From NCBI GenBank assembly GCA_902518185.1, contig CABYFG010000001.1, positions 62,001 through 126,000 of the forward strand: DNA of 64,000 bases, in the 5' to 3' direction. Position numbers and translations under genes: made by a program. Each line of letters opens with the position of its first letter. Positions within the stretch are counted from its first letter, which is position 1. A model generated the notes under the pieces. It was not told the DNA's origin. It searched no databases and saw only the letters and a program-made list of their open reading frames with translations. The stretch is from an uncultured Pelagibacteraceae bacterium (GTDB lineage: Bacteria > Pseudomonadota > Alphaproteobacteria > Pelagibacterales > Pelagibacteraceae). Positions 1 to 64,000 of the stretch are shown here, one piece after another.

Positions 1-270
1 AGAAACTAATTGATCTTTGAAATATTTTTCCTCGCTATAACCCTCAACTTGGAAAACTGTTGCTCCCAAAAGTTTAACTACAAACTTAATTTGATTAGTA
101 ACAATAGTTTCTGATCCATTTCTATTGAAAAAATAATGATTATAGCCAATAAGTTCACCATTTCGAAAAATCTCCATCTCAATTTTGTTGTATTTAATGT
201 AATGTCCAATATGAGCGATTGAATTTGTTGGATAAATAAAAAGAAATAAAATGACTATAATTTTTTTCAT
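1..270 (-). CDS. Secreted DUF6134-like protein, 3' end cut by window edge
   Basis: The reading frame opens with ATG at 268-270 and stays open for 90 codons to the left edge, so the C-terminal part is missing. The first 19 or so residues are a typical signal peptide: Lys-Lys-Lys followed by a hydrophobic core ending near NSIA. The exported part contains the segments FRNGELIGYN and KFVVKLLGATVFQ, then a Glu-rich stretch ending KDQLVS, which resemble the DUF6134 pattern of a short beta-strand envelope protein. The function is unknown. It diverges from the YczE-like gene across 50 bases. The family match is from memory and is moderate only. Confidence 0.6.
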   Translation of the reverse strand, partial: MKKIIVILFLFIYPTNSIAHIGHYIKYNKIEMEIFRNGELIGYNHYFFNRNGSETIVTNQIKFVVKLLGATVFQVEGYSEEKYFKDQLVS

Positions 271-320
271 TTAACAACTAGTTTAATAGACTTTATTAAC
301 AATAGAAATAACTTATTAAA

Positions 321-968
321 ATGTTTTTAAAAATTAAGAAAATACCAAGGGTTAATTGGAGTTCAGATAAGCCTTATAATTTTAAACCAAAATTCTCTAC
401 ATTCTTTTTTTTATGTTTTGGCTTGATGTTATTTGGTCTTGGAGAAGGTCTATTAATTGTATCTTTTACTGGTGCTTCTCCATGGAGTGTTTTAGCTCAA
501 GGTATTTCTTTAAATGTTAATTTGAGTATAGGAACAATAACATTTTTGATAAGTGTTGCAGTTTTAATTTTGTGGATACCGCTTGGTCAAAAACCAGGGA
601 TGGGGACAATACTTAATGCAATCATTATTGCGCTGATGATCGATCTTTGTATAAAATTTGTTCCAACCCCATCTAATTACTTTTATCAATTAATTCTGGC
701 AATAATTTCAGTAATAACCGTTGGAATTGGTGGAGGTATTTATCTTGTATCTAATCTTGGAGCTGGACCAAGAGATGGTTTGATGATTGGTCTCCAAAAA
801 AAAACAAATTTACCAGTTGCTGCCGTGAGAGCATTCTTAGAAATTTCTGTTGTAAGTGTTGGATGGTACTTAGGTGGAACTGTGGGTGTGGGAACTTTAT
901 TATTTGCTTTTGGAATCGGTCCTTGTGTTGCCTTAGGCCTGTATTTAGTTGATAAAATTTTCGATTAG
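321..968 (+). CDS. YczE/YitT-like integral membrane protein
   Basis: This 215-residue protein has about five hydrophobic segments (roughly residues 27-50, 66-87, 92-113, 121-146 and 183-208). It carries the repeated Gly-rich motifs GASPWSVLAQG and LGAGPRDGLMIG that typify the YczE/YitT membrane family. The repeat of a GA-P motif in the two halves suggests internal duplication. The substrate is unknown; the family is often listed as putative transporters. Its stop codon overlaps the stop of the convergent typA gene by 4 bases. The family call is good, the biochemical role is not known. Confidence 0.75.
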   Translation: MFLKIKKIPRVNWSSDKPYNFKPKFSTFFFLCFGLMLFGLGEGLLIVSFTGASPWSVLAQGISLNVNLSIGTITFLISVAVLILWIPLGQKPGMGTILNAIIIALMIDLCIKFVPTPSNYFYQLILAIISVITVGIGGGIYLVSNLGAGPRDGLMIGLQKKTNLPVAAVRAFLEISVVSVGWYLGGTVGVGTLLFAFGIGPCVALGLYLVDKIFD

Positions 969-2791
969 GCTGCAGCGCCTGATTTTTCACTTCTTTTTCT
1001 TTCGTGCGGATCGAGAATGGCTTTTCTCAATCTACAAGAGTCTGGAGTGATTTCCAAAGCCTCATCAGTATTTAACATGCTTAATTGTTCAGCAATGGAC
1101 ATTTTTCTTACTGGTGTTAAAACGACATTTTCATCTGTACCTTGTGTTCTCATATTAGTTAATTTTTTGCCCTTCATAACATTAATAATCATATCTCCAG
1201 GTTTAGGAGATAATCCCACAATCATACCTGGATAAACAGGATCATTATGAGTTACAAACATCTCTCCTCTAGCCTGTAAATTAAATATTGCAAATGCAAC
1301 TGCTTTTCCTTGTTCCATTGAAATAAGTGCACCATTTCTCCTACCTTCCATTTCACCCTCAAATGGCCCATACGCGTGAAAAATTCTGTTAATTACACCA
1401 TTACCTTTTGTAAGTGTTAGAAACCGACTTGTGTATCCCATTAAACCTCTTGTTGGTGCATGAAAGATTAATCTTTTTTTATTTTTACCAGTATCTTTTA
1501 ATTCAATTAATTTGCCTTTTCTTCTGTTCATGGAGTCAATAATCTTTGATGAATGTTCTTCATCGAGATCCATAGTTATTTCTTCTATTGGTTCAAGTTT
1601 GTTACTATTTTCATCTTTTTTATAGAGAACTTTTGGGGGACTAACAGTCATTTCAAAACCTTCTCTTCTCATTTGAGTAAGTAAAATTTCTAACATTAAT
1701 TCACCTCGACCACTTACAACAAAAGAATCGTTACCTTCATTTTCTGTAAAAGTAATTCCAACATTATTCTGTGCTTCTTGAAGCAATCTATCTCTTATTT
1801 GAGTACTTGTAAGTTTTTTACCCTCAGTTCCTGCAAGAGGAGATGTGTTTACAGTAATTGTAATAGACATTGTTGGTGGATCGATTGGAGTAGCTTTAAT
1901 AGGATCATTTACCTCAAGATCACAAATTGTGTCAGCAACATTTGCTTTTTCTAAGCCAGCGACAACTACAATATCTCCCGCCTCACCAATTTCGATTGGT
2001 ACTTTTTTTGTACCCTCATATCTAAAAATTTTAGTAAGTCTTCCTTCATCCACTTTTTCACCTTTCAGATTTATTGCCTTGATCGATTGATTAGCTTTTG
2101 CGGTTCCTTGCGCAATTCTTCCAACTAAGCTTCTCCCTAAGAAATTATCTGCATAAAGAAGAGTAGACAGCATTGCAAAGGGTTTTGTTTTATCAAGTTC
2201 AGCAGCTTTTACATGATCAATAATCTGATCTAATAAAGGATTTAAATTTTCCCTTGGACCATCGATTTCTTTATCAGCCCAGCCAGATCTTCCACTTGCA
2301 TATAAAACAGGAAAGTCTAGCTGTTCTTCATTTGCATCTAAACTTACAAATAAATCAAAAGTTTCATCTAAAACTTCATTAGCTCTTTGATCTGATTTGT
2401 CCAATTTATTGATTACAACAATTGGTTTTAAGCCTTGTTTAAGAGCTTTAGATAAAACGAATTTTGTTTGAGGCATAACTCCTTCAGCAGAGTCTATTAA
2501 AAGTAATGCACCATCTGCCATGCTTAAAACTCTTTCAACTTCTGCTGCGAAATCTCGGTGACCTGGTGTATCAATAATATTTATTCTTGAATCTTTCCAA
2601 TTAATAGATGCAGGTTTTGCTAAAATTGTTATTCCTCTTTCTTTCTCAAGTTCACCTGAATCCATTAATCTTTCGTCAACAACTTCATTTTCCCTAAATG
2701 AACCACTCTGTTTCATTAAATTATCAATTAAGGTAGTTTTTCCGTGATCAACGTGTGCGATTATGGTGATGTTTCTAATATCTTTGCTCAT
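965..2791 (-). CDS. typA: Ribosome-associated translational GTPase TypA/BipA
   Basis: The protein is 608 residues, the usual length for TypA. The GTPase domain shows G1 AHVDHGKTT (residues 12-20), G2 in ERGITI, G3 DTPGH near residue 75 and G4 NKLD near 129. EF-G-like beta-barrel and alpha/beta domains follow, and the C-terminal region carries RTQGTDENVVLTPV. It acts in the cytoplasm on ribosomes, mostly in assembly and under stress. An AGGA ribosome site lies just upstream of the ATG. The last residues (KRSEKSGAAA) are short and polar. It is read alone; the tiny basic ORF at 2877-2993 lies upstream on the same strand. Confidence 0.96.
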   Translation of the reverse strand: MSKDIRNITIIAHVDHGKTTLIDNLMKQSGSFRENEVVDERLMDSGELEKERGITILAKPASINWKDSRINIIDTPGHRDFAAEVERVLSMADGALLLIDSAEGVMPQTKFVLSKALKQGLKPIVVINKLDKSDQRANEVLDETFDLFVSLDANEEQLDFPVLYASGRSGWADKEIDGPRENLNPLLDQIIDHVKAAELDKTKPFAMLSTLLYADNFLGRSLVGRIAQGTAKANQSIKAINLKGEKVDEGRLTKIFRYEGTKKVPIEIGEAGDIVVVAGLEKANVADTICDLEVNDPIKATPIDPPTMSITITVNTSPLAGTEGKKLTSTQIRDRLLQEAQNNVGITFTENEGNDSFVVSGRGELMLEILLTQMRREGFEMTVSPPKVLYKKDENSNKLEPIEEITMDLDEEHSSKIIDSMNRRKGKLIELKDTGKNKKRLIFHAPTRGLMGYTSRFLTLTKGNGVINRIFHAYGPFEGEMEGRRNGALISMEQGKAVAFAIFNLQARGEMFVTHNDPVYPGMIVGLSPKPGDMIINVMKGKKLTNMRTQGTDENVVLTPVRKMSIAEQLSMLNTDEALEITPDSCRLRKAILDPHERKRSEKSGAAA

Positions 2792-2876
2792 AAATCCTGG
2801 CTCTTATACCTTAAAAATTTTTTTTGAAAACTTTAAAAAAACCAATAAATATTGGGATTTTGATCAAAAAATGTCG

Positions 2877-2993
2877 TTATTTTGTTTTTTTTGCCTTTTC
2901 TCTTTTTAATCTTCTTTTTTCTTTAAAAGTAAATTTTGGTTTTTTATTAAGACTTGAGTCCTTGAACGATTTCCCACTATATCTTTTTGACAT
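2877..2993 (-). CDS. Very small basic protein (38 aa), hypothetical
   Basis: An ATG at 2991-2993 opens 38 codons ending in TAA at 2877-2879. By my count 17 of the 38 residues are Lys or Arg, with the middle reading KPKFTFKEKRRLKREKAKK. It fills the space between the groEL terminator and typA, the longest gap in the window. No clear ribosome-binding site precedes it, and the terminator hairpin ends only about 20 bases upstream, so it would need groESL read-through or a promoter inside the terminator region. A Lys-rich reading can arise by chance in such AT-rich DNA. I do not recognise a family. It could be a nucleic-acid or ribosome-binding peptide, which is inference only. Confidence 0.38.
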   Translation of the reverse strand: MSKRYSGKSFKDSSLNKKPKFTFKEKRRLKREKAKKTK

Positions 2994-3013
2994 TAATTTA
3001 TTTTAATATTTCT

Positions 3014-3043
3014 AAAAAAAAAGGCCATCAAAAGATGGCCTTT
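3014..3043 (-). terminator. Rho-independent terminator of groESL
   Basis: On the minus strand a 10-base stem (AAAGGCCATC pairing with GATGGCCTTT, loop TTTT) is followed by a run of T residues, corresponding to A residues at 3014-3022 on the plus strand. It begins 24 bases after the groEL stop codon. It is the only convincing intrinsic terminator I found in the window. Confidence 0.88.
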
Positions 3044-3067
3044 AAATTCTTTATGTTTGAGATTGGG

Positions 3068-5043
<1,976 letters not shown>

Positions 5044-5070
5044 AAATTCTCCTTTATAAATGTAACTCTC

Positions 5071-5098
5071 ATATAGATATTGGGTTCACATTTTCAAG
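5071..5098 (-). promoter_or_regulatory. Candidate sigma-32 (RpoH) type promoter of groESL
   Basis: On the minus strand CTTGAAA (5092-5098) is separated by 15 bases from CTATAT (5071-5076), about 28 bases before the groES ATG. The CTTGAAA box matches the -35 element of heat-shock promoters in proteobacteria; the -10 box is only a partial match to the alphaproteobacterial form. Gene identity supports heat-shock control, but the call rests on motif reading alone. Confidence 0.45.
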
Positions 5099-5167
5099 AT
5101 AAAGATGAAAATTTGATAATCAAAAAAGGTAGGAATTTCGAGATTTTATGGTTTATAGATAAATTTA

Positions 5168-5986
5168 ATGACCAAAAATTTAGATAAAGAAGGGCTTAGT
5201 TCAATAGTTGACAAATATGAGCTATTTTACGTCGACTTATGGGGAGTAATTCACGATGGAATCAAACTACATAAAAAAGCTATAGAGGTTTTAAAAGAGA
5301 TAAAAAAAAGAGATAAAGATTATGTTTTGCTTACCAATGCTCCAAGGCCAAATAAAACAGTAAAAAATTTTTTAGAAAAAATGGGCATGGAAAAGGAAAT
5401 TAGAGATCATGTTTTTACCTCAGGTGAGGCAGCTCTAAAATATCTAAAATATAATTATTCTCATCAAAAATTTTTTCATATTGGGCCTCCTAGAGACTTT
5501 GATTTATTTACTGGGTTTAAGAAGAATAAAAGTGAAAATATTAATGATAGCGACTTTTTGCTTTGTACTGGTTTATTTGATGACCATGAAGATGATCTAA
5601 AATATTATAAGATCTTTTTAGAAAAAAGCTTAGAAAAAGAGATGATTTGTACTAACCCAGATTTAATCGTTGATAGAGGAAATAAGCGAGAGTTTTGTGC
5701 TGGATCGATTGCAATGGTATTTGAAAAAATGGGCGGTAAAGTTGTTTACTTTGGTAAACCATATCCTGAAGTTTATAATCAATCATTTAAGAATAAAGGA
5801 AAAAAAATTTTATCTATAGGAGATAATTTGAATACAGATATAAAGGGAGCAAATCTTTTAAATTATGACTCTCTTTTGATTTCAAATGGAATTCACAAAA
5901 ATGAGATCAAAGAAAAAGGTGTTGATAAAGTTGTGAGATCCTACGAAACAATTTGTAATTACATACAATCAGAATTAAAATGGTAA
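5168..5986 (+). CDS. HAD-superfamily class IIA hydrolase-like protein (TIGR01459 type)
   Basis: This 272-residue protein has HAD motif I at residues 21-28 (YVDLWGVI, nucleophile D23), motif II in LLTNAPRP, a class IIA cap in the middle, and motifs III/IV in FGKPYPEVY and SIGDNLNTDIKGA. The residue two places after the nucleophile is Trp instead of the usual Asp, as I recall for this subfamily (DLWGV/DVWGV), so phosphatase activity is not assured. It overlaps ribF by 7 bases, which suggests a link to flavin metabolism, for example dephosphorylation of a riboflavin precursor, but that is inference from position. Confidence 0.8.
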   Translation: MTKNLDKEGLSSIVDKYELFYVDLWGVIHDGIKLHKKAIEVLKEIKKRDKDYVLLTNAPRPNKTVKNFLEKMGMEKEIRDHVFTSGEAALKYLKYNYSHQKFFHIGPPRDFDLFTGFKKNKSENINDSDFLLCTGLFDDHEDDLKYYKIFLEKSLEKEMICTNPDLIVDRGNKREFCAGSIAMVFEKMGGKVVYFGKPYPEVYNQSFKNKGKKILSIGDNLNTDIKGANLLNYDSLLISNGIHKNEIKEKGVDKVVRSYETICNYIQSELKW

Positions 5987-6903
5987 AAAAAATTACTTTA
6001 TATAAAAATTTTAAAATAAAGTCGCGTCATAGAAATTCTATTATCTTAATAGGTAATTTCGATGGTCTTCATAAAGGTCATCAAAAACTATTTAACTTAG
6101 CAAAAAGATTTAAAAAAAAAACACTCTCAAAAATTGGAGTACTTACTTTCGAACCAATACCTAAGATGTTTTTCAATAAGTCTCTAAAAAATTTTAGAAT
6201 CTCTAATAAGATGCAAAAAATAAACCTTTTAAAAAAAATTGGTGTTGACTTTATCATTGTGAAAAGTTTTGATAAAAGCTTTTCTAAAATAAAATCAATT
6301 AATTTTATCAAGAATATTATTAATAAAAAATTAAATGCAAAATTTATTTTTGTAAGTAATAATTTTAGATTTGGTAATAAGAGAGAAGGAGATGTAAAAC
6401 AATTAATTGAATTTGAAAAAAACTTGAATTATAAAATAATTAATCCCAAACCTTTAAAAATTAATAGAGAATTAATTTCCTCAACTTTAATAAGAGAAAA
6501 GTTGCGGGAAGGAAAAATTATTGAAGTAAATAGTTTTTTAAATCGTAAATGGTCAATTGTTGGCAAAGTTCAAAAAGGCAAACAACTAGGTAAAAAATTT
6601 GGCTTCCCAACTGCAAATATCAATATTAAAGATTATGTCGAAGCTTGTCCAGGTGTTTATGTCGTCAAAACTAGAATTCAAAAAAATAGAAGATATATCA
6701 AAGGTATAGCAAATTTGGGTTATCGGCCAACATTTAATGAAAAAAAATTATTACTTGAAGTTCATTTAATAAATTTTTCTGGAAATTTATATAATAAGTA
6801 TTTAACTGTGGAGTTTTTAAGATTTATCAGAAAAGAAAAAAAATTTAAAAATGTAAATGAATTGAAAAAACAAATTAGAAGAGATCTATTAACAGTTAAA
6901 TAA
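5980..6903 (+). CDS. ribF: Bifunctional riboflavin kinase / FAD synthetase RibF
   Basis: The protein makes FMN from riboflavin and ATP, then FAD from FMN and ATP. The N-terminal nucleotidyltransferase domain shows GNFDGLHKGHQ near residue 26 and an ISSTLIREKL motif near residue 167. The C-terminal kinase domain has GKKFGFPTANI near 205, PGVYVV near 225 and ANLGYRPTF near 246. Length, 307 residues, is normal. The ATG lies inside the 3' end of the HAD gene (7-base overlap), and ileS begins 5 bases after its stop. FAD made here would serve the flavoproteins in the window such as CrtI and the monooxygenase. Confidence 0.96.
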   Translation: MVKKITLYKNFKIKSRHRNSIILIGNFDGLHKGHQKLFNLAKRFKKKTLSKIGVLTFEPIPKMFFNKSLKNFRISNKMQKINLLKKIGVDFIIVKSFDKSFSKIKSINFIKNIINKKLNAKFIFVSNNFRFGNKREGDVKQLIEFEKNLNYKIINPKPLKINRELISSTLIREKLREGKIIEVNSFLNRKWSIVGKVQKGKQLGKKFGFPTANINIKDYVEACPGVYVVKTRIQKNRRYIKGIANLGYRPTFNEKKLLLEVHLINFSGNLYNKYLTVEFLRFIRKEKKFKNVNELKKQIRRDLLTVK

Positions 6904-6908
6904 AATAA

Positions 6909-9626
6909 ATGAGTAAAACACAAATAAATCTACCTAAGACAGCTTTTTCTATGAAAGCAAACTTACCAACGAAGGAACCAGAAATTGTAAAACTTTGGAA
7001 CAAAATAGATCTTTATAAAAAATTGAGAGAGTCAAGAAAAGGTGAGGAAAAATTCATCTTACATGACGGTCCTCCATATGCAAACGGAGATATTCATATG
7101 GGTACAGCGCTTAATAAAATTTTAAAGGATATAATTGTTAAATTTCATCAAATGAATGGAAAGGACTCTGTTTATGTACCTGGTTGGGATTGTCACGGTT
7201 TACCAATAGAATGGAAAATAGAGGAACAATATAAAAAGAATAAAAAGAATAAAAATGAAGTTCCAATAGTTGAATTTAGAAAAGAGTGTAGAACTTTTGC
7301 AGAGAAATGGATTAAAATTCACAAAGATCAATTTAAAAGATTAGGTGTAGTTGGGGATTGGGAAAATTACTATTCTACAATGAGTTATGAAGCTGAGGCT
7401 CAAATAGTTAGAGAACTAGGAAAATTTTTGAAAGAAGGAAGTCTTTATAGGGGTTTTAAACCTGTACTGTGGTCTACAGTTGAAAAAACAGCTTTAGCAG
7501 ATGCTGAGGTAGAATATAAAGATCATAAATCTGATACAATATATGTCTCTTTTCCTGTGAAACACTCAAATTTTAAAGATCTTAACGAAAGTAATATAAT
7601 TATATGGACTACTACACCATGGACGATACCTGCAAATAAAGCTTTAGCATATAATGAAAATTTAAATTATTTACTTATTGAAATTAATGACGATGGGGAT
7701 TTTCATAAAAAAAAAATTGTAGTTGCTGAAGCATTACAAGAGTCAGTTATCAAAGATTGTGGAATTAAAAATTTTAAAAAATTAAAAAGATTTAAAGGTC
7801 AAGATTTTAAAGGAACAATTTGTCATCACCCATTTTTTAATCTCGGTTATGATTATGATATTTCAATGTTAGAGGCGAAATTTGTAACAACAGAACAAGG
7901 AACTGGGATAGTGCATTGTGCACCTAGCCATGGCCCTGATGACTTTAATCTTTGTATAAGTAATGGAATAAAAGCTATTGAGACAGTAGATGGAGATGGA
8001 AAATATACAAATAATGTTCCATTATTTGAGGGTATTCATATTTTTAAATCTAATAGTATTGTAATTGATAAACTCAAAGAGCAAAAAAATCTTTTATCAA
8101 ATGGCGAACTTATCCATTCTTACCCTCATTCATGGAGATCAAAAGCTCCGTTAGTTCATAGAGCAACACCACAATGGTTTATTTCGATGGAAAGCCATAA
8201 GCTCAGAAATAAAGCTTTGAAAGCTATAGACGAAACTACTTTTTACCCTAAGAAGGGTAAAGAGAGATTAAGGTCTATGATTGAGACAAGGCCAGATTGG
8301 TGTGTGTCAAGACAAAGAGTTTGGGGTGTTCCGCTTCCAATTTTTTTAAATAAAAAAGATAAAACAATTTTAGTTGATGATGATGTTTTTGAAAATATTG
8401 CTAAAATTTATGAGAAAGAGGGTTCAGACTGTTGGTTTTCAGATGATCCTCAAAAATTTCTAGGAAAAAAATATGATGTAAAAAATTATGAAAAACTGAG
8501 TGATATTGTTGAGGTTTGGTTTGATAGTGGATCTACTCATTCTTTTGTTCTTGAAAAAAGAAGTGATCTTAAATGGCCAGCATCTATGTATCTTGAAGGT
8601 TCGGACCAACATAGAGGCTGGTTTCACTCTTCCTTACTAGAATCATGTGGCACCCGAGGCAGAGCACCTTTTGAGTCAATTCTCTCTCATGGATTTGTTG
8701 TTGATGGGAAAGGTTTAAAAATGTCTAAATCACTTGGAAACGTAATTGCACCTCAGGATATATTAAAGAAATACGGAGCTGATATTTTAAGAATTTGGGT
8801 AGCCTCTTCTAATTATGCAGAAGATTTAAGAATAGACTATTCTATATTAGATCAGCACTCAGAGTCTTATAGAAAAATAAGAAACACCTTTAGGTATTTG
8901 CTTGGAAATTTGAATGATAATTTTGAGGAAATTAATTTAAAAACCATTGACATACAAAAACTTCCAGAATTAGAGCAATTAATATTGCATAAGATTTACG
9001 AGCTAAATGAAAAGTTCAAAAAATATTTTAAAGATTATGATTTTCACAATCTTTACAAAGAGTTACTAAAATTTTGTACTGTGGATTTGTCTGCATTCTA
9101 TTTTGATATAAGAAAAGATTCATTATATTGTGACAATAAAAATTCTGAAAGAAGAAAAGCATGTTTGCTTCTATTAAATATTATATTAAGTGTTTTGATT
9201 AGGTGGTTTGCCCCTATTTTATCTTTTACAACTGAAGAAATTTTTCAATTAGTTTCAAAAAAAAATAAAAGTATTCATTTAGAAAATTTTTTAGATATTC
9301 CACAAAATTTCCAAAATAATCAATTAAATGAAAAATGGGTTCAACTAATTCACATCAGAAATAAATGTAATCTTAGCATTGAGGAAAAAAGAGCAAATAA
9401 AGAGATTGGTTCTAGTTTAGAAGCTGAAATAAAAATAACTCTTGATAAAAAATTTAAAGATTTGACTCAAAAAATAGATTTTGCTGAACTATGCATCACC
9501 TCTAAAGCAGAGATTATTTATGGGAATGAAAAAGAAATAATGGTTAATACGGTTAAAGCCTCTGGTAACAAATGTCATGTTTGTTGGAAAATAGATACGA
9601 AACCTTGTAGCAGACATTCCACATGA
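6909..9626 (+). CDS. ileS: Isoleucyl-tRNA synthetase
   Basis: This class I synthetase charges tRNA-Ile. It has 905 residues. The HIGH box reads HMGT near residue 62 in a segment starting HDGPPYANGDI; KMSKS is at about residue 604 (GLKMSKSLGNVI); the editing domain has TTTPWTIPANKALAY near 235. A C-terminal zinc-finger-like end CHVCW...CSRH keeps three Cys and a final His. It overlaps lspA by 4 bases; ileS-lspA is a widely conserved pair. Otherwise ordinary. Confidence 0.97.
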   Translation: MSKTQINLPKTAFSMKANLPTKEPEIVKLWNKIDLYKKLRESRKGEEKFILHDGPPYANGDIHMGTALNKILKDIIVKFHQMNGKDSVYVPGWDCHGLPIEWKIEEQYKKNKKNKNEVPIVEFRKECRTFAEKWIKIHKDQFKRLGVVGDWENYYSTMSYEAEAQIVRELGKFLKEGSLYRGFKPVLWSTVEKTALADAEVEYKDHKSDTIYVSFPVKHSNFKDLNESNIIIWTTTPWTIPANKALAYNENLNYLLIEINDDGDFHKKKIVVAEALQESVIKDCGIKNFKKLKRFKGQDFKGTICHHPFFNLGYDYDISMLEAKFVTTEQGTGIVHCAPSHGPDDFNLCISNGIKAIETVDGDGKYTNNVPLFEGIHIFKSNSIVIDKLKEQKNLLSNGELIHSYPHSWRSKAPLVHRATPQWFISMESHKLRNKALKAIDETTFYPKKGKERLRSMIETRPDWCVSRQRVWGVPLPIFLNKKDKTILVDDDVFENIAKIYEKEGSDCWFSDDPQKFLGKKYDVKNYEKLSDIVEVWFDSGSTHSFVLEKRSDLKWPASMYLEGSDQHRGWFHSSLLESCGTRGRAPFESILSHGFVVDGKGLKMSKSLGNVIAPQDILKKYGADILRIWVASSNYAEDLRIDYSILDQHSESYRKIRNTFRYLLGNLNDNFEEINLKTIDIQKLPELEQLILHKIYELNEKFKKYFKDYDFHNLYKELLKFCTVDLSAFYFDIRKDSLYCDNKNSERRKACLLLLNIILSVLIRWFAPILSFTTEEIFQLVSKKNKSIHLENFLDIPQNFQNNQLNEKWVQLIHIRNKCNLSIEEKRANKEIGSSLEAEIKITLDKKFKDLTQKIDFAELCITSKAEIIYGNEKEIMVNTVKASGNKCHVCWKIDTKPCSRHST

Positions 9627-10117
9627 TTTTAAAATATTTTAGTAAAGACTTCAAAATAACATCTATCATATTAATAATTATATTTTTAATTGATAGAATT
9701 TCAAAAGAGTACATTATTTTTTTAGGTGATCAAAATTATAACTCTGAAATATATTTATCATCTTTTTTAAACATTATTTTAATATGGAATGATGGGATAG
9801 CATTTGGTCTTTTATCTTTTGAAGATAAGACGATCTATAATTACATAACAATTTTAATTTCATCTGTAGTAATTATTTTGCTGTTTTTGATTTCAAGAAC
9901 CAAAAAATTTAAAAAATTTTCATATATAATTATTACCGGTGGAGCCTTAGGAAATTTATTTGATAGGATCATATATAATTCAGTACCGGATTTTATAGAT
10001 TTACATTACAATGGTTTTCACTGGTTTGTATTTAATGTTGCAGATATATTTATTACAATAGGTATTATCTGCCTAATTTACGATGAAATTTTTTTAGAGA
10101 AAAAGACAAATGAATAA
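9623..10117 (+). CDS. lspA: Lipoprotein signal peptidase (signal peptidase II)
   Basis: An inner-membrane aspartyl protease that cleaves lipidated prolipoproteins. The 164-residue protein has four hydrophobic segments and both conserved catalytic regions: ALGNLFDR near residue 115 and FNVADIFIT near 138, containing the two catalytic Asp residues. The NDGIAFGLL segment near residue 56 matches the family Asn-x-Gly-x-(A/S)-(F/W) motif. It overlaps ileS upstream by 4 bases and the following lipoprotein gene, a likely substrate, by 8 bases. Lgt, which acts one step earlier, is encoded at 61022-61801. Confidence 0.94.
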   Translation: MILKYFSKDFKITSIILIIIFLIDRISKEYIIFLGDQNYNSEIYLSSFLNIILIWNDGIAFGLLSFEDKTIYNYITILISSVVIILLFLISRTKKFKKFSYIIITGGALGNLFDRIIYNSVPDFIDLHYNGFHWFVFNVADIFITIGIICLIYDEIFLEKKTNE

Positions 10118-10439
10118 AATATTAAAATATATTGTTTGTTTAACATTAATCTTACCGATTATAACAGGATGCCAAGCTTTAAAAGATGGATTAGAAGGTA
10201 ATAAAAAAACTAAAAGAGCAGAGGAGTTTTTAATTAAAAAGAAAAACCCTCTTGTTATGCCACCAGATTATTCAAAATTACCTTTACCAGAAAACTCTAA
10301 AAATTTAGGAGACTCCAATCAAGATTTTGATTTAAAAAAAGTTTTAAAAAAGAACCCAAGTAAAAGTGATACAAATAATCAATCACAAAAAAATAGTTCT
10401 TTTAAAAAATCTATTTTAGATAAAATTAAAAATAATTGA
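10110..10439 (+). CDS. Small lipoprotein of the DUF3035/BamF type
   Basis: This 109-residue protein has a lipoprotein signal with lipobox ITGC, placing the lipidated Cys at residue 21. The next part, EEFLIKKKNPLVMPPDYSKLP, matches the DUF3035 pattern (acidic-EF...PL..PPDY..LP) described in some alphaproteobacteria as BamF, a subunit of the outer-membrane protein assembly machine. The C-terminal half is Lys/Asn/Ser-rich and probably disordered. It sits between lspA and pgi with overlaps on both sides. The family match is fair; the Bam role is inferred from the family name. Confidence 0.7.
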   Translation: MNKILKYIVCLTLILPIITGCQALKDGLEGNKKTKRAEEFLIKKKNPLVMPPDYSKLPLPENSKNLGDSNQDFDLKKVLKKNPSKSDTNNQSQKNSSFKKSILDKIKNN

Positions 10440-11593
10440 TGATAACAAAGAATATATTCTTAAAAAGTTTTCCAAAAAAAAACAACGAAAAAAAAATAAA
10501 AAAAGAACTTAATTTAATATTAGATGAAGAAAATGAATTATTTAGATCCATGTCTAAAAAATATCATGATAGTTATAATTCAAATATTATAAAAAAAATT
10601 TGCAATAAAAGAAACATTCGTCTTATTGGAATGGGGGGATCTATTTTAGGATCCCAAGCAATTTTTAGTTTTTTAAAAGAAAAGATTAAAAAAGAAATTC
10701 ATTTCATTGATAATTTAAAACCTTTGAAAAAAAAAAATAAAAAGGGAGGATTTACAAACATCATCATTTCAAAATCTGGGAATACTTTAGAAACAATTTC
10801 GAATTCAAATATTTATATTAAAAAAAAAGATAACAATATTTTTATTACTGAAAAAAAACCAAGTTATCTTTTACAACTTGCCTACCGATTAAAAGCAGAA
10901 ATTGTAAATCATAACAATTTTATTGGGGGAAGATATTCAGTTTTATCTGAGGTGGGGATGTTGCCTGCAGAATTGATGGGACTGAGCCCAAAAAAATTTA
11001 GGCAATTTGACAGTTTGGTAAAGAATAAGAAGTTTTTACATTCATTGGTGCGAAACACAAACTCAATACTGCATTATTTAAAAAGAAAAAAATTTAACTC
11101 AGTGATCATTAATTATGATTATAGATCTGATCATTTATTTCAATGGTATCAACAACTAGTGGCTGAAAGTTTAGGAAAAAAAGGAAAAGGCATATTGCCA
11201 ATAATATCATCAATGCCTAAAGACAATCATAGTGTAATGCAACTTTATTTAGATGGATTTAAAAAAAACTTTTTTACTTTTTTTTTCTGCAATGACAAAA
11301 ATTCAAATAGATTAAATAAAACACGTTTATTTGATAATTATAAATATTTAGGTTCAAGTAAAATTAATGAGATAATGTTAAAACAGAAAAAAGCATCAGA
11401 AATTGTTTTTGCTTCACGTAACATTCCTTTCAGAAGTTTTACCATTAGAAATAGAAAAGAAGAAACCCTAGGAGAACTATTTTGTTATTTTATACTTGAG
11501 ACGATATTGTTAGGTCGTGCTCTTAATGTAAATCCTTTTGATCAACCCTCTGTAGAGTTAATCAAAAAGGAAACCAAAAAATTATTTTATTGA
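10436..11593 (+). CDS. pgi: Glucose-6-phosphate isomerase, short form
   Basis: It interconverts glucose-6-phosphate and fructose-6-phosphate. Recognisable elements are IGMGGSILG near residue 64, SKSGNTLET near 113 (sugar phosphate binding), GGRYSVLSEVGMLP near 163, catalytic Glu in QLVAESLG near 244, His in DNHSVMQLYLDG near 265 and Lys in the terminal NPFDQPSVELIKKE. Length is only 385 residues, against about 450 for short bacterial forms and about 550 for the E. coli form, with the N-terminal part most reduced. Two adjacent ATG codons (10436 and 10439) could start it. The end overlaps rsmD by 7 bases. Confidence 0.9.
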   Translation: MMITKNIFLKSFPKKNNEKKIKKELNLILDEENELFRSMSKKYHDSYNSNIIKKICNKRNIRLIGMGGSILGSQAIFSFLKEKIKKEIHFIDNLKPLKKKNKKGGFTNIIISKSGNTLETISNSNIYIKKKDNNIFITEKKPSYLLQLAYRLKAEIVNHNNFIGGRYSVLSEVGMLPAELMGLSPKKFRQFDSLVKNKKFLHSLVRNTNSILHYLKRKKFNSVIINYDYRSDHLFQWYQQLVAESLGKKGKGILPIISSMPKDNHSVMQLYLDGFKKNFFTFFFCNDKNSNRLNKTRLFDNYKYLGSSKINEIMLKQKKASEIVFASRNIPFRSFTIRNRKEETLGELFCYFILETILLGRALNVNPFDQPSVELIKKETKKLFY

Positions 11594-12153
11594 TTTAAGC
11601 CACAAAAAAATATTTGTGATATTCCATAAGTTTTTTTTTCTTTAATGCTAATAATTTCTGGAAATATATGATTTTTCTTACTATCTCTGTGTATTATGAT
11701 AATCCCTTTATATTTTAAAATATTTTTTTCAAAAATCTTTAATAAAAGTTCATTTATTTTAGTATCTTTAAAAGGCGGATCAAGAAATATTAAATCATAT
11801 TTCCGTTTAGGAATTTCAGTCTCTAAATATTCATGAATACTTATTTTTTTAATTTTACATTTTTCAATTAACCTCAAATTTTCAATATTTTTTTTCAAAA
11901 TTTCCATCACACCTAGATAGTTTTCAATGAATGTAACAAACCCTGCTTCTCTTGATAGCGCTTCTAATCCGAAGGAACCAACTCCAGAAAAGCAATCTAA
12001 AATATTGGAGTTTTTTAGGCTGAAATCAATTTTATTTGAATGTTTGATTACATTAAAAATAGATTCTTTTGTTAAGTCTTTTAAGGGTCGTGTAGTTTTA
12101 TCCTTGGGCTCCAATAATTTTTTACCTTTTAAGTATCCAGAAATAATTCTCAT
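11587..12153 (-). CDS. rsmD: 16S rRNA (guanine-966-N2)-methyltransferase RsmD
   Basis: This Rossmann-fold methyltransferase acts on 16S rRNA during 30S assembly. The 188-residue protein starts MRIISGYLKGKKL, which is typical of RsmD, has the SAM loop LDCFSGVGSFGLEALSR near residues 49-65 and the catalytic motif LDPPF near 124. Its start overlaps the purD stop by 4 bases (ATGA-type coupling) and its end overlaps the convergent pgi gene. Confidence 0.93.
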   Translation of the reverse strand: MRIISGYLKGKKLLEPKDKTTRPLKDLTKESIFNVIKHSNKIDFSLKNSNILDCFSGVGSFGLEALSREAGFVTFIENYLGVMEILKKNIENLRLIEKCKIKKISIHEYLETEIPKRKYDLIFLDPPFKDTKINELLLKIFEKNILKYKGIIIIHRDSKKNHIFPEIISIKEKKTYGISQIFFCGLNQ

Positions 12154-13415
12154 TCATCTATTACTTTATATCCAATATCTTTTCTATAGAAACCATCCTG
12201 CCAACCTAAGTTCTCTATATTTTTAATAATATTCTTTCTCGCCTTTGAAAAATTATCTGCCTTGGATACAAAATTTAAAACTCTTCCTCCTACAGAAAAT
12301 ATCCCATCATTTCTAAGTTCAGTACCTGCATGAAAACAAAGATTATTTTCATCTGTTTTAATTTTTTCAAAATTTTTAATAAGGGAATTTTTTTTATAAT
12401 CTTTTGGATAGCCTTTTGCGCACAAAACAATACTTATACTTTTTTGTGAACTCCAATTAAAATCTATTTCCTTTAGTTTTCCATCACAACAAGATAATAA
12501 GATATTTAAAAGATCTGTTTTTAATTTTGGTAAAATGGTTTGACACTCTGGGTCACCCATTCTAACATTATATTCAATGAGGTAAGGTTCATTATTCTTG
12601 ATCATTAAACCTGCATACAGGAAGCCTTTGTATTCGATATTCATTTCTTTAAGACCAAAAAGTGTAGGATTAATAATTTTGTCAATTATTTTTTTTTCTA
12701 ATTTTTGATTAATTAATCTAGATGGTGAGTAAGCCCCCATCCCACCAGTATTTTCTCCTTTATCACCTTCTTTCACTCTTTTGTGGTCTTGGGCAGTCTC
12801 GAAAGATTTAACTGTATTACCGTCAGTGACTACAAAATAACTCATTTCCTCACCATCTAAAAATTCTTCGACTAGAATATTTTTTGCTATCCCAAATTTA
12901 CCATTAAAAATTTCATCAATAGCCTGATAAGCATACTCTTTGTTATCACATATATAAACACCTTTTCCTGCAGCTAAACCATCTGCCTTGATAACAACCG
13001 GTATGTTTGAATGATTTATGAAATTCTTTGTCTCCTTAGAATTTTGAAAAATTCCAAATTTAGCAGTTGGTATTTTATATTTTTTACAGAGGTTTTTAGT
13101 GAAAATTTTTGAACCCTCTAACTGTGATGCTGCTTTATTTGGCCCAAAAATTTTAACATTTGTATTGTTAAAATAATCAACTATTCCATTTACAAGAGGT
13201 TTCTCTGGACCAACGATAAGTAAATCTATTTTGTTGATTTCCACAGCTTTTTTAATTTCTTGAAAATTTTCAATATTCACATTGAGGTTTTTAGAGATAT
13301 TTACTGTTCCAGCATTTCCTGGAAGACAATAGATATTTTTAATTCTTTTTGATTTAGTTAGACTTAAACAAATAGCATTTTCTCTTCCACCACTTCCTAT
13401 TATCCCAACATTCAT
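12150..13415 (-). CDS. purD: Phosphoribosylamine-glycine ligase (GAR synthetase)
   Basis: Second step of purine synthesis: joins glycine to phosphoribosylamine using ATP. The 421-residue protein starts MNVGIIGSGGRENAI and has an ATP-grasp core with VIKADGLAAGKGVY near residue 140, LVEEFLDGEEMSYF near 175, DHKRVKEGDKGENTGGMGAY near 210 and the metal-binding segment IEYNVRMGDPECQ near 285. Full length. It is the first gene of a purD-rsmD pair and diverges closely from the DUF2093 gene. Confidence 0.96.
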   Translation of the reverse strand: MNVGIIGSGGRENAICLSLTKSKRIKNIYCLPGNAGTVNISKNLNVNIENFQEIKKAVEINKIDLLIVGPEKPLVNGIVDYFNNTNVKIFGPNKAASQLEGSKIFTKNLCKKYKIPTAKFGIFQNSKETKNFINHSNIPVVIKADGLAAGKGVYICDNKEYAYQAIDEIFNGKFGIAKNILVEEFLDGEEMSYFVVTDGNTVKSFETAQDHKRVKEGDKGENTGGMGAYSPSRLINQKLEKKIIDKIINPTLFGLKEMNIEYKGFLYAGLMIKNNEPYLIEYNVRMGDPECQTILPKLKTDLLNILLSCCDGKLKEIDFNWSSQKSISIVLCAKGYPKDYKKNSLIKNFEKIKTDENNLCFHAGTELRNDGIFSVGGRVLNFVSKADNFSKARKNIIKNIENLGWQDGFYRKDIGYKVIDE

Positions 13416-13417
13416 GT

Positions 13418-13627
13418 ATGATTATTTATAAACTAAAAATGTATAAAAAATTAGCAAAAATAAAATATCTTCCAAATAATTTTCAAGTTTTAGAAAATGG
13501 AGATCATGTAATTTGTGCAATTTCAGGAAAGCCTATCAAAATCGATGATTTGCGTTACTGGAATGTAGAATTGCAAGAAGCATACTATTCATACATTGAA
13601 GCAGCTAAAAAAAGAGAAAAGTATTAA
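13418..13627 (+). CDS. DUF2093 family small protein
   Basis: This 69-residue protein matches the short alphaproteobacterial DUF2093 pattern: KIKYLPNNFQVLENGDHV, then CAISGKPIKIDDLRYWNVE, then QEAYYS near the C-terminus. The function is unknown. The Cys and ordered polar segments suggest a compact domain. An internal ATG at 13439 would give a 62-residue product and leave 23 bases to purD instead of 2; the conserved part begins after that point, so the start is uncertain. In other alphaproteobacteria, as I recall, DUF2093 genes neighbour waaA/lpxK, which agrees with the LPS genes next to it here. Confidence 0.85.
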   Translation: MIIYKLKMYKKLAKIKYLPNNFQVLENGDHVICAISGKPIKIDDLRYWNVELQEAYYSYIEAAKKREKY

Positions 13628-13628
13628 A

Positions 13629-14498
13629 TTATTTCCAGCGATCATGAGACCAAATCCACTCAGAGGAATTATTTTTAATAGTATTTTCAAGCCAAATATT
13701 TAGCTCTTGAGTAATATTTTCTAAGCTTTTATCTCTGTCAAAATTGAATGGTCTTGAGATTTTAACTCTAAAATTTATTTTATTTTCTCTTTCAATAATC
13801 AATGGAACTACTCTACAATTATACTTTTTTACAAATTGAGCGGGTATAGTAGTCGTATATGCTTTTTCCCCAAAAAAATTTGACTTTAATCCCTCACTTA
13901 CTCTTTGATCAATCATTAAAGCTATTGAGTAACCACTTTTAAATAAATTCAATAGGTCTCTGGTGCTTGATCTTCCTTTTTTAATTTGATTTTTACAAAT
14001 GTATTTTTTTCTCAAATATTCCATAATTTTATTTAGAAAATAATTATTCAATGGTCTATAAATTACACCAAGTTTAATTCCCTTCTTCTCCAAAGTCATA
14101 GCCATTAACTCAAAATTATCAAAGTGTCCTGAAATAAAAATTACTCTTTCATTTTTTTTTTTAATTTCATCAATAATTTCCTCACCATCAATTTTTATAT
14201 TGCTACTTATTTTTTTATTTCTAAAATTATTTAAAAAAGGATATTCTGCAAAAATCTTTCCATAATATTCCCACATACTATTTATTCTTTTTTTAATCTC
14301 AGATTCAGAAATATTTGGAAATGCTTTTTTTAAATTTTTATGAATTATTTTTTTTGATCTAAAAAAAGGTCCCACAAAAACAAAAACTTTTGCTGAAATT
14401 AAAGTTGATAACCTAACTCCTAACAATTTAAAAATAGTGAAAAAGATAATTATTAATAAAAATTCTAATAAATATCTTAAAAATTTAATTATTTTCAT
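13629..14498 (-). CDS. lpxL: Lipid A biosynthesis acyltransferase (LpxL/HtrB family)
   Basis: This membrane-anchored enzyme adds a secondary acyl chain to Kdo-lipid A. The 289-residue protein has an N-terminal hydrophobic anchor (about residues 5-25), the H-x4-E acyltransferase motif in SGHFDNFE near residue 124, and a later conserved segment LMIDQRVSEGL near 195. The C-terminus reads SSEWIWSHDRWK, matching the family ending (W-x-H-R-R-W-K). It overlaps lpxK by 14 bases at the end of the ubiA-msbA-waaA-lpxK-lpxL run. Whether it is the lauroyl (LpxL) or myristoyl (LpxM) type cannot be told. Confidence 0.87.
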   Translation of the reverse strand: MKIIKFLRYLLEFLLIIIFFTIFKLLGVRLSTLISAKVFVFVGPFFRSKKIIHKNLKKAFPNISESEIKKRINSMWEYYGKIFAEYPFLNNFRNKKISSNIKIDGEEIIDEIKKKNERVIFISGHFDNFELMAMTLEKKGIKLGVIYRPLNNYFLNKIMEYLRKKYICKNQIKKGRSSTRDLLNLFKSGYSIALMIDQRVSEGLKSNFFGEKAYTTTIPAQFVKKYNCRVVPLIIERENKINFRVKISRPFNFDRDKSLENITQELNIWLENTIKNNSSEWIWSHDRWK

Positions 14499-15378
14499 TG
14501 GATATTAGTGAAATAAATTTATTTTTTATTTTTTCAATTTGAATTATTTCAAGCTTTATTTTTACAAAATTAATAAATAATTTGAAATCTTCGTTAAGTC
14601 TTAAATAATCTTTTTCTGTGGTTAATATTTTTAAGCCATCTTTTTTAGCAAAATTTATAATTTTTTTTATATCTTTTTCTTTATAAGAATAATGATCTGG
14701 AAATTCAAAATTTTTAATAATTTTAAATTTATTTTTTTTTAATGTTTCAACAAAAGTATTATGATTACCTATCCCTGAAAAAATAACATACTTATCATTC
14801 AATTCAAATTCTTCTAAGTTCAAGATTTGGTATTTTGAGTCATAAATGGACAAAGTTGGATATTTTTGTCCTAAAAAATTTTCTAATTTTTTGTTATTAT
14901 CATCATTTCCTACAAAAAAAACATTATTGTAATTTTTTATATTTTTAAGCGGCTCTCTTAATGGTCCAGCCGGGATTATTCTTCCATTACCAATAAAATT
15001 TTTTTTATTAAAGCATGCAAATGTTAGTTCATAAAATACCTCACGGTCCTGTAGACCATCATCAAATATTGCAACTTCATAATTTTCATGTCTTGCATCT
15101 TTTAAAGCTTGTAAACGAGATTTATTGATAAAGGTTTTTCCAAATTTACTCAAAAGTTTTTGTTCATCTATTTGATTAGAATACTCTTTTTTTATAAAAC
15201 AACTTTTAACATTCAATTCATCAAATAATTTTTTAAATTCTATACTTAACGATGTTTTACCGGTTCCACCTAAATATATATTACCAACACAAATTGATTT
15301 AATTCCATCTAATTTATTTTTTTGTTTTTTCTTTAGAACAGATAATAATTGCACTAATTTCGATATTGGTAATAACAA
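14485..15378 (-). CDS. lpxK: Tetraacyldisaccharide 4'-kinase LpxK, start region frameshifted
   Basis: It phosphorylates the 4' position of the lipid A disaccharide. The Walker A motif reads NIYLGGTGKTSLS near residue 33, and FDDGLQDR near 105 is the conserved catalytic-site region. The given coordinates use a TTG start. The expected N-terminus, KKPKFWDYPEPNYISNLLLP, is present in the same frame just upstream (to about 15426) but has no start codon and is closed by TAA. An ATG at 15434-15436 would join it perfectly if the A8 run (15421-15428) were one base shorter. The true gene therefore probably spans 14485-15436 with an indel. See the matching finding. Confidence 0.9.
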   Translation of the reverse strand: MLLPISKLVQLLSVLKKKQKNKLDGIKSICVGNIYLGGTGKTSLSIEFKKLFDELNVKSCFIKKEYSNQIDEQKLLSKFGKTFINKSRLQALKDARHENYEVAIFDDGLQDREVFYELTFACFNKKNFIGNGRIIPAGPLREPLKNIKNYNNVFFVGNDDNNKKLENFLGQKYPTLSIYDSKYQILNLEEFELNDKYVIFSGIGNHNTFVETLKKNKFKIIKNFEFPDHYSYKEKDIKKIINFAKKDGLKILTTEKDYLRLNEDFKLFINFVKIKLEIIQIEKIKNKFISLISNENN

Positions 15379-16673
15379 ATTTGAAATATAATTTGGCTCT
15401 GGATAGTCCCAAAATTTAGGTTTTTTTTAAGTTCATTATATAAAATTTTGTTTATCTCTTTTAAATTTTTTTTAAGGATTGCTTGACCCATTTTTTTAAA
15501 ATCAATTTTCTTTTTTTTATTAGTAGATAAAAGTTTACCAGAAATTTGAATTAACTGTTTTAGATTTATAAATTTGTAAGTAATCTTTAATTTATCAAAA
15601 AAAGTATAAATATCTTTAAAATTATCTGTATTTGGACCATGTAAAATCTTTAAATTAAATCTTGCTGCCTCAATAGGGTTTTGACCTCCGTGGGCAATCA
15701 CTGAACCTCCAATAAAAGCAACTTTTGATATATTGAGGAATTTTTTTGTTTCCCCATAGGTATCAACTAAATAAATTTCTGTATCATTATCAATCTTCTT
15801 ATTTGATGTTCGTATCACATAATTCATTTTAAGTTTATCAAGATCAATCAATATATTTTCTAATCTTTCAATGTGTCTAGGGATTATGATAGTTAATAAA
15901 TTTTTATATTTTTCTTTTAAACTCAAATGAGCTTTCATTATAATTTTTTCTTCTCCAGGATGCGTGCTTGTTGCACAAAAAACTAATCTTTTTTTTATTG
16001 ATTTTAAAAATGATTTGCTCAAATTTATCAGATCTGGACTTAAGGTTTGACTAAATTTTAAATTTCCACAATTAATCACTTTTTTTACCTCGAGTTTTTT
16101 TAAAAATTTTTCGCTTTCAAAATTTTGGGGATATGCTGAGTGAAGATGATGAAAAATATTCTTTGAAAATTTATTAAAAAGATACCATCTTCTAAAGGAC
16201 TTAGGAGTAATTCTTGCATTTACTAAGAGTAGAGGTACGGATTTTTCCCCTAGTTTTTTAAACATACTTGGCCAAACTTCAGAATCAACAAATATTACCA
16301 TCGAAGGATTCCAATATTCTAAAAATTTTGCTGTGTAATAAAAAAAATCGATTGGAAAAAATTGATGAATAACTTTCTTAAATTTATAATTCTTAAAAAC
16401 TTTTGATGAACTTAAAGTAGAAGTAGTAACAAGAATAGTTTTTAACTTTTTATTTTTTTCTATTTCATATATTATTGGTATTATACTTTGAAGTTCCCCA
16501 ACACTTGCAGCATGTATCCAAACAAGTTTCCCCTTTTTTCTTTTTTTAGTAAAAAAACAAAACTTTTCTATAAATCTACTCTTATCTTCTTTTTTCTTCA
16601 AAAGTCTAATAATAATAATAATTGGTGAAAGTAATATAATTATAAATAATAAAAATTGGTAAAGAAAAAACAT
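15354..16673 (-). CDS. waaA: 3-deoxy-D-manno-octulosonic acid (Kdo) transferase WaaA, altered C-terminus
   Basis: This inner-membrane glycosyltransferase moves Kdo from CMP-Kdo to lipid IVA. The 439-residue reading has an N-terminal membrane anchor (about residues 3-23), the conserved segment LVWIHAASVGE near 50, FVDSEVWPSM near 128, and the GT-B donor site with FIGGSVIAHGGQNPIEAA near 320. The last 22 residues after NELKK (NLNFGTIQ... onward) do not look like family sequence: they are the lpxK N-terminus read in another frame. With one base fewer in the A8 run the protein would end NELKKT-stop, a normal end. Confidence 0.92.
   Translation of the reverse strand: MFFLYQFLLFIIILLSPIIIIIRLLKKKEDKSRFIEKFCFFTKKRKKGKLVWIHAASVGELQSIIPIIYEIEKNKKLKTILVTTSTLSSSKVFKNYKFKKVIHQFFPIDFFYYTAKFLEYWNPSMVIFVDSEVWPSMFKKLGEKSVPLLLVNARITPKSFRRWYLFNKFSKNIFHHLHSAYPQNFESEKFLKKLEVKKVINCGNLKFSQTLSPDLINLSKSFLKSIKKRLVFCATSTHPGEEKIIMKAHLSLKEKYKNLLTIIIPRHIERLENILIDLDKLKMNYVIRTSNKKIDNDTEIYLVDTYGETKKFLNISKVAFIGGSVIAHGGQNPIEAARFNLKILHGPNTDNFKDIYTFFDKLKITYKFINLKQLIQISGKLLSTNKKKKIDFKKMGQAILKKNLKEINKILYNELKKNLNFGTIQSQIIFQICYYQYRN
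15421..15428. other. T8/A8 homopolymer that shifts the waaA/lpxK junction
   Basis: Eight T on the plus strand (A8 on the coding strand) lie at the junction. With seven, waaA would stop at TAA shortly after the tract and lpxK would start at ATG 15434-15436 with a complete conserved N-terminus. With eight, both genes are disturbed at once. It is either a base-count error, a real indel, or a slippage site. Confidence 0.85.
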
Positions 16674-18412
16674 TATTCTTTTCTGACTTGCTTTTCATAA
16701 AAACTTTTATATTGCGTCGAACTCTCTAAAAGTTCATTATGTTTACCTGAAGCTAATATTTCACCTTTCTCTATAACAAATATTTTATTAGAATTAAGTA
16801 TAGTTGAGAGTCTATGTGCAATCACGATTGTGGTTTTGTCTTTTGTAAGAAGATTTAAGGCGTTTTGTATTTTTTCTTCAGTTTCTGAATCTAGAGAGGA
16901 TGTCGCCTCATCTAGTAAAATTATTGGTGTTTTTTTTAGCATTGCTCTTGCTATTGATATTCTTTGCTTTTCTCCACCTGAAAGTCTAATGCCATTCTCA
17001 CCTATTATAGTCTCATATTTATTTGGTAATTCTTTTATAAATTCTTCACAATACGATAATCTAGCAGCTTCATGTATTTCTTTATCGGTGGCATCCATAT
17101 TTGCGTATGCAATATTATTCTTTATTGTGTCATCAAATAATGTTGTATCTTGGCTAACAAGAGAAATGTGGTTCCTTAAAGATTTTATTTTCGACTCATA
17201 TATTGATTGATTATCAATTTTAATATCTCCAGCATTCACATTGTAAAATCTTGGTATTAAATTTAATATCGTTGATTTACCAGACCCGCTATGACCAACT
17301 AAAGCCGACATTTTTCCACCTTCAATATTGAGATTAATTTTATTCAATACAGTATCATTTTTTTCATCATATTTAAAAATTACATCTTCAAATTTAATAT
17401 CAGCATTTTTAATAATTAAATCTTTTGCATTTTCTTTGTCTGCTATTTCATTGTCATTATCTATAATCGGTAAAATTCTTCTTGCAGCTGATAGACCCTG
17501 ATTTACTGCCATGGTAATTGTGGCTAAGGATCTCACAGGTTGATATGCGAGCATCATGGCCGCTAAGAAAGAGAAAAAATTATTAATATCAATTTCCTCG
17601 TTTATAATAAGTCTACCAGAATAAAAAATAAGAATTGCAATCATGATACCAGTAAATGTTTCCATGATAGGAGACACTCTGATATAGACAGTCCTTATCT
17701 TTGCTGTTTTATCTTTAAGTATTTCCAAATGTTTATCTGATCGATCGATTTCATAGTATTCTTTTTGAAAAATTTTTATGAGTTTATGATTTTTAAAAAG
17801 TTCGATTAAATAGGAATTTAAAAATCCAGATCTCTCTTGTGCCTCCGTTGCAACTTTACTTATTCTTTTGCCTAATGTTTTTGCGGCTATTGTAGCGAGA
17901 GGTATCATTACTATAGAAATTAGGGATAATTTCCAATTTTGATAAAACATAACAATCAAAAGTCCTAAAAGAGTCAAACTGTCTTTAAATAAGGCAAGTA
18001 TAGCGTCACTTAACATATTAGTAATGTGTGTTACATCAAAAGTAAGGTTTGATATAAATTTTCCTGAGTGCTTAGTATCTATTAATTTAGTATCAGCTTT
18101 TATAAGTGACGAGACCATATCAAATTGAAGTATCTTTTTTATTTCTTCACCTACTTTTATCATTGTAGATTTTGCAAGGTATAGAGATATTCCTTTTGTC
18201 GCAAATGCAATAATTATAAATCCTGGTATCACAAAAATTAGTGTTTCATCTTTATCAATAAAAATTTTTTTTATTGCTGGGTCTAATAACCATGCTATTC
18301 CAGAAGTACTGACTGCAACAATTATAGAAAAAAAAGCAGAAAAGATAATTTTATTTAAAAATTTTTTTGAATAATCCTTATATAGTCTTTTAATTACAAT
18401 ACTTGATTTCAT
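16673..18412 (-). CDS. msbA: Lipid A export ABC transporter, permease and ATPase (MsbA type)
   Basis: This half-transporter flips lipid A core across the inner membrane. The 579-residue protein has six membrane segments in its first 320 residues and an ATPase domain with Walker A GHSGSGKSTI near 373, signature LSGGEKQRISIARAML near 475 and Walker B IILLDEATSSLD near 495. The stop overlaps the waaA start by one base and its start overlaps the ubiA stop by 4. Position between ubiA and waaA/lpxK/lpxL supports a lipid A substrate over a drug. Confidence 0.92.
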   Translation of the reverse strand: MKSSIVIKRLYKDYSKKFLNKIIFSAFFSIIVAVSTSGIAWLLDPAIKKIFIDKDETLIFVIPGFIIIAFATKGISLYLAKSTMIKVGEEIKKILQFDMVSSLIKADTKLIDTKHSGKFISNLTFDVTHITNMLSDAILALFKDSLTLLGLLIVMFYQNWKLSLISIVMIPLATIAAKTLGKRISKVATEAQERSGFLNSYLIELFKNHKLIKIFQKEYYEIDRSDKHLEILKDKTAKIRTVYIRVSPIMETFTGIMIAILIFYSGRLIINEEIDINNFFSFLAAMMLAYQPVRSLATITMAVNQGLSAARRILPIIDNDNEIADKENAKDLIIKNADIKFEDVIFKYDEKNDTVLNKINLNIEGGKMSALVGHSGSGKSTILNLIPRFYNVNAGDIKIDNQSIYESKIKSLRNHISLVSQDTTLFDDTIKNNIAYANMDATDKEIHEAARLSYCEEFIKELPNKYETIIGENGIRLSGGEKQRISIARAMLKKTPIILLDEATSSLDSETEEKIQNALNLLTKDKTTIVIAHRLSTILNSNKIFVIEKGEILASGKHNELLESSTQYKSFYEKQVRKE

Positions 18413-19278
18413 AAACTAAATTTTCCAATTAAAATAAAAATTAGAACTATAAAGCCAAAAGAATTGTTGCTTTTAAAAATTTTTAAACATTTACTTACGT
18501 CTTTAGAATTAAAAGCTTTTAATTGATAAAAAAACAAATGATAAAATATAATCAAACCTCCAATATAATAAATGTAATTATAATTCATGATAAAGCCTGT
18601 TAATAAATAAGATAAAATTGTTAATGAATAGCATGTAAGAATAAATTTTTTAGGATTATCTTTAAATTTTATTGATGTAGATTTAACTCCTATTATTTCA
18701 TCATCCGTTATATCTTGGTACCCATATATTGTGTCGTATCCAAGTGTCCAAAATATGGCTCCAAAATACAGAATAAAAGGAGATAATGAGATTTCATTAA
18801 CGACCGAAGTCCAACCCAATATCAAACCATAATTAAAAGTAATTCCAAGATATAATTGAGGCCAGTAAGTAAATCTTTTCATCATTGGATAAGTAAACGC
18901 TAGTGGCATAGAGCATAACGCTAAAATAATCGTGAGATGATTAAAATTTATTAAAACAATTAATGCTATTAAGCATAAAATCAAACTGTATAAACTCCCA
19001 AGAAAAATTGAGATTTTACCAGAGGCTATAGGCCTATTCTTTGTTCGAAAAACTTTTTTATCAAATTCTTTATCTATTATGTCATTTATAATGCATCCAG
19101 CAGATCTCATTAAAATCGACCCTAAAAAAAATAAAATTAAATAGAAAAAATAAACATCCAAGTTTTTAGTGAAGTCATAAGCCAAAGTAAGACCCCATGA
19201 GCAAGGCCAAAAAAGCAACATAAACCCTATTGGTTTCTTTAGTCTTATTAAATCAATAAATAAATTGATCTGGTTCAT
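18409..19278 (-). CDS. ubiA: 4-hydroxybenzoate polyprenyltransferase UbiA
   Basis: It attaches the polyprenyl tail to 4-hydroxybenzoate in ubiquinone synthesis. The 289-residue membrane protein has about eight hydrophobic segments and both Asp-rich prenyl-diphosphate sites: NDIIDKEFDKKV near residue 65 and DTIYGYQDITDDEIIG near 182. The segment RTKNRPIASG near 79 is typical of the UbiA superfamily. It is the first gene of the run leading to msbA. Ubiquinone feeds the bc1 complex encoded at 53.3-55.9 kb. Confidence 0.93.
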   Translation of the reverse strand: MNQINLFIDLIRLKKPIGFMLLFWPCSWGLTLAYDFTKNLDVYFFYLILFFLGSILMRSAGCIINDIIDKEFDKKVFRTKNRPIASGKISIFLGSLYSLILCLIALIVLINFNHLTIILALCSMPLAFTYPMMKRFTYWPQLYLGITFNYGLILGWTSVVNEISLSPFILYFGAIFWTLGYDTIYGYQDITDDEIIGVKSTSIKFKDNPKKFILTCYSLTILSYLLTGFIMNYNYIYYIGGLIIFYHLFFYQLKAFNSKDVSKCLKIFKSNNSFGFIVLIFILIGKFSL

Positions 19279-19329
19279 AAAATTTACTTGTAAATAACAA
19301 AGGCACCATTGATAATCAAACTGATTCGT

Positions 19330-19737
19330 ATGAATATAGATTATACAGTGACAGCACTAATGTTTCCTGCAATACCATTAATCATGGGTGTTTATTCAAA
19401 TAGATTTCATACTTTAAGCTCATTAATAAGAAAAATTCATGATGAGTACGTATTTGAGAAGCATACACCACCAGAATGGAAAGATCAGCTAATCAATTTA
19501 GATAACAGAATTGCTGTCTTAAAATATAGTATTTTATTTGCTGCCTTTGGTTTTTTATTTAATATGCTTACTGTGTTTGGACTCTATCTAGAAGAACTTC
19601 TCATTGCTAGAGTAATTTTCGGTTCCTGCTGTTTATCAATGATGATATCAATAATTTTTTTCATCAGAGAAATCCAAATTTCAACTAAAGCTCTGAAACT
19701 TCATTTATCTGACATGGATATTCAATTTAAGGAATAA
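19330..19737 (+). CDS. DUF2721 family membrane protein
   Basis: The start at ATG 19330 gives 135 residues beginning MNIDYTVTALMFPAIPLIM, which matches the family opening (a TALMFPAI-type segment). An upstream TTG at 19309 in the same frame would add seven residues but has less support. There are about three hydrophobic segments: residues 7-23, 66-88 and 94-112. A predicted cytoplasmic loop carries R-x-L-x-x-L-I-R. Function unknown. It overlaps the convergent quinone oxidoreductase gene by 11 bases. Confidence 0.8.
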   Translation: MNIDYTVTALMFPAIPLIMGVYSNRFHTLSSLIRKIHDEYVFEKHTPPEWKDQLINLDNRIAVLKYSILFAAFGFLFNMLTVFGLYLEELLIARVIFGSCCLSMMISIIFFIREIQISTKALKLHLSDMDIQFKE

Positions 19738-20698
19738 TTACTGCCGGACCTATTAACTTTCTTGCCTCTAGATCTTTGTGAGCTTCAACTATGTTTTCAA
19801 GTGAATATTTTTTAGAAATATTAACTGTAAACTTTTTTGATAAAATAGCATCAAAAACTTTTTTGGCAGACTCAACAAGTTCTTCTCTTTGTATTGTATA
19901 ATGAGCAATTGAGGGTCGGGTAAAAAAAAGTCCTTTTGCGTTAATATCTTTTTTTACATCTATGGTATCAACATAACCTGACGCATTTCCAAAAGCTACC
20001 ATCATTCCTCTTATTTTTAGACTTTCAATTGAACCTTTAAATGTTTTTAATCCAACACCATCGTAAACAACATCAACACTATTTTTTCCAATTATTTTTT
20101 CTATTTCATCGACGAAATTTGTCTCAGTGTAATTTATTACATGATGACACCCATTTTTCCTGGCAATCTCCTCCTTTTCTTTTGATCCAACTGTTCCAAT
20201 TACATTTGCACCTAAAGAATTAGCCCACTGACAAAATATTTGGCCTAATGCACCAGCCGCGGCATGATATAAAACATTATCATCTTTTTTGACTTTATAA
20301 GTTCTAAAAAGTAAATATTCTGCCGTAATCCCTTTTAAAGTAATACATGATGCTACTTCGTCGGATACAGCATCAGGTACTGATACTAATTTTTCTTCGG
20401 GCATAATTTGTTTTTCAGAATAGGAGCCTATAGGCATTGATGCATGGGTTACTCTATCTCCAATTTTAAAAAGACTAACCTCGTTTCCGATTTCCTCTAT
20501 CACTCCACATGCCTCAAGACCAATTCCACTAGGCAAAGGAATAGGGTAGAGACCAGTTCTATGATAAATATCAATAAAATTTAGACCAATAGACTTATTT
20601 TTTATTAAAACTTCTTTAGGACCAGGTTTTTTAACTTCTATATCTTTTATTTTTAAGACTTCTGGTCCTCCAAACTTGTCGATCTGAACAGATTTCAT
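19727..20698 (-). CDS. NADPH:quinone oxidoreductase (zinc-free MDR family)
   Basis: This 323-residue medium-chain reductase starts MKSVQIDKFGGPEVLKI, with the quinone reductase segment GLNFIDIYHRTGLYP near residue 40 and the NADPH loop AAAGALGQIFCQWA near 147. It lacks the Cys/His zinc ligands of alcohol dehydrogenases, as expected for Qor (zeta-crystallin type). It probably reduces quinones or reactive carbonyls in the cytoplasm. It follows the pirin gene on the same strand with one base between them, so they are likely co-expressed. Confidence 0.9.
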   Translation of the reverse strand: MKSVQIDKFGGPEVLKIKDIEVKKPGPKEVLIKNKSIGLNFIDIYHRTGLYPIPLPSGIGLEACGVIEEIGNEVSLFKIGDRVTHASMPIGSYSEKQIMPEEKLVSVPDAVSDEVASCITLKGITAEYLLFRTYKVKKDDNVLYHAAAGALGQIFCQWANSLGANVIGTVGSKEKEEIARKNGCHHVINYTETNFVDEIEKIIGKNSVDVVYDGVGLKTFKGSIESLKIRGMMVAFGNASGYVDTIDVKKDINAKGLFFTRPSIAHYTIQREELVESAKKVFDAILSKKFTVNISKKYSLENIVEAHKDLEARKLIGPAVIIP

Positions 20699-20699
20699 A

Positions 20700-21536
20700 T
20701 CACTTCACAAATGTGCCATTATGGTAATCTTGAACCGCTTGTAAAATTTCAGCTTTAGTGTTCATTACAAATGGTCCACCTCTAGCAATTTCTTCTTTAA
20801 TAGGTTTTCCAGAAATCATTAAAAATTTAGCTTTTGATATCGCTTTAATTTTTAGATTTTCGCCATTAGTTAACAATATTAGAGTGCTATCTTTTAATTT
20901 GCTGTGAGTTTTTTGACCTACTTCAATTTCTCCATTAATTAAATAAATAAAAGAATTATGACTAGAGGGTAAAGTATAATTAAAGTTATTATTTTTATTT
21001 AATTCAACATCAAAATAAATTGGTTCAACGTTATGTTTTTTAATTGGACCTTCAATATCCTCGAATTTTCCAGCTATTACTTTCACTTTTATAAACTCAT
21101 TTTTATAAACTTTCATCTGTTCACTATCTATATAAATATAATCAGGTTTACTCATTTTAAGTTTTGCAGGCATGTTGATCCATAATTGAAAACCATGAAG
21201 TTTACCTTGGGACATAGCAGGCATTTCAGAGTGAATTATTCCACTTCCCGTTTTCATCCATTGCACATCACCTGATTTCATTTTCCCTTTTGCTCCAGTG
21301 CTATCTTCATGCTCAAACTCACCCTCTAACATATAAGTTACTGTTTCTATACCTCTATGTGGATGAGCTGGAAAACCTCCAACATAGTCTTCCTTGTTTT
21401 CAGACCCAAATTCATCTAACATTAAAAAAGGATCGTAATAATTTGGCTCTACTCCAATACTTCTTTTAAGTTTAACTCCAGCTCCATCAGAAGATAAGAT
21501 TGGACTTATTATTTTTTTTACCTCAATATTTTTCAT
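20700..21536 (-). CDS. Pirin family protein
   Basis: This bicupin of 278 residues has pirin metal-site segments HPHRGIETVTYMLEGEFEHED (His, His) near residue 58 and TGSGIIHSEMP (His, Glu) near 98. Pirins are cytoplasmic; some act as quercetin 2,3-dioxygenases and others in redox signalling, and the substrate here is unknown. It is the first gene of a pirin-quinone reductase pair, and an interrupted palindrome lies in its leader at 21564-21586. The C-terminal segment with GGPFVMNTKAEI is characteristic of the family. Confidence 0.92.
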   Translation of the reverse strand: MKNIEVKKIISPILSSDGAGVKLKRSIGVEPNYYDPFLMLDEFGSENKEDYVGGFPAHPHRGIETVTYMLEGEFEHEDSTGAKGKMKSGDVQWMKTGSGIIHSEMPAMSQGKLHGFQLWINMPAKLKMSKPDYIYIDSEQMKVYKNEFIKVKVIAGKFEDIEGPIKKHNVEPIYFDVELNKNNNFNYTLPSSHNSFIYLINGEIEVGQKTHSKLKDSTLILLTNGENLKIKAISKAKFLMISGKPIKEEIARGGPFVMNTKAEILQAVQDYHNGTFVK

Positions 21537-21557
21537 TTTATAAAGATAATAAATTAA

Positions 21558-21586
21558 TCATTGATTACAATGATACATTTTGTAAT
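21558..21586. promoter_or_regulatory. Interrupted palindromes upstream of the pirin gene, possible operator
   Basis: ATTACAA (21564-21570) and TTGTAAT (21580-21586) form a perfect 7-base inverted repeat with a 9-base spacer, with centre about 39 bases before the pirin ATG. A second, overlapping repeat, TCATTG-ATTA-CAATGA, occupies 21558-21573. The T-N11-A-like layout would suit a LysR-type or similar dimeric regulator, but in AT-rich DNA such repeats can be chance. Confidence 0.33.
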
Positions 21587-21623
21587 ATTAAAAAATAATT
21601 CATTTAATGATTATTAAATAAAA

Positions 21624-22286
21624 TTACACCAGTTTTAAAAGTTCGCTTAAATTTTTGATTTGATTTTTTGGTTTATAATCAAGATTGTCAAAAATGTTAT
21701 CACCCCTATTTACCCAAATAGAATGAAATCCATAATTACCACCACCTGAGACATCCCATGTATTTGCACTTAAAAAAATTATCTCATTTTTTTTTATCTT
21801 ATACTTTTGGATCGGTATATCATATACTTTAGGGGATGGTTTATAAATTTTTACAGTTTCAATAGAAAATATATCATCAATAAAGTTATTTAATCCATTG
21901 TTGTTTACAAGCTCACTGAGAAGAGAAGGTGTTCCATTGGAAAGAATAGCTACTTTATAATTTTTTTGTTTTAATATTTTTAATGTTTCAGGAACTTCTT
22001 CAAATGGAGAAAGAACTTTATATAAATTTAGTAATTCATTTTTCATTGAATGATCTATATTGAAAGCTTTCATAGACTTATCCAAACTATCTTCTGTAAT
22101 TTGCCAAAAATCTTTGTGCCTTTTCATTAAACTTCTAAGCCAGGTGTATTCTAATTGAGTGATTCTCCAGAAATTTGAAAAATGCTTCCACTTATCTCCA
22201 ATCTTATCTTTACATTTTTTAGCTGCAGAGTTCACATCAAATAATGTTCCGTATGCATCAAATATTATTGCTTTAATATTATTCAT
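21624..22286 (-). CDS. Haloacid dehalogenase, type II (HAD superfamily)
   Basis: With the ATG at 22284-22286 the protein is 220 residues beginning MNNIKAIIFDAYGTLFDV; a GTG at 22301 would add five residues. Residues of known L-2-haloacid dehalogenases are present: nucleophile Asp and Thr in FDAYGT, Arg in LEYTWLR, Ser-Asn in LSNGTP, Lys and Tyr in KIYKPSPKVY, and the Ser/Asn/Asp set in SANTWD. The family hydrolyses 2-halo acids to 2-hydroxy acids. The natural substrate here is unknown. It diverges from rsmE with 17 bases between start codons. Confidence 0.85.
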   Translation of the reverse strand: MNNIKAIIFDAYGTLFDVNSAAKKCKDKIGDKWKHFSNFWRITQLEYTWLRSLMKRHKDFWQITEDSLDKSMKAFNIDHSMKNELLNLYKVLSPFEEVPETLKILKQKNYKVAILSNGTPSLLSELVNNNGLNNFIDDIFSIETVKIYKPSPKVYDIPIQKYKIKKNEIIFLSANTWDVSGGGNYGFHSIWVNRGDNIFDNLDYKPKNQIKNLSELLKLV

Positions 22287-22303
22287 AAATAAACTTAACA
22301 CAA

Positions 22304-23005
22304 ATGAGCAATATTAGATTATTTTTTTCAAAAGTATTATCGGTTGGCATGATTGGTAATCTAGACAAATCTCAATCACATTACTTAATGAAAGTGATGA
22401 GAATAAAAGAAAATGAGGTTTTTTCTTTATTTAACAAAAATGGAGAATGGGAAGCAAAAATTTTTAATTTATCAAAAAGTATCGTTGAATTTAAAATAAC
22501 TAAACAGTTGAGAAAAAAAGAAAATATCAAGGATTTGTGGTTAGCATTTTCTCCAATTAAATCAAATTATCTAAATTTCATGATTCAAAAATCTACAGAG
22601 CTTGGTATAACAAAGTTTTTACCAATTATTTTTGATAGGACTATAGTCAGAAAGATAAATATAGAGCGTTTACAAAAAATAATAATTGAAGCCAGCGAAC
22701 AATCAAATCAGATTAATATACCCTCCATAGCACCTTTACAAAATCTAGATAGTTTTTTGAAAAAAAATTCAATGAATCTTATTTTTACTGATTTAAACTC
22801 AAGTAATAACAAATTTGATAAATCCAAACTTAGTAATAAACCAATTTGCATAATGATAGGTCCAGAAGGAGATTTTTCTGAGGGTGAAAGAAAGAAAATT
22901 CTGTCATTTAGAGAGGTTCAGTCGATAAAGATTAATACAAATATTTTAAGATCAGAAACAGCAGCTATATCGGCGATTTCAATCATAAATTATGTTATTA
23001 ATTGA
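22304..23005 (+). CDS. rsmE: 16S rRNA (uracil-1498-N3)-methyltransferase RsmE
   Basis: This SPOUT-fold enzyme methylates U1498 of 16S rRNA. The 233-residue protein has an N-terminal PUA-like domain (SHYLMKVMRIKENE near residue 27) and a C-terminal knot with MIGPEGDFSEGE near 185 and LRSETAAISAISI near 215, both typical. Its start lies 17 bases from the divergent haloacid dehalogenase gene. The cytochrome oxidase operon begins 59 bases downstream. Confidence 0.93.
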   Translation: MSNIRLFFSKVLSVGMIGNLDKSQSHYLMKVMRIKENEVFSLFNKNGEWEAKIFNLSKSIVEFKITKQLRKKENIKDLWLAFSPIKSNYLNFMIQKSTELGITKFLPIIFDRTIVRKINIERLQKIIIEASEQSNQINIPSIAPLQNLDSFLKKNSMNLIFTDLNSSNNKFDKSKLSNKPICIMIGPEGDFSEGERKKILSFREVQSIKINTNILRSETAAISAISIINYVIN

Positions 23006-23064
23006 TAAATTGTCGCGAAAACAAAAGTGTAATTTTTATAAAAGAGCCTTATATAGCTAATTAA

Positions 23065-25514
<2,450 letters not shown>

Positions 25515-25537
25515 TAAAATAAGAGCACAAAGAACTG

Positions 25538-26449
25538 ATGGATGATACACGGCTAAAAAAAAGGAGTTTAAGCCAAGAGGATTTATTTAATCTTTCAGAA
25601 TTATTTAAGTTAATGAAGCCAAGAGTTATGTCATTGGTGATCTTTACTTGTGCTGTTGGTTTATTAACAGCACCAAATATTGTTTCAACAAAAGATGCAA
25701 TTATAGGAATTCTTTTCGTTTCGATGGGTGCCGGAGCAGCTGGTGCTTTAAATATGTGGTATGAGTCTGATCTTGATGCCTTAATGACCAGAACCTGTTT
25801 AAGACCAATTCCAACAGGGAAAGTCAATAGAAATCAGGCTTTGATATTTGGTGTTACATTATCAATATTTTCAGTCATAGCTTTAGATTATTTTACAAAC
25901 AGAGTTTCTGCCTTAATATTGTTACTGACAATATTGTTTTATGTATTTGTTTACACAATCTGGTTAAAAAGAAGAACTCCACAAAACATAGTTATTGGTG
26001 GTGCGGCAGGAGCTTTTCCTCCGGTCATAGGATGGACTATTGCAACAGGCTCAATATCTATTGAACCATTAACATTTTTCTTAATTATATTTTTTTGGAC
26101 ACCCTCTCATTTTTGGGCACTCAGTTTATATAAATCTGATGATTACAAAAAAGCTAAAATACCAATGCTACCACTAACAAATGGAATAGAAAGCACCAAA
26201 ATAAATATATTCATTTATTCTTTATTAATGATACCTGTAATTATTTTCCCTTATTTAATTAACTTTGTTGAGCTAACATTTTTAATTCCGTCATTGCTAT
26301 TAACTTTCTATTATAATTTTTTATGTTATGAGTTGTTGAATTTTAAAAAAAATAGATTTAATTCTAAGAAAGCAAAAGCTATCTTTGGATACTCAATATT
26401 ATATTTATTCTTAGTTTTTGTTCTCTTTTTGATTGATAAAATAATATGA
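25538..26449 (+). CDS. ctaB: Protoheme IX farnesyltransferase (heme O synthase)
   Basis: It converts heme B to heme O, the precursor of heme A for subunit I. This 303-residue UbiA-superfamily membrane protein has Asp-rich site ESDLDALMTRTCLRPIPTG near residue 73 and FWTPSHFWALSLYKSDDY near 188. Around eight helices. An ATGA overlap joins it to the next small ORF, so the reading is likely coupled. CtaA (heme A synthase) is not in the window. Confidence 0.96.
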   Translation: MDDTRLKKRSLSQEDLFNLSELFKLMKPRVMSLVIFTCAVGLLTAPNIVSTKDAIIGILFVSMGAGAAGALNMWYESDLDALMTRTCLRPIPTGKVNRNQALIFGVTLSIFSVIALDYFTNRVSALILLLTILFYVFVYTIWLKRRTPQNIVIGGAAGAFPPVIGWTIATGSISIEPLTFFLIIFFWTPSHFWALSLYKSDDYKKAKIPMLPLTNGIESTKINIFIYSLLMIPVIIFPYLINFVELTFLIPSLLLTFYYNFLCYELLNFKKNRFNSKKAKAIFGYSILYLFLVFVLFLIDKII

Positions 26450-26571
26450 TTACACCAGATAAAAAAACAAAAAGAAAAAATCTTATTACAGCGGTAGCAA
26501 TTATTGCTTTTATGATTTTTCTTTTCTTTTTTACTTTATATAATACAGGAGTATTTGACAGATCGATATGA
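26446..26571 (+). CDS. Small single-helix membrane protein in the cox operon (CoxF-like)
   Basis: The frame from ATG 26446 to TGA 26569-26571 encodes 41 residues: a basic start (ITPDKKTKRKN), one hydrophobic helix of about 22 residues (about 12-33) and a short tail ending GVFDRSI. Its start overlaps the ctaB stop (ATGA) and its stop overlaps the ctaG start (ATGA), the tightest coupling possible. Small one-helix proteins (often CoxF) occupy this exact place between heme O synthase and CtaG in other alphaproteobacterial cox operons, as I recall. An assembly role is inferred from position. Confidence 0.8.
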   Translation: MITPDKKTKRKNLITAVAIIAFMIFLFFFTLYNTGVFDRSI

Positions 26572-27101
26572 TAGAAAAAAAAAAATTAACACCATTAGTG
26601 TTGGCTGGGATTTTTATTTTGATGTTAGGTTTGTCATATGCATCAGTTCCTCTTTATGAGATTTTTTGTAGAGTTACTGGTTTTGGAGGTACTACTCAAT
26701 TAGCTGACAAAGCTCCAAAAATTGTTTTAGATAAAATAGTTAGTGTTAGATTTGATACTAATGTTAATAATTTACCATGGGATTTCAAAGCAAAATCTAA
26801 TGTAATTGATGTTAAAGTGGGCCAAGTAAATAAAATTGAGTTTGAGGTAACTAACTATAGCAATGAACCAACTGCGGGTGTAGCTAGTTTTAATGTTTCA
26901 CCTTCAAGTTTTGGAAAATATTACAGTAAACTTGGATGTTTTTGCTTTGAGAAACAAGAATTAAAAGCTGGTGAAACAGCTACTTATGTGATGACTTTTT
27001 ATTTAGACCCAGAAATGGTCAACGACGCAACAGTAAAAAATTTACAGGATGTAACTATGTCGTATACTTTTTTCTCGACAGATTACTATAAACAATCATA
27101 A
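26568..27101 (+). CDS. ctaG: Cytochrome c oxidase assembly protein CtaG (Cox11), CuB insertion
   Basis: This copper chaperone delivers copper to the CuB site of subunit I. The 177-residue protein has one N-terminal helix (about residues 9-28), the segment SVPLYEIFCRVTGFGG near 26-41 and the copper-binding motif CFCF near 125. Soluble part is periplasmic. It is coupled by ATGA overlap to the small ORF upstream and lies 8 bases before coxC. Confidence 0.95.
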   Translation: MIEKKKLTPLVLAGIFILMLGLSYASVPLYEIFCRVTGFGGTTQLADKAPKIVLDKIVSVRFDTNVNNLPWDFKAKSNVIDVKVGQVNKIEFEVTNYSNEPTAGVASFNVSPSSFGKYYSKLGCFCFEKQELKAGETATYVMTFYLDPEMVNDATVKNLQDVTMSYTFFSTDYYKQS

Positions 27102-27109
27102 TTAAAAAA

Positions 27110-27898
27110 ATGTCAGCTGAAAAAAAACACGATTATCATTTAGTAGACCCAAGTCCTTGGCCTATCTATGTTTCATTTTCATGTTTAGTTTTAGCTGTTG
27201 GAGCAGTTTATTACATGCATTATGAAGTTTCATGGGGAATGTACCTTGGATTTGCTTTATTAATTTATGGTGCATACATGTGGTTTAGAGATGTAGTTAT
27301 TGAAGCTGAGCATCAAGGACATCATACACCTGTGGTTCAAATACATCATCGTTACGGAATGACTTTATTCATTGCCTCTGAGGTAATGTTTTTTGTTGCC
27401 TGGTTTTGGGCTTACTTTGATGTGAGTCTTTTCCCAAACGACTTTGTTGGTAATGTATGGCCGCCGAAAGATATAGAAACTTTTGATCCTTGGGATATAC
27501 CGTTAATAAATACATTGGTTCTTTTGTTGTCTGGAACTACTGTAACCTGGTCTCATCATGCTCTCTTAGAGGATGATAGAAAAGGATTCATCCAAGGATT
27601 AGTTTTAACAGTTATATTAGGGGTGTGTTTTACTGCCTTACAAGCTTACGAATATCATCATGCAACATTTGCTTTTTCAGATCACATATATGGTTCAGTA
27701 TTTTACATGGCAACAGGATTTCATGGATTCCATGTGATCGTAGGTACAATTTTCTTGGCTGTATGTTTGTGGAGAGGAAAGCTAGGTCATTTTAACAAGG
27801 ATCATCACTTTGGTTTTGAGGCAGCAGCTTGGTACTGGCACTTTGTTGACGTAGTTTGGCTATTCTTATTTGCTGCAATTTATATTTGGGGAAGCTAA
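27110..27898 (+). CDS. coxC: Cytochrome c oxidase subunit III
   Basis: This 262-residue membrane subunit stabilises the oxidase and its proton uptake. It has seven helices. Conserved segments are PSPWPIYVSFS near residue 13, GMTLFIASEVMFFVAWFWAYF near 80-100 (Glu in the helix III site), HHALLEDDRKG near 148 and ATGFHGFHVIVGT near 202, with the C-terminal FEAAAWYWHFVDVVWLFLF. Full length, and normal for the family. Confidence 0.97.
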   Translation: MSAEKKHDYHLVDPSPWPIYVSFSCLVLAVGAVYYMHYEVSWGMYLGFALLIYGAYMWFRDVVIEAEHQGHHTPVVQIHHRYGMTLFIASEVMFFVAWFWAYFDVSLFPNDFVGNVWPPKDIETFDPWDIPLINTLVLLLSGTTVTWSHHALLEDDRKGFIQGLVLTVILGVCFTALQAYEYHHATFAFSDHIYGSVFYMATGFHGFHVIVGTIFLAVCLWRGKLGHFNKDHHFGFEAAAWYWHFVDVVWLFLFAAIYIWGS

Positions 27899-27907
27899 TT
27901 TTGAACC

Positions 27908-28561
27908 TTGAAACATAAATTTTTATTCTCAGTCTTTATCATATTTTTTATATTTGTTTTTATCGCTTTAGGTACTTGGCAGATAATTCGTTTAAATTGG
28001 AAGAACAATCTCATTTTAGAAATTGAAAATTCATTAAAAAATCCTCCAGTTCAACTCTCACAGTCTAATCAACAAAATTATCTCAAAATTAAAACATCAG
28101 GTCGTGTTGATTTTGAAAAACAAATTTACTTATATAATTTGAATGACTCTGGAACACCTGGTTTTGAAGTTTTAAATCCAATTTTAATTAATGGTGAAAA
28201 TTATTTACTCAATAGAGGATGGATACCATTTGAAAAAAAAGACATACCAGAGATAAATATATTGGATCAAAACAATATAGAAGGAACTCTTAAAACCCAG
28301 GGAAGAAAAAATATATTTAAACCAGATAATGATATTAAAGAAAATTACTGGTTTAGTTTGAATAGAGAAGATATCTCGAAATTTACCGGCAAAGAATTTT
28401 CGAAGTACATAATATATTTAGATGGAAATTATCAGTTTCCTATACCAAAAAAAATTACTGCTAATATTTCTAACAATCATAAAAGATATGCAATGACATG
28501 GTTTTCATTAGCGATTTCAATTTTTTTGCTATATCTATATTTTAGAAAAAAGAACTATTAA
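27908..28561 (+). CDS. SURF1 family cytochrome oxidase assembly protein
   Basis: This membrane protein helps heme a insertion into subunit I. The 217 residues have one helix at each end (about 7-25 and 196-213) and the family segments LGTWQIIRLNWKN near residue 20, PGFEVLNPILINGENYLLNRGWIP near 84-107 in part, and a C-terminal HKRYAMTWFSLA. The start is TTG at 27908, because no ATG precedes the first helix in frame; the ribosome site is weak. Last gene of the cox operon; thrC starts directly at the next base. Confidence 0.9.
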   Translation: MKHKFLFSVFIIFFIFVFIALGTWQIIRLNWKNNLILEIENSLKNPPVQLSQSNQQNYLKIKTSGRVDFEKQIYLYNLNDSGTPGFEVLNPILINGENYLLNRGWIPFEKKDIPEINILDQNNIEGTLKTQGRKNIFKPDNDIKENYWFSLNREDISKFTGKEFSKYIIYLDGNYQFPIPKKITANISNNHKRYAMTWFSLAISIFLLYLYFRKKNY

Positions 28562-29935
28562 ATGATATATATTAGCACAAGAAATAATCAGAAAAACTTT
28601 ACTTTTAAAGATGTTTTCCTCAAAGGTTTGGCAGATGATGGGGGACTATTTGTTCCCAAGTCAATTGAACCCTTTAAAGAGGATGAATTAGATAATCTAA
28701 AAAATCTTAGTTATAATGATTTAGCAGTTGAAATAATTTATCCATTTATAGGGGATTTCATGTCTAAAGATGATCTAATCTCTTTAATTTCAAAATCGTA
28801 TTCAAATTTCAGATCCGACGATGTTGTTAAAATCTCAGATCTTGGAGATTTAAAAGTATTAGAACTATTTCATGGTCCTACACTTGCTTTTAAAGATGTC
28901 GCAATGCAACTAATAGGTAATTTTTATCAATATCATTTAGGCCGTGATCAAAAAAAAATTAATATAATTGTTGCTACTTCAGGTGATACGGGTGCAGCTG
29001 CCATAGACGCTTTAAAGGGAAAAAATAATTTAAATGTTTTTGTCTTACACCCTAATAATAAAATTTCACCAGTGCAAAGAAGACTAATGACAATACATGA
29101 AGAGAGCAATGTATTTAATATTGCGGTGGAGGGTAATTTTGATGATTGTCAAAATTTAGTAAAAGCAATGTTTAATGATGAAAAATTTTCTAAAGCAATC
29201 AATATGTCGGGTGTAAATTCAATTAATTGGGCAAGAATAGTTGCTCAATCGGTATATTATTTTTATGCATACTTTAAAGTTGGAAATGGTCAACCCTTGT
29301 CCTTTTCTGTTCCAACAGGAAACTTTGGTGATATTTACGCTGGCTACTTGGCGAAAAAATTAGGTCTTCCAATAGATAAATTAATCGTAGCTACAAATAA
29401 AAATGACATACTGCATAGAGCAATATCTGGTGGTGATTATAGTCAAAAGAAAGTTCAGGAAACAAATACGCCAAGTATGGATATACAAATAGCAAGTAAT
29501 TTCGAAAGACTTTTATACGACGTCAAAGATTGTAACTCGGATCTTACAAAAGATATAATGGCTAAAATAAAAAATAACACTTATAAAATTGATCAAAATG
29601 ACTTAGATAAAATTAAAAAAAATTTTATATCTGAAATGCTTGATGAAAAGGAAACTGTTGAAATGATAAAAACTATCAATAATGAATATCAAATAGTAGT
29701 GGATCCACATACTGCAGTAGGCATTGGTGCTGCAAGAAAATTAGGATTAGAAAAAAATTGTGTTATATTATCAACTGCACACCCATGCAAATTTCCAAAA
29801 GCGATAGAAGATGCAATTTCAAAAACTGAAAATTTACCAGAAAGTCTTAAATATGTTAATGACAGAAAAGAAAAATTTGAACTTCTATCAAATGATATTG
29901 AGAAAGTTAAAAAATATGTAATGAATTCAATATGA
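28562..29935 (+). CDS. thrC: Threonine synthase
   Basis: This PLP enzyme converts O-phosphohomoserine to threonine. The 457-residue protein starts MIYISTRNNQKNFTFKDV, has the PLP lysine in GPTLAFKDVAMQLIGNF near residue 112 and the glycine/Thr loop ATSGDTGAAAIDALKG near 140. It starts one base after the surf1 stop and overlaps the peroxiredoxin start by 4 bases. Homoserine kinase (thrB), the preceding step, is encoded close by on the other strand at 30837-31802. Confidence 0.96.
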   Translation: MIYISTRNNQKNFTFKDVFLKGLADDGGLFVPKSIEPFKEDELDNLKNLSYNDLAVEIIYPFIGDFMSKDDLISLISKSYSNFRSDDVVKISDLGDLKVLELFHGPTLAFKDVAMQLIGNFYQYHLGRDQKKINIIVATSGDTGAAAIDALKGKNNLNVFVLHPNNKISPVQRRLMTIHEESNVFNIAVEGNFDDCQNLVKAMFNDEKFSKAINMSGVNSINWARIVAQSVYYFYAYFKVGNGQPLSFSVPTGNFGDIYAGYLAKKLGLPIDKLIVATNKNDILHRAISGGDYSQKKVQETNTPSMDIQIASNFERLLYDVKDCNSDLTKDIMAKIKNNTYKIDQNDLDKIKKNFISEMLDEKETVEMIKTINNEYQIVVDPHTAVGIGAARKLGLEKNCVILSTAHPCKFPKAIEDAISKTENLPESLKYVNDRKEKFELLSNDIEKVKKYVMNSI

Positions 29936-30420
29936 AACTTAAAATAAAAGATCTAATACCAGATACTGAGATTTTTCAACTTGTTGATGGAGAGCCTCAA
30001 AAAAGTAAATTAAGAGAAATCATTAGTAATAACAAAGTTGTTTTGTTTGGTTTACCTGGAGCATTTACATCAACTTGTTCCAAACTTCACTTACCAGGTT
30101 TTGTAGCAAACGCAGATAAAATTAAAGCAAAAGGAATAGAAAATATATTTTGTTTATCAGTAAATGATCCTTATGTAATGAATGGCTGGGGAGAGATTAA
30201 TAATACTGGAGATAAAATAAAGATGTTATCTGATCCGTATTTGTTATTTACGAAAGCAATTGGTGCAGAGGTTGATCGTAATGCAAAAGGAATGGGTATT
30301 AGATCAAATCGTTATTTAATGGTGATTGAAAATTTTGAAGTTGTAAACATTCATGTTGAAAATGAGACTAAAGAATGTGGATTAACTTCAGCAGAAAATT
30401 TACTAAATAATCTATTATAA
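29932..30420 (+). CDS. Peroxiredoxin, Prx5 family
   Basis: This thiol peroxidase of 162 residues has the catalytic motif PGAFTSTCSKLHLPGF with peroxidatic Cys near residue 48, followed by the Prx5-type segment CLSVNDPYVMNGWG near 78 and later RSNRYLMVIENFEV. There is another Cys near 147 (TKECGLTSAENLL). It probably uses glutathione, glutaredoxin or thioredoxin as reductant. It is coupled to thrC by a 4-base overlap, and its end overlaps rnhA by 6 bases. Confidence 0.9.
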   Translation: MKLKIKDLIPDTEIFQLVDGEPQKSKLREIISNNKVVLFGLPGAFTSTCSKLHLPGFVANADKIKAKGIENIFCLSVNDPYVMNGWGEINNTGDKIKMLSDPYLLFTKAIGAEVDRNAKGMGIRSNRYLMVIENFEVVNIHVENETKECGLTSAENLLNNLL

Positions 30421-30837
30421 GTTAGCAGCATCTCTAGCAAGTAAATCTACTTCATTATTTAATTTATCTGTTGAATGTGCTTTTACCCAATTCCAACTTA
30501 TTTCAAATTCACTATTAAGTAGGTCTAATTCTGTCCAAAGTTCTTTGTTACTTACTTCTTTTTTGTTTGCAGTTCTCCATCCATTCTTTTTCCAATTAAA
30601 TATCCATTCTGTTATTCCAGACTTAACGTATTTAGAGTCTGTAAAAATTTGAACTTTACTACCTTTTGGAATTTCTTTAAGAGCTTTAATAGGCGCTAAT
30701 AATTCCATCTGATTATTTGTAGTATCGTTTTTACTTCCCTTTATTTCAGTTTTTTTTCCATTATTTATTATAATTGCTGCCCAACCACCTTTACCTGGAT
30801 TGCCAAGACATGAACCATCAGTATAAATTTTAATCAT
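30415..30837 (-). CDS. rnhA: Ribonuclease HI
   Basis: It cuts RNA in RNA-DNA hybrids. The 140-residue protein has the catalytic carboxylates in IYTDGSCLGNPGKGGWA (Asp), NQMELLAPIKAL (Glu), IFTDSKYVKSG (Asp) and EVDLLARDAA (Asp). It is the last gene of the long minus-strand run and overlaps thrB by one base; thrB-rnhA order is common in alphaproteobacteria. RNase HII is encoded at 46195-46782. Confidence 0.96.
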   Translation of the reverse strand: MIKIYTDGSCLGNPGKGGWAAIIINNGKKTEIKGSKNDTTNNQMELLAPIKALKEIPKGSKVQIFTDSKYVKSGITEWIFNWKKNGWRTANKKEVSNKELWTELDLLNSEFEISWNWVKAHSTDKLNNEVDLLARDAANL

Positions 30838-31802
30838 TAAACTAAATAATCGTTATATTTTTTTAAATTGTTATGAATTATCAGTTTTTGATAATATTCT
30901 CTTGGATCTTTAATTTTTATCAAAGCAGTTTTTGGAGTATTTGTGTAGTCGTAAAGCCTTGTTAGAAAATATCTCATCGCAGCAGCTCGGCATAAAATAT
31001 TTAATGATTTTTTCTCAATACCTGAGAACTTTTTAATGCTCTCATATCCTTTAATTAAATTTTTAACCTTTTTTTTATTTAATTTAAATTGTGATTTTTT
31101 CTTATCAAAACAAAGAGCATTTATACATATTGCTATTTCATAAATAAAATAATCGTTTGCAGCAAAATAAAAATCAATAATTCCAGAGATTTTATTATTT
31201 TTAAAAAATATATTATCTATAAAAAGATCACCATGTATTATTCCATTTGGTAATTTTTTTGGCCATTTATTTTTAATTTCTATAAAATTACTTTTTAAAA
31301 ATTTTTCTAAATTAATGAATTTTTTTGATTTAAATTTAATACTTTTTAACAAAGGATTTAAATTTTTGATATTCATTGAGTTTTTTCTAAATAGTTTAAT
31401 TTTTTTTGAGGAAGAGTGCATTTGAGCAACAGTTTTTCCAATATCATAACAATTTTTCAAGCTGAGGTTTTTTTTATCTTTTCCATCAAGAAATGAAACA
31501 ACACAAGCAACCTTATTCTTTATTTTAAATATATATTTTCCATCACGATTTTTTAATGGTTTTGGACATCTTATCTTAAGGTGATTTAGTTGATCCATTA
31601 ATTTCATAAAAAAAGGTATTTCATTTTTTTGAACTCTTTTTTCAAAAATAGTTAATATAAATTTATTGTTTTTTGTTTTTAATAGATAATTAGTATTTTC
31701 AATTCCTTGTTTTATTCCTTTAAAACTTAAAAATTTTTGGTTCTCAAATTTTTTATTAATATATGAAATGTCTTTCTTATTTATCTTTGTATAAACAGCC
31801 AT
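30837..31802 (-). CDS. thrB: Homoserine kinase, aminoglycoside-phosphotransferase-like type
   Basis: It phosphorylates homoserine in threonine synthesis. This 321-residue protein belongs to the APH/choline kinase fold and not to the GHMP kinases: nucleotide loop KGIKQGIENTNYLL near residue 30, catalytic loop IIHGDLFIDNIFF near 190 and metal site GIIDFYFAAND near 207. Start MAVYTKINKKDI is typical of this ThrB class. It starts immediately after ispH on the same strand and is functionally paired with thrC. Confidence 0.92.
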   Translation of the reverse strand: MAVYTKINKKDISYINKKFENQKFLSFKGIKQGIENTNYLLKTKNNKFILTIFEKRVQKNEIPFFMKLMDQLNHLKIRCPKPLKNRDGKYIFKIKNKVACVVSFLDGKDKKNLSLKNCYDIGKTVAQMHSSSKKIKLFRKNSMNIKNLNPLLKSIKFKSKKFINLEKFLKSNFIEIKNKWPKKLPNGIIHGDLFIDNIFFKNNKISGIIDFYFAANDYFIYEIAICINALCFDKKKSQFKLNKKKVKNLIKGYESIKKFSGIEKKSLNILCRAAAMRYFLTRLYDYTNTPKTALIKIKDPREYYQKLIIHNNLKKYNDYLV

Positions 31803-32747
31803 TTAATTTAATTTTTTTGGAACACGAAAAACAACGTTTTCTTTTATAATTTCCACTTCTTCTATAGTGACTGTAAATTTATTTTTCAATTCTTTAATGA
31901 AATTTTCTACAAGTATCTCAGGGGCAGAAGCACCGGATGAAATTCCTATTATATTTGAATTTTCAATTAAGTTGAATGGAATTTCACTTTGTGAATGGAT
32001 CAGTACTGAGTTCTCACACCCTGATTTTTTAGCAACCTCAACAAGTCTTACTGAGTTAGATGAGTTTCGGCTACCGATAACAAAAAATAGATCACACTTT
32101 TTTGCAATGTTTTTAACAGCCATTTGTCTATTGGTTGTCGCGTAACAAATGTCTTCTTTTGCAGGTTCTTTAATATTTGAAAATTTTTCTCTAAGAATTG
32201 ATATTATTTCTTTCGTGTCATCAATAGATAAAGTTGTTTGAGTAACGTAGGCAATTTTTTCAAAATTTTTTATATCATAATTCCTTGCTTCATCCTCATT
32301 TTGAATAAGGTCTATAGATCCTTTAGGCAATTGTCCCATTGTTCCAATTACCTCAGGATGATTTTCATGTCCTATTAAGATTAAATGGTATCCAGCCTTA
32401 TGAAGATTTTCAGCCTCTCTATGAACTTTAGAAACTAAGGGACATGTTGCATCAACATAAGTCATGTTGTAGTTTTTTGCATCTTGAGGAATTTTTTTTG
32501 GGACACCATGCGCAGAAAAAATAACTGGTCTTGATTTATCCTCAATTTCTTCAAGCTCTTCTACAAATATTGCACCTTTATTTTTTAAGTCATCAACAAC
32601 AAATTTATTATGTACTATTTCATGTCTAACATAAACTGGGGAACCGTACTTTTGTATTGACTTTTCAACAATTTCAATTGCCCTTTCAACACCAGCACAA
32701 AATCCTCGGGGAGCAGATAACAATATTTTAAGTTCTTTGTTTTTCAT
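31803..32747 (-). CDS. ispH: 4-hydroxy-3-methylbut-2-enyl diphosphate reductase IspH
   Basis: This last enzyme of the MEP pathway makes IPP and DMAPP. The 314-residue protein keeps the three Fe-S cysteines: APRGFCAGVERAIEIVE near residue 17, VDATCPLVSKVHRE near 102 and DICYATTNRQMAVKN near 200. The Glu of the acid site lies in the VTQTTLS region near 169. It follows blh with a 20-base overlap, so isoprenoid supply and retinal synthesis appear linked in one transcript. IspE, an earlier step, is at 49196-50041. Confidence 0.96.
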   Translation of the reverse strand: MKNKELKILLSAPRGFCAGVERAIEIVEKSIQKYGSPVYVRHEIVHNKFVVDDLKNKGAIFVEELEEIEDKSRPVIFSAHGVPKKIPQDAKNYNMTYVDATCPLVSKVHREAENLHKAGYHLILIGHENHPEVIGTMGQLPKGSIDLIQNEDEARNYDIKNFEKIAYVTQTTLSIDDTKEIISILREKFSNIKEPAKEDICYATTNRQMAVKNIAKKCDLFFVIGSRNSSNSVRLVEVAKKSGCENSVLIHSQSEIPFNLIENSNIIGISSGASAPEILVENFIKELKNKFTVTIEEVEIIKENVVFRVPKKLN

Positions 32748-33672
32748 TTTTATCTAAAAGATACTCAAGTAATATATGTGGAAATGTTAAAGACGCCAAA
32801 CCTATAAATATGACTTTAATAATTGAGTCGTTAAATTCATATTTAAAATTGAGTAAATAAATACCAATTAAACAAATAACAGCAGTTAATACAGTAAGTG
32901 GCATAGCTTTTTTTATAAAAATCAACAAACCATTTTTCATATTATTGTTATCTAATTCATAAATTAATGTCATGCTATGTCTTACAGAATGTAAAAAACA
33001 AAAATAAGCAGTAAATGCAATCAAAGGAGATAGATAGTAATTTAAAATTAATATTGAAAAATAATCAAAAAAAATAGAAAAATTTTTTAAATTAAATTTT
33101 TTAATAAACAAAATAATACTCGAAATAGAGCTTAAGATTACCCCTAAATCTATTAATCTATTATTCTCAATAAAACTTAAACTTGAATAAAAATTTTCAT
33201 TATCAATTAATAATAATTTAAATATTTCAATGGTTTCTTCAAAATGAAAATACAATGGTGCCAAAATAACAAGAGACCCTTTTAGAAAATATAATATACC
33301 CATAAAGTTTGAATCATAATCATGTAAAAATTGTGTATCCTCTTTACCAAAATGATACGAGGCAACCAATAGAAATATTATTAACAAGATAGATGGTGCT
33401 AAAACCCAAAGTGTTATAACAATTACAGCTATTAAGATATATGAAATATAAAATAAAGTCATATTTTCAATTTTAAAAATCTTTATAAGTTTCCTGCCTT
33501 TGACATGATCCAAAGATCCATGTGATACACCAATGATTAAAATCAAAAATAAACAAAATAATGGTGATAATATAAAGTTGTTAAATTTAAATAGTATTAA
33601 TGAAAAAATGTTACAGAATAAAAAAAAAATAAAGGAATGATTAAGATTTACTTTTTTTAGGTTCATATTCAT
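32728..33672 (-). CDS. blh: Brp/Blh-type beta-carotene 15,15'-dioxygenase (retinal synthesis)
   Basis: This membrane enzyme splits beta-carotene into two retinals, the chromophore of proteorhodopsin. The 314-residue protein has about eight hydrophobic segments and iron-ligand histidines in GVSHGSLDHVKG near residue 50, VASYHFGKEDTQF near 107 and FLHSVRHSMTL near 225, then a later His in FPHILLEYLL near 300. Two closely spaced ATG codons (33672, 33666) could start it. It follows crtY by 6 bases and completes the crtI-crtB-crtY-blh set. Confidence 0.9.
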   Translation of the reverse strand: MNMNLKKVNLNHSFIFFLFCNIFSLILFKFNNFILSPLFCLFLILIIGVSHGSLDHVKGRKLIKIFKIENMTLFYISYILIAVIVITLWVLAPSILLIIFLLVASYHFGKEDTQFLHDYDSNFMGILYFLKGSLVILAPLYFHFEETIEIFKLLLIDNENFYSSLSFIENNRLIDLGVILSSISSIILFIKKFNLKNFSIFFDYFSILILNYYLSPLIAFTAYFCFLHSVRHSMTLIYELDNNNMKNGLLIFIKKAMPLTVLTAVICLIGIYLLNFKYEFNDSIIKVIFIGLASLTFPHILLEYLLDKNEKQRT

Positions 33673-33678
33673 TCGGGT

Positions 33679-34746
33679 TTAATAAAATAAAGCTTTAATA
33701 AAAATCCATTTTGGCATTTTTAAAATTATAGTCAAATCTTCAAGAAAATTACTCTTATTGGACAAAAATTTGATAATTGTTTTAGGTGAGCTTTGAAACA
33801 TTTTAAAAAAAATTTCTGACATTTTTTTTGGGTGTTTTTCAAGAACACGTAAAAATATTTCATCCAAAAATTGATATTTTTTATTAATTTCAAATTTTTT
33901 AGAATTATGAATACTTTCAATATTTTTTCTAATAAATTTACTATGTTCTTGTATATTTAAAAAAGTATATCCAGTGCTTAGTCTTGTCATACCACCTGCA
34001 GTTCCAATATTTATTTTATTTTTTTCTTTTTCATACAATGGATAGAAGAGGGGAATTGCACCTTCCTCTCTATATGTGATTTCGTAATCTTTAATTTTAA
34101 GATGCTTATCAATGTAATCTTTAATTTGTTTATCATAGTCTTTTTGAGAGTTGTCATTCATTTTTGATAGCCAAGTTGTCTCAACTAGAGCCTTATTTTT
34201 TGAATAGGGAAGTGTATAAAAAAAATGAACACTATCTCTTTGTTCACAATCAAAGTCCATCAAATTAAAAATTTCATTGTCAAAATAATTCTTTTTGGTT
34301 TCAATTTCTACGCCACAAAAATGTTGCCAAAGATTAAGATGATTTTTTTTTATATTTGGTACGCTATTGAAGATGAATGAATTTCTTGTATTGATCTCTT
34401 TTGTATCTTTATAGAAATAAATATTTTTATTCTTTTTAAGTTTATTATTTATTTTTTTATAAAATAAACCACTATCAATACTTTGGTATGGATAATCTTT
34501 ACATTCTAGATGATTGGTTTTACCTGGAATGTTGATTGAAAAATTTTGCCAATTTTTTTTAACGCAATCATCAAAATTGTGGGGCACTACTTTCCAGAAA
34601 GACCATGTTTTATCCCTTTTATATTCTAGTCTTGGTTCAATAATAGCCAAAGTTTTATCTTTTAATTTTTCATTGATTTCTAATTCATATGCAAGTGATA
34701 AACCGGCACAACCACCACCAATAATAATATAATCAAATTCTTTCAT
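33679..34746 (-). CDS. crtY: Lycopene beta-cyclase CrtY
   Basis: It closes both ends of lycopene to beta-carotene. The 355-residue flavoprotein has an N-terminal dinucleotide fold DYIIIGGGCAGLSLAYEL (residues 4-21), the family segment TWSFWK near 47 and the C-terminal motif NIGTAGGMTRLSTGYTFLNI near 240. CrtY proteins are usually around 380 residues, so it is slightly short, consistent with genome compaction. It overlaps crtB by 14 bases. Confidence 0.92.
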   Translation of the reverse strand: MKEFDYIIIGGGCAGLSLAYELEINEKLKDKTLAIIEPRLEYKRDKTWSFWKVVPHNFDDCVKKNWQNFSINIPGKTNHLECKDYPYQSIDSGLFYKKINNKLKKNKNIYFYKDTKEINTRNSFIFNSVPNIKKNHLNLWQHFCGVEIETKKNYFDNEIFNLMDFDCEQRDSVHFFYTLPYSKNKALVETTWLSKMNDNSQKDYDKQIKDYIDKHLKIKDYEITYREEGAIPLFYPLYEKEKNKINIGTAGGMTRLSTGYTFLNIQEHSKFIRKNIESIHNSKKFEINKKYQFLDEIFLRVLEKHPKKMSEIFFKMFQSSPKTIIKFLSNKSNFLEDLTIILKMPKWIFIKALFY

Positions 34747-35584
34747 CTAAATTAATTTCTTCATTTATCAAATTATGATCGTGTTTTATTTGTTCATCTT
34801 TTTTATAAACGAATGATAGTTTAATTAAGTCAATAATTGAAAGGAAAGTCTCCAAGACCTTTTCTGCATTAGAAACATATATTTTTCCTGAATTTTGATA
34901 ATTATTTAAGTTTTTTTTATTAAGAATTTTATGTCCTATTTTTCTATAAACTCTTCTTGCAACTAAAATTGAAAAACGAAAACTTATTGGTATATCCTTA
35001 ATTGAATAAAAAGAATTTTCATAGAAAGCTTCAGCCAAATTAACAGTTGATGAAATTTCTTCAAAATTTTTGTCTATGTAAGAACGATTATTTTTATAAT
35101 CCTCTATCACATCTCTTGATATATTGGTAAGTTGCATTGCTATTCCAAGATCGATGGCTGATTTTAGTGAACTTTTTTTACTTACTCTTAAAATTTTTGC
35201 CATCATTAACCCAACTGTTCCAGCCACTCTATATGAATAAATTAGCAAATCTTTTTTTGAATTTAATTTAACACATTCTTTTATGTCTGATTTAATCCCA
35301 ATCAATAAATCGTTAACAATCTTCAAAGATATATTGAATTCATCAATGAGATCCCACATATTTTTGATAATAGGATTATCAAAGTTTCTTTGATTAAAAT
35401 CTTTCTCGAATTGATTAAATTTTTTTTCTTTATTTTCAATCTTCTCTTCATCATCGGCTAAGTTGTCTGCAACTCTGCAAAAATCGTATAAAGCTGAGCA
35501 TTTATTAAGTGTTTTTTTTGGTAAAAAAAAACCAGCCCAACTAAATGATTTAGCATAAACAGACAAGTAACTATTATTAGACAT
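34733..35584 (-). CDS. crtB: Phytoene synthase CrtB
   Basis: It condenses two GGPP into phytoene. The 283-residue protein has both Asp-rich motifs: DFCRVADNLADDEE near residue 30 and TNISRDVIEDYKNN near 150. A C-terminal region carries YVSNAEKVLETF. The start overlaps the crtI stop by one base. The enzyme that supplies GGPP (CrtE) is not encoded in this cluster. Confidence 0.94.
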   Translation of the reverse strand: MSNNSYLSVYAKSFSWAGFFLPKKTLNKCSALYDFCRVADNLADDEEKIENKEKKFNQFEKDFNQRNFDNPIIKNMWDLIDEFNISLKIVNDLLIGIKSDIKECVKLNSKKDLLIYSYRVAGTVGLMMAKILRVSKKSSLKSAIDLGIAMQLTNISRDVIEDYKNNRSYIDKNFEEISSTVNLAEAFYENSFYSIKDIPISFRFSILVARRVYRKIGHKILNKKNLNNYQNSGKIYVSNAEKVLETFLSIIDLIKLSFVYKKDEQIKHDHNLINEEINLDERI

Positions 35585-37044
35585 TATAGGATTTTATCTA
35601 ATACTTTTGCTGATGAAAGAACGCCGGGCACACCAGCACCTGGGTGAGTACCTGCACCTACAAAATAAAGCCCTTTATAAATCTCAGATTTGTTATGGAA
35701 TCTAAAATAAGCTGATTGAGAAAATTTCGGTTGAATTGAAAAACCCGAACCATACTTAGTGTTTAAATCTTTTTCGAAGTAATCCGGGGTTAAATAAAAA
35801 TCCTCAACAATATTTTCTTTTAGATTAGGCATTAAATCATTTTGCATTTTATTGATTACTAAATTTTTCATTTTTTCTCCCTCTACAGACCAATTAATTT
35901 TTGATTGATTGTTTGGAACAGGCACAAGCACATAAAAACAATCGTTTCCTTCAGGTGCCATAGATTTATCAGTTGAAGATGGTCTGTGTAGATAATAACT
36001 AATATCATCATTTAACTTTTTATTATTAAATATATCATCTAGATGTTCTTTATATTTGTTGCCAAACTTAATTGTATGATGCTCTACATTTTCATATTTT
36101 ATTTTAGTACCAAAGTAATAAACAAATAATCCCATTGAATATTCCATTCGATTTTTTTTCCATTTAAAAAGAAAAGAGTTATTTGTGTTTCCATTCAACA
36201 TCTTTTCATAAACAGCAGGCGGGTCTGCATTACAAATGACATAATTAGATTGTAATATAGTTTGGTCGTTTAGTTGAACACCAGTTATTCTTTTTTTATC
36301 TGAAATTATTTTTGTTACTTCATGACCTTTGATTATTTTTATTCCCTCCTCATCCATTAATCTTTCAAACCCTTTTATGATATTTCCAGTTCCTCCCATC
36401 GAATAATGTATTCCCCATTTTTTTTCTAAATATAAAATTAATCCATAAATTGATGTTGTTGTAAAAGGATTGCCCCCAACAAGTAATGGGTGCATACTTA
36501 ACATTCTTCTCAATTTTTCATTTTTTACATATGATGAAACCAATGAATAAACAGACTTGTAGCTTTTTAGTTTTAAAAGAGCTGGTAATTGTTGCGCCAT
36601 TACTAATGGTCTATCGAATGGCACATCAGATAGTTCAGTAAAACCTTTATCAAAAATTTTTTTAGTAAAATTTACTAATTTTTCGTAGCCCTCAACATCA
36701 TTCTTATTTAATTTCTCAATTTGTCTTTTCATTTCTTGCTCATCGCCTGAATAATTAAACTTAGTTTTGTCCTCAAAGATAAACTGATACCAAACTTTAA
36801 GAGGTGTTAGTTCAATGTAATTTTTTGGGTCTTTTGAAAATAGTTCAAATAATTCATTAATAAGATATGGAGCAGTAATTACTGTTGGGCCACCATCATA
36901 TATAAACCCATTCTTTTTAAAAACACGTGCTCTGCCACCAAGGTCTGGATGTTTCTCGATCAATGTAACTTTGTGCCCTTTAGCTTTTAGCCGGAGTGCC
37001 GCTGCTATGCCACCAAATCCAGACCCAATTACAATAGAGTTCAT
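35584..37044 (-). CDS. crtI: Phytoene desaturase CrtI
   Basis: It turns phytoene into lycopene by four desaturations using FAD. The 486-residue protein begins with VIGSGFGGIAAALRLKAKG (FAD fold, residues 5-23), followed by the EKHPDLGGRARVF segment near 35, and ends with the CrtI signature GLYFVGAGTHPGAGVPGVL near 460. It starts 39 bases after atpF on the same strand, with no terminator visible in the gap, and heads the carotenoid run. Confidence 0.95.
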   Translation of the reverse strand: MNSIVIGSGFGGIAAALRLKAKGHKVTLIEKHPDLGGRARVFKKNGFIYDGGPTVITAPYLINELFELFSKDPKNYIELTPLKVWYQFIFEDKTKFNYSGDEQEMKRQIEKLNKNDVEGYEKLVNFTKKIFDKGFTELSDVPFDRPLVMAQQLPALLKLKSYKSVYSLVSSYVKNEKLRRMLSMHPLLVGGNPFTTTSIYGLILYLEKKWGIHYSMGGTGNIIKGFERLMDEEGIKIIKGHEVTKIISDKKRITGVQLNDQTILQSNYVICNADPPAVYEKMLNGNTNNSFLFKWKKNRMEYSMGLFVYYFGTKIKYENVEHHTIKFGNKYKEHLDDIFNNKKLNDDISYYLHRPSSTDKSMAPEGNDCFYVLVPVPNNQSKINWSVEGEKMKNLVINKMQNDLMPNLKENIVEDFYLTPDYFEKDLNTKYGSGFSIQPKFSQSAYFRFHNKSEIYKGLYFVGAGTHPGAGVPGVLSSAKVLDKIL

Positions 37045-37083
37045 TATGATAATCTATAGTTTTTTTGGAAAATTGTAAGAGTA

Positions 37084-37581
37084 TTATGAATTAATTTTTT
37101 TTAACTCTTCTTTTGTTTCATCTAAATTTTTTTGAAACAATGTATCGAGTTTTGATTTATCGACCGATGTAGTAATAATTTTTTTTACAGAGTCCATTGC
37201 TATTTTGATTGAGGCTTTTTTAATATCCTTGATAGCTGTTTCCTTCATTTGACTAATTTTATTTTCAGCTAAATTCTTTTTAATTTCTGACGATTTATGA
37301 AATTTATCATTGAGTTCAATTATCATTTTATCACTATCTTTTTTTGCTTGTTCAAGTATCTCGTTACTTACCGATTGAGCAGTATCTAATTTGCTTTGAG
37401 CATTATCTAATAATTTTTTTGCTTCAGTTCTAAGTTTTTCACTTTCATCAATTTCATTTTTGATATCCGAAATTAGCCTGTTTAAGGTCTCGTTTACTTT
37501 TTGAGGGACTTTTAAGTATATAAGTGCTCCAAAAAAAATAAAAAATGAAACTGCTACCCAGAAAGTTGAATCAATTTCCAT
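37084..37581 (-). CDS. atpF: ATP synthase F0 subunit b
   Basis: This peripheral stalk subunit links F0 to F1. I chose the ATG at 37579-37581 (MEIDSTFWVAVSFFIFFGAL, 165 residues), which has a GGAAG ribosome site 8 bases upstream; an ATG 33 bases earlier in frame would add eleven polar residues. The N-terminal helix covers about residues 6-25 and the rest is a long charged coiled coil. It overlaps the b' gene by 11 bases. Confidence 0.93.
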   Translation of the reverse strand: MEIDSTFWVAVSFFIFFGALIYLKVPQKVNETLNRLISDIKNEIDESEKLRTEAKKLLDNAQSKLDTAQSVSNEILEQAKKDSDKMIIELNDKFHKSSEIKKNLAENKISQMKETAIKDIKKASIKIAMDSVKKIITTSVDKSKLDTLFQKNLDETKEELKKINS

Positions 37582-38161
37582 AGTATTTACTTCCACCCTT
37601 TTTTGATAAGTCATCCACTATAGCAGAGATACTACTATTGTTGACATCAGCTCCAATTAATTTTTTTAATATTTCAGAGGAAGTTTCAATCGCAATTTTA
37701 TTGATTTTTTCTGGAGCATTCTTTTTTAGCACGTCAATTTCTTTTTCTGCTTTTTTTATTTCTTCATCTATCTGTTGATCTAAGTTTTCCTTTTTAGAAT
37801 TAATATTTTTCAAAGCTTTTTCTCTAGCATCTTTAAAAATATTTTTTGCTTCTATTTTACTCTTTACCACTATTTCTTCATATTCTTTAAGTTTTGCTTC
37901 GCTACTTTGCCTTTGTTTTTCTGCTGCTTCAATATTTTCTTGTATTTGAGATTTTCTCAATTCCAAATTAGCACTTATCTTAGGTAAAATTAATTTTGAT
38001 AAAACAATATACAAAATACCAAAAGTAAGTGAAAGCCAGAAAATTTGTGAAATCCAAAATTCAGGATTTAATTGAGGCATACCTCCGCTTTCAGCTGCAA
38101 AAACTTCTTTCAGAAAAAAGAAATTAAAAAATATCGACTGAAAAAATATTTTTTTAATCAT
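37571..38161 (-). CDS. atpG: ATP synthase F0 subunit b' (second stalk subunit)
   Basis: The ATG at 38159-38161 gives 196 residues. An N-terminal leader-like segment (about 4-22) ending VFAAES is followed by a membrane helix in QIFWLSLTFGILYIVLSKLI (near 40-59) and a long coiled coil rich in Lys/Glu/Ile. Separate b and b' subunits are typical of alphaproteobacteria and phototrophs. It starts 4 bases after the atpE stop; a TTG 15 bases upstream is a less likely start. Confidence 0.92.
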   Translation of the reverse strand: MIKKIFFQSIFFNFFFLKEVFAAESGGMPQLNPEFWISQIFWLSLTFGILYIVLSKLILPKISANLELRKSQIQENIEAAEKQRQSSEAKLKEYEEIVVKSKIEAKNIFKDAREKALKNINSKKENLDQQIDEEIKKAEKEIDVLKKNAPEKINKIAIETSSEILKKLIGADVNNSSISAIVDDLSKKGGSKYYGN

Positions 38162-38165
38162 CAAA

Positions 38166-38393
38166 TTAAAACGCAAAAAGAATGATTAACGCCACAACCA
38201 ATCCAAACAATCCTGTTGCCTCAGCAAGAGCAAAGCCTAAAAGCAAATTAGGAAATTGTTTTTGAGCTGCAGAGGGGTTTCTCATTGCTCCAGACAAATA
38301 ATTTCCAAAAATTATACCAATACCAACACCGGCACCAGCTAAAGCAATGGCTGCTAAACCTGCTCCGATCATTTTTGCTGCTTCTAATTCCAT
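38166..38393 (-). CDS. atpE: ATP synthase F0 subunit c
   Basis: The rotor ring subunit, 75 residues, two helices. The first carries the Gly packing motif GAGVGIG (residues 20-26), the polar loop is MRNPSAAQKQ (37-46), and the ion-binding carboxylate is Glu58 in FALAEATGLF. I do not see the full set of residues of Na+-binding rings, so proton use is likely. It has a good ribosome site (AAGGAG region) before the ATG. Confidence 0.96.
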   Translation of the reverse strand: MELEAAKMIGAGLAAIALAGAGVGIGIIFGNYLSGAMRNPSAAQKQFPNLLLGFALAEATGLFGLVVALIILFAF

Positions 38394-38412
38394 TATATCC
38401 TCCTTATGTTAA

Positions 38413-39147
38413 TTAATGGTGTAAGTTTAATGCATCATTCAAATAGATGCAGGTTAAAATTGCAAAAACATATGCTTGAAGAAAAGCAACTAAGATCTCC
38501 AAACCAGTTAAAGCAACCGAAAAACTCAGTGGAAGCCATCCACCGACTATTCCAAGACTTATTACAAAGCCTCCGAAAACTTTCATCATAGTATGACCAG
38601 CCATCATGTTAGCAAAAAGCCTAACAGATAAACTTATTGGTCTACTTAAATATGATATAATTTCAATAACTACTATAAGTGGTAAAAGTACGATTGGTAC
38701 TCCACTAGGTACAAATAGTTTCAAATAACCAAATCCGTGCTTAATAAACCCAATTATTGTTACTCCAACAAAAATAAATGCAGCAAGTACAAAAGTTACG
38801 ATAATATGACTAGTAACTGTAAATGTGTATGGAATCATACCAAACATATTGCAAAAAAGAACAAACATAAATAATGAAAAAATGAAAGCAAAATAAGGTT
38901 TAGCTTTTGAGCCTGCTGTATCACTTATCATTTTGGAAACAAAGGTATAACTTAATTCTGCCAGAAGCTGAATCTTATTTGGCAATAAAGAATTTTTTTT
39001 AGATCCTAAATTAAAAATTATCAAAATTGCCAACGAACTTATAACCATAAACAAACTTGCATTTGTAAATGAAATATCGAAAGATCCTATCTTGATTTCT
39101 GGACCAATTCTGTAAACTTCGAATTGGGTCATTGGATTAGCTGCCAT
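38413..39147 (-). CDS. atpB: ATP synthase F0 subunit a
   Basis: This stator subunit forms the proton half channels. The 244-residue protein has about six helices, with the essential Arg in ISLSVRLFANMMAGH near residue 173 and the C-terminal VAFLQAYVFAILTCIYLNDA. It starts MAANPMTQFEVYRIGP. It lies 8 bases after atpI and 19 bases before atpE. Confidence 0.96.
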   Translation of the reverse strand: MAANPMTQFEVYRIGPEIKIGSFDISFTNASLFMVISSLAILIIFNLGSKKNSLLPNKIQLLAELSYTFVSKMISDTAGSKAKPYFAFIFSLFMFVLFCNMFGMIPYTFTVTSHIIVTFVLAAFIFVGVTIIGFIKHGFGYLKLFVPSGVPIVLLPLIVVIEIISYLSRPISLSVRLFANMMAGHTMMKVFGGFVISLGIVGGWLPLSFSVALTGLEILVAFLQAYVFAILTCIYLNDALNLHH

Positions 39148-39155
39148 AAAAAATC

Positions 39156-39431
39156 TTATTTTTGCATTTTTTTTGCAGATTTAATTACATTAGTTATTCC
39201 AGCAATTACGCCTACAAAAAAAAATATTAAAATTAACCATGGTTTAGTACCAAAGGTCTTGTCTAAAATAAACCCAATAATTGTCCCTACAGCTACAGCT
39301 GATACAAGTTCTGTACTTAGCTTAAAAGCGGTGCCAATTGGCGATGGATCATGTTTTTTTGTGTCAGGATTTCTTTTTAAAGCTTTTTTTTTTGCAATTT
39401 CTAAGCGAGTTTTAAATGAGTCTTTGGTCAT
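39156..39431 (-). CDS. atpI: AtpI/AtpZ-type ATP synthase accessory membrane protein
   Basis: This 91-residue protein has a Lys-rich N-terminal 30 residues, then two helices (about 42-60 and 66-84) with the family segment AVAVGTIIGFILDKTFGTKPW. It heads the F0 genes in many bacteria; the family helps c-ring assembly or ion (Mg2+/Ca2+) transport. It starts 15 bases after smc on the same strand. Confidence 0.88.
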   Translation of the reverse strand: MTKDSFKTRLEIAKKKALKRNPDTKKHDPSPIGTAFKLSTELVSAVAVGTIIGFILDKTFGTKPWLILIFFFVGVIAGITNVIKSAKKMQK

Positions 39432-39446
39432 TTTTGATAAACTTTA

Positions 39447-41843
39447 TCAGGCAACCATGCTTTCTGCTTTCTGTAAATCAACTGCAACTAGTTGACTGAT
39501 GCCTTTTTCAGGCATAGTTACTCCGTAAAGCTTGTTCATCTTTGACATCGTCAGTGCATGGTGAGTAACAATTATAAATTTAGTGTTTGTGATTTTTATT
39601 AGTTCCTCAAGCAAGCTGCAAAATCTAGTTACGTTAGCATCATCCAAAGGAGCATCAACTTCATCTAAAACGCAAATTGGAGATGGATTAGTCAAAAAAA
39701 CTGCAAAAATTAATGATAAAGCCGTAAGAGCTTGCTCACCACCAGATAGCAAAGTTATCGATTGCAGTCTTTTTCCGGGAGGACTTACCAACATTTCCAA
39801 GCCAGCCTCAAGCGGATCCTCAGAGTCGACTAATTCAAGTTTAGCATTTCCACCATTAAACAATTTTGTATAAACCTCATTGAATTTTCTATTAACTTTT
39901 TCAAACGCTTCTAAAAGTCTTTCCCTACCTTTTTGATTAAGTTCATTTATACTGTCTTTTAATTTATCAATAGCAGTTACTAAGTCAGTACGATCTTGCT
40001 CCATTTTTTTTATCTCATTTTTATATTTATCTGTTTCCTCATCAGCTTTTAAATTTACTGATCCTAATTTTTCTCTCTCTTGTTTTTTTTTATCCAAAAG
40101 ATCCTCTTGATTGACCGCATCAGGAAGATCTTCTTTTCCAAATAAGTTTGAATTTTCTAGAATGTTATTTTCACTTAAATTTAATTCTGAGTTAATTCTA
40201 TCTATTAAGTCATTTTTACGTTTTTTAAGACCTTCGATGGTAGCACCAGAACTTGCTTTTCTTTCTCTGATTTGAATTGACTGTTCTTGAATTTGATTTA
40301 GTTGAGATCTAAGTGACTCTATTTTTTGATCAGTAGAGTTAATTATTTCTTCACTATCATTTTTTTCTTTTTCAGCAATTCTTAAACCTTCTGAAATTTG
40401 ACCTTTTTTTTCAGCTTGAATTTTGGGTTGATTATCTAATTTATCAAGTTGCTCATCTAACTTATTTTGTCTGGTAGTAAGCTCTGAAACCATCTTTTGA
40501 GAATTTGATAGTAAATTTCTCCAACTTTCTATCTCTTTATCAATAATATTAATCCTTTCATTTCTTTTAATTGAATCTTGCTTAATATTTTGATTTTTAC
40601 TGAAACTATTTGCATATTTTTCAATCAAATCCCTACAATTTTCTAGATTTGATATGGCATCGGAATTTTTGTTTAATTTAATGAGTTCTTTAATTTTATT
40701 AATTTCATTATTTAATTTATTTTTATCGTGATCTAAATCTTCATTTGATTTTTTTTCTGTTTCATAATATTTCGAATTAATATTAATTAATTCATTTTTT
40801 TCTTCTTTAAGTCTTTTTTCATTAGAGTTTGCGTCAATTATGATTCCTTTTTCTCTTTCCATGTCTTCATTAAATATTTGAATAGATTTTTTTGTATTTT
40901 CTATTTCATCTTGTACTCTAATATTTTCTTTATCAAGATTTTGCAGCTCTAAATTAAGCCTTTGTATTTTAGATAAATTTTCAATATTTTTCTCTCTTAA
41001 TGGAGTAATTTTCTCTGTTTCAGACTTTATGATAGCGTCTAATTCAGAAATTTTATTATTAAAATCAGTGACTTCACTTTCAGCTTCATGGTTTATTTCA
41101 TTTTCTATTTGAATTTCTTTATCAATTTCTAACAATTTTAAATAGTATAACCCTGCTTCTATTTTTTTTATTTCATCAGATATATTTTTGTATTTGGTTG
41201 CTTCTTCAGCTTGTTTTTGAAGATTTGCTAATTGTTTTTCTTGTTGTTTTCTTAATTCATCAGCTCTTTTTAAATTATTTTCTGCTGCACTTAGTCTAAG
41301 CTCAGCCTCATGTCGTCTGACATGTAATCCTGAAATACCTGCGGCCTCTTCCAAAATTGCTCTTCTATCTGTTGGTTTTGCTGTCACAAGTGCCCCGATA
41401 CGTCCTTGGCTTATCATTGATGGTGAGTGTGCCCCAGTAGATAGATCAGCAAAAAACATTTGAGCATCTCTCGCCCTAACCTCCTTATCATTAATATAAA
41501 ATTTAGAGCCTTTATCTTTTTCAATTTTTCTTCTTACATTTATCTCATCTAATTCTCTAAAGTGAATTGGTCCCTCATTATTTTTATTTTCAACAGTTAC
41601 TGAAACTTCAGCAATATTTTTTGAGGGTTTATTGGATGTTCCTGAAAATATTACATCCTCCATTCCTGATCCTCTCATACTTTTTGCAGATGTTTCACCC
41701 ATTACCCATCTTAGCGATTCTACAATATTAGATTTTCCACAACCATTAGGACCTACTATTCCGGTCAAACCATCTTCAATTAAAAAATTGGTTTTATCAG
41801 CAAAAGACTTAAATCCATTAAGTTGGATTTTTTTAAACTCCAT
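39447..41843 (-). CDS. smc: SMC-type chromosome segregation ATPase, short and apparently hinge-less
   Basis: An ABC-type ATPase that organises the chromosome. The N-terminal head has FKSFADKT, Walker A GPNGCGKS (31-38) and SQGRIGALV near 145; the C-terminal head has LLSGGEQALTALSLIFA near 695 and Walker B CVLDEVDAPLDD near 725. It is only 798 residues against about 1150 for a typical SMC. Between the heads lie about 460 residues of coiled coil, and I cannot find the Gly-containing hinge domain that normally sits in the middle. The KEIESWRNLL segment resembles a post-hinge part of alphaproteobacterial SMC, which suggests loss of hinge and neighbouring coil. Confidence 0.93.
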   Translation of the reverse strand: MEFKKIQLNGFKSFADKTNFLIEDGLTGIVGPNGCGKSNIVESLRWVMGETSAKSMRGSGMEDVIFSGTSNKPSKNIAEVSVTVENKNNEGPIHFRELDEINVRRKIEKDKGSKFYINDKEVRARDAQMFFADLSTGAHSPSMISQGRIGALVTAKPTDRRAILEEAAGISGLHVRRHEAELRLSAAENNLKRADELRKQQEKQLANLQKQAEEATKYKNISDEIKKIEAGLYYLKLLEIDKEIQIENEINHEAESEVTDFNNKISELDAIIKSETEKITPLREKNIENLSKIQRLNLELQNLDKENIRVQDEIENTKKSIQIFNEDMEREKGIIIDANSNEKRLKEEKNELININSKYYETEKKSNEDLDHDKNKLNNEINKIKELIKLNKNSDAISNLENCRDLIEKYANSFSKNQNIKQDSIKRNERINIIDKEIESWRNLLSNSQKMVSELTTRQNKLDEQLDKLDNQPKIQAEKKGQISEGLRIAEKEKNDSEEIINSTDQKIESLRSQLNQIQEQSIQIRERKASSGATIEGLKKRKNDLIDRINSELNLSENNILENSNLFGKEDLPDAVNQEDLLDKKKQEREKLGSVNLKADEETDKYKNEIKKMEQDRTDLVTAIDKLKDSINELNQKGRERLLEAFEKVNRKFNEVYTKLFNGGNAKLELVDSEDPLEAGLEMLVSPPGKRLQSITLLSGGEQALTALSLIFAVFLTNPSPICVLDEVDAPLDDANVTRFCSLLEELIKITNTKFIIVTHHALTMSKMNKLYGVTMPEKGISQLVAVDLQKAESMVA

Positions 41844-41851
41844 AAATAAAC

Positions 41852-42427
41852 TTATATCATTTTTTCTATTATTTTTTTCAAATTTTTATAATTTAGAGAT
41901 TTTTCAAACTTTTCGTTGTTGATTATTATCGTAGGAGTAGCATTAACTTTGAAATTTTTTGTTCCTTCGATTCGATCATTTAAAACAAAATCTTCTATTT
42001 CTTTATTCTTTATACATTTATCAAAATCAATATTGAAACCTTTATCTTTTAAAAATTTTTTTAAATTTTCGTTTAATTCATCTATTCCTTTACCTTTAAC
42101 CCAATCCTGTTGATTAAGGTAAAGTTTCTCTAAAATTTCCAAACTTTGACCTTGTTTACACTGTGAAATCTTTGCCGCATTTAAAGCAGCTATGTCTAAA
42201 GGGAAGTGTCGAAATTCAATTTTAACCAATCCTTTATCTATGAAATCCTTTTTAAGAAGAGGGTAAATATCTTTGTGAAAAGTTGCACAATGGCTACATG
42301 TAAGGGACTCGTATGCAATAATTGTTATTTTTGCATCTTCATTTCCTGATGTTATTCTTTGAATATCCGCATGAACATTATCAATGAGTCCAAAAATAAA
42401 TGTCAAAATTATAAATATTTTTTTCAT
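41852..42427 (-). CDS. Periplasmic DsbA-family thiol oxidoreductase
   Basis: This 191-residue protein has a signal peptide (cleavage near VHA, residue 20), a thioredoxin fold and the active site CSHC in SLTCSHCATFHKD near residue 43, then the cis-proline segment NATPTIIINNEKF near 165. A DsbA/DsbG-like role in disulfide formation or isomerisation in the periplasm is likely. The DUF721-dsbA-smc order next to mutY recurs in alphaproteobacteria. It overlaps the DciA-like gene by 4 bases. Confidence 0.9.
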   Translation of the reverse strand: MKKIFIILTFIFGLIDNVHADIQRITSGNEDAKITIIAYESLTCSHCATFHKDIYPLLKKDFIDKGLVKIEFRHFPLDIAALNAAKISQCKQGQSLEILEKLYLNQQDWVKGKGIDELNENLKKFLKDKGFNIDFDKCIKNKEIEDFVLNDRIEGTKNFKVNATPTIIINNEKFEKSLNYKNLKKIIEKMI

Positions 42428-42912
42428 TTTTTTTTGAATGCTTTTATTAATTCTATTAAAGAATTTTTAATTTTTTCGTTCTTAACACTATCCAATTTAT
42501 CTTTATATAAGAAGTTTGTCACAGAGTTATTTTGAATTGATTTCTCGGTATTCATTTTTATTTTATTGTTAAAACTTGTAAATCTTAATTTTTTAACAAC
42601 ATCATCTTTGAATAGAGAATTCATCCTATCCATTATCTCTTTTTTTGAATATTCCAAATTAACTTCATGACCCCTCTGTACCATTATTAAAAGTGTACCC
42701 ACATTAAAGTTATTTTTGCTTTTAAAAGATTTTGGATAACAAACTTTAAATAATTTATCTCCAACAATATATTTCCAATTATTAAGAGTTACAGAGTAAA
42801 TATGACCTTTTTTATTAATAAAATTTTTAATATTTTTTGGCAAAGTGTCATTTAAAGACCTTAATCCTTGAATGCTAGCTGTTCTCTGCTTAATATATTT
42901 TTTATATTGCAT
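42424..42912 (-). CDS. DUF721/DciA-like protein
   Basis: I chose the ATG at 42910-42912 (MQYKKYIKQRTASIQ), 162 residues; a TTG 12 bases upstream is possible. The domain shows the DUF721 elements: WKYIVGDKLFKVCYPKSF near residue 45 and GTLLIMVQRGHEVNLEYSK near 72, then IMDRMNSLF. Proteins of this family (DciA) load the replicative helicase DnaB in many bacteria; that role is inferred from family. The start codon touches the mutY start codon on the other strand (CAT|ATG). Confidence 0.78.
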   Translation of the reverse strand: MQYKKYIKQRTASIQGLRSLNDTLPKNIKNFINKKGHIYSVTLNNWKYIVGDKLFKVCYPKSFKSKNNFNVGTLLIMVQRGHEVNLEYSKKEIMDRMNSLFKDDVVKKLRFTSFNNKIKMNTEKSIQNNSVTNFLYKDKLDSVKNEKIKNSLIELIKAFKKK

Positions 42913-43899
42913 ATGAAAGACCAATTTCTAACAAAAAAAATTCTTAATTGGTACGATTTAAATAAGAGATCATTACCATGGCGAAAAAATGTTTTATCTG
43001 CGAAAAAACAATATTTTACATTGGTAAGTGAATTTATGTTACAACAAACCCAGGTTGCAACAGTTATTCCATATTTTAAACGTTTTATTAAAGAGATTCC
43101 AAATCTCAACTCACTTGCTAAAACTAGTGACAAAAAATTACTTAAACTTTGGGAAGGCCTTGGATACTATTCTAGAGTAAAAAACTTAAAAAAAACTGCT
43201 CAAATATTAAAAAAAAACTTTCAGGGAAAATTACCAAATAATTTTGAGGATTTAATTTCTTTGCCGGGAATTGGAAATTATACAGCAAATGCAATTTTAG
43301 CTATTGCATTTAATAAACCTTATATACCATTAGACGGAAATGTTGAAAGAGTTTTAAAAAGATATCTTTTTCTTAAAGAAAATAAAGAAATTTCAAAAGA
43401 ATATCTTTCCAAAAAAAAATCTATATTAGGTTCATCAATAAGGTCAAGCGATTATGCACAGGCTCTAATGGAACTAGGCGCTTTGATTTGTAAACCCATC
43501 AATCCGCTATGCTCAAAATGTCCAATCTCAAATAAATGTAAATCATTTAAAAAAAGGGAATTCAACTTCATAAAAAATAGAAAAAAAAATTTAGATAAAT
43601 ATTTTATTTTAAGCGTTTATAAAAAAGATAAAAAATATTTATTGGTTAAAAACACCAAGTTTAAATTTCTCAAAAACCTGGGAATATTTCCAATGCAGGA
43701 ATTAATGAAACCTAAAAAATTTAAAAAAACTTTAAATTTTAAAATGTCTAACATGAACATGAATATTAAAATTGAGTATCCAAAGGATATTAGAGAAGCA
43801 TCCTCTTTTTACTCTTATTGGGTTGATCAAAAAAAAATTCGTAATTCTATGTTGCCAACATTTACAAAAAAAGTTTTCAAATACCTAGAGAGTCATTAA
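42913..43899 (+). CDS. mutY: A/G-specific adenine glycosylase MutY
   Basis: It removes adenine mispaired with 8-oxoguanine. The ATG at 42913 gives 328 residues (MKDQFLTKKILNWYDLNKRSLPWR). Key segments are EFMLQQTQVATVIPYFKRF near 38, the HhH motif LPGIGNYTANAILAIAF near 118, catalytic Asp in PLDGNVERV near 144 and the 4Fe-4S cysteines spaced C-x6-C-x2-C-x5-C near 197-213. The C-terminal Nudix-like domain is present but degenerate. Its start is back to back with the DciA-like gene. Confidence 0.95.
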   Translation: MKDQFLTKKILNWYDLNKRSLPWRKNVLSAKKQYFTLVSEFMLQQTQVATVIPYFKRFIKEIPNLNSLAKTSDKKLLKLWEGLGYYSRVKNLKKTAQILKKNFQGKLPNNFEDLISLPGIGNYTANAILAIAFNKPYIPLDGNVERVLKRYLFLKENKEISKEYLSKKKSILGSSIRSSDYAQALMELGALICKPINPLCSKCPISNKCKSFKKREFNFIKNRKKNLDKYFILSVYKKDKKYLLVKNTKFKFLKNLGIFPMQELMKPKKFKKTLNFKMSNMNMNIKIEYPKDIREASSFYSYWVDQKKIRNSMLPTFTKKVFKYLESH

Positions 43900-45041
43900 T
43901 GAAAAAAGTAGGAATTATTGGAGCAGGCATCTCAGGGTTATATATAGCTAATTTGTTTAAAAAAAAGTCAGATTATCAAGTTATGATTTTTGAAAAAAAT
44001 AACTTAATAAACTTAGAAGAGGGGTATGGAATTCAATTATCTGTAAATGGCGTAAAGCTTTTAAATGAAATTGAGTTTGATAAATTAAAAAACGATCAAA
44101 AGTTTAATCCAAAAAAGATAAATTTTTATTCGGATAAAAATTTAAGCAAAATATGTGAACTAAATATTTCTGATTTCAATTTAGAAAATTGTCGATACAC
44201 TACTTTAAAAAGATCAAATTTAATTAATTTTTTAAAAAAAGATGTTGAAGATTTAATTAGATTTAATCATTCTATCTCAAAAATTGATCAAGATAATCAG
44301 AGAATCCAACTTATTTTTGAAAATAATGAAAACTTTGAATGTGATTATTTAATTGTTTCAGATGGAGTTTTTTCAAAAAGCAAAAGTCTGATCTCTATTA
44401 ATAAAAATCAACCAAAATACAATAATACATTGGCGATTAGAGGAATGATACCAAATTCACCTAAAATTGATAATGAAAACATTTCACTATTTTTAGGCTC
44501 TGATTTTCATCAAGTAATTTATCCAGTATCTCAAAATGGAGATTTAAATTTGATAGCTATTATGAAATATGAACTTACACTTGAACAGCAAAAAAATTTC
44601 TCTTTATTTAAGGAAGATTCTTTCGTTAAAAAGGTTTTAGAAAAAATTCCAAAAAAAAATAAAGAATTTTTTGAGAAGATAAAAGAACTAAAAGTATTTC
44701 CAGTATTTGTTAGTCGTGATTTTTTTAAAAGTAAAAATAATAAAATTCATTTTATAGGCGATGCTTTTTTTGCTTTTCCACCCTCATTTGCTCAAGGAGC
44801 GTCTCAGTCTATAGAGGGTGCTTATGAATTATTCAAAAGTATAGAAAATAAGACAGAAAGTGATTTTTTTCAAAATAGAGTCATTAAAACTCAAATGATT
44901 AATAATAGATCTAAATTTAATCAATTCGTGTTCCATCTATCAAATCCTATAAATGTTTTTTTTAGAAATATTTTTTTAAAGAAATTTATTAAAAATAAAA
45001 AGTTTTTAGACTCCTATTTGGGTAAAATTTATCATAATTGA
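43899..45041 (+). CDS. FAD-dependent monooxygenase, UbiH/salicylate hydroxylase-like
   Basis: This 380-residue flavoprotein has the FAD fold VGIIGAGISGLYIANLFK (residues 4-21), a middle DG motif in DYLIVSDGVFSKSK near 150 and the second FAD motif IHFIGDAFFAFPPSFAQGASQSIEGA near 285-310. The family hydroxylates aromatic rings, including ubiquinone precursors. The substrate here is unknown. It overlaps mutY by one base and the convergent ccrM by 10 bases. Lys/Asn-rich like its neighbours, with no sign of transfer. Confidence 0.82.
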   Translation: MKKVGIIGAGISGLYIANLFKKKSDYQVMIFEKNNLINLEEGYGIQLSVNGVKLLNEIEFDKLKNDQKFNPKKINFYSDKNLSKICELNISDFNLENCRYTTLKRSNLINFLKKDVEDLIRFNHSISKIDQDNQRIQLIFENNENFECDYLIVSDGVFSKSKSLISINKNQPKYNNTLAIRGMIPNSPKIDNENISLFLGSDFHQVIYPVSQNGDLNLIAIMKYELTLEQQKNFSLFKEDSFVKKVLEKIPKKNKEFFEKIKELKVFPVFVSRDFFKSKNNKIHFIGDAFFAFPPSFAQGASQSIEGAYELFKSIENKTESDFFQNRVIKTQMINNRSKFNQFVFHLSNPINVFFRNIFLKKFIKNKKFLDSYLGKIYHN

Positions 45042-46108
45042 CTTTTTGAAATTAATCTTTGTCTCAATTTATCTATTGGTATTGTTTGACCATTAAGATT
45101 GTAATGCCAATAAGTCCATCCGTTACAACTTTCTGCTCCTAAAATTGATGCAGCTACTTGATGAATTGAGCCTTCTTTTTTGTCGTGCTTAATGCTTCCA
45201 TCAGCCATTATTTTTGCACTAATTTTTCTCTTATCATCAAAAATGGTAGTTCCAGGCTTAATAATTCCTAACTCGACTAATGAGCCAAAAGGTATTCTTG
45301 GCTTCGATCGATTATTTTGAAGTGTGTCCAGAAAATTATCTTCAATAGGTTTTGTGTTTTTTAGTCTTTCTTCGGCTGCTTTATAATAGGTTTTTTCTTT
45401 TTCAATACCAAAATAAAATCTACCTAACTTTTTTGCAACTGTTGCAGTTGTGCCAGATCCTAAAAAAGGATCTAAAACTAAATCATTTTTGTTTGAAGTG
45501 GCTAATAAAATTCTGTGAAGTAAAGCCTCAGGTTTTTGTGTAGAATGAACTTTTTCTCCATTTTTTTTTAATCTCTCTGAACCATTGCAAATCGGTAACT
45601 CCCAGTTAGATCTCATTTGAAGATCATCATTTAAGCATTTTAAGGATTGATAATTAAAAGTATATTTTGATTTTTCAGTTTTTGATGCCCAAATTAAAGT
45701 TTCATGTGCATTTGTAAAACGTGTGCCTCTAAAATTCGGCATTGGATTCTTTTTATTCCAAATAACATCATTTAAAATCCAAAAATTTAAATTTTGAATA
45801 ATTGTTCCAACTCTAAAAATATTATGATAACTGCCGATAACCCAAATAGCTCCATTTTTTTTTAGAATTCTTTTACATTCAGATAACCATAAGTATGTAA
45901 ATTCATCGTACTTTTGGAAATTTTTAAATTGATCCCACTTATCATTTACTGCATTTACTTTTGATCTATCAGGTCTTGTTAGCTCATTTTTTAATTGTAA
46001 GTTGTAAGGAGGGTCGGCGAAAATTAAATCAAAAGTTTCATTAGGAATTTTTTTAAGTTCTTCAAAACAATCTCCATTAACTAATTTATTTTTTATGTCT
46101 AAATTCAT
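45032..46108 (-). CDS. ccrM: CcrM-type adenine DNA methyltransferase (GANTC)
   Basis: This beta-class N6-adenine methylase of 358 residues has the catalytic motif ADPPYNLQL near residue 31 and SAM motif LDPFLGSGTTATVAKKLGR near 210 (order typical of the beta class). After the core comes a C-terminal extension of about 90 residues (GTTIFDDKRKISAKIMADGS, GSIHQVAASILG) diagnostic of the cell-cycle methylase CcrM. There is no restriction partner nearby. It starts 86 bases after rnhB, and three GANTC sites lie in its leader. Confidence 0.94.
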   Translation of the reverse strand: MNLDIKNKLVNGDCFEELKKIPNETFDLIFADPPYNLQLKNELTRPDRSKVNAVNDKWDQFKNFQKYDEFTYLWLSECKRILKKNGAIWVIGSYHNIFRVGTIIQNLNFWILNDVIWNKKNPMPNFRGTRFTNAHETLIWASKTEKSKYTFNYQSLKCLNDDLQMRSNWELPICNGSERLKKNGEKVHSTQKPEALLHRILLATSNKNDLVLDPFLGSGTTATVAKKLGRFYFGIEKEKTYYKAAEERLKNTKPIEDNFLDTLQNNRSKPRIPFGSLVELGIIKPGTTIFDDKRKISAKIMADGSIKHDKKEGSIHQVAASILGAESCNGWTYWHYNLNGQTIPIDKLRQRLISKSQL

Positions 46109-46121
46109 TTTATAAAAATAA

Positions 46122-46174
46122 ATTAGACTCTAAAAAGATTCTTGGGTCAACCTATGATTGCATAAACAAGACTC
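46122..46174 (-). promoter_or_regulatory. Predicted ccrM promoter with three GANTC sites
   Basis: On the minus strand TTGACC (46145-46150) is separated by 17 bases from TCTAAT (46122-46127), a near-consensus housekeeping promoter 14 bases before the ccrM ATG. GANTC sites lie at 46126-46130 (overlapping the -10 box), 46137-46141 (in the spacer) and 46170-46174 (upstream). In Caulobacter GANTC sites in the ccrM promoter adjust its expression to methylation state, so autoregulation is plausible here. Confidence 0.55.
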
Positions 46175-46194
46175 GACTTGTATGATATTATCAA

Positions 46195-46782
46195 CTACTT
46201 ACAATATCTAGTGTATTTCTTGAGTACAATCTCATTTATGGGTGAAAAAGTTTTTCTGTGATGAATAGTAATTCCCTCCTTTTTAATAGCTTTCAGATGC
46301 TGTTTGGTACCGTAGCCAAAATTTTTATTCCAGTGATATTTGTTAAATTTTTCATGTAGAGTAGTTATATACCAATCACGTTTTACTTTTGCTAGTATTG
46401 ATGCTGCTGAGATAGATGGTATTTTTTGATCACCTTTGATAATTGATTTTAAATTATAATTTTTTAATTGAGGTAATTTGTTTCCATCGATTAAAGTTAG
46501 TGAGGGTTTTTTTTTTAACTTTTTAATCGCTCTTTTCATAGCCAGTAAACTTGCATTAAGGATGTTCATTTTTTCTATTTCTTTTACTGACGCTTTTCCG
46601 ATAGCCCATGTAGAATTCTCTTTGATATATTTTGATAAAATTTCCCTATTAGTCTTTGTCAAGCTTTTTGAGTCTCTTAGTACTTTTTTATTAATTGATT
46701 TTTCAAGTATTACTGCAGCAGCAAACACTGGGCCAACTAGGCTTCCTCGACCAACTTCATCTACTCCAGCAATTTTTTTCAT
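46195..46782 (-). CDS. rnhB: Ribonuclease HII
   Basis: It cuts at ribonucleotides in DNA and RNA-DNA hybrids. The 195-residue protein begins MKKIAGVDEVGRGSLVGPVF, with the catalytic Asp-Glu pair in GVDEVGRG, a further Asp in LTLIDGNKLP near 97 and the segment ISAASILAKVKRDWYI near 124 with the last acid. The tail NKNFGYGTKQHLKAI and HHRKTFSP is typical. Its start overlaps the glycosylase stop by one base. Confidence 0.96.
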   Translation of the reverse strand: MKKIAGVDEVGRGSLVGPVFAAAVILEKSINKKVLRDSKSLTKTNREILSKYIKENSTWAIGKASVKEIEKMNILNASLLAMKRAIKKLKKKPSLTLIDGNKLPQLKNYNLKSIIKGDQKIPSISAASILAKVKRDWYITTLHEKFNKYHWNKNFGYGTKQHLKAIKKEGITIHHRKTFSPINEIVLKKYTRYCK

Positions 46783-47498
46783 TAAATTGAAATGTTGAGA
46801 TCTTGTATTTTTTTTTTTATTTTTTTTAAATCTTCCCAGGAATATTTTTTGTATTCATTAAATCTAAGTAAATATGATGGACTGTAAGTTATAATTAGTG
46901 GAAATATTTTATTTTTGATAATAATTTCTCTCCACTTTCCTCTTTCTGTCGAAATTTTTCCACTTATGTTAGTAATTGCTTGCATGGCAGTAGCCCCCAT
47001 TAAAATTATTATTTTTGGATCAATAATTGATATGTGTTGTTTTAAAAAAAATGAGTATCTTTTTATCTCATTTGATGTGGGTTTTCTATCTTGAGGGGGT
47101 CTATAATTAATTGAATATGTTAAATAAATTTTATCTCTACTTAAATTAATCGCTGATAACATTTTATCTAATAAGTTGCCGCCTTCTCCTTTAAAAGGTA
47201 AACCCGATTTATCCTCAATTTCATTTGGTGCTTCCCCAATTAGCATTATTGAACTATCAATATTCCCATCTCCAAGAACTAAATTTTTTGAGTTTTTTTT
47301 CAAATTACAATTTTCAATTGAATTAATTTCATTTTCAAGTTGTGATAATTGCTTAGTCTTAACATGTTTTTTATTCAAATCATTATTTGGGGAATTTACT
47401 CTATTTATGGGTTTATGATTGAAACTAAAGTCGGGCTCAATCATATCAATAAGTTTTTGAACATATTTACCATTTTGATTTAAAGTTTTTTTAGTCAT
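46782..47498 (-). CDS. Uracil-DNA glycosylase family 4-like protein, atypical active site
   Basis: This 238-residue protein has an N-terminal low-complexity stretch (about 1-65), then the glycosylase core: LIGEAPNEIEDKSGLPFKGEGG near residue 85-106, SINYRPPQDRKPTSNEI near 125 and ITYSPSYLLRF near 205. Family 4 proteins usually show CRPP, a later Cys before PFL, and HPxYLL; here the Cys positions read Tyr and the catalytic-loop His reads Ser. The Fe-S cluster therefore seems to be missing. It might act weakly, on a different lesion, or only bind DNA. It heads a glycosylase-rnhB-ccrM run. Confidence 0.8.
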   Translation of the reverse strand: MTKKTLNQNGKYVQKLIDMIEPDFSFNHKPINRVNSPNNDLNKKHVKTKQLSQLENEINSIENCNLKKNSKNLVLGDGNIDSSIMLIGEAPNEIEDKSGLPFKGEGGNLLDKMLSAINLSRDKIYLTYSINYRPPQDRKPTSNEIKRYSFFLKQHISIIDPKIIILMGATAMQAITNISGKISTERGKWREIIIKNKIFPLIITYSPSYLLRFNEYKKYSWEDLKKIKKKIQDLNISI

Positions 47499-47509
47499 AA
47501 TATAAAAAA

Positions 47510-49195
47510 ATGGTATTCAATAGAATTATATTTTTTTTTATTTTAACACTATTCTATCAAACCCCAGTAAATTCTAAAAGTGCTAGTTTGATTAGTTTTG
47601 ATAGTCATAATTTATCTAAATATTTTTCTGGAATAGTTGCATTAGAGAATAAGGATAATTCTAAGGCTTTGAACTTTTTGAGCTCTTCTAAGATTTTACT
47701 TGATCAACATGATCCTTATTTGAAAAAATATGTTTACTCTTTAGTATTAGAAAACAAAGTTTCACAAGCAATAAATTTAATTAAAAGAAATCTAACTCAA
47801 GAAAATTCAGATTTTTTTGAAGCAAAATTATTATTAGTTATTGATAGTTTAAAAAAAAAACAATTTGTTAAAGCTTATGACTATACCAGAGAAGCAGTCA
47901 ATCTGAGTAGGGATGACAGATTTGAAATGGCTATAGTTGAAATTCTTCAGGAATATATATTCGTATTTAAGGAGCGTGAGTTTATTAAAAAAAAAAAAGA
48001 TTTTGGTAAACTCTCAACAATTTCAGAAGTATTTCAAAAATGTTTTTTGAATGATTCTAGCACAGATAAATATTTTTTAAATTTAATTAATGATGTTGAG
48101 GGGGATTACTCAAGATATTATTTCTTTTATATAAATTATCTAGTCGAAAATCAAAGATTGATCGAGGCGCAAAAATTAGTAGAGAACATAGATTACATAA
48201 ATAGCACTTTATTGTTATCTCAAGGCAAAAGTTGGATAGAAAATGGAAATGAGAAAAATTTTAGTAAATTCTTTTCATGCAAGAGTCACGAAGATGTTAT
48301 TGGAGAGTTTTTCTTTTTAATTTCCAATCTTTTTTCTTCTCAAGATAATTTTGAAAAATCTAATTTCTTTCTTAATCTTTCAAATTTTTCAAATCCAAAG
48401 TTTATTTTTAATTTGTCTTTACTTATTGAAAATCAATATTTAAATGGAGAATATAAAAAAGCAAAAAAAAATCTAAAACAATTTAAAAAAGAACATAGAT
48501 TTTATCACTGGTTTAAAGTAAAAAAAGAAACTTTAATCATTGAAGAGGAGGAAAACGAAAAAAAATCTATTTCTTATCTTAAATCTGAGTTCGATAAAAT
48601 TGATCAACCTAATGATAGGATGATTTTAGATATGGGAAATTTTTTAAAAAACTCAAAAAAATATGATGAAGCAATAAATTATTATACAATTTTAATAAAT
48701 AATCTTGATGATACTACGGAAATTAAAGCAGATCTTCTTTATCGAAGAGGAGGAAGTTACGAAAGGATGGGAAAATATGAAAAGGCTGATAAAGATTTTA
48801 TATATTCTCTAAAGTTAAATCCAGATGATGCTTATGTATTAAATTATTTAGCCTATTCATGGCTAGAGAGAAATTATAAAATAAAAAAAGCAATTAAAAT
48901 GCTCGAGAAAGCATATTCGTTTGAAAGTGACGACCCTTATATTATAGATTCTTTAGGATGGGCTTATTATCTAATTGAAGATTACTTTAAAGCAGAAAAA
49001 TTTTTAAAAAGGGCGGTCTTGTTGATGCCCAACGATCCAATAGTTAATGATCACTATGGGGATATTTTATGGAAGTTAAATCGTAAAATTCAAGCACGAT
49101 ATTTTTGGTCAAATGTTCTTAAAATGAAAGATGCCGAGGAAAAGGTTATAAAAAGCATTAATAAAAAAATGATAGATGGACCTCGAAATTTATAA
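47510..49195 (+). CDS. Exported tetratricopeptide repeat protein
   Basis: This 561-residue protein has a signal peptide (about residues 1-22, ending VNSKSA) and alpha-helical repeats over most of its length. The clearest TPR units are near 402-530, for example DLLYRRGGSYERMGKYEKAD, PDDAYVLNYLAYSWLERN and DPYIIDSLGWAYYLIEDYF. It probably binds partners in the periplasm or at the outer membrane. The placement right before ispE is seen in other alphaproteobacteria, as I recall. Function unknown. It starts 11 bases from the divergent glycosylase gene. Confidence 0.85.
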   Translation: MVFNRIIFFFILTLFYQTPVNSKSASLISFDSHNLSKYFSGIVALENKDNSKALNFLSSSKILLDQHDPYLKKYVYSLVLENKVSQAINLIKRNLTQENSDFFEAKLLLVIDSLKKKQFVKAYDYTREAVNLSRDDRFEMAIVEILQEYIFVFKEREFIKKKKDFGKLSTISEVFQKCFLNDSSTDKYFLNLINDVEGDYSRYYFFYINYLVENQRLIEAQKLVENIDYINSTLLLSQGKSWIENGNEKNFSKFFSCKSHEDVIGEFFFLISNLFSSQDNFEKSNFFLNLSNFSNPKFIFNLSLLIENQYLNGEYKKAKKNLKQFKKEHRFYHWFKVKKETLIIEEEENEKKSISYLKSEFDKIDQPNDRMILDMGNFLKNSKKYDEAINYYTILINNLDDTTEIKADLLYRRGGSYERMGKYEKADKDFIYSLKLNPDDAYVLNYLAYSWLERNYKIKKAIKMLEKAYSFESDDPYIIDSLGWAYYLIEDYFKAEKFLKRAVLLMPNDPIVNDHYGDILWKLNRKIQARYFWSNVLKMKDAEEKVIKSINKKMIDGPRNL

Positions 49196-50041
49196 ATGAG
49201 TGGTTTTAAAATTAAATCACATGCAAAAATTAATTTATGTTTAAACATTACGGGTAAAAAATCTAGATTACATAAAATCGAGACAATTGTTGCCTTTGTA
49301 GATCTTTATGATGAGATAAAAGTAAAGATAATTAATTCTGACAAACATATTATTTCTTTTAATGGTAAATTTTCAGCTGGTATTAATAATAGAAATACAA
49401 TTTATAATTTACTTAAAATCCTGGAAAAAAAAAGAATACTTAAAGGTGTCAAGTTTAGAATTAGAATAAACAAAAAAATTCCAAATAAAGCTGGTTTAGG
49501 TGGAGGATCAATGAATGCTGCTAGCTTTTTAAAATTTTTATTAAATGAAAGATTTATTATCTTAAACAAAAAAGAAATTCTTTCTATTTCAAGAAAAATA
49601 GGTTCAGATGTACCCCTGGGGCTAAATCCTATAAATTCTATTTTAACTTCAAATAATATTATTGAACGTTTTAAAAAATGTAAAAAATTTTATACTTTGA
49701 TTGTCAAACCTAATTTTGGTTGTTCAACTAAAGAGATTTACACAAAAGTGAGGAAGTTTAATAAACCATTGATAAAACGGCCAAGAAAAGAGTTATTTAA
49801 TTTAGACAATTTAAAAAAAATGAATAACAATTTAGAAAAAATAGCTTTTTCAAAATATCCTAGGCTTAAATTGATTAAATTTTATCTAGAAACTTTACAA
49901 GGAAAGGTTTTTGTAAGAATGACAGGCTCAGGGTCAGCGTTAGTTGCATATTTTTATTCAAAAAAAAATTGCCTAAGTGCGAAAAAAAAGTTTAAAAAAA
50001 AATATAAAAATTACTGGTGTATAGCATCAAAAACTATATAA
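49196..50041 (+). CDS. ispE: 4-diphosphocytidyl-2-C-methyl-D-erythritol kinase
   Basis: This GHMP-family kinase of the MEP isoprenoid pathway has 281 residues. It begins with KSHAKINLCLNITGK near residue 6, has the ATP loop NKAGLGGGSMNAASFLKF near 100 and the C-terminal glycine motif RMTGSGSALVAYF near 241. It starts directly at the base after the TPR gene stop. It supplies precursors that end with IspH (31803-32747) and feed carotenoids and ubiquinone. Confidence 0.94.
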   Translation: MSGFKIKSHAKINLCLNITGKKSRLHKIETIVAFVDLYDEIKVKIINSDKHIISFNGKFSAGINNRNTIYNLLKILEKKRILKGVKFRIRINKKIPNKAGLGGGSMNAASFLKFLLNERFIILNKKEILSISRKIGSDVPLGLNPINSILTSNNIIERFKKCKKFYTLIVKPNFGCSTKEIYTKVRKFNKPLIKRPRKELFNLDNLKKMNNNLEKIAFSKYPRLKLIKFYLETLQGKVFVRMTGSGSALVAYFYSKKNCLSAKKKFKKKYKNYWCIASKTI

Positions 50042-50072
50042 ATTCTTTTTTTTTGTGTTATACGAAGTATAT

Positions 50073-50146
50073 TGGGGCGTAGCCAAGCGGTAAGGCACGG
50101 GTTTTTGGTACCTGCATCCTAGGTTCGAATCCTAGCGCCCCAGCCA
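50073..50146 (+). tRNA. tRNA-Gln (anticodon TTG)
   Basis: The 74-base cloverleaf has acceptor stem TGGGGCG/CGCCCCA, D arm GCC...GGC, anticodon stem CGGGT/ACCTG with loop TTTTGGT (anticodon TTG, reading CAA/CAG), T arm CTAGG-TTCGAAT-CCTAG, discriminator G and an encoded CCA at 50144-50146. An extended -10-like TGTTATACG ends about 8 bases before it. The cca start codon follows after three bases. Confidence 0.96.
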
Positions 50147-50149
50147 ATT

Positions 50150-51424
50150 ATGATTAGTATTCTTAACAAGATTTTTTTACGGTCTAGTAATTTAGATTAT
50201 ATAACTAAAAGCATTAAAGATCTTACTAAGGATACTAGAGTTTATAAAATTTTTGATGCAATAAATTCATTTTCAGAGAAAAGTGAAATTAGATATGTAG
50301 GAGGATGTTTAAGAAAAATTATTAATAAAGAAGAAGTCGATGACATCGATTTAGCAACAAATTTAAATCCTACTCAAGTATGCGAAGCCTTAAAAAAGAA
50401 AAATATTTCTTACCATGAGACAGGTATCAAGCATGGAACTATCACGGCTATAATTGAAAAAAAAAAATTTGAAATTACTTCTTTAAGAAAAGATGTCTCT
50501 ACAGATGGAAGGCATGCAATTGTAAAATTTTCTGAAAATTGGAAAGAAGATGCTTTAAGAAGAGATTTTACTATTAACTCTATTTATTCAGATAGTTATG
50601 GAAATTTATTCGACCCATTTAATGGTAAAAAAGATATTGAAGATGGAATTATTAATTTTGTTGGTAATCCTGAGAAAAGAATTAAAGAAGATTATTTGAG
50701 AATATTGAGGTATATCAGATTCTTCTTAAATTATTCTAAAAGTCCCCATAATTTTGAAACAATAAAAAAAATAAAAATGAATCTTGACGGTATTTCAAAA
50801 TTATCCAAAGAGAGGCTGTTAATGGAACTAAAAAAAATAATTAATGTTGAAATTTTAGAAAAACTTAATAACGATAAAATTTCTTTAGAATTAATTTTGA
50901 TTATATTTCCTGAATTAAAAAATGTAAAAATTTTTTCTAAATTAGATAAAAATAAGAAAAATTTATTAAAAAAAAAAAGTTTCATTTTCTTAATTTCTTT
51001 ATTGATTATTAATGAGAGTGATGATGCTGAGTACTTCTTTTATAAATTTAATTTATCTAATAAAGATAAAGAAAAAATTAATATTATTAAGCATTTTTAC
51101 AAAAATGGAGATAAAAATTCTTTATTTTCAGAAAAAAATTTAAATAAAGTCTTTTATTTTCAAGGCAAAGAAGCGGTTAATGATGTTTTAGATTTTGAAA
51201 TAGTTAGGTCCAAGAAACTTAATAAAAATTTGATAGAACTAAGTAAATTATTTAAGAAAAAAAAAGACCCTGTTATGCCAATTAGCGCAGAGACTTTGAA
51301 GAAAAAGTACAAAATGTCTGAAGGTAAAATGTTAGGAGATAAACTAAAGATGATAGAGATGAAGTGGGTAGAGAATAATTTTCAAATTTCAGATCAGCAA
51401 GTCGAAAATATTATTAATAATTAA
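50150..51424 (+). CDS. cca: CCA-adding tRNA nucleotidyltransferase
   Basis: It adds or repairs the 3' CCA of tRNAs. The 424-residue class II enzyme has [23 protein letters not shown] near residues 46-68 (nucleotidyl transfer Asp pair), a GRHAIV segment near 119, [12 protein letters not shown] near 137 and [13 protein letters not shown] near 180. The C-terminal half is a helical tRNA-binding region. The only reasonable start is the ATG at 50150, three bases after the tRNA-Gln CCA, with no room for a ribosome site outside the tRNA. Confidence 0.95.
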
Positions 51425-51897
51425 ATATATTTTACATCTTTTATTTTGAAGTTTTTAGATCCAGCTGGAGTATTTATTTCCACAAAGTCACTTTTTTTTT
51501 TACCAATAAGACCTTTACCAATAGGCGATTGAAAATAAATTAATTTAAGTTTTAAATCTGCCTCATCTTTTCCTACTATCTTATAATTAATTTTTTCTCC
51601 TGTATCTAAGTTTTCAAGAAAAACAGTAGATCCAAAAATAACTTTTCCCTCATTGTTAATTTTTGTTACATCAATAACATTTGCTCTTGCAATGATATCA
51701 TTAATTTCAGTAATACGACCTTCATTGTGAGATTGTTCTTCTTTTGCAGCATGATATTCAGCATTTTCTTTTAAATCTCCATGAGATCTGGCTTCAGCAA
51801 TAGCTGATACAATTTCAGGCCTTTTTTTTTCTTTTAAAAAAATTAATTCCTCTTTGAGTTTATTTAATCCGTTTAAAGTGATCGGTTCTTTCTCCAT
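51421..51897 (-). CDS. greA: Transcription elongation factor GreA
   Basis: It rescues backtracked RNA polymerase by stimulating transcript cleavage. The 158-residue protein has the N-terminal coiled coil with acidic tip in [16 protein letters not shown] near residue 40-55 and a C-terminal FKBP-like domain with [18 protein letters not shown] near 123. Its stop shares the palindrome TTAA with the convergent cca stop. It starts one base after hemF. Confidence 0.96.
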
Positions 51898-51898
51898 A

Positions 51899-52726
51899 TT
51901 ATTCCCATTTTGCCTTTGGAGGTAGTGACATTAATATAGCTTTAATATTTCCTCCAGTTTGCAATCCAAATTTTGTTCCTCTATCATATAATAAATTAAA
52001 TTCAGCGTACCTTCCTCTTTTAACATATTGTCTCTCTTTTTCTTTCATAGTCCATTTTTTTTTAATTTTCCGCTGAATAATTTTATTAAAAATAAGCTGA
52101 AACGTAACCCCGCAATCTCGCACAAATTTAAAGTTTTCTTCAAAATTATTTTTTTTATAGTCAAAAAAAATCCCACCTATACCTCTAGGTTCTTTTCTAT
52201 GATGTAAATAAAAATATTCATCACACCATTTTTTGTATTTTGTATAGTAATGTGGACTATGTCGATTACACATTTTTTTTAAAATGTTGTGAAAATCTTT
52301 TTTTTCAGTTTTATCAACTTTTGATGGTGTTACATCCATTCCACCACCAAACCAGTCGTAAGTTGTACAAATGTATCTTGTATTAAAATGCATTGCTGGA
52401 ATTAGAGGATTTTTCATGTGCATTACAACTGAAATGCCAGATGCCCAAAATTTTGCATTTTTTTCTGCACCAGGAATATTTTTTTTATACTCTTTTGGAA
52501 ATTTTCCGTAAACTTTTGAGAAATTAACTCCAACTTTTTCAAAGACTTTTCCATTTTTAAGTATTCTATATTCACCTCCTCCTTCATCTTTTAATTTATT
52601 TCTTTTCCAGTTAGTTGATTTAAAATCAGTTTTGTTATTTTCAATTTTTTTTATATCGTCACAAAATGCATCTTGGAGGGTTTTAAACCAACTGCTTGTC
52701 AAATCTTTTTTTATATCCAAATCCAT
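51899..52726 (-). CDS. hemF: Coproporphyrinogen III oxidase, oxygen-dependent
   Basis: It decarboxylates coproporphyrinogen III in heme synthesis using oxygen. The 275-residue protein has [20 protein letters not shown] near residue 117-136, [16 protein letters not shown] near 176 and the C-terminal signature [19 protein letters not shown] near 238. Heme supply fits the cytochrome genes nearby: petBC lies just beyond trmL. It lies between trmL and greA with one base on each side. Confidence 0.95.
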
Positions 52727-52727
52727 C

Positions 52728-53201
52728 TTAAATAAATTTAATCTGCCTTAAGCTCTCAGCTAAAATAATTGCTACTGAAGATGCTATATTAAGTGAACGT
52801 TTATTATTTTGCATGGGTATTTTTAACTTATTTTTTATTAATTTGTGAATGTTTTCTGGCACTCCTGCACTTTCTCTTCCAAATAAAATTGTATCGTTTT
52901 TATCAAATTTAAAATTTATATAAGACTTTGAAGCTTTGGTAGTCATTAATATTAGTCTTTGATTTTTTTTTTTTTTAAAAAACTGATCAGAACTTTGGTA
53001 AAATTGTATTTCATCTTTATTAAAATAATCCATTACTACTCTCTTAAATCTCTTATCACTTAATAAAAAACCACATGGTTCAATTATTTCTAATTTTGCA
53101 CCTAAACAAGCACATGTCCTTATAATTGCAGCTGTATTTTGAGGTATATCTGGTTCAAATAACGCTATTTTTGGGCCTTGGGTCCTTGATTTATGTGTCA
53201 T
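52728..53201 (-). CDS. trmL: tRNA (cytidine/uridine-34-2'-O)-methyltransferase TrmL
   Basis: This SPOUT-type enzyme of 157 residues modifies the wobble base of some tRNA-Leu. It has IALFEPDIPQNTAAIIRTCACLG near residue 12-34, ILFGRESAGVPENIH near 103 and the knot RSLNIASSVAIILAE near 134. The start diverges from petA across 90 bases. First gene of trmL-hemF-greA. Confidence 0.93.
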   Translation of the reverse strand: MTHKSRTQGPKIALFEPDIPQNTAAIIRTCACLGAKLEIIEPCGFLLSDKRFKRVVMDYFNKDEIQFYQSSDQFFKKKKNQRLILMTTKASKSYINFKFDKNDTILFGRESAGVPENIHKLIKNKLKIPMQNNKRSLNIASSVAIILAESLRQIKFI

Positions 53202-53291
53202 TCTTTCAGTAGTAAAATTAATATTTTATATTATATGAAACCATATATTTAAGTAGAAAAAAACTATATTGGGTATATTTACAAGTTATTA

Positions 53292-53801
53292 ATGTCAGAA
53301 AAAAAAACTAAAAGAAGAGACTTTTTATTTACAGCTACGTATGCAGTAGGTGCAGTTGGAGTTGGTGCAACAATTTGGCCGATGATTGATCAAATGAACC
53401 CCGATGCATCAGTTAAGGCTTTAGCAAGTACTGAGGTTGATGTTAGTTCAATGAGTCCTGGTAAAACCATCACCGTTCTTTGGAGAGGTAAGCCAGTTTT
53501 TATTAGAAGAAGAACTCCAGATGAGATCTCTGAGGCTAAAGCAGTCAAAATGGAAGAATTAAAGCACCCAGAAAAAGATGAAGATAGAGCAAAAAATCCA
53601 GAGTGGCTGGTCATGTTAGGAGTTTGCACACATTTAGGTTGTGTCCCTTTAGATCAAAAAGGGGATTACAATGGTTGGTTCTGTCCTTGTCACGGTTCTC
53701 ATTATGATATTTCAGGAAGGATTAGAAAAGGTCCAGCACCAACAAATATGGAAATACCAAAATATGAATTTGTTAGTGCTAACACAATTAAAATAGGATA
53801 A
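53292..53801 (+). CDS. petA: Ubiquinol-cytochrome c reductase Rieske iron-sulfur subunit
   Basis: The 2Fe-2S subunit of the bc1 complex. The 169-residue protein has a twin-arginine signal/anchor ([17 protein letters not shown], residues 7-23) and both cluster boxes: CTHLGCVPL near 117 and CPCHGSHYD near 137 (two Cys and two His ligands plus the disulfide Cys pair). Export folded by Tat is expected. First gene of petA-petB-petC; its promoter must lie in the 90 AT-rich bases upstream, where I could not fix the boxes. Confidence 0.97.
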
Positions 53802-53811
53802 TAAAAAAAAT

Positions 53812-55080
53812 ATGAGCGACCACAATTATACACCTAGTTCAAAATTTGGAAAATGGTTTAATGATCGACTACCGCTACTTTCTTTAGCAAATCACCTTAC
53901 TGATTACCCAACACCAAAAAACTTAAATTATTGGTGGACATTTGGTGGAATATTAACTTTTTGTTTAATCACACAAATTGTTACAGGTTTAGTTTTAGCC
54001 ATGCACTACATTGCTCACGCAGATATGGCCTTTGACAGTGTTGAACATATAATGAGAGATGTAAATTACGGTTGGCTAATAAGATATATCCATGCAAATG
54101 GTGCCTCAATGTTTTTTTTAGCAGTCTATATTCACATTTTTAGATCATTATTTTATGGGTCTTACAAAGCGCCAAGGGAAATAATATGGATAATAGGAAT
54201 TATAATTTATCTTTTAATGATGGCTGCTGCTTTTATGGGGTATGTGCTTCCTTGGGGGCAAATGAGTTTTTGGGGCGCAACAGTAATAACAAATTTATTT
54301 AGTGCCATTCCGCTAGTAGGTGAGGGTATCGTTACATGGTTGTGGGGAGGTTACTCAGTAGATAACCCAACATTAACAAGATTTTTCACATTACACTACT
54401 TAATCCCATTTTTAATTTTGGGACTAGTTGTTCTACATATTTGGGCTCTTCATGTTCCGGGAAATAATAATCCTGTAGGGATTGATATTCAAAAACCGTC
54501 TAAAGACACTGTCCCGTTTCACCCTTATATAGTTATTAAAGATGGTTTTGCTTTATTAATGTTTATGATTGTTTTTGCTTTTTTTGTTTTTTATACGCCT
54601 AATATTTTAGGACATGCAGACAATTATATAGAAGCCGATCCACTTGTAACACCCGCACATATAGTTCCAGAATGGTATTTGTTGCCTTTTTATGCAATCC
54701 TTAGATCGGTTCCAGATAAACTTTTGGGAGTAGTAGCGATGCTATCTGCTATCTTTATACTTGCAGCTTTACCTTGGCTAGACACATCGAAGATTAGATC
54801 AGCAGTATTTAGACCTTTATACCGTCAATTTTATTGGATCTTGGTAGCCGATGTCTTGATTTTAGGTTACGTTGGAGCAATGCCAGCAGAAGGATTATAT
54901 TTATTGGTTGCTAGAGTGGCGACTGCTTATTATTTTATACATTTTTTAATTATACTTCCAGTCCTAGGTTACAAAGAGAAAACTTTACCAGTGCCTCTGA
55001 GTATTACAGAGCCAGTTCTAGGAGGATCACCAAATTTAGCTGGTGCGAGAATTAAGAGCAAAAAAGATTTGAAAATTTAG
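53812..55080 (+). CDS. petB: Cytochrome b of the bc1 complex
   Basis: This membrane subunit of 422 residues holds hemes bL and bH and both quinone sites. Eight helices. Visible elements are [22 protein letters not shown] near 44-65, heme His in [21 protein letters not shown] near 90-110, [14 protein letters not shown] near 144, the second His pair in [10 protein letters not shown] and HVPGNNNP near 190-216, and the Qo motif [13 protein letters not shown] near 286. The gene begins 10 bases after petA. Confidence 0.97.
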
Positions 55081-55859
55081 TGAGAAATTCTTTTAAGTTA
55101 TTAACTTTCTTATTGATATATTCTTTTGGAATAAATTTTTCATTTTCAGCCGACAAAATTGAATACTTACAAACAGATTGGAGCTTCAAAGGTTTATTTG
55201 GAAAATTTGACAGAAGCGCTCTTCAAAGAGGGTATCAAGTTTATACTGAAGTTTGCTCGTCTTGCCATTCTATGAAATATTTAAGTTATAGGAATTTAGC
55301 AGAGAAAGGTGGACCAGAGTTTTCAGAGGCACAAGCCAAAGCAATAGCGGCTTCGTTTGATGTTACTGATGGACCTAATTCGGATGGAGATATGTTTACT
55401 AGACCAGGAAAATTATCAGATAAATTTGTAATGCCTTATGCGAATGTAAAAGCGGCTCAAGCAGCAAATGGAGGTGCTTACCCTCCTGATATGTCTGTAT
55501 TAGTTAAAGCAAGAAAAGGTGGAGTAGATTATATTTACTCTCTTCTTCAAGGTTACGAAGATCCACCAATTGGAATTACTTTAGATGATGGTGTTTACTA
55601 CAATAAATTTATGTATGGTAATAAAATTAAAATGTCTAATCCATTGTCTGATGGTATCGTGGAATATGTAGATGGGACAAATGCTACTATTGAACAAATG
55701 TCTAAGGATGTAACAACATTTTTAATGTGGGCTGCTGAGCCACATTTAGAATCAAGACACAAGATGGGTTTCAAGGCTATACTATATTTAATTATTCTTA
55801 CAATTTTGGTTTATTTTAGTATGAAAAAGATATGGTCACGTATTGAAACGAAAGTTTAG
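55080..55859 (+). CDS. petC: Cytochrome c1 of the bc1 complex
   Basis: This 259-residue subunit passes electrons to cytochrome c. It has a signal peptide (about 1-23, ending FSA), heme attachment CSSCHSMKYLSYRNL near residue 59, the axial Met region in PPDMSVLVKAR near 138 and a C-terminal anchor helix near 235-253. The start is GTG at 55080, sharing a base with the petB stop. Its 3' end overlaps ychF by 24 bases. Confidence 0.96.
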   Translation: MRNSFKLLTFLLIYSFGINFSFSADKIEYLQTDWSFKGLFGKFDRSALQRGYQVYTEVCSSCHSMKYLSYRNLAEKGGPEFSEAQAKAIAASFDVTDGPNSDGDMFTRPGKLSDKFVMPYANVKAAQAANGGAYPPDMSVLVKARKGGVDYIYSLLQGYEDPPIGITLDDGVYYNKFMYGNKIKMSNPLSDGIVEYVDGTNATIEQMSKDVTTFLMWAAEPHLESRHKMGFKAILYLIILTILVYFSMKKIWSRIETKV

Positions 55860-56909
55860 AACGTCCCCATCTTTGACAATATAATCTTTTCCCTCTAATC
55901 TTAATTTACCCACTGCCTTAGAATTTTGCCATCCCTGATTTTCCAAAAAATCTTCATATGAAATTGTCTCTGCTTTGATAAATCCTTTCTCAAAGTCTGT
56001 ATGAATTTCACCCGCAGCAGTTGGGGCTAAAGAGTTTTTTTCAATCGTCCAGGCTCTTGTTTCTTCTGGTCCAGATGTAAAAAAAGTATCTAATTCAAGT
56101 ATTTCATAACCTTTTTGAATTAAAGAATTGAGTCCTGTTTCCTCCAAACCAATCATTTTCATATAATTATTTTTTTCAATTATATCTAATTCATTTATTT
56201 GATTCTCAATATCAGCAGAAATTACAAGTGTATTTTGATCACCAAACTTTTCTATAAATTGTTTAGTATAATTATTATGTTGCTTTATATTTTTTTCATC
56301 AACATTACATACAAATATTTTTGGTTTTACGCATAGTAGACCAATCTTATTAAGCTGTTTCTTTTTGAAGTTTTTTCTGAGTTCAGAAATATTTTTTCCA
56401 TTATTTATATAATCTAATACTATTTCCAATATTTTTTGCTCCTCATTATCTAAATTTTTTTTTTTACTTTTTTCTAGCCTTTTATGAATTGACTCAAGAT
56501 CTGAAAGCATCATTTCAGTCTCAATAATCTCTAAATCTCTAATAGGGTCCACGGTTGGATTTACATTTTGAATATCATCTGAGTCAAAACATCTTATTAG
56601 ATGAATTATTGCATCAACCTCTCTGATATGAGATAAGAATTTATTTCCTAATCCTTCACCTTTTGAAGCTCCTTTTACAAGCCCTGCAATATCTACAAAT
56701 GAAATTGTTGTATTAATAATTTTTTTTGATTTTGATATCTTAGCTAATTTTTCAAGTCTTATATCTGGCACTGGTACAATGCCAATATTTGGATCAATAG
56801 TACAAAATGGAAAATTAGCTGCCTGGGCCTTACTAGAGTTTGTCAAGGCATTAAACAAAGTAGATTTACCAACATTTGGTAAACCGACAATTCCACACTT
56901 GAAACCCAT
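55836..56909 (-). CDS. ychF: YchF/OLA1-family redox-responsive ATPase
   Basis: This 357-residue Obg-related P-loop protein prefers ATP and binds ribosomes. It has GLPNVGKSTLFNALT (Walker A, residues 8-22), NFPFCTIDPNIGIVPVPD near 33, DIAGLVKGASKGEGLGNKFL near 70 and a C-terminal TGS domain (GEIHTDFEKGFIKAETIS, then VKDGDVLNFRFNT at the end). It shares a base with the pth stop; pth-ychF is a common pair. Confidence 0.95.
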   Translation of the reverse strand: MGFKCGIVGLPNVGKSTLFNALTNSSKAQAANFPFCTIDPNIGIVPVPDIRLEKLAKISKSKKIINTTISFVDIAGLVKGASKGEGLGNKFLSHIREVDAIIHLIRCFDSDDIQNVNPTVDPIRDLEIIETEMMLSDLESIHKRLEKSKKKNLDNEEQKILEIVLDYINNGKNISELRKNFKKKQLNKIGLLCVKPKIFVCNVDEKNIKQHNNYTKQFIEKFGDQNTLVISADIENQINELDIIEKNNYMKMIGLEETGLNSLIQKGYEILELDTFFTSGPEETRAWTIEKNSLAPTAAGEIHTDFEKGFIKAETISYEDFLENQGWQNSKAVGKLRLEGKDYIVKDGDVLNFRFNT

Positions 56910-57469
56910 TATTTATTATTAACTGTACTTGAAAATAGATCTAATTTTTTTTCGATTAGAATTGAAATAGACTCAGTGATGTCGTCTGAAATTTTTTCAA
57001 TTCCTGTTGTTTCTTCCTCGTCAAAGTTCTGCAAAACAAAATCAGCAATATCTATACCATTTTCAGGTTTGCCAATGCCGATTCTTACTCTCGAGTAATC
57101 TTTACCAATAAATTTATCTATTGAGGCTATTCCATTGTGACCAGCACTTGAACCACCAAATTTGGCTTTGATTTTTCCAAATTCAATGTCTAAGTCGTCA
57201 TGAAATACAATAACGTCTTGAGCATCGATTTTAAAATATTCAATCAATTCTCGAATACAAATTCCTGAGTTATTCATAAATGTAAGTGGTTTGATAGCGT
57301 AAACTTTTTCCCCCCCGATATTACCTGTTGTTAACAAGCCTTTAAATTTTGGTTTTTGCTTGGATAAACCAAACTTTTTATTAATAGAGTCTATAATTTT
57401 AAATCCAACATTATGTCGATTGTTTTCACTATCAGGAGTTGGATTACCTAATCCTACAAATAAAAGCAT
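56909..57469 (-). CDS. pth: Peptidyl-tRNA hydrolase
   Basis: It recycles peptidyl-tRNA released from stalled ribosomes. The 186-residue protein has GLGNPTPDSENNRHNVGFK near residue 6-24 (catalytic His20), KPLTFMNNSG near 60, HDDLDIEFGKIKAKFGGSSAG near 89 and the segment RVRIGIGKP near 130. The normal YENTRHN motif is changed to SENNRHN but keeps the Asn and His. It lies between rplY and ychF in one run. Confidence 0.95.
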   Translation of the reverse strand: MLLFVGLGNPTPDSENNRHNVGFKIIDSINKKFGLSKQKPKFKGLLTTGNIGGEKVYAIKPLTFMNNSGICIRELIEYFKIDAQDVIVFHDDLDIEFGKIKAKFGGSSAGHNGIASIDKFIGKDYSRVRIGIGKPENGIDIADFVLQNFDEEETTGIEKISDDITESISILIEKKLDLFSSTVNNK

Positions 57470-57502
57470 AATTTATTGATTTTTAAATTCCAATTTAATT
57501 GA

Positions 57503-58249
57503 TTATTTTTTTTCGTTCGAAGGCTTTTTTTCAGCCTGTTTTTTATCTTCAGCATCTTTTTTATCACCCTTAGAAGCATCTGAGGCACCTTTTTCACCTT
57601 CCGTGGAAGCTGCTTCTTTGCTTTCTGCTCCCTCTGCTCCTTCCTCTCCCTCAGAGGCTTCGGCCTCAGCAGGTTTTTCAGGTTCTTTCATCACTGTTGG
57701 AGCAGCTAAAGTAGCAATAACAAAATCTCTTCCTTGAATAGTTGGAGTAACACTTGAGTCTAATTTAACTGATGAAATCTTAAAACTTTCACCAATATCA
57801 ACTCCATCAAGATCAATTGTTAAATTTTCTGGAATTTTTTCACTTGGACATCTTAATTCTACTTTTCTCCTTACTATGTTTAACACGCCACCTCTTTTTA
57901 AACCTGGAGATTTTTCATGATTTATGAAATTGACAGGTACTTCAATTTTTATTTTTACACCTGGAAGCACTCTTAAAAAATCTACGTGATTTGGTTCATC
58001 ACTATAAATATCATACTTTATCTCTCGTGGTAAAACATTTTGTGATTTACCATCAAGATTGATAGTTATTATGTTAGATAAAAAATTTTCTTTCTCTAAT
58101 AAGTTTTTGAGTAATTTTTTTGAGATATAAATCTTCTGATTTACTTCTTCTCCACCATAGATTATGGCAGGAACATTACCACTTTTTCTAAGGTCATTTA
58201 ATTGTCCCTTTGTCGTGTTGTTTCGAATGTTTGCATTTAGAGAGTTCAT
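57503..58249 (-). CDS. rplY: Ribosomal protein bL25 (Ctc form) with long low-complexity tail
   Basis: This 5S rRNA-binding protein has 248 residues. The N-terminal L25 domain shows RNNTTKGQLNDLRKSGNVPAIIYGG near residue 8 onward, and the TL5/Ctc beta domain follows (RRKVELRCPSEKIPENLTIDLDG near 130). The last 60 or so residues are made almost only of Ala, Glu, Lys, Gly and Ser and are probably disordered. The DNA for this tail is clearly richer in G and C than the surroundings. Followed by pth and ychF. Confidence 0.94.
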   Translation of the reverse strand: MNSLNANIRNNTTKGQLNDLRKSGNVPAIIYGGEEVNQKIYISKKLLKNLLEKENFLSNIITINLDGKSQNVLPREIKYDIYSDEPNHVDFLRVLPGVKIKIEVPVNFINHEKSPGLKRGGVLNIVRRKVELRCPSEKIPENLTIDLDGVDIGESFKISSVKLDSSVTPTIQGRDFVIATLAAPTVMKEPEKPAEAEASEGEEGAEGAESKEAASTEGEKGASDASKGDKKDAEDKKQAEKKPSNEKK

Positions 58250-58292
58250 AAAAAAGAGTTTTTTAACTCATGTCTACAAATAATCAAGGTAA

Positions 58293-59225
58293 TTATTTAA
58301 ACAAATCTGATACAGATGTTGAGTTTGAAATTCTTTTGATGGCCTCACCCATAAGGCTTGAAATTGACAAAACTTCAATGTTTTTCACATTTTTAGTTTT
58401 TTCAACATTATTTATAGTATCTGTTATCACTAAATTTTTAATCACCGAATTCTTTATTTTTTTTACAGCATCGCCACTCAAAACTCCGTGAGTAATATAA
58501 ACATAAACTTCTTTTGCCCCTCTGTTTTTCAAGGCTTTTGCTGCGTTTACTATTGTTCCTCCGGAGTCGATTATATCATCAACAATAATACAAGTTTGAT
58601 CTTTAACATCTCCTATAACATTCATCACTTGTGATTGTCCTGGTTTGGGTCTTCTTTTATCAACTATTGCAAGGCCAACATTTAGAAGTTTACCAAGTGC
58701 TCTTGCACGTTCAGTTCCTCCAACATCAGGAGCCACACAAACAATTTTTTTATTTTTTATATTTCTTCTTGCATGTCTTGCAAATATTGGTGTTGAAAAA
58801 AGGTTATCTACTGGAATATCAAAAAAACCTTGAATTTGCCCTGCATGTAAATCAACTGTGACAACTCTATTTGCGCCTGCCTTTGTAATTAAGTTTGATA
58901 CTAATTTTGCTGATATTGATGTTCTAGGAACAACTTTTCTATCTTGTCTTGCATATCCAAAATAAGGTATTACTGCAGTAATATTTTTTGCTGATGATCT
59001 TTTTAGTGCATCTATACACAACAATAATTCCATCAGGTTGTCATTAGCAGGAGAGGAAATTGACTGAATAATAAATATACTATTCCCTCTAATATTTTCG
59101 TTTATTTCAATATAAATTTCCCCATCAGCAAATTTTCTAATGCTAGAATTGACTAATTTTGACTTTAAATATTTTGCAATTTTTTTACTTAGTACTTTAT
59201 TACTATTTCCAGTTAATAATTTCAT
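58293..59225 (-). CDS. prs: Ribose-phosphate pyrophosphokinase (PRPP synthase)
   Basis: It makes PRPP from ribose-5-phosphate and ATP for nucleotide and amino acid synthesis. The 310-residue protein has the ATP site in [20 protein letters not shown] near 95-114, [18 protein letters not shown] near 128-145 and the PRPP loop [17 protein letters not shown] near 213. The prs-rplY-pth-ychF order is widespread. PRPP is used by the purine pathway that includes PurD. Confidence 0.97.
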
Positions 59226-59233
59226 TGAAAAGT

Positions 59234-59995
59234 TTAATTAATCATAATTATTGAAATATTTCTACCATAATCAGCATGTTTTAGTTTTAAAGAGCGTCTC
59301 GCGCTAAAAAAATTATTCTTTTGAATAAAAGTGTCTAGATTTCTCATTTCAATATTTGTTATTTTATTCATTTCTAGCTGCGATTTGACATAACCTGGCA
59401 AATTAAAAAAAATTGATTTTTTTTTACTTTTGAAAAAAACCTTATTTTTGGCATTCAACTTAATAAATTTTTTTTTAAGATCTTTCTTTACATTGTAACT
59501 ATTAAACCCAATACAAGGACCTATAGCAGCATAAAAATTTTTTACTTTACAGCCTTTTTTTAACATAAAATTTATTACTTTTGTGACTATGCCTTTATAT
59601 GCTCCTTTCCAGCCAGCGTGTATTGCTGCAATCATATTTCTTTTATTTTCATATAATAAAATTGGAACACAATCAGCAGTTAAAATTGCTATTGGTATCT
59701 TTTTTTGATCAGTAATTATTGCATCCGCCATAATTTTTTTTTTTTTAGATTTAAAGTTTTTGTTAATAAATACAAACTTATTACTATGAATTTGATGCAG
59801 TAAAAAAATTTTTTTAGACTTTACATTAATTTTCTTTCTAACAATCGCTAAATTTTTTTTGACTTTGTTTTTGTTATCATTGGATCCAGGTCCGCAATTA
59901 AGACTTTTATAAATTCCATTTGAATTTCCACCAAGCCGATCAAAGAAGCCATGAGATAATTCTTTTTTTTTTAATAATAACTTTGAGATTATCAA
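59234..59995 (-). CDS. pgeF: Peptidoglycan editing factor / multicopper-oxidase-like PgeF (YfiH)
   Basis: This 253-residue protein of the YfiH/laccase-domain family, whose members edit wrongly made peptidoglycan precursors or act as phenol oxidases. It has [19 protein letters not shown] near residue 15, ADAIITDQ near 90, metal-ligand segments [15 protein letters not shown] near 106 and [14 protein letters not shown] near 124, and [16 protein letters not shown] near 155. The start is a TTG at 59995 since no ATG fits; the frame follows the MidA-like gene by 2 bases. Confidence 0.9.
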
Positions 59996-59997
59996 AT

Positions 59998-61041
59998 TTA
60001 AAAACCTACCTTAAATTTATTTTTTTTATTTTTTATCAGCATCACTTTAAAAAGAGTTCCCATTTGATCTTTATCAATAAGTCTTTTAAGACGGTAATAA
60101 ATATCAGTTTTTTTTGAAAAAACTAAATTTTTAGAAATTATTTCTGCTCTTTCCCTTATTCCCATGTTAATTAAAAATTTCCTCTGAGTTGTAAATTTAA
60201 CATCTAAAGTGCCCATTTTCTTAACTAATTTTTTAAAAAAATTAAAACTTATTTTATGGGTAATATCTATGTTCCCAATCTCAGATAAAATATTGACAGA
60301 TTTATGGTTAGAAACTGCTTGTAAAGTGTCTCTCATTTTTTCTTGAGTGTAACCATAGTCTATAATTAAAAGTCCTCCGAGATCTCTTTTTATCATTTTA
60401 CAAATACTTTTTAAATAATTTGTACTTAATTCAGAATATTCAATAAAATTTTGGTTATTTGACATTGCCAAACCATATTTTTTTTTTATTTTTTTAAAAT
60501 TAACTTTCTTTTCAAAAAAAAAAGGGTTTTTGGGGTTCTCGAAGTTAACAAACTTTTCAAACCATAAATTCTTTTTTTTTATAAATTGTTTGATGGCTAA
60601 TGCATCGAAAAATTCATTTGCAATAAATATACTTGGATACTTTTTAATCTTATTAATTTTTGTGATCCAAGTTATGGAACTTTTATTTAATTTTTCTTTT
60701 TGAACTTTAATCAAATTTGGACTTTTTTCATAAATTACAAAGTTACAAGATTTGTAAAAAATAGGAAAATTTTTGAAACTTTCCATAAAAATTTTCATCA
60801 TTTCCCCATTACCCGCGCCTAATTCAATTAAATTAAATTTTTTTGGGGAACCCAAACTTTTCCAGAAACTTAAAATCCAAACAGCTATCATTTCAGAGAA
60901 TAATCTTGAAATGTTTGGAGCTGTTACAAAATCACCCTTCTTACCAAAAGGATTCCTCTTCATGTAATAACCGAACTTTTTATCATAAAGAGAAAAATTG
61001 ATAAATTGATCTAAAGAAAAGTTATTTTTTCTTGAACTCAT
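59998..61041 (-). CDS. SAM-dependent methyltransferase, MidA/NDUFAF7 family
   Basis: This 347-residue protein has the family opening FSLYDKKFGYYMKRNPFGKKGDFVTAP in residues 17-43 (given here in part only), the SAM loop LIELGAGNGEMMKIF near 72, and LLIIDYGYTQEKMRDTLQA near 226. The mitochondrial relative methylates an Arg of a complex I subunit; the bacterial target is unknown but a protein of the respiratory chain is plausible. It overlaps lgt by 20 bases; lgt-methyltransferase-pgeF is a common alphaproteobacterial order, as I recall. Confidence 0.88.
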   Translation of the reverse strand: MSSRKNNFSLDQFINFSLYDKKFGYYMKRNPFGKKGDFVTAPNISRLFSEMIAVWILSFWKSLGSPKKFNLIELGAGNGEMMKIFMESFKNFPIFYKSCNFVIYEKSPNLIKVQKEKLNKSSITWITKINKIKKYPSIFIANEFFDALAIKQFIKKKNLWFEKFVNFENPKNPFFFEKKVNFKKIKKKYGLAMSNNQNFIEYSELSTNYLKSICKMIKRDLGGLLIIDYGYTQEKMRDTLQAVSNHKSVNILSEIGNIDITHKISFNFFKKLVKKMGTLDVKFTTQRKFLINMGIRERAEIISKNLVFSKKTDIYYRLKRLIDKDQMGTLFKVMLIKNKKNKFKVGF

Positions 61042-61801
61042 ACTTTACAAATAATAAATAAAGACCAATTGAAAAAAATAAAAAACTAATTAATTGGCCC
61101 ATACTTAATTTAAAAAAAAGATAACCTAGCTGTTCATCTGGCGCTCTGAAAAACTCTATTACAAATCTAAAAACTGAGTAAAAAATCAGAAACAAACTAG
61201 ATAAAAAACCTTTTATTTTTATATAACCTTTTTGATAAAAAATTAATAATATAAAAAATAAAATTATACCTTCAAAAAGCGCTTCATATAACTGTGACGG
61301 ATGCCGATAAATATCATCTACTTTTATAAATTTTACAGCCCATGGAACATTAGCTGCCAATCCATAAAGTTCGGAATTAATAAAATTTGCTATCCTTCCA
61401 AAAAAAATGCCAATAGGTGCTGCGATTGAAACAATATCTAAATATTCAAAGGGATCTTGATTGTTTTTTTTAGCAAACCAAAAGCTGACTATTATTAATC
61501 CGATTAATCCACCATGAAATGACATTCCTCCTTGCCAAATTTTGAATATTTCAATGAAATTTGAATAGTAATACTCAAAATTATAAAATAATACGTACCC
61601 TAATCTTCCACCAACGACTATTCCAATTATTAGAAAAGTAATATAATCATCAAATTTTTCCTTTAAATTTGCATCAGATATTAAAATTCTTTTGCTTAAA
61701 ATCCATCCGATTAGAATACCAAAAATATATGATAGTGAATACCACCTTATTTCAAATGAAAATATTTCAAGAGCAACTGGGTCAAAATTATTAATGAACA
61801 T
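61022..61801 (-). CDS. lgt: Prolipoprotein diacylglyceryl transferase
   Basis: It adds diacylglycerol to the lipobox Cys of prolipoproteins. The 259-residue membrane protein has about seven helices, the Arg-rich segment VGGRLGYVLFYNFEYY near residue 60, MSFHGGLIGLI near 93 and the signature GRIANFINSELYG near 134-146. The ending shows the RFVIEFFRAPDEQLG motif near 212. It acts before LspA (9623-10117). It diverges from the ubiK-like gene by 47 bases. Confidence 0.96.
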   Translation of the reverse strand: MFINNFDPVALEIFSFEIRWYSLSYIFGILIGWILSKRILISDANLKEKFDDYITFLIIGIVVGGRLGYVLFYNFEYYYSNFIEIFKIWQGGMSFHGGLIGLIIVSFWFAKKNNQDPFEYLDIVSIAAPIGIFFGRIANFINSELYGLAANVPWAVKFIKVDDIYRHPSQLYEALFEGIILFFILLIFYQKGYIKIKGFLSSLFLIFYSVFRFVIEFFRAPDEQLGYLFFKLSMGQLISFLFFSIGLYLLFVKYEFKKK

Positions 61802-61848
61802 TTTAATATTTAATTATAAATTAATTTTAATTTTAATTATATAAATAT

Positions 61849-62097
61849 ATGAAAAATTCAAAATTTGTAATTGATAAACTTGCTAGGTTATTTGAACATG
61901 GAATTGTATCATCAAAAGATTTAGCAGCAGAAATAACGAGTATTTTAAAATCAAAAAGAGATGAAATTGTTTTTAAAATGAAGCTTACGAGCAAAGACGA
62001 GTTTGAGGTTTTATCAAAAAGGGTAGAAAACTTAGAATTAATTATTAAGAAATTAAAAAATTCCAAAAAAAGAACTAAACGGGTAAAAAAATCTTAA
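61849..62097 (+). CDS. UbiK/BMFP-type small coiled-coil protein
   Basis: This 82-residue protein has an amphipathic N-terminal helix (residues 1-50) and a C-terminal coiled coil (EFEVLSKRVENLELIIKKL near 51-69) followed by a Lys/Arg tail. The pattern, including a segment of KDEFEVL type, fits the BMFP family, which includes UbiK, a helper of aerobic ubiquinone synthesis. It stands opposite lgt. Its 3' end overlaps the histidine kinase gene by 23 bases. Confidence 0.75.
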   Translation: MKNSKFVIDKLARLFEHGIVSSKDLAAEITSILKSKRDEIVFKMKLTSKDEFEVLSKRVENLELIIKKLKNSKKRTKRVKKS

Positions 62098-63394
62098 CTC
62101 CTAATCCTTTTAGAGGAGATTTTTCTAATTTTATATTTCCTCCGTGTGACCTAATAATGTCTGAAGCAATAGATAATCCAAGACCTACACTAGATTTTGC
62201 ATCTGCTCTTCCCTTATTTATTTTGTAGAATGGTTTGAATACGTTGTTATATTCTTTTTCAGGTATCCCAGGTCCATTATCTTCAATCTTTATGAAAAGA
62301 TTATTTTTTTTCTTACTAAGTTCGATATTAACCTTTTCACCATATTTAATTGCATTATCAATTAAATTATTAAGACATCTTTGAATTAAATTTTTTCTTC
62401 CATTAATATAAACTCTAGGTGAAATTGTCTTGGTAATATTATTATTATTATATTTTTCAACAACTCTATTTATTAAATCGGACAAGTTAAATTGCTCATC
62501 TTTTTCTTGAAATGAGGAACTTGTAAATTGTAGATACTCATTAAGCATTTTTTCCATTTCATTTATATCATCTGTTAAATTATTTTTTATATTTTTATCT
62601 TTTATAAAAGCTGTTTGTAGCTTCATTCTTGTTAAGGGTGTTCTCAAATCATGGCTAATTCCAGATAACATCTCTGATCTTTGCTTAAGATGACGAACAA
62701 TTCTTTTTCTCATTTTGTCAAATTCATAACCTGCTTGTCTAATTTCTGCAGCACCAGAGGGTTTAAATTCCTCAATTTCTTCTCCTCTTCCAAATTTTTC
62801 TGCTGCTTTAGCAAGATTGGTTATTGGTCTAGTTTGATTTTTTAAAAAAATTAATGAGATTAAAACCATTATTAAAGCTGGCACGGTAATCCATAACGCA
62901 AAAATTCTAGCCGAAGAACTTGTGACCCTATCTTTTGGAACTAAAAATTTGAAATATCCTTTATTATGTTTAATCCTAATATCAATCAGCTCTTTATATG
63001 TAAGTGAGTCAAACCAAAAATTACTTGAACCAAATTTCGATTTAAGTTCTCTTCTAAGAGTTCTATCAATAGGACTAAACCATCTTTCCTCAAACTTATA
63101 TACAAATTTTGGATCCTCTACATATTCAATGTTTAGATCTTGGTATACAGAAAAAAGATTTTTTATTTCATCTTTATTGTAAATTTCATCATTATAAACT
63201 TCAATAAAAGTATTTATTTCATTAACTAACGCTTTAGTCATACCTTTATTTGTTTTAATCCATAAACTATCAAAAAAAACAATTGTGATTATTAATTGCA
63301 AAACAATCACTGGCACTGCAACAATTAATAGCGCTCGGTAGAATAGTCTCTTTGGAAGAATATTTTTGATAAATTTATTCAATCCATAAAACAT
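62075..63394 (-). CDS. Sensor histidine kinase, EnvZ-like
   Basis: I chose ATG 63392-63394 (MFYGLNKFIKNILPKR, 439 residues); another in-frame start 48 bases earlier lies inside the response regulator gene. Two membrane helices (about 16-40 and 165-190) flank a periplasmic sensor of about 125 residues. HAMP follows, then H-box SGISHDLRTPLTRMKLQ near 242, N-box LNNLIDNAIKYGEK near 338, G1 EDNGPGIP near 365 and SVGLGLSIASDIIRSHGG near 398. It forms a pair with the upstream OmpR-type regulator, which it overlaps by 20 bases. The signal is unknown; osmolarity or envelope state is a guess from the family. Confidence 0.9.
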   Translation of the reverse strand: MFYGLNKFIKNILPKRLFYRALLIVAVPVIVLQLIITIVFFDSLWIKTNKGMTKALVNEINTFIEVYNDEIYNKDEIKNLFSVYQDLNIEYVEDPKFVYKFEERWFSPIDRTLRRELKSKFGSSNFWFDSLTYKELIDIRIKHNKGYFKFLVPKDRVTSSSARIFALWITVPALIMVLISLIFLKNQTRPITNLAKAAEKFGRGEEIEEFKPSGAAEIRQAGYEFDKMRKRIVRHLKQRSEMLSGISHDLRTPLTRMKLQTAFIKDKNIKNNLTDDINEMEKMLNEYLQFTSSSFQEKDEQFNLSDLINRVVEKYNNNNITKTISPRVYINGRKNLIQRCLNNLIDNAIKYGEKVNIELSKKKNNLFIKIEDNGPGIPEKEYNNVFKPFYKINKGRADAKSSVGLGLSIASDIIRSHGGNIKLEKSPLKGLGVKIFLPV

Positions 63395-64000
63395 ATCCCA
63401 CTCCTCTGATTGTTTGAAGAAATTTTGGATTCTTTGGATCAATCTCGATTTTTTTCCTTAATCTAGTAATTATAACATCAATTGATCTTTCTTTATTTAA
63501 ATCTATTATAAGACCAATATCTTCCCTTGAAAAAGTTTTACCAGGATTATTAATCATTTTTTCTAGAATTTTTTTCTCAGTAGTATTAATTTTAAATTCT
63601 TTTTTACTTCTTAAAATTAATTGCTTATTTAAATCTATCTTAATATTTTTAAAATCAACTATTCTTAATTGGTCGTGACTTTTTGTTTTTTCAATTATAT
63701 TTTTAATTCTCAATATTAATTCTTTGGGTTCAAAAGGCTTTGGTAAATAGTCATCAGCACCAATTTCTAAACCTTCTATTCTTTCATCTGGCTCACCTTT
63801 TGCTGTGAGTAGAATAATTGGTGTTTGTAATTTTTTTTTATTCTGTTTTAAAAAATCTAGACCACTTTTACCTGGCATCATAATATCTAATATAATGAGA
63901 TCAAAATTTACAATTTTAATCTTTTCAGAAGCATCCTCTGCGTTACTCGCTGTTGTGACCAAAAAATTATTTTCGTTTAAATATTTTTTAACCAATGTTC
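63375..64000 (-). CDS. OmpR-type response regulator, N-terminus cut by window edge
   Basis: About 208 residues are visible; the receiver's first strand with its acidic pair lies beyond the right edge. The phosphorylated Asp is in LIILDIMMPGKSGLDFL, the Lys in GADDYLPKPFEPKELILRI, and a winged-helix output domain follows (FSREDIGLIID, then RSIDVIITRLRKKIE and TIRGVGYVL). This order is that of OmpR/PhoB regulators. The partner kinase starts within its last 20 bases, so the two are likely translated together. Confidence 0.93.
   Translation of the reverse strand, partial: TLVKKYLNENNFLVTTASNAEDASEKIKIVNFDLIILDIMMPGKSGLDFLKQNKKKLQTPIILLTAKGEPDERIEGLEIGADDYLPKPFEPKELILRIKNIIEKTKSHDQLRIVDFKNIKIDLNKQLILRSKKEFKINTTEKKILEKMINNPGKTFSREDIGLIIDLNKERSIDVIITRLRKKIEIDPKNPKFLQTIRGVGYVLWIE

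What the first reader, a model, noticed from the sequence alone, without database searches (positions are those of the whole stretch)
46109..46194. Three GANTC sites in the predicted promoter of the GANTC methylase gene
GANTC occurs at 46126-46130, 46137-46141 and 46170-46174, within 49 bases; at about 30% GC one site per roughly 360 bases is expected. One overlaps the -10 box and one lies in the spacer of a near-consensus promoter (TTGACC-N17-TCTAAT). In Caulobacter, GANTC sites at the ccrM promoter mediate methylation-dependent control. A slow-growing, streamlined cell keeping this loop suggests methylation-timed expression.
Basis: partly seen in the sequence, partly recalled or inferred. 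Interest (0 to 1): 0.62.

Follow-up and report, generated by a model that had tools for sequence, protein, structure and literature searches.

The report
Methylase gene's promoter carries its targets
In the ocean bacterium SAR11, the gene for a DNA-marking enzyme has the enzyme's own target sites built into its start switch, and a similar arrangement recurs in a good share of the related bacteria examined, which suggests the enzyme may time its own production through the marks it makes.

Summary
Observation confirmed. GANTC lies at 46126-46130, 46137-46141 and 46170-46174 in the 86-bp rnhB-ccrM gap. The window has 92 GANTC against 179 expected; this leader holds 3 of the 4 outside predicted genes. 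GANTC-N6-GANTC occurs at one place in the 84%-complete assembly.

The two core sites are conserved as GANTC: in 127 distinct SAR11-genus loci, -10 site 124, spacer site 121 (N and spacing vary), both 118. The third is optional (75). A second SAR11 family has both in 16 of 20; other Alphaproteobacteria in 27 of 68 (shuffles 0.01). Five other genera of the own family have the standard pair in 0 of 18.

Best reading: a methylation-sensitive ccrM core promoter giving CcrM feedback on itself, in SAR11 without CtrA (0 of 11 over cut-off). GcrA is present but unproven as reader: outside SAR11 the pair does not track GcrA (p = 1), and the core sites do not fit Caulobacter's extended GcrA motif. The sign is open. 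GANTC at a ccrM promoter is known from Caulobacter; the geometry, its spread and the CtrA-free setting look new.

The parts
45032..46108 (-). ccrM: GANTC-type adenine methyltransferase, 358 aa (N6_N4_Mtase + RAMA domains)
   Evidence: Caulobacter CcrM 6pbd, E=2.2e-136; PF01555, PF18755; best NCBIfam model CcrM, below its cut-off
46195..46782 (-). rnhB (ribonuclease HII), codirectional upstream gene
   Evidence: an rnhB match was printed for each plus-oriented genus locus (minus-oriented ones not examined there); 59 of 68 class leaders
46109..46194 (-). ccrM leader / promoter region between rnhB stop and ccrM ATG
46145..46150 (-). -35 hexamer TTGACC (TTGAC in 127 of 127 genus loci)
46122..46127 (-). 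-10 hexamer TCTAAT, 17-bp spacer; its first two bases are the TC of GAGTC
46126..46130 (-). GANTC site 1 (GAGTC) overlapping the -10
   Evidence: 124 of 127 genus loci; 20 of 20 second-family leaders
46137..46141 (-). GANTC site 2 (GAATC) in the spacer, 11 bp upstream of site 1
   Evidence: 121 of 127; N = A 102, C 11, G 6, T 2; spacing 11 bp in 100, 12 bp in 21
46170..46174 (-). GANTC site 3 (GAGTC), 44 bp upstream of site 1; optional; the only one of the three that fits YGAKTCK
   Evidence: 75 of 127, each at exactly 44 bp, all four N types
46156..46162 (-). TGCAATC, the window's version of a near-invariant TTCAATC element upstream of the -35; reader unknown
   Evidence: columns -54 to -48

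Best explanation
A methylation-sensitive sigma-70 core promoter that puts ccrM under feedback from its own product. Two GANTC sites lie inside the -35/-10 promoter, one in the spacer and one forming the upstream edge of the -10, so RNA polymerase and CcrM see the same bases. Proposed cycle: the fork passes ccrM, the sites become hemimethylated, the promoter is open (probably helped by the sigma-70 cofactor GcrA), CcrM accumulates, remethylates the sites and damps its own gene. SAR11 would do this without CtrA, the activator used in Caulobacter. SHOWN: the sites, their geometry, their conservation as GANTC, presence of CcrM and GcrA genes, no CtrA over cut-off. INFERRED: that methylation changes promoter output, that GcrA reads it, and the sign. 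I put about 0.8 on methylation-sensitive autoregulation of some kind; given that, about 0.5 on 'on when hemimethylated', 0.4 on 'activated when fully methylated', 0.1 on something else. The confidence below is for the whole statement including its sign (0.8 x 0.5).
For: (1) Selection on GANTC itself: the spacer site is in 121 of 127 distinct genus loci; all four N bases occur and the spacing changed (11 or 12 bp) while GANTC was kept (Fitch: 6 presence, 5 N, 3 spacing changes). (2) Specificity: of 16 palindromes wxNx'w', GANTC is the most enriched in genus leaders (14.1x, next 7.7x) and class leaders (5.0x, next 1.7x); pairs 9-12 bp apart occur in 118 of 127 genus leaders, at most 2 for any other palindrome. 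(3) Depth: second SAR11 family, both sites in 16 of 20 and the -10 site in 20 of 20 (11 distinct promoter cores); 27 of 68 other alphaproteobacterial leaders with TTGAC-N2-6-GANTC-N3-8-GANTC, shuffle mean 0.01, maximum 1, reversed and opposite-strand controls 0. (4) Geometry: in the class the -10 site is 14 bp past TTGAC in 31 of 35 and followed by A...T in 32 of 35, so C of GANTC is -10 base 1. (5) Rarity: in 10 own-genus genomes the pattern hits the ccrM promoter in all 10, with 4 other hits. (6) GcrA in 45 of 50 SAR11 genomes, aligned to the DNA-binding and sigma-binding parts of Caulobacter GcrA. (7) Literature: GcrA prefers methylated GANTC (PMC3667746, sections 9 and 11) and stimulates open-complex formation (PMC7403470, passages); GANTC is methylated in SAR11 (PMC9516812 and PMC12570018, passages).
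Against: No methylation, expression or start-site data for this promoter. In the class the dual site does not track GcrA (22 of 27 dual vs 32 of 41 others have it; Fisher p = 1) and tracks CtrA positively (24 of 27 vs 20 of 41, p = 7e-4, relatedness not corrected). Dual sites persist in 5 class genomes and two SAR11 genomes of 99% and 93% completeness (G104, G110) with no GcrA hit. Conversely 18 leaders from five other genera of the own family have 0 standard pairs (13 one site, 5 none; 9 of 11 in two of these genera have a second GANTC shifted downstream), although all 18 genomes have GcrA. The two core sites of the window do not fit the Caulobacter activation motif YGAKTCK, only the optional site 3 does, though Brevundimonas showed no such preference (PMC7987155, passages). 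That paper found few orthologs with high probability of GcrA control in Pelagibacter. At the -10 site N is G in all 124 intact copies, so there the constraint may be the -10 itself. 21 of 68 class leaders have neither site. The GcrA Pfam model also rings in one unexpected control genome (Sulfolobus).
Confidence: 0.4

Rival explanations
1. Same autoregulation, opposite sign: GcrA-sigma70 activates ccrM from methylated sites, as at Caulobacter mipZ or podJ; fork passage would lower expression and the loop would hold the methylated state.
For: GcrA binds fully methylated sites best, and mutating GANTC cripples several Caulobacter promoters by 60-80% (PMC3667746 sections 9 and 11). The -10 TCTAAT lacks A at position 2, which would suit an activator-dependent promoter.
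Against: Dual sites do not track GcrA in the class and persist in genomes without a GcrA hit. The core sites do not fit YGAKTCK. Caulobacter ccrM is described as expressed from hemimethylated DNA (PMC10073500; PMC2217572, a model paper, passages).
Confidence: 0.3
2. The conserved bases are core-promoter or transcription-factor sequence that happens to contain GANTC; methylation is incidental.
For: GAGTCTAAT at the -10 is almost invariant, N included, and the near-invariant TTCAATC and TTGAC elements are not GANTC. Methylation effect untested.
Against: The spacer site keeps G, A, T, C while N and its position vary; the class uses GACTC, GAATC and GATTC at the -10 site; GANTC is the top palindrome of 16 in genus and class leaders.
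Confidence: 0.15
3. Chance cluster in an AT-rich streamlined genome, kept by recent common descent.
For: A post hoc triple within 49 bp somewhere in 64 kb has P = 0.15.
Against: Conservation across the order and class with controls near zero; one place in the assembly.
Confidence: 0.02

Closest known systems
Caulobacter crescentus ccrM promoter (CtrA-activated, two GANTC sites; PMC10073500 one passage, PMC2217572 passages; original papers recalled, not read)
   Same: ccrM expression thought to depend on the methylation state of GANTC sites at its own promoter.
   Different: 0 of 11 SAR11 genomes have CtrA over cut-off. The SAR11 sites lie in the spacer and -10; from recall, the Caulobacter sites lie in the leader. 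The Caulobacter sequence was not identified here.
GcrA-CcrM promoters of Caulobacter and Brevundimonas (mipZ, ftsZ, podJ; PMC3667746 two sections, PMC3708114 and PMC7987155 passages)
   Same: GANTC in the promoter region of a gene, in a genome that encodes GcrA and CcrM.
   Different: Target is the methylase gene itself, with two sites fixed in the core promoter; GcrA dependence not shown, no co-occurrence with GcrA in the class, core sites outside YGAKTCK.
Agrobacterium gcrA promoter (six GANTC in the 250 bp upstream, repression by methylation proposed; PMC11514494 passages)
   Same: A CcrM-GcrA circuit gene with clustered GANTC in its own regulatory region.
   Different: Different gene; start site and core-promoter placement not given in the passages seen. 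The SAR11 gcrA of this genome has no GANTC in the 1,500 bases upstream.

Membership tests
CcrM (orphan GANTC adenine methyltransferase) | N6_N4 methylase domain plus C-terminal RAMA domain, full-length match to CcrM | tested here: met
   PF01555 E=4.7e-68, PF18755 E=2e-18; 6pbd E=2.2e-136 over residues 9-351
CcrM (orphan GANTC adenine methyltransferase) | NCBIfam equivalog NF050803 cut-off (830 bits) | tested here: not met
   575.9 bits: best match, but below the cut-off of a model whose name points to Caulobacter-type CcrM
CcrM (orphan GANTC adenine methyltransferase) | methylates GANTC | not testable with these tools
   reported for other Pelagibacter (PMC9516812, PMC12570018, passages), not for this strain
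GcrA-CcrM regulated promoter | GANTC within or beside the -35/-10 of a sigma-70-like promoter | tested here: met
GcrA-CcrM regulated promoter | extended motif YGAKTCK proposed for Caulobacter GcrA activation | tested here: not met
   neither core site fits; only optional site 3 does; Brevundimonas shows no preference (PMC7987155)
GcrA-CcrM regulated promoter | GcrA encoded in the genome | tested here: met
   PF07750 E=1.9e-38; 7ye1, 5yiu, 5yix matches; NCBIfam NF050816 105 bits, below its 280-bit cut-off
GcrA-CcrM regulated promoter | promoter architecture co-occurs with GcrA across genomes | tested here: inconclusive
   22 of 27 dual vs 32 of 41 others, p = 1
GcrA-CcrM regulated promoter | GcrA binding and methylation-dependent activity | not testable with these tools
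   needs template and ChIP experiments
Caulobacter-type CtrA-activated ccrM promoter | CtrA present | tested here: not met
   NF045991: 0 of 11 SAR11 genomes over cut-off, best 148 of 350 bits; 1 of 14 controls over cut-off, shown to be Caulobacter; Brilli et al. also report no ctrA ortholog in Pelagibacter (PMC2877005, passage)

The most novel reading that the evidence does not exclude
The ccrM core promoter with its embedded GANTC pair is an ancestral alphaproteobacterial self-timing device: methylase and RNA polymerase act on the same bases, so the gene is switched by the passing fork and reset by its own product. SAR11 runs a stripped-down form without CtrA, a minimal methylation clock in one of the ocean's most abundant bacteria; the persistence of the pair in genomes without a GcrA hit suggests that RNA polymerase may sense the methyl marks directly.
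Probability: 0.35. Interest if true: 0.75.

Novelty: new variant of a known kind. Interest (0 to 1): 0.58.

Why it matters
How a streamlined SAR11 cell without CtrA couples gene expression to replication is open. A conserved promoter with two fixed methylation sites gives a concrete, testable node. It also supplies a consensus seen in part of the class (TTGAC-N14-GANTCAnnnT with a second GANTC in the spacer) that predicts which ccrM genes may be under methylation feedback and where the pair has been lost, and it can be checked against existing long-read methylomes.

Tried and rejected
Third site (46170) as an essential element: rejected, present in 75 of 127 with 18 presence changes on the tree. 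Strict helical phasing of upstream sites: suggestive in SAR11 (11 and 33 bp) but upstream distances scatter in the class. Loss of CtrA as the reason for the dual site: not supported, because in the class the dual site goes with CtrA. GANTC in the own gcrA promoter: none in the 1,500 bases upstream; the two sites near it lie inside gcrA. The alignment of seven leaders used poorly chosen ranges and was not used. In one search the class-geometry part had an indexing error and was replaced; its window gene-leader counts stand. One search translated the wrong strand and was not used.

Class: 68 leaders from 59 genera, taken down the score list (154 of 190 genomes with a match; list cut in the output), the own genome and G101 left out and five passed over on the way (G398, G360, G385, G306, G395). 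Second family: 20 leaders of 45 genomes with a match, with 11 distinct promoter cores. Own family, other genera: 18 of 18 with a match.

Literature: papers were seen as passages or sections, none whole. Searches and the passages opened showed no description of the SAR11 ccrM promoter; many listed papers were not opened, and the library holds open-licence PubMed Central papers only. Haakonsen 2015 and Wu 2018 are not held and are known to me through other papers and recall.

Full report
WHAT IS THERE. On the minus strand of the window, ccrM (45032-46108) follows rnhB (46195-46782) with an 86-bp gap. The gap reads TTGACC-CAAGAATCTTTTTAGAG-TCTAAT, a sigma-70-like promoter whose -10 begins with the last two bases of a GANTC and whose spacer holds another; a third lies 19 bp upstream of the -35. 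A start 6-8 bases after the -10 would leave a leader of about 6-8 bases before the ATG (inference). The gene is CcrM by full-length match to the Caulobacter enzyme (6pbd, E = 2.2e-136) and by its methylase and RAMA domains; it scores below the NCBIfam CcrM cut-off (576 of 830 bits). The 80 best relatives in named genomes are Pelagibacteraceae / Pelagibacterales records.

IS IT MORE THAN CHANCE. GANTC is rare here: 92 in the window against 179 in shuffles. Four lie wholly outside predicted genes, three in this leader and one in a tRNA-Gln gene. P for 3 or more in the leader is 3.3e-4, but a post hoc triple somewhere has P = 0.15. GANTC-N6-GANTC occurs at one place in the 84%-complete assembly, this one; the reversed pattern at 3. 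The count alone is moderate evidence; conservation is decisive.

CONSERVATION IN THE GENUS. From 139 loci I kept 127 distinct leader-plus-gene sequences (114 distinct leaders). TTGAC followed 15 bp later by the -10 site position is found in 127 of 127. GAGTC is intact at the -10 in 124; a GANTC in the spacer is present in 121, as GAATC 102, GACTC 11, GAGTC 6, GATTC 2, and 11 bp (100) or 12 bp (21) from the -10 site; both sites are in 118. On a ccrM tree the spacer site takes 6 changes of presence, 5 of N and 3 of spacing. So what is kept there is GANTC, not a fixed word. At the -10, N is G in all 124, so the -10 itself may add constraint. The third site is present in 75 of 127, each at exactly 44 bp upstream of the -10 site, in all four N forms, with 18 presence changes: real but dispensable. 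A near-invariant TTCAATC lies just upstream of the -35, TGCAATC in this window.

BEYOND THE GENUS. The second SAR11 family has the -10 site in 20 of 20 leaders and both in 16 of 20 (11 distinct cores), plus a GANTC starting 14-15 bp before TTGAC in 20 of 20. Five other genera of the own family have 0 of 18 with both at the standard places: 13 keep one, 5 none. In two of these genera 9 of 11 leaders have a pair whose second member is shifted downstream to 16 bp from the first. Among 68 other alphaproteobacterial leaders, 27 have TTGAC-N2-6-GANTC-N3-8-GANTC against a shuffle mean of 0.01 and maximum 1; reading the leaders backwards or on the other strand gives 0. There the -10 site is 14 bp past TTGAC in 31 of 35 and followed by A...T in 32 of 35, so that GANTC's C is the first base of a -10 of form CAnnnT. 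20 leaders have one site, 21 neither. GANTC is the top palindrome of 16 in the class: 229 seen, 45.6 expected; next best 1.7-fold. In the second family CCNGG is marginally higher by ratio (9 seen, 1.0 expected, against 57 seen, 6.3 expected) but pairs are seen for GANTC in 16 of 20 and at most 5 for others.

IS IT ccrM-SPECIFIC. The pattern searched in 36 genomes hits the ccrM promoter in 10 of 10 own-genus genomes, with 4 other hits there, in 5 of 6 of the second family (5 other hits), in 0 of 5 from other own-family genera (one hit elsewhere), and in 9 of 15 class genomes (14 other hits). One recurring other arrangement precedes a DivIC-type septum initiator gene in the two loci checked (L280, L285).

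THE CIRCUIT. GcrA is present in the own genome and in 45 of 50 SAR11 genomes, aligned in both its DNA-binding and sigma-binding parts to Caulobacter GcrA; the Pfam model also rings in one unexpected control (Sulfolobus). No CtrA: 0 of 11 SAR11 genomes over cut-off, best 148 of 350 bits, in line with Brilli et al. (PMC2877005, passages and section 8), who scanned GANTC upstream of cell-cycle genes in alphas but could not derive methylation control from it. ccrM lies 218-226 kb from parB in five complete genus genomes and 277-339 kb in three of two other genera; two further genus genomes were not computed for lack of an exact contig length. In the genus that is roughly a third of a replichore if parB marks the origin (inference), so the promoter would become hemimethylated fairly early. 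PMC9516812 (passages) reports near-complete GANTC methylation in one cultured SAR11 strain and lower methylation towards the origin; PMC12570018 (passages) reports GANTC methylation in a sea-ice Pelagibacter.

MECHANISM AND ITS WEAK POINTS. GcrA prefers methylated GANTC, with different footprints on hemi- and fully methylated ctrA P1 (PMC3667746 section 9), and stimulates open-complex formation (PMC7403470 passages). A promoter with two such sites in its core is a natural target. But the dual site does not track GcrA in the class (p = 1) and tracks CtrA positively (p = 7e-4; relatedness not corrected); it persists in five class genomes and two SAR11 genomes (99% and 93% complete) with no GcrA hit; the window's core sites do not fit Caulobacter's YGAKTCK, although Brevundimonas shows no such preference (PMC7987155); and that study saw few likely GcrA targets in Pelagibacter. 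So RNA polymerase may sense methylation directly, or GcrA is diverged or missing from those assemblies. The sign is open: Caulobacter ccrM is described as expressed from hemimethylated DNA (PMC10073500 passage; PMC2217572 model), whereas mipZ and podJ are activated by methylation (PMC3667746 section 11). I lean slightly to 'on when hemimethylated, damped when fully methylated'.

KNOWN OR NEW. Methylation-sensitive ccrM expression is a known idea from Caulobacter. New here, as far as the searches show (plus passages), are the fixed two-site core-promoter geometry, its conservation in SAR11 and recurrence in the class, its rarity in the genome, and the CtrA-free setting.

Noticed in passing
window 46156-46162 (-); genus loci -54 to -48 before the ccrM ATG: TTCAATC (TGCAATC in the window) is almost invariant just upstream of the -35 and forms TCAA-N7-TTGA with it; in the second SAR11 family (20 of 20) and part of the class (27 of 35 with a -10 site) a GANTC lies in about this place. 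Reader unknown.
   Followed up: partly
L280 1501-1527, L285 1501-1527: In other alphaproteobacteria a TTGAC-GAATC-TGTGATTC promoter-like stretch lies just before a DivIC-type septum initiator gene; L284 has the same stretch, its gene not checked.
   Followed up: partly
L171, L172, L181, L184 (own-family genera g2 and g4): These leaders have neither core GANTC site at ccrM although their genomes keep GcrA: natural loss comparisons.
   Followed up: partly
genomes G104 and G110 (second SAR11 family): No GcrA hit at 99% and 93% completeness although both core GANTC sites are kept at ccrM.
   Followed up: no
L003, L005, L006 and other loci with rnhB ending 38 bp before ccrM: In some strains the rnhB stop codon falls in the -35 TTGAC, so part of the ccrM promoter lies inside rnhB.
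   Followed up: no
window 1-64000: GANTC is about two-fold depleted (92 vs 179); by a simple ORF model the only site outside predicted genes other than the three in the ccrM leader is in tRNA-Gln at 50127.
   Followed up: yes
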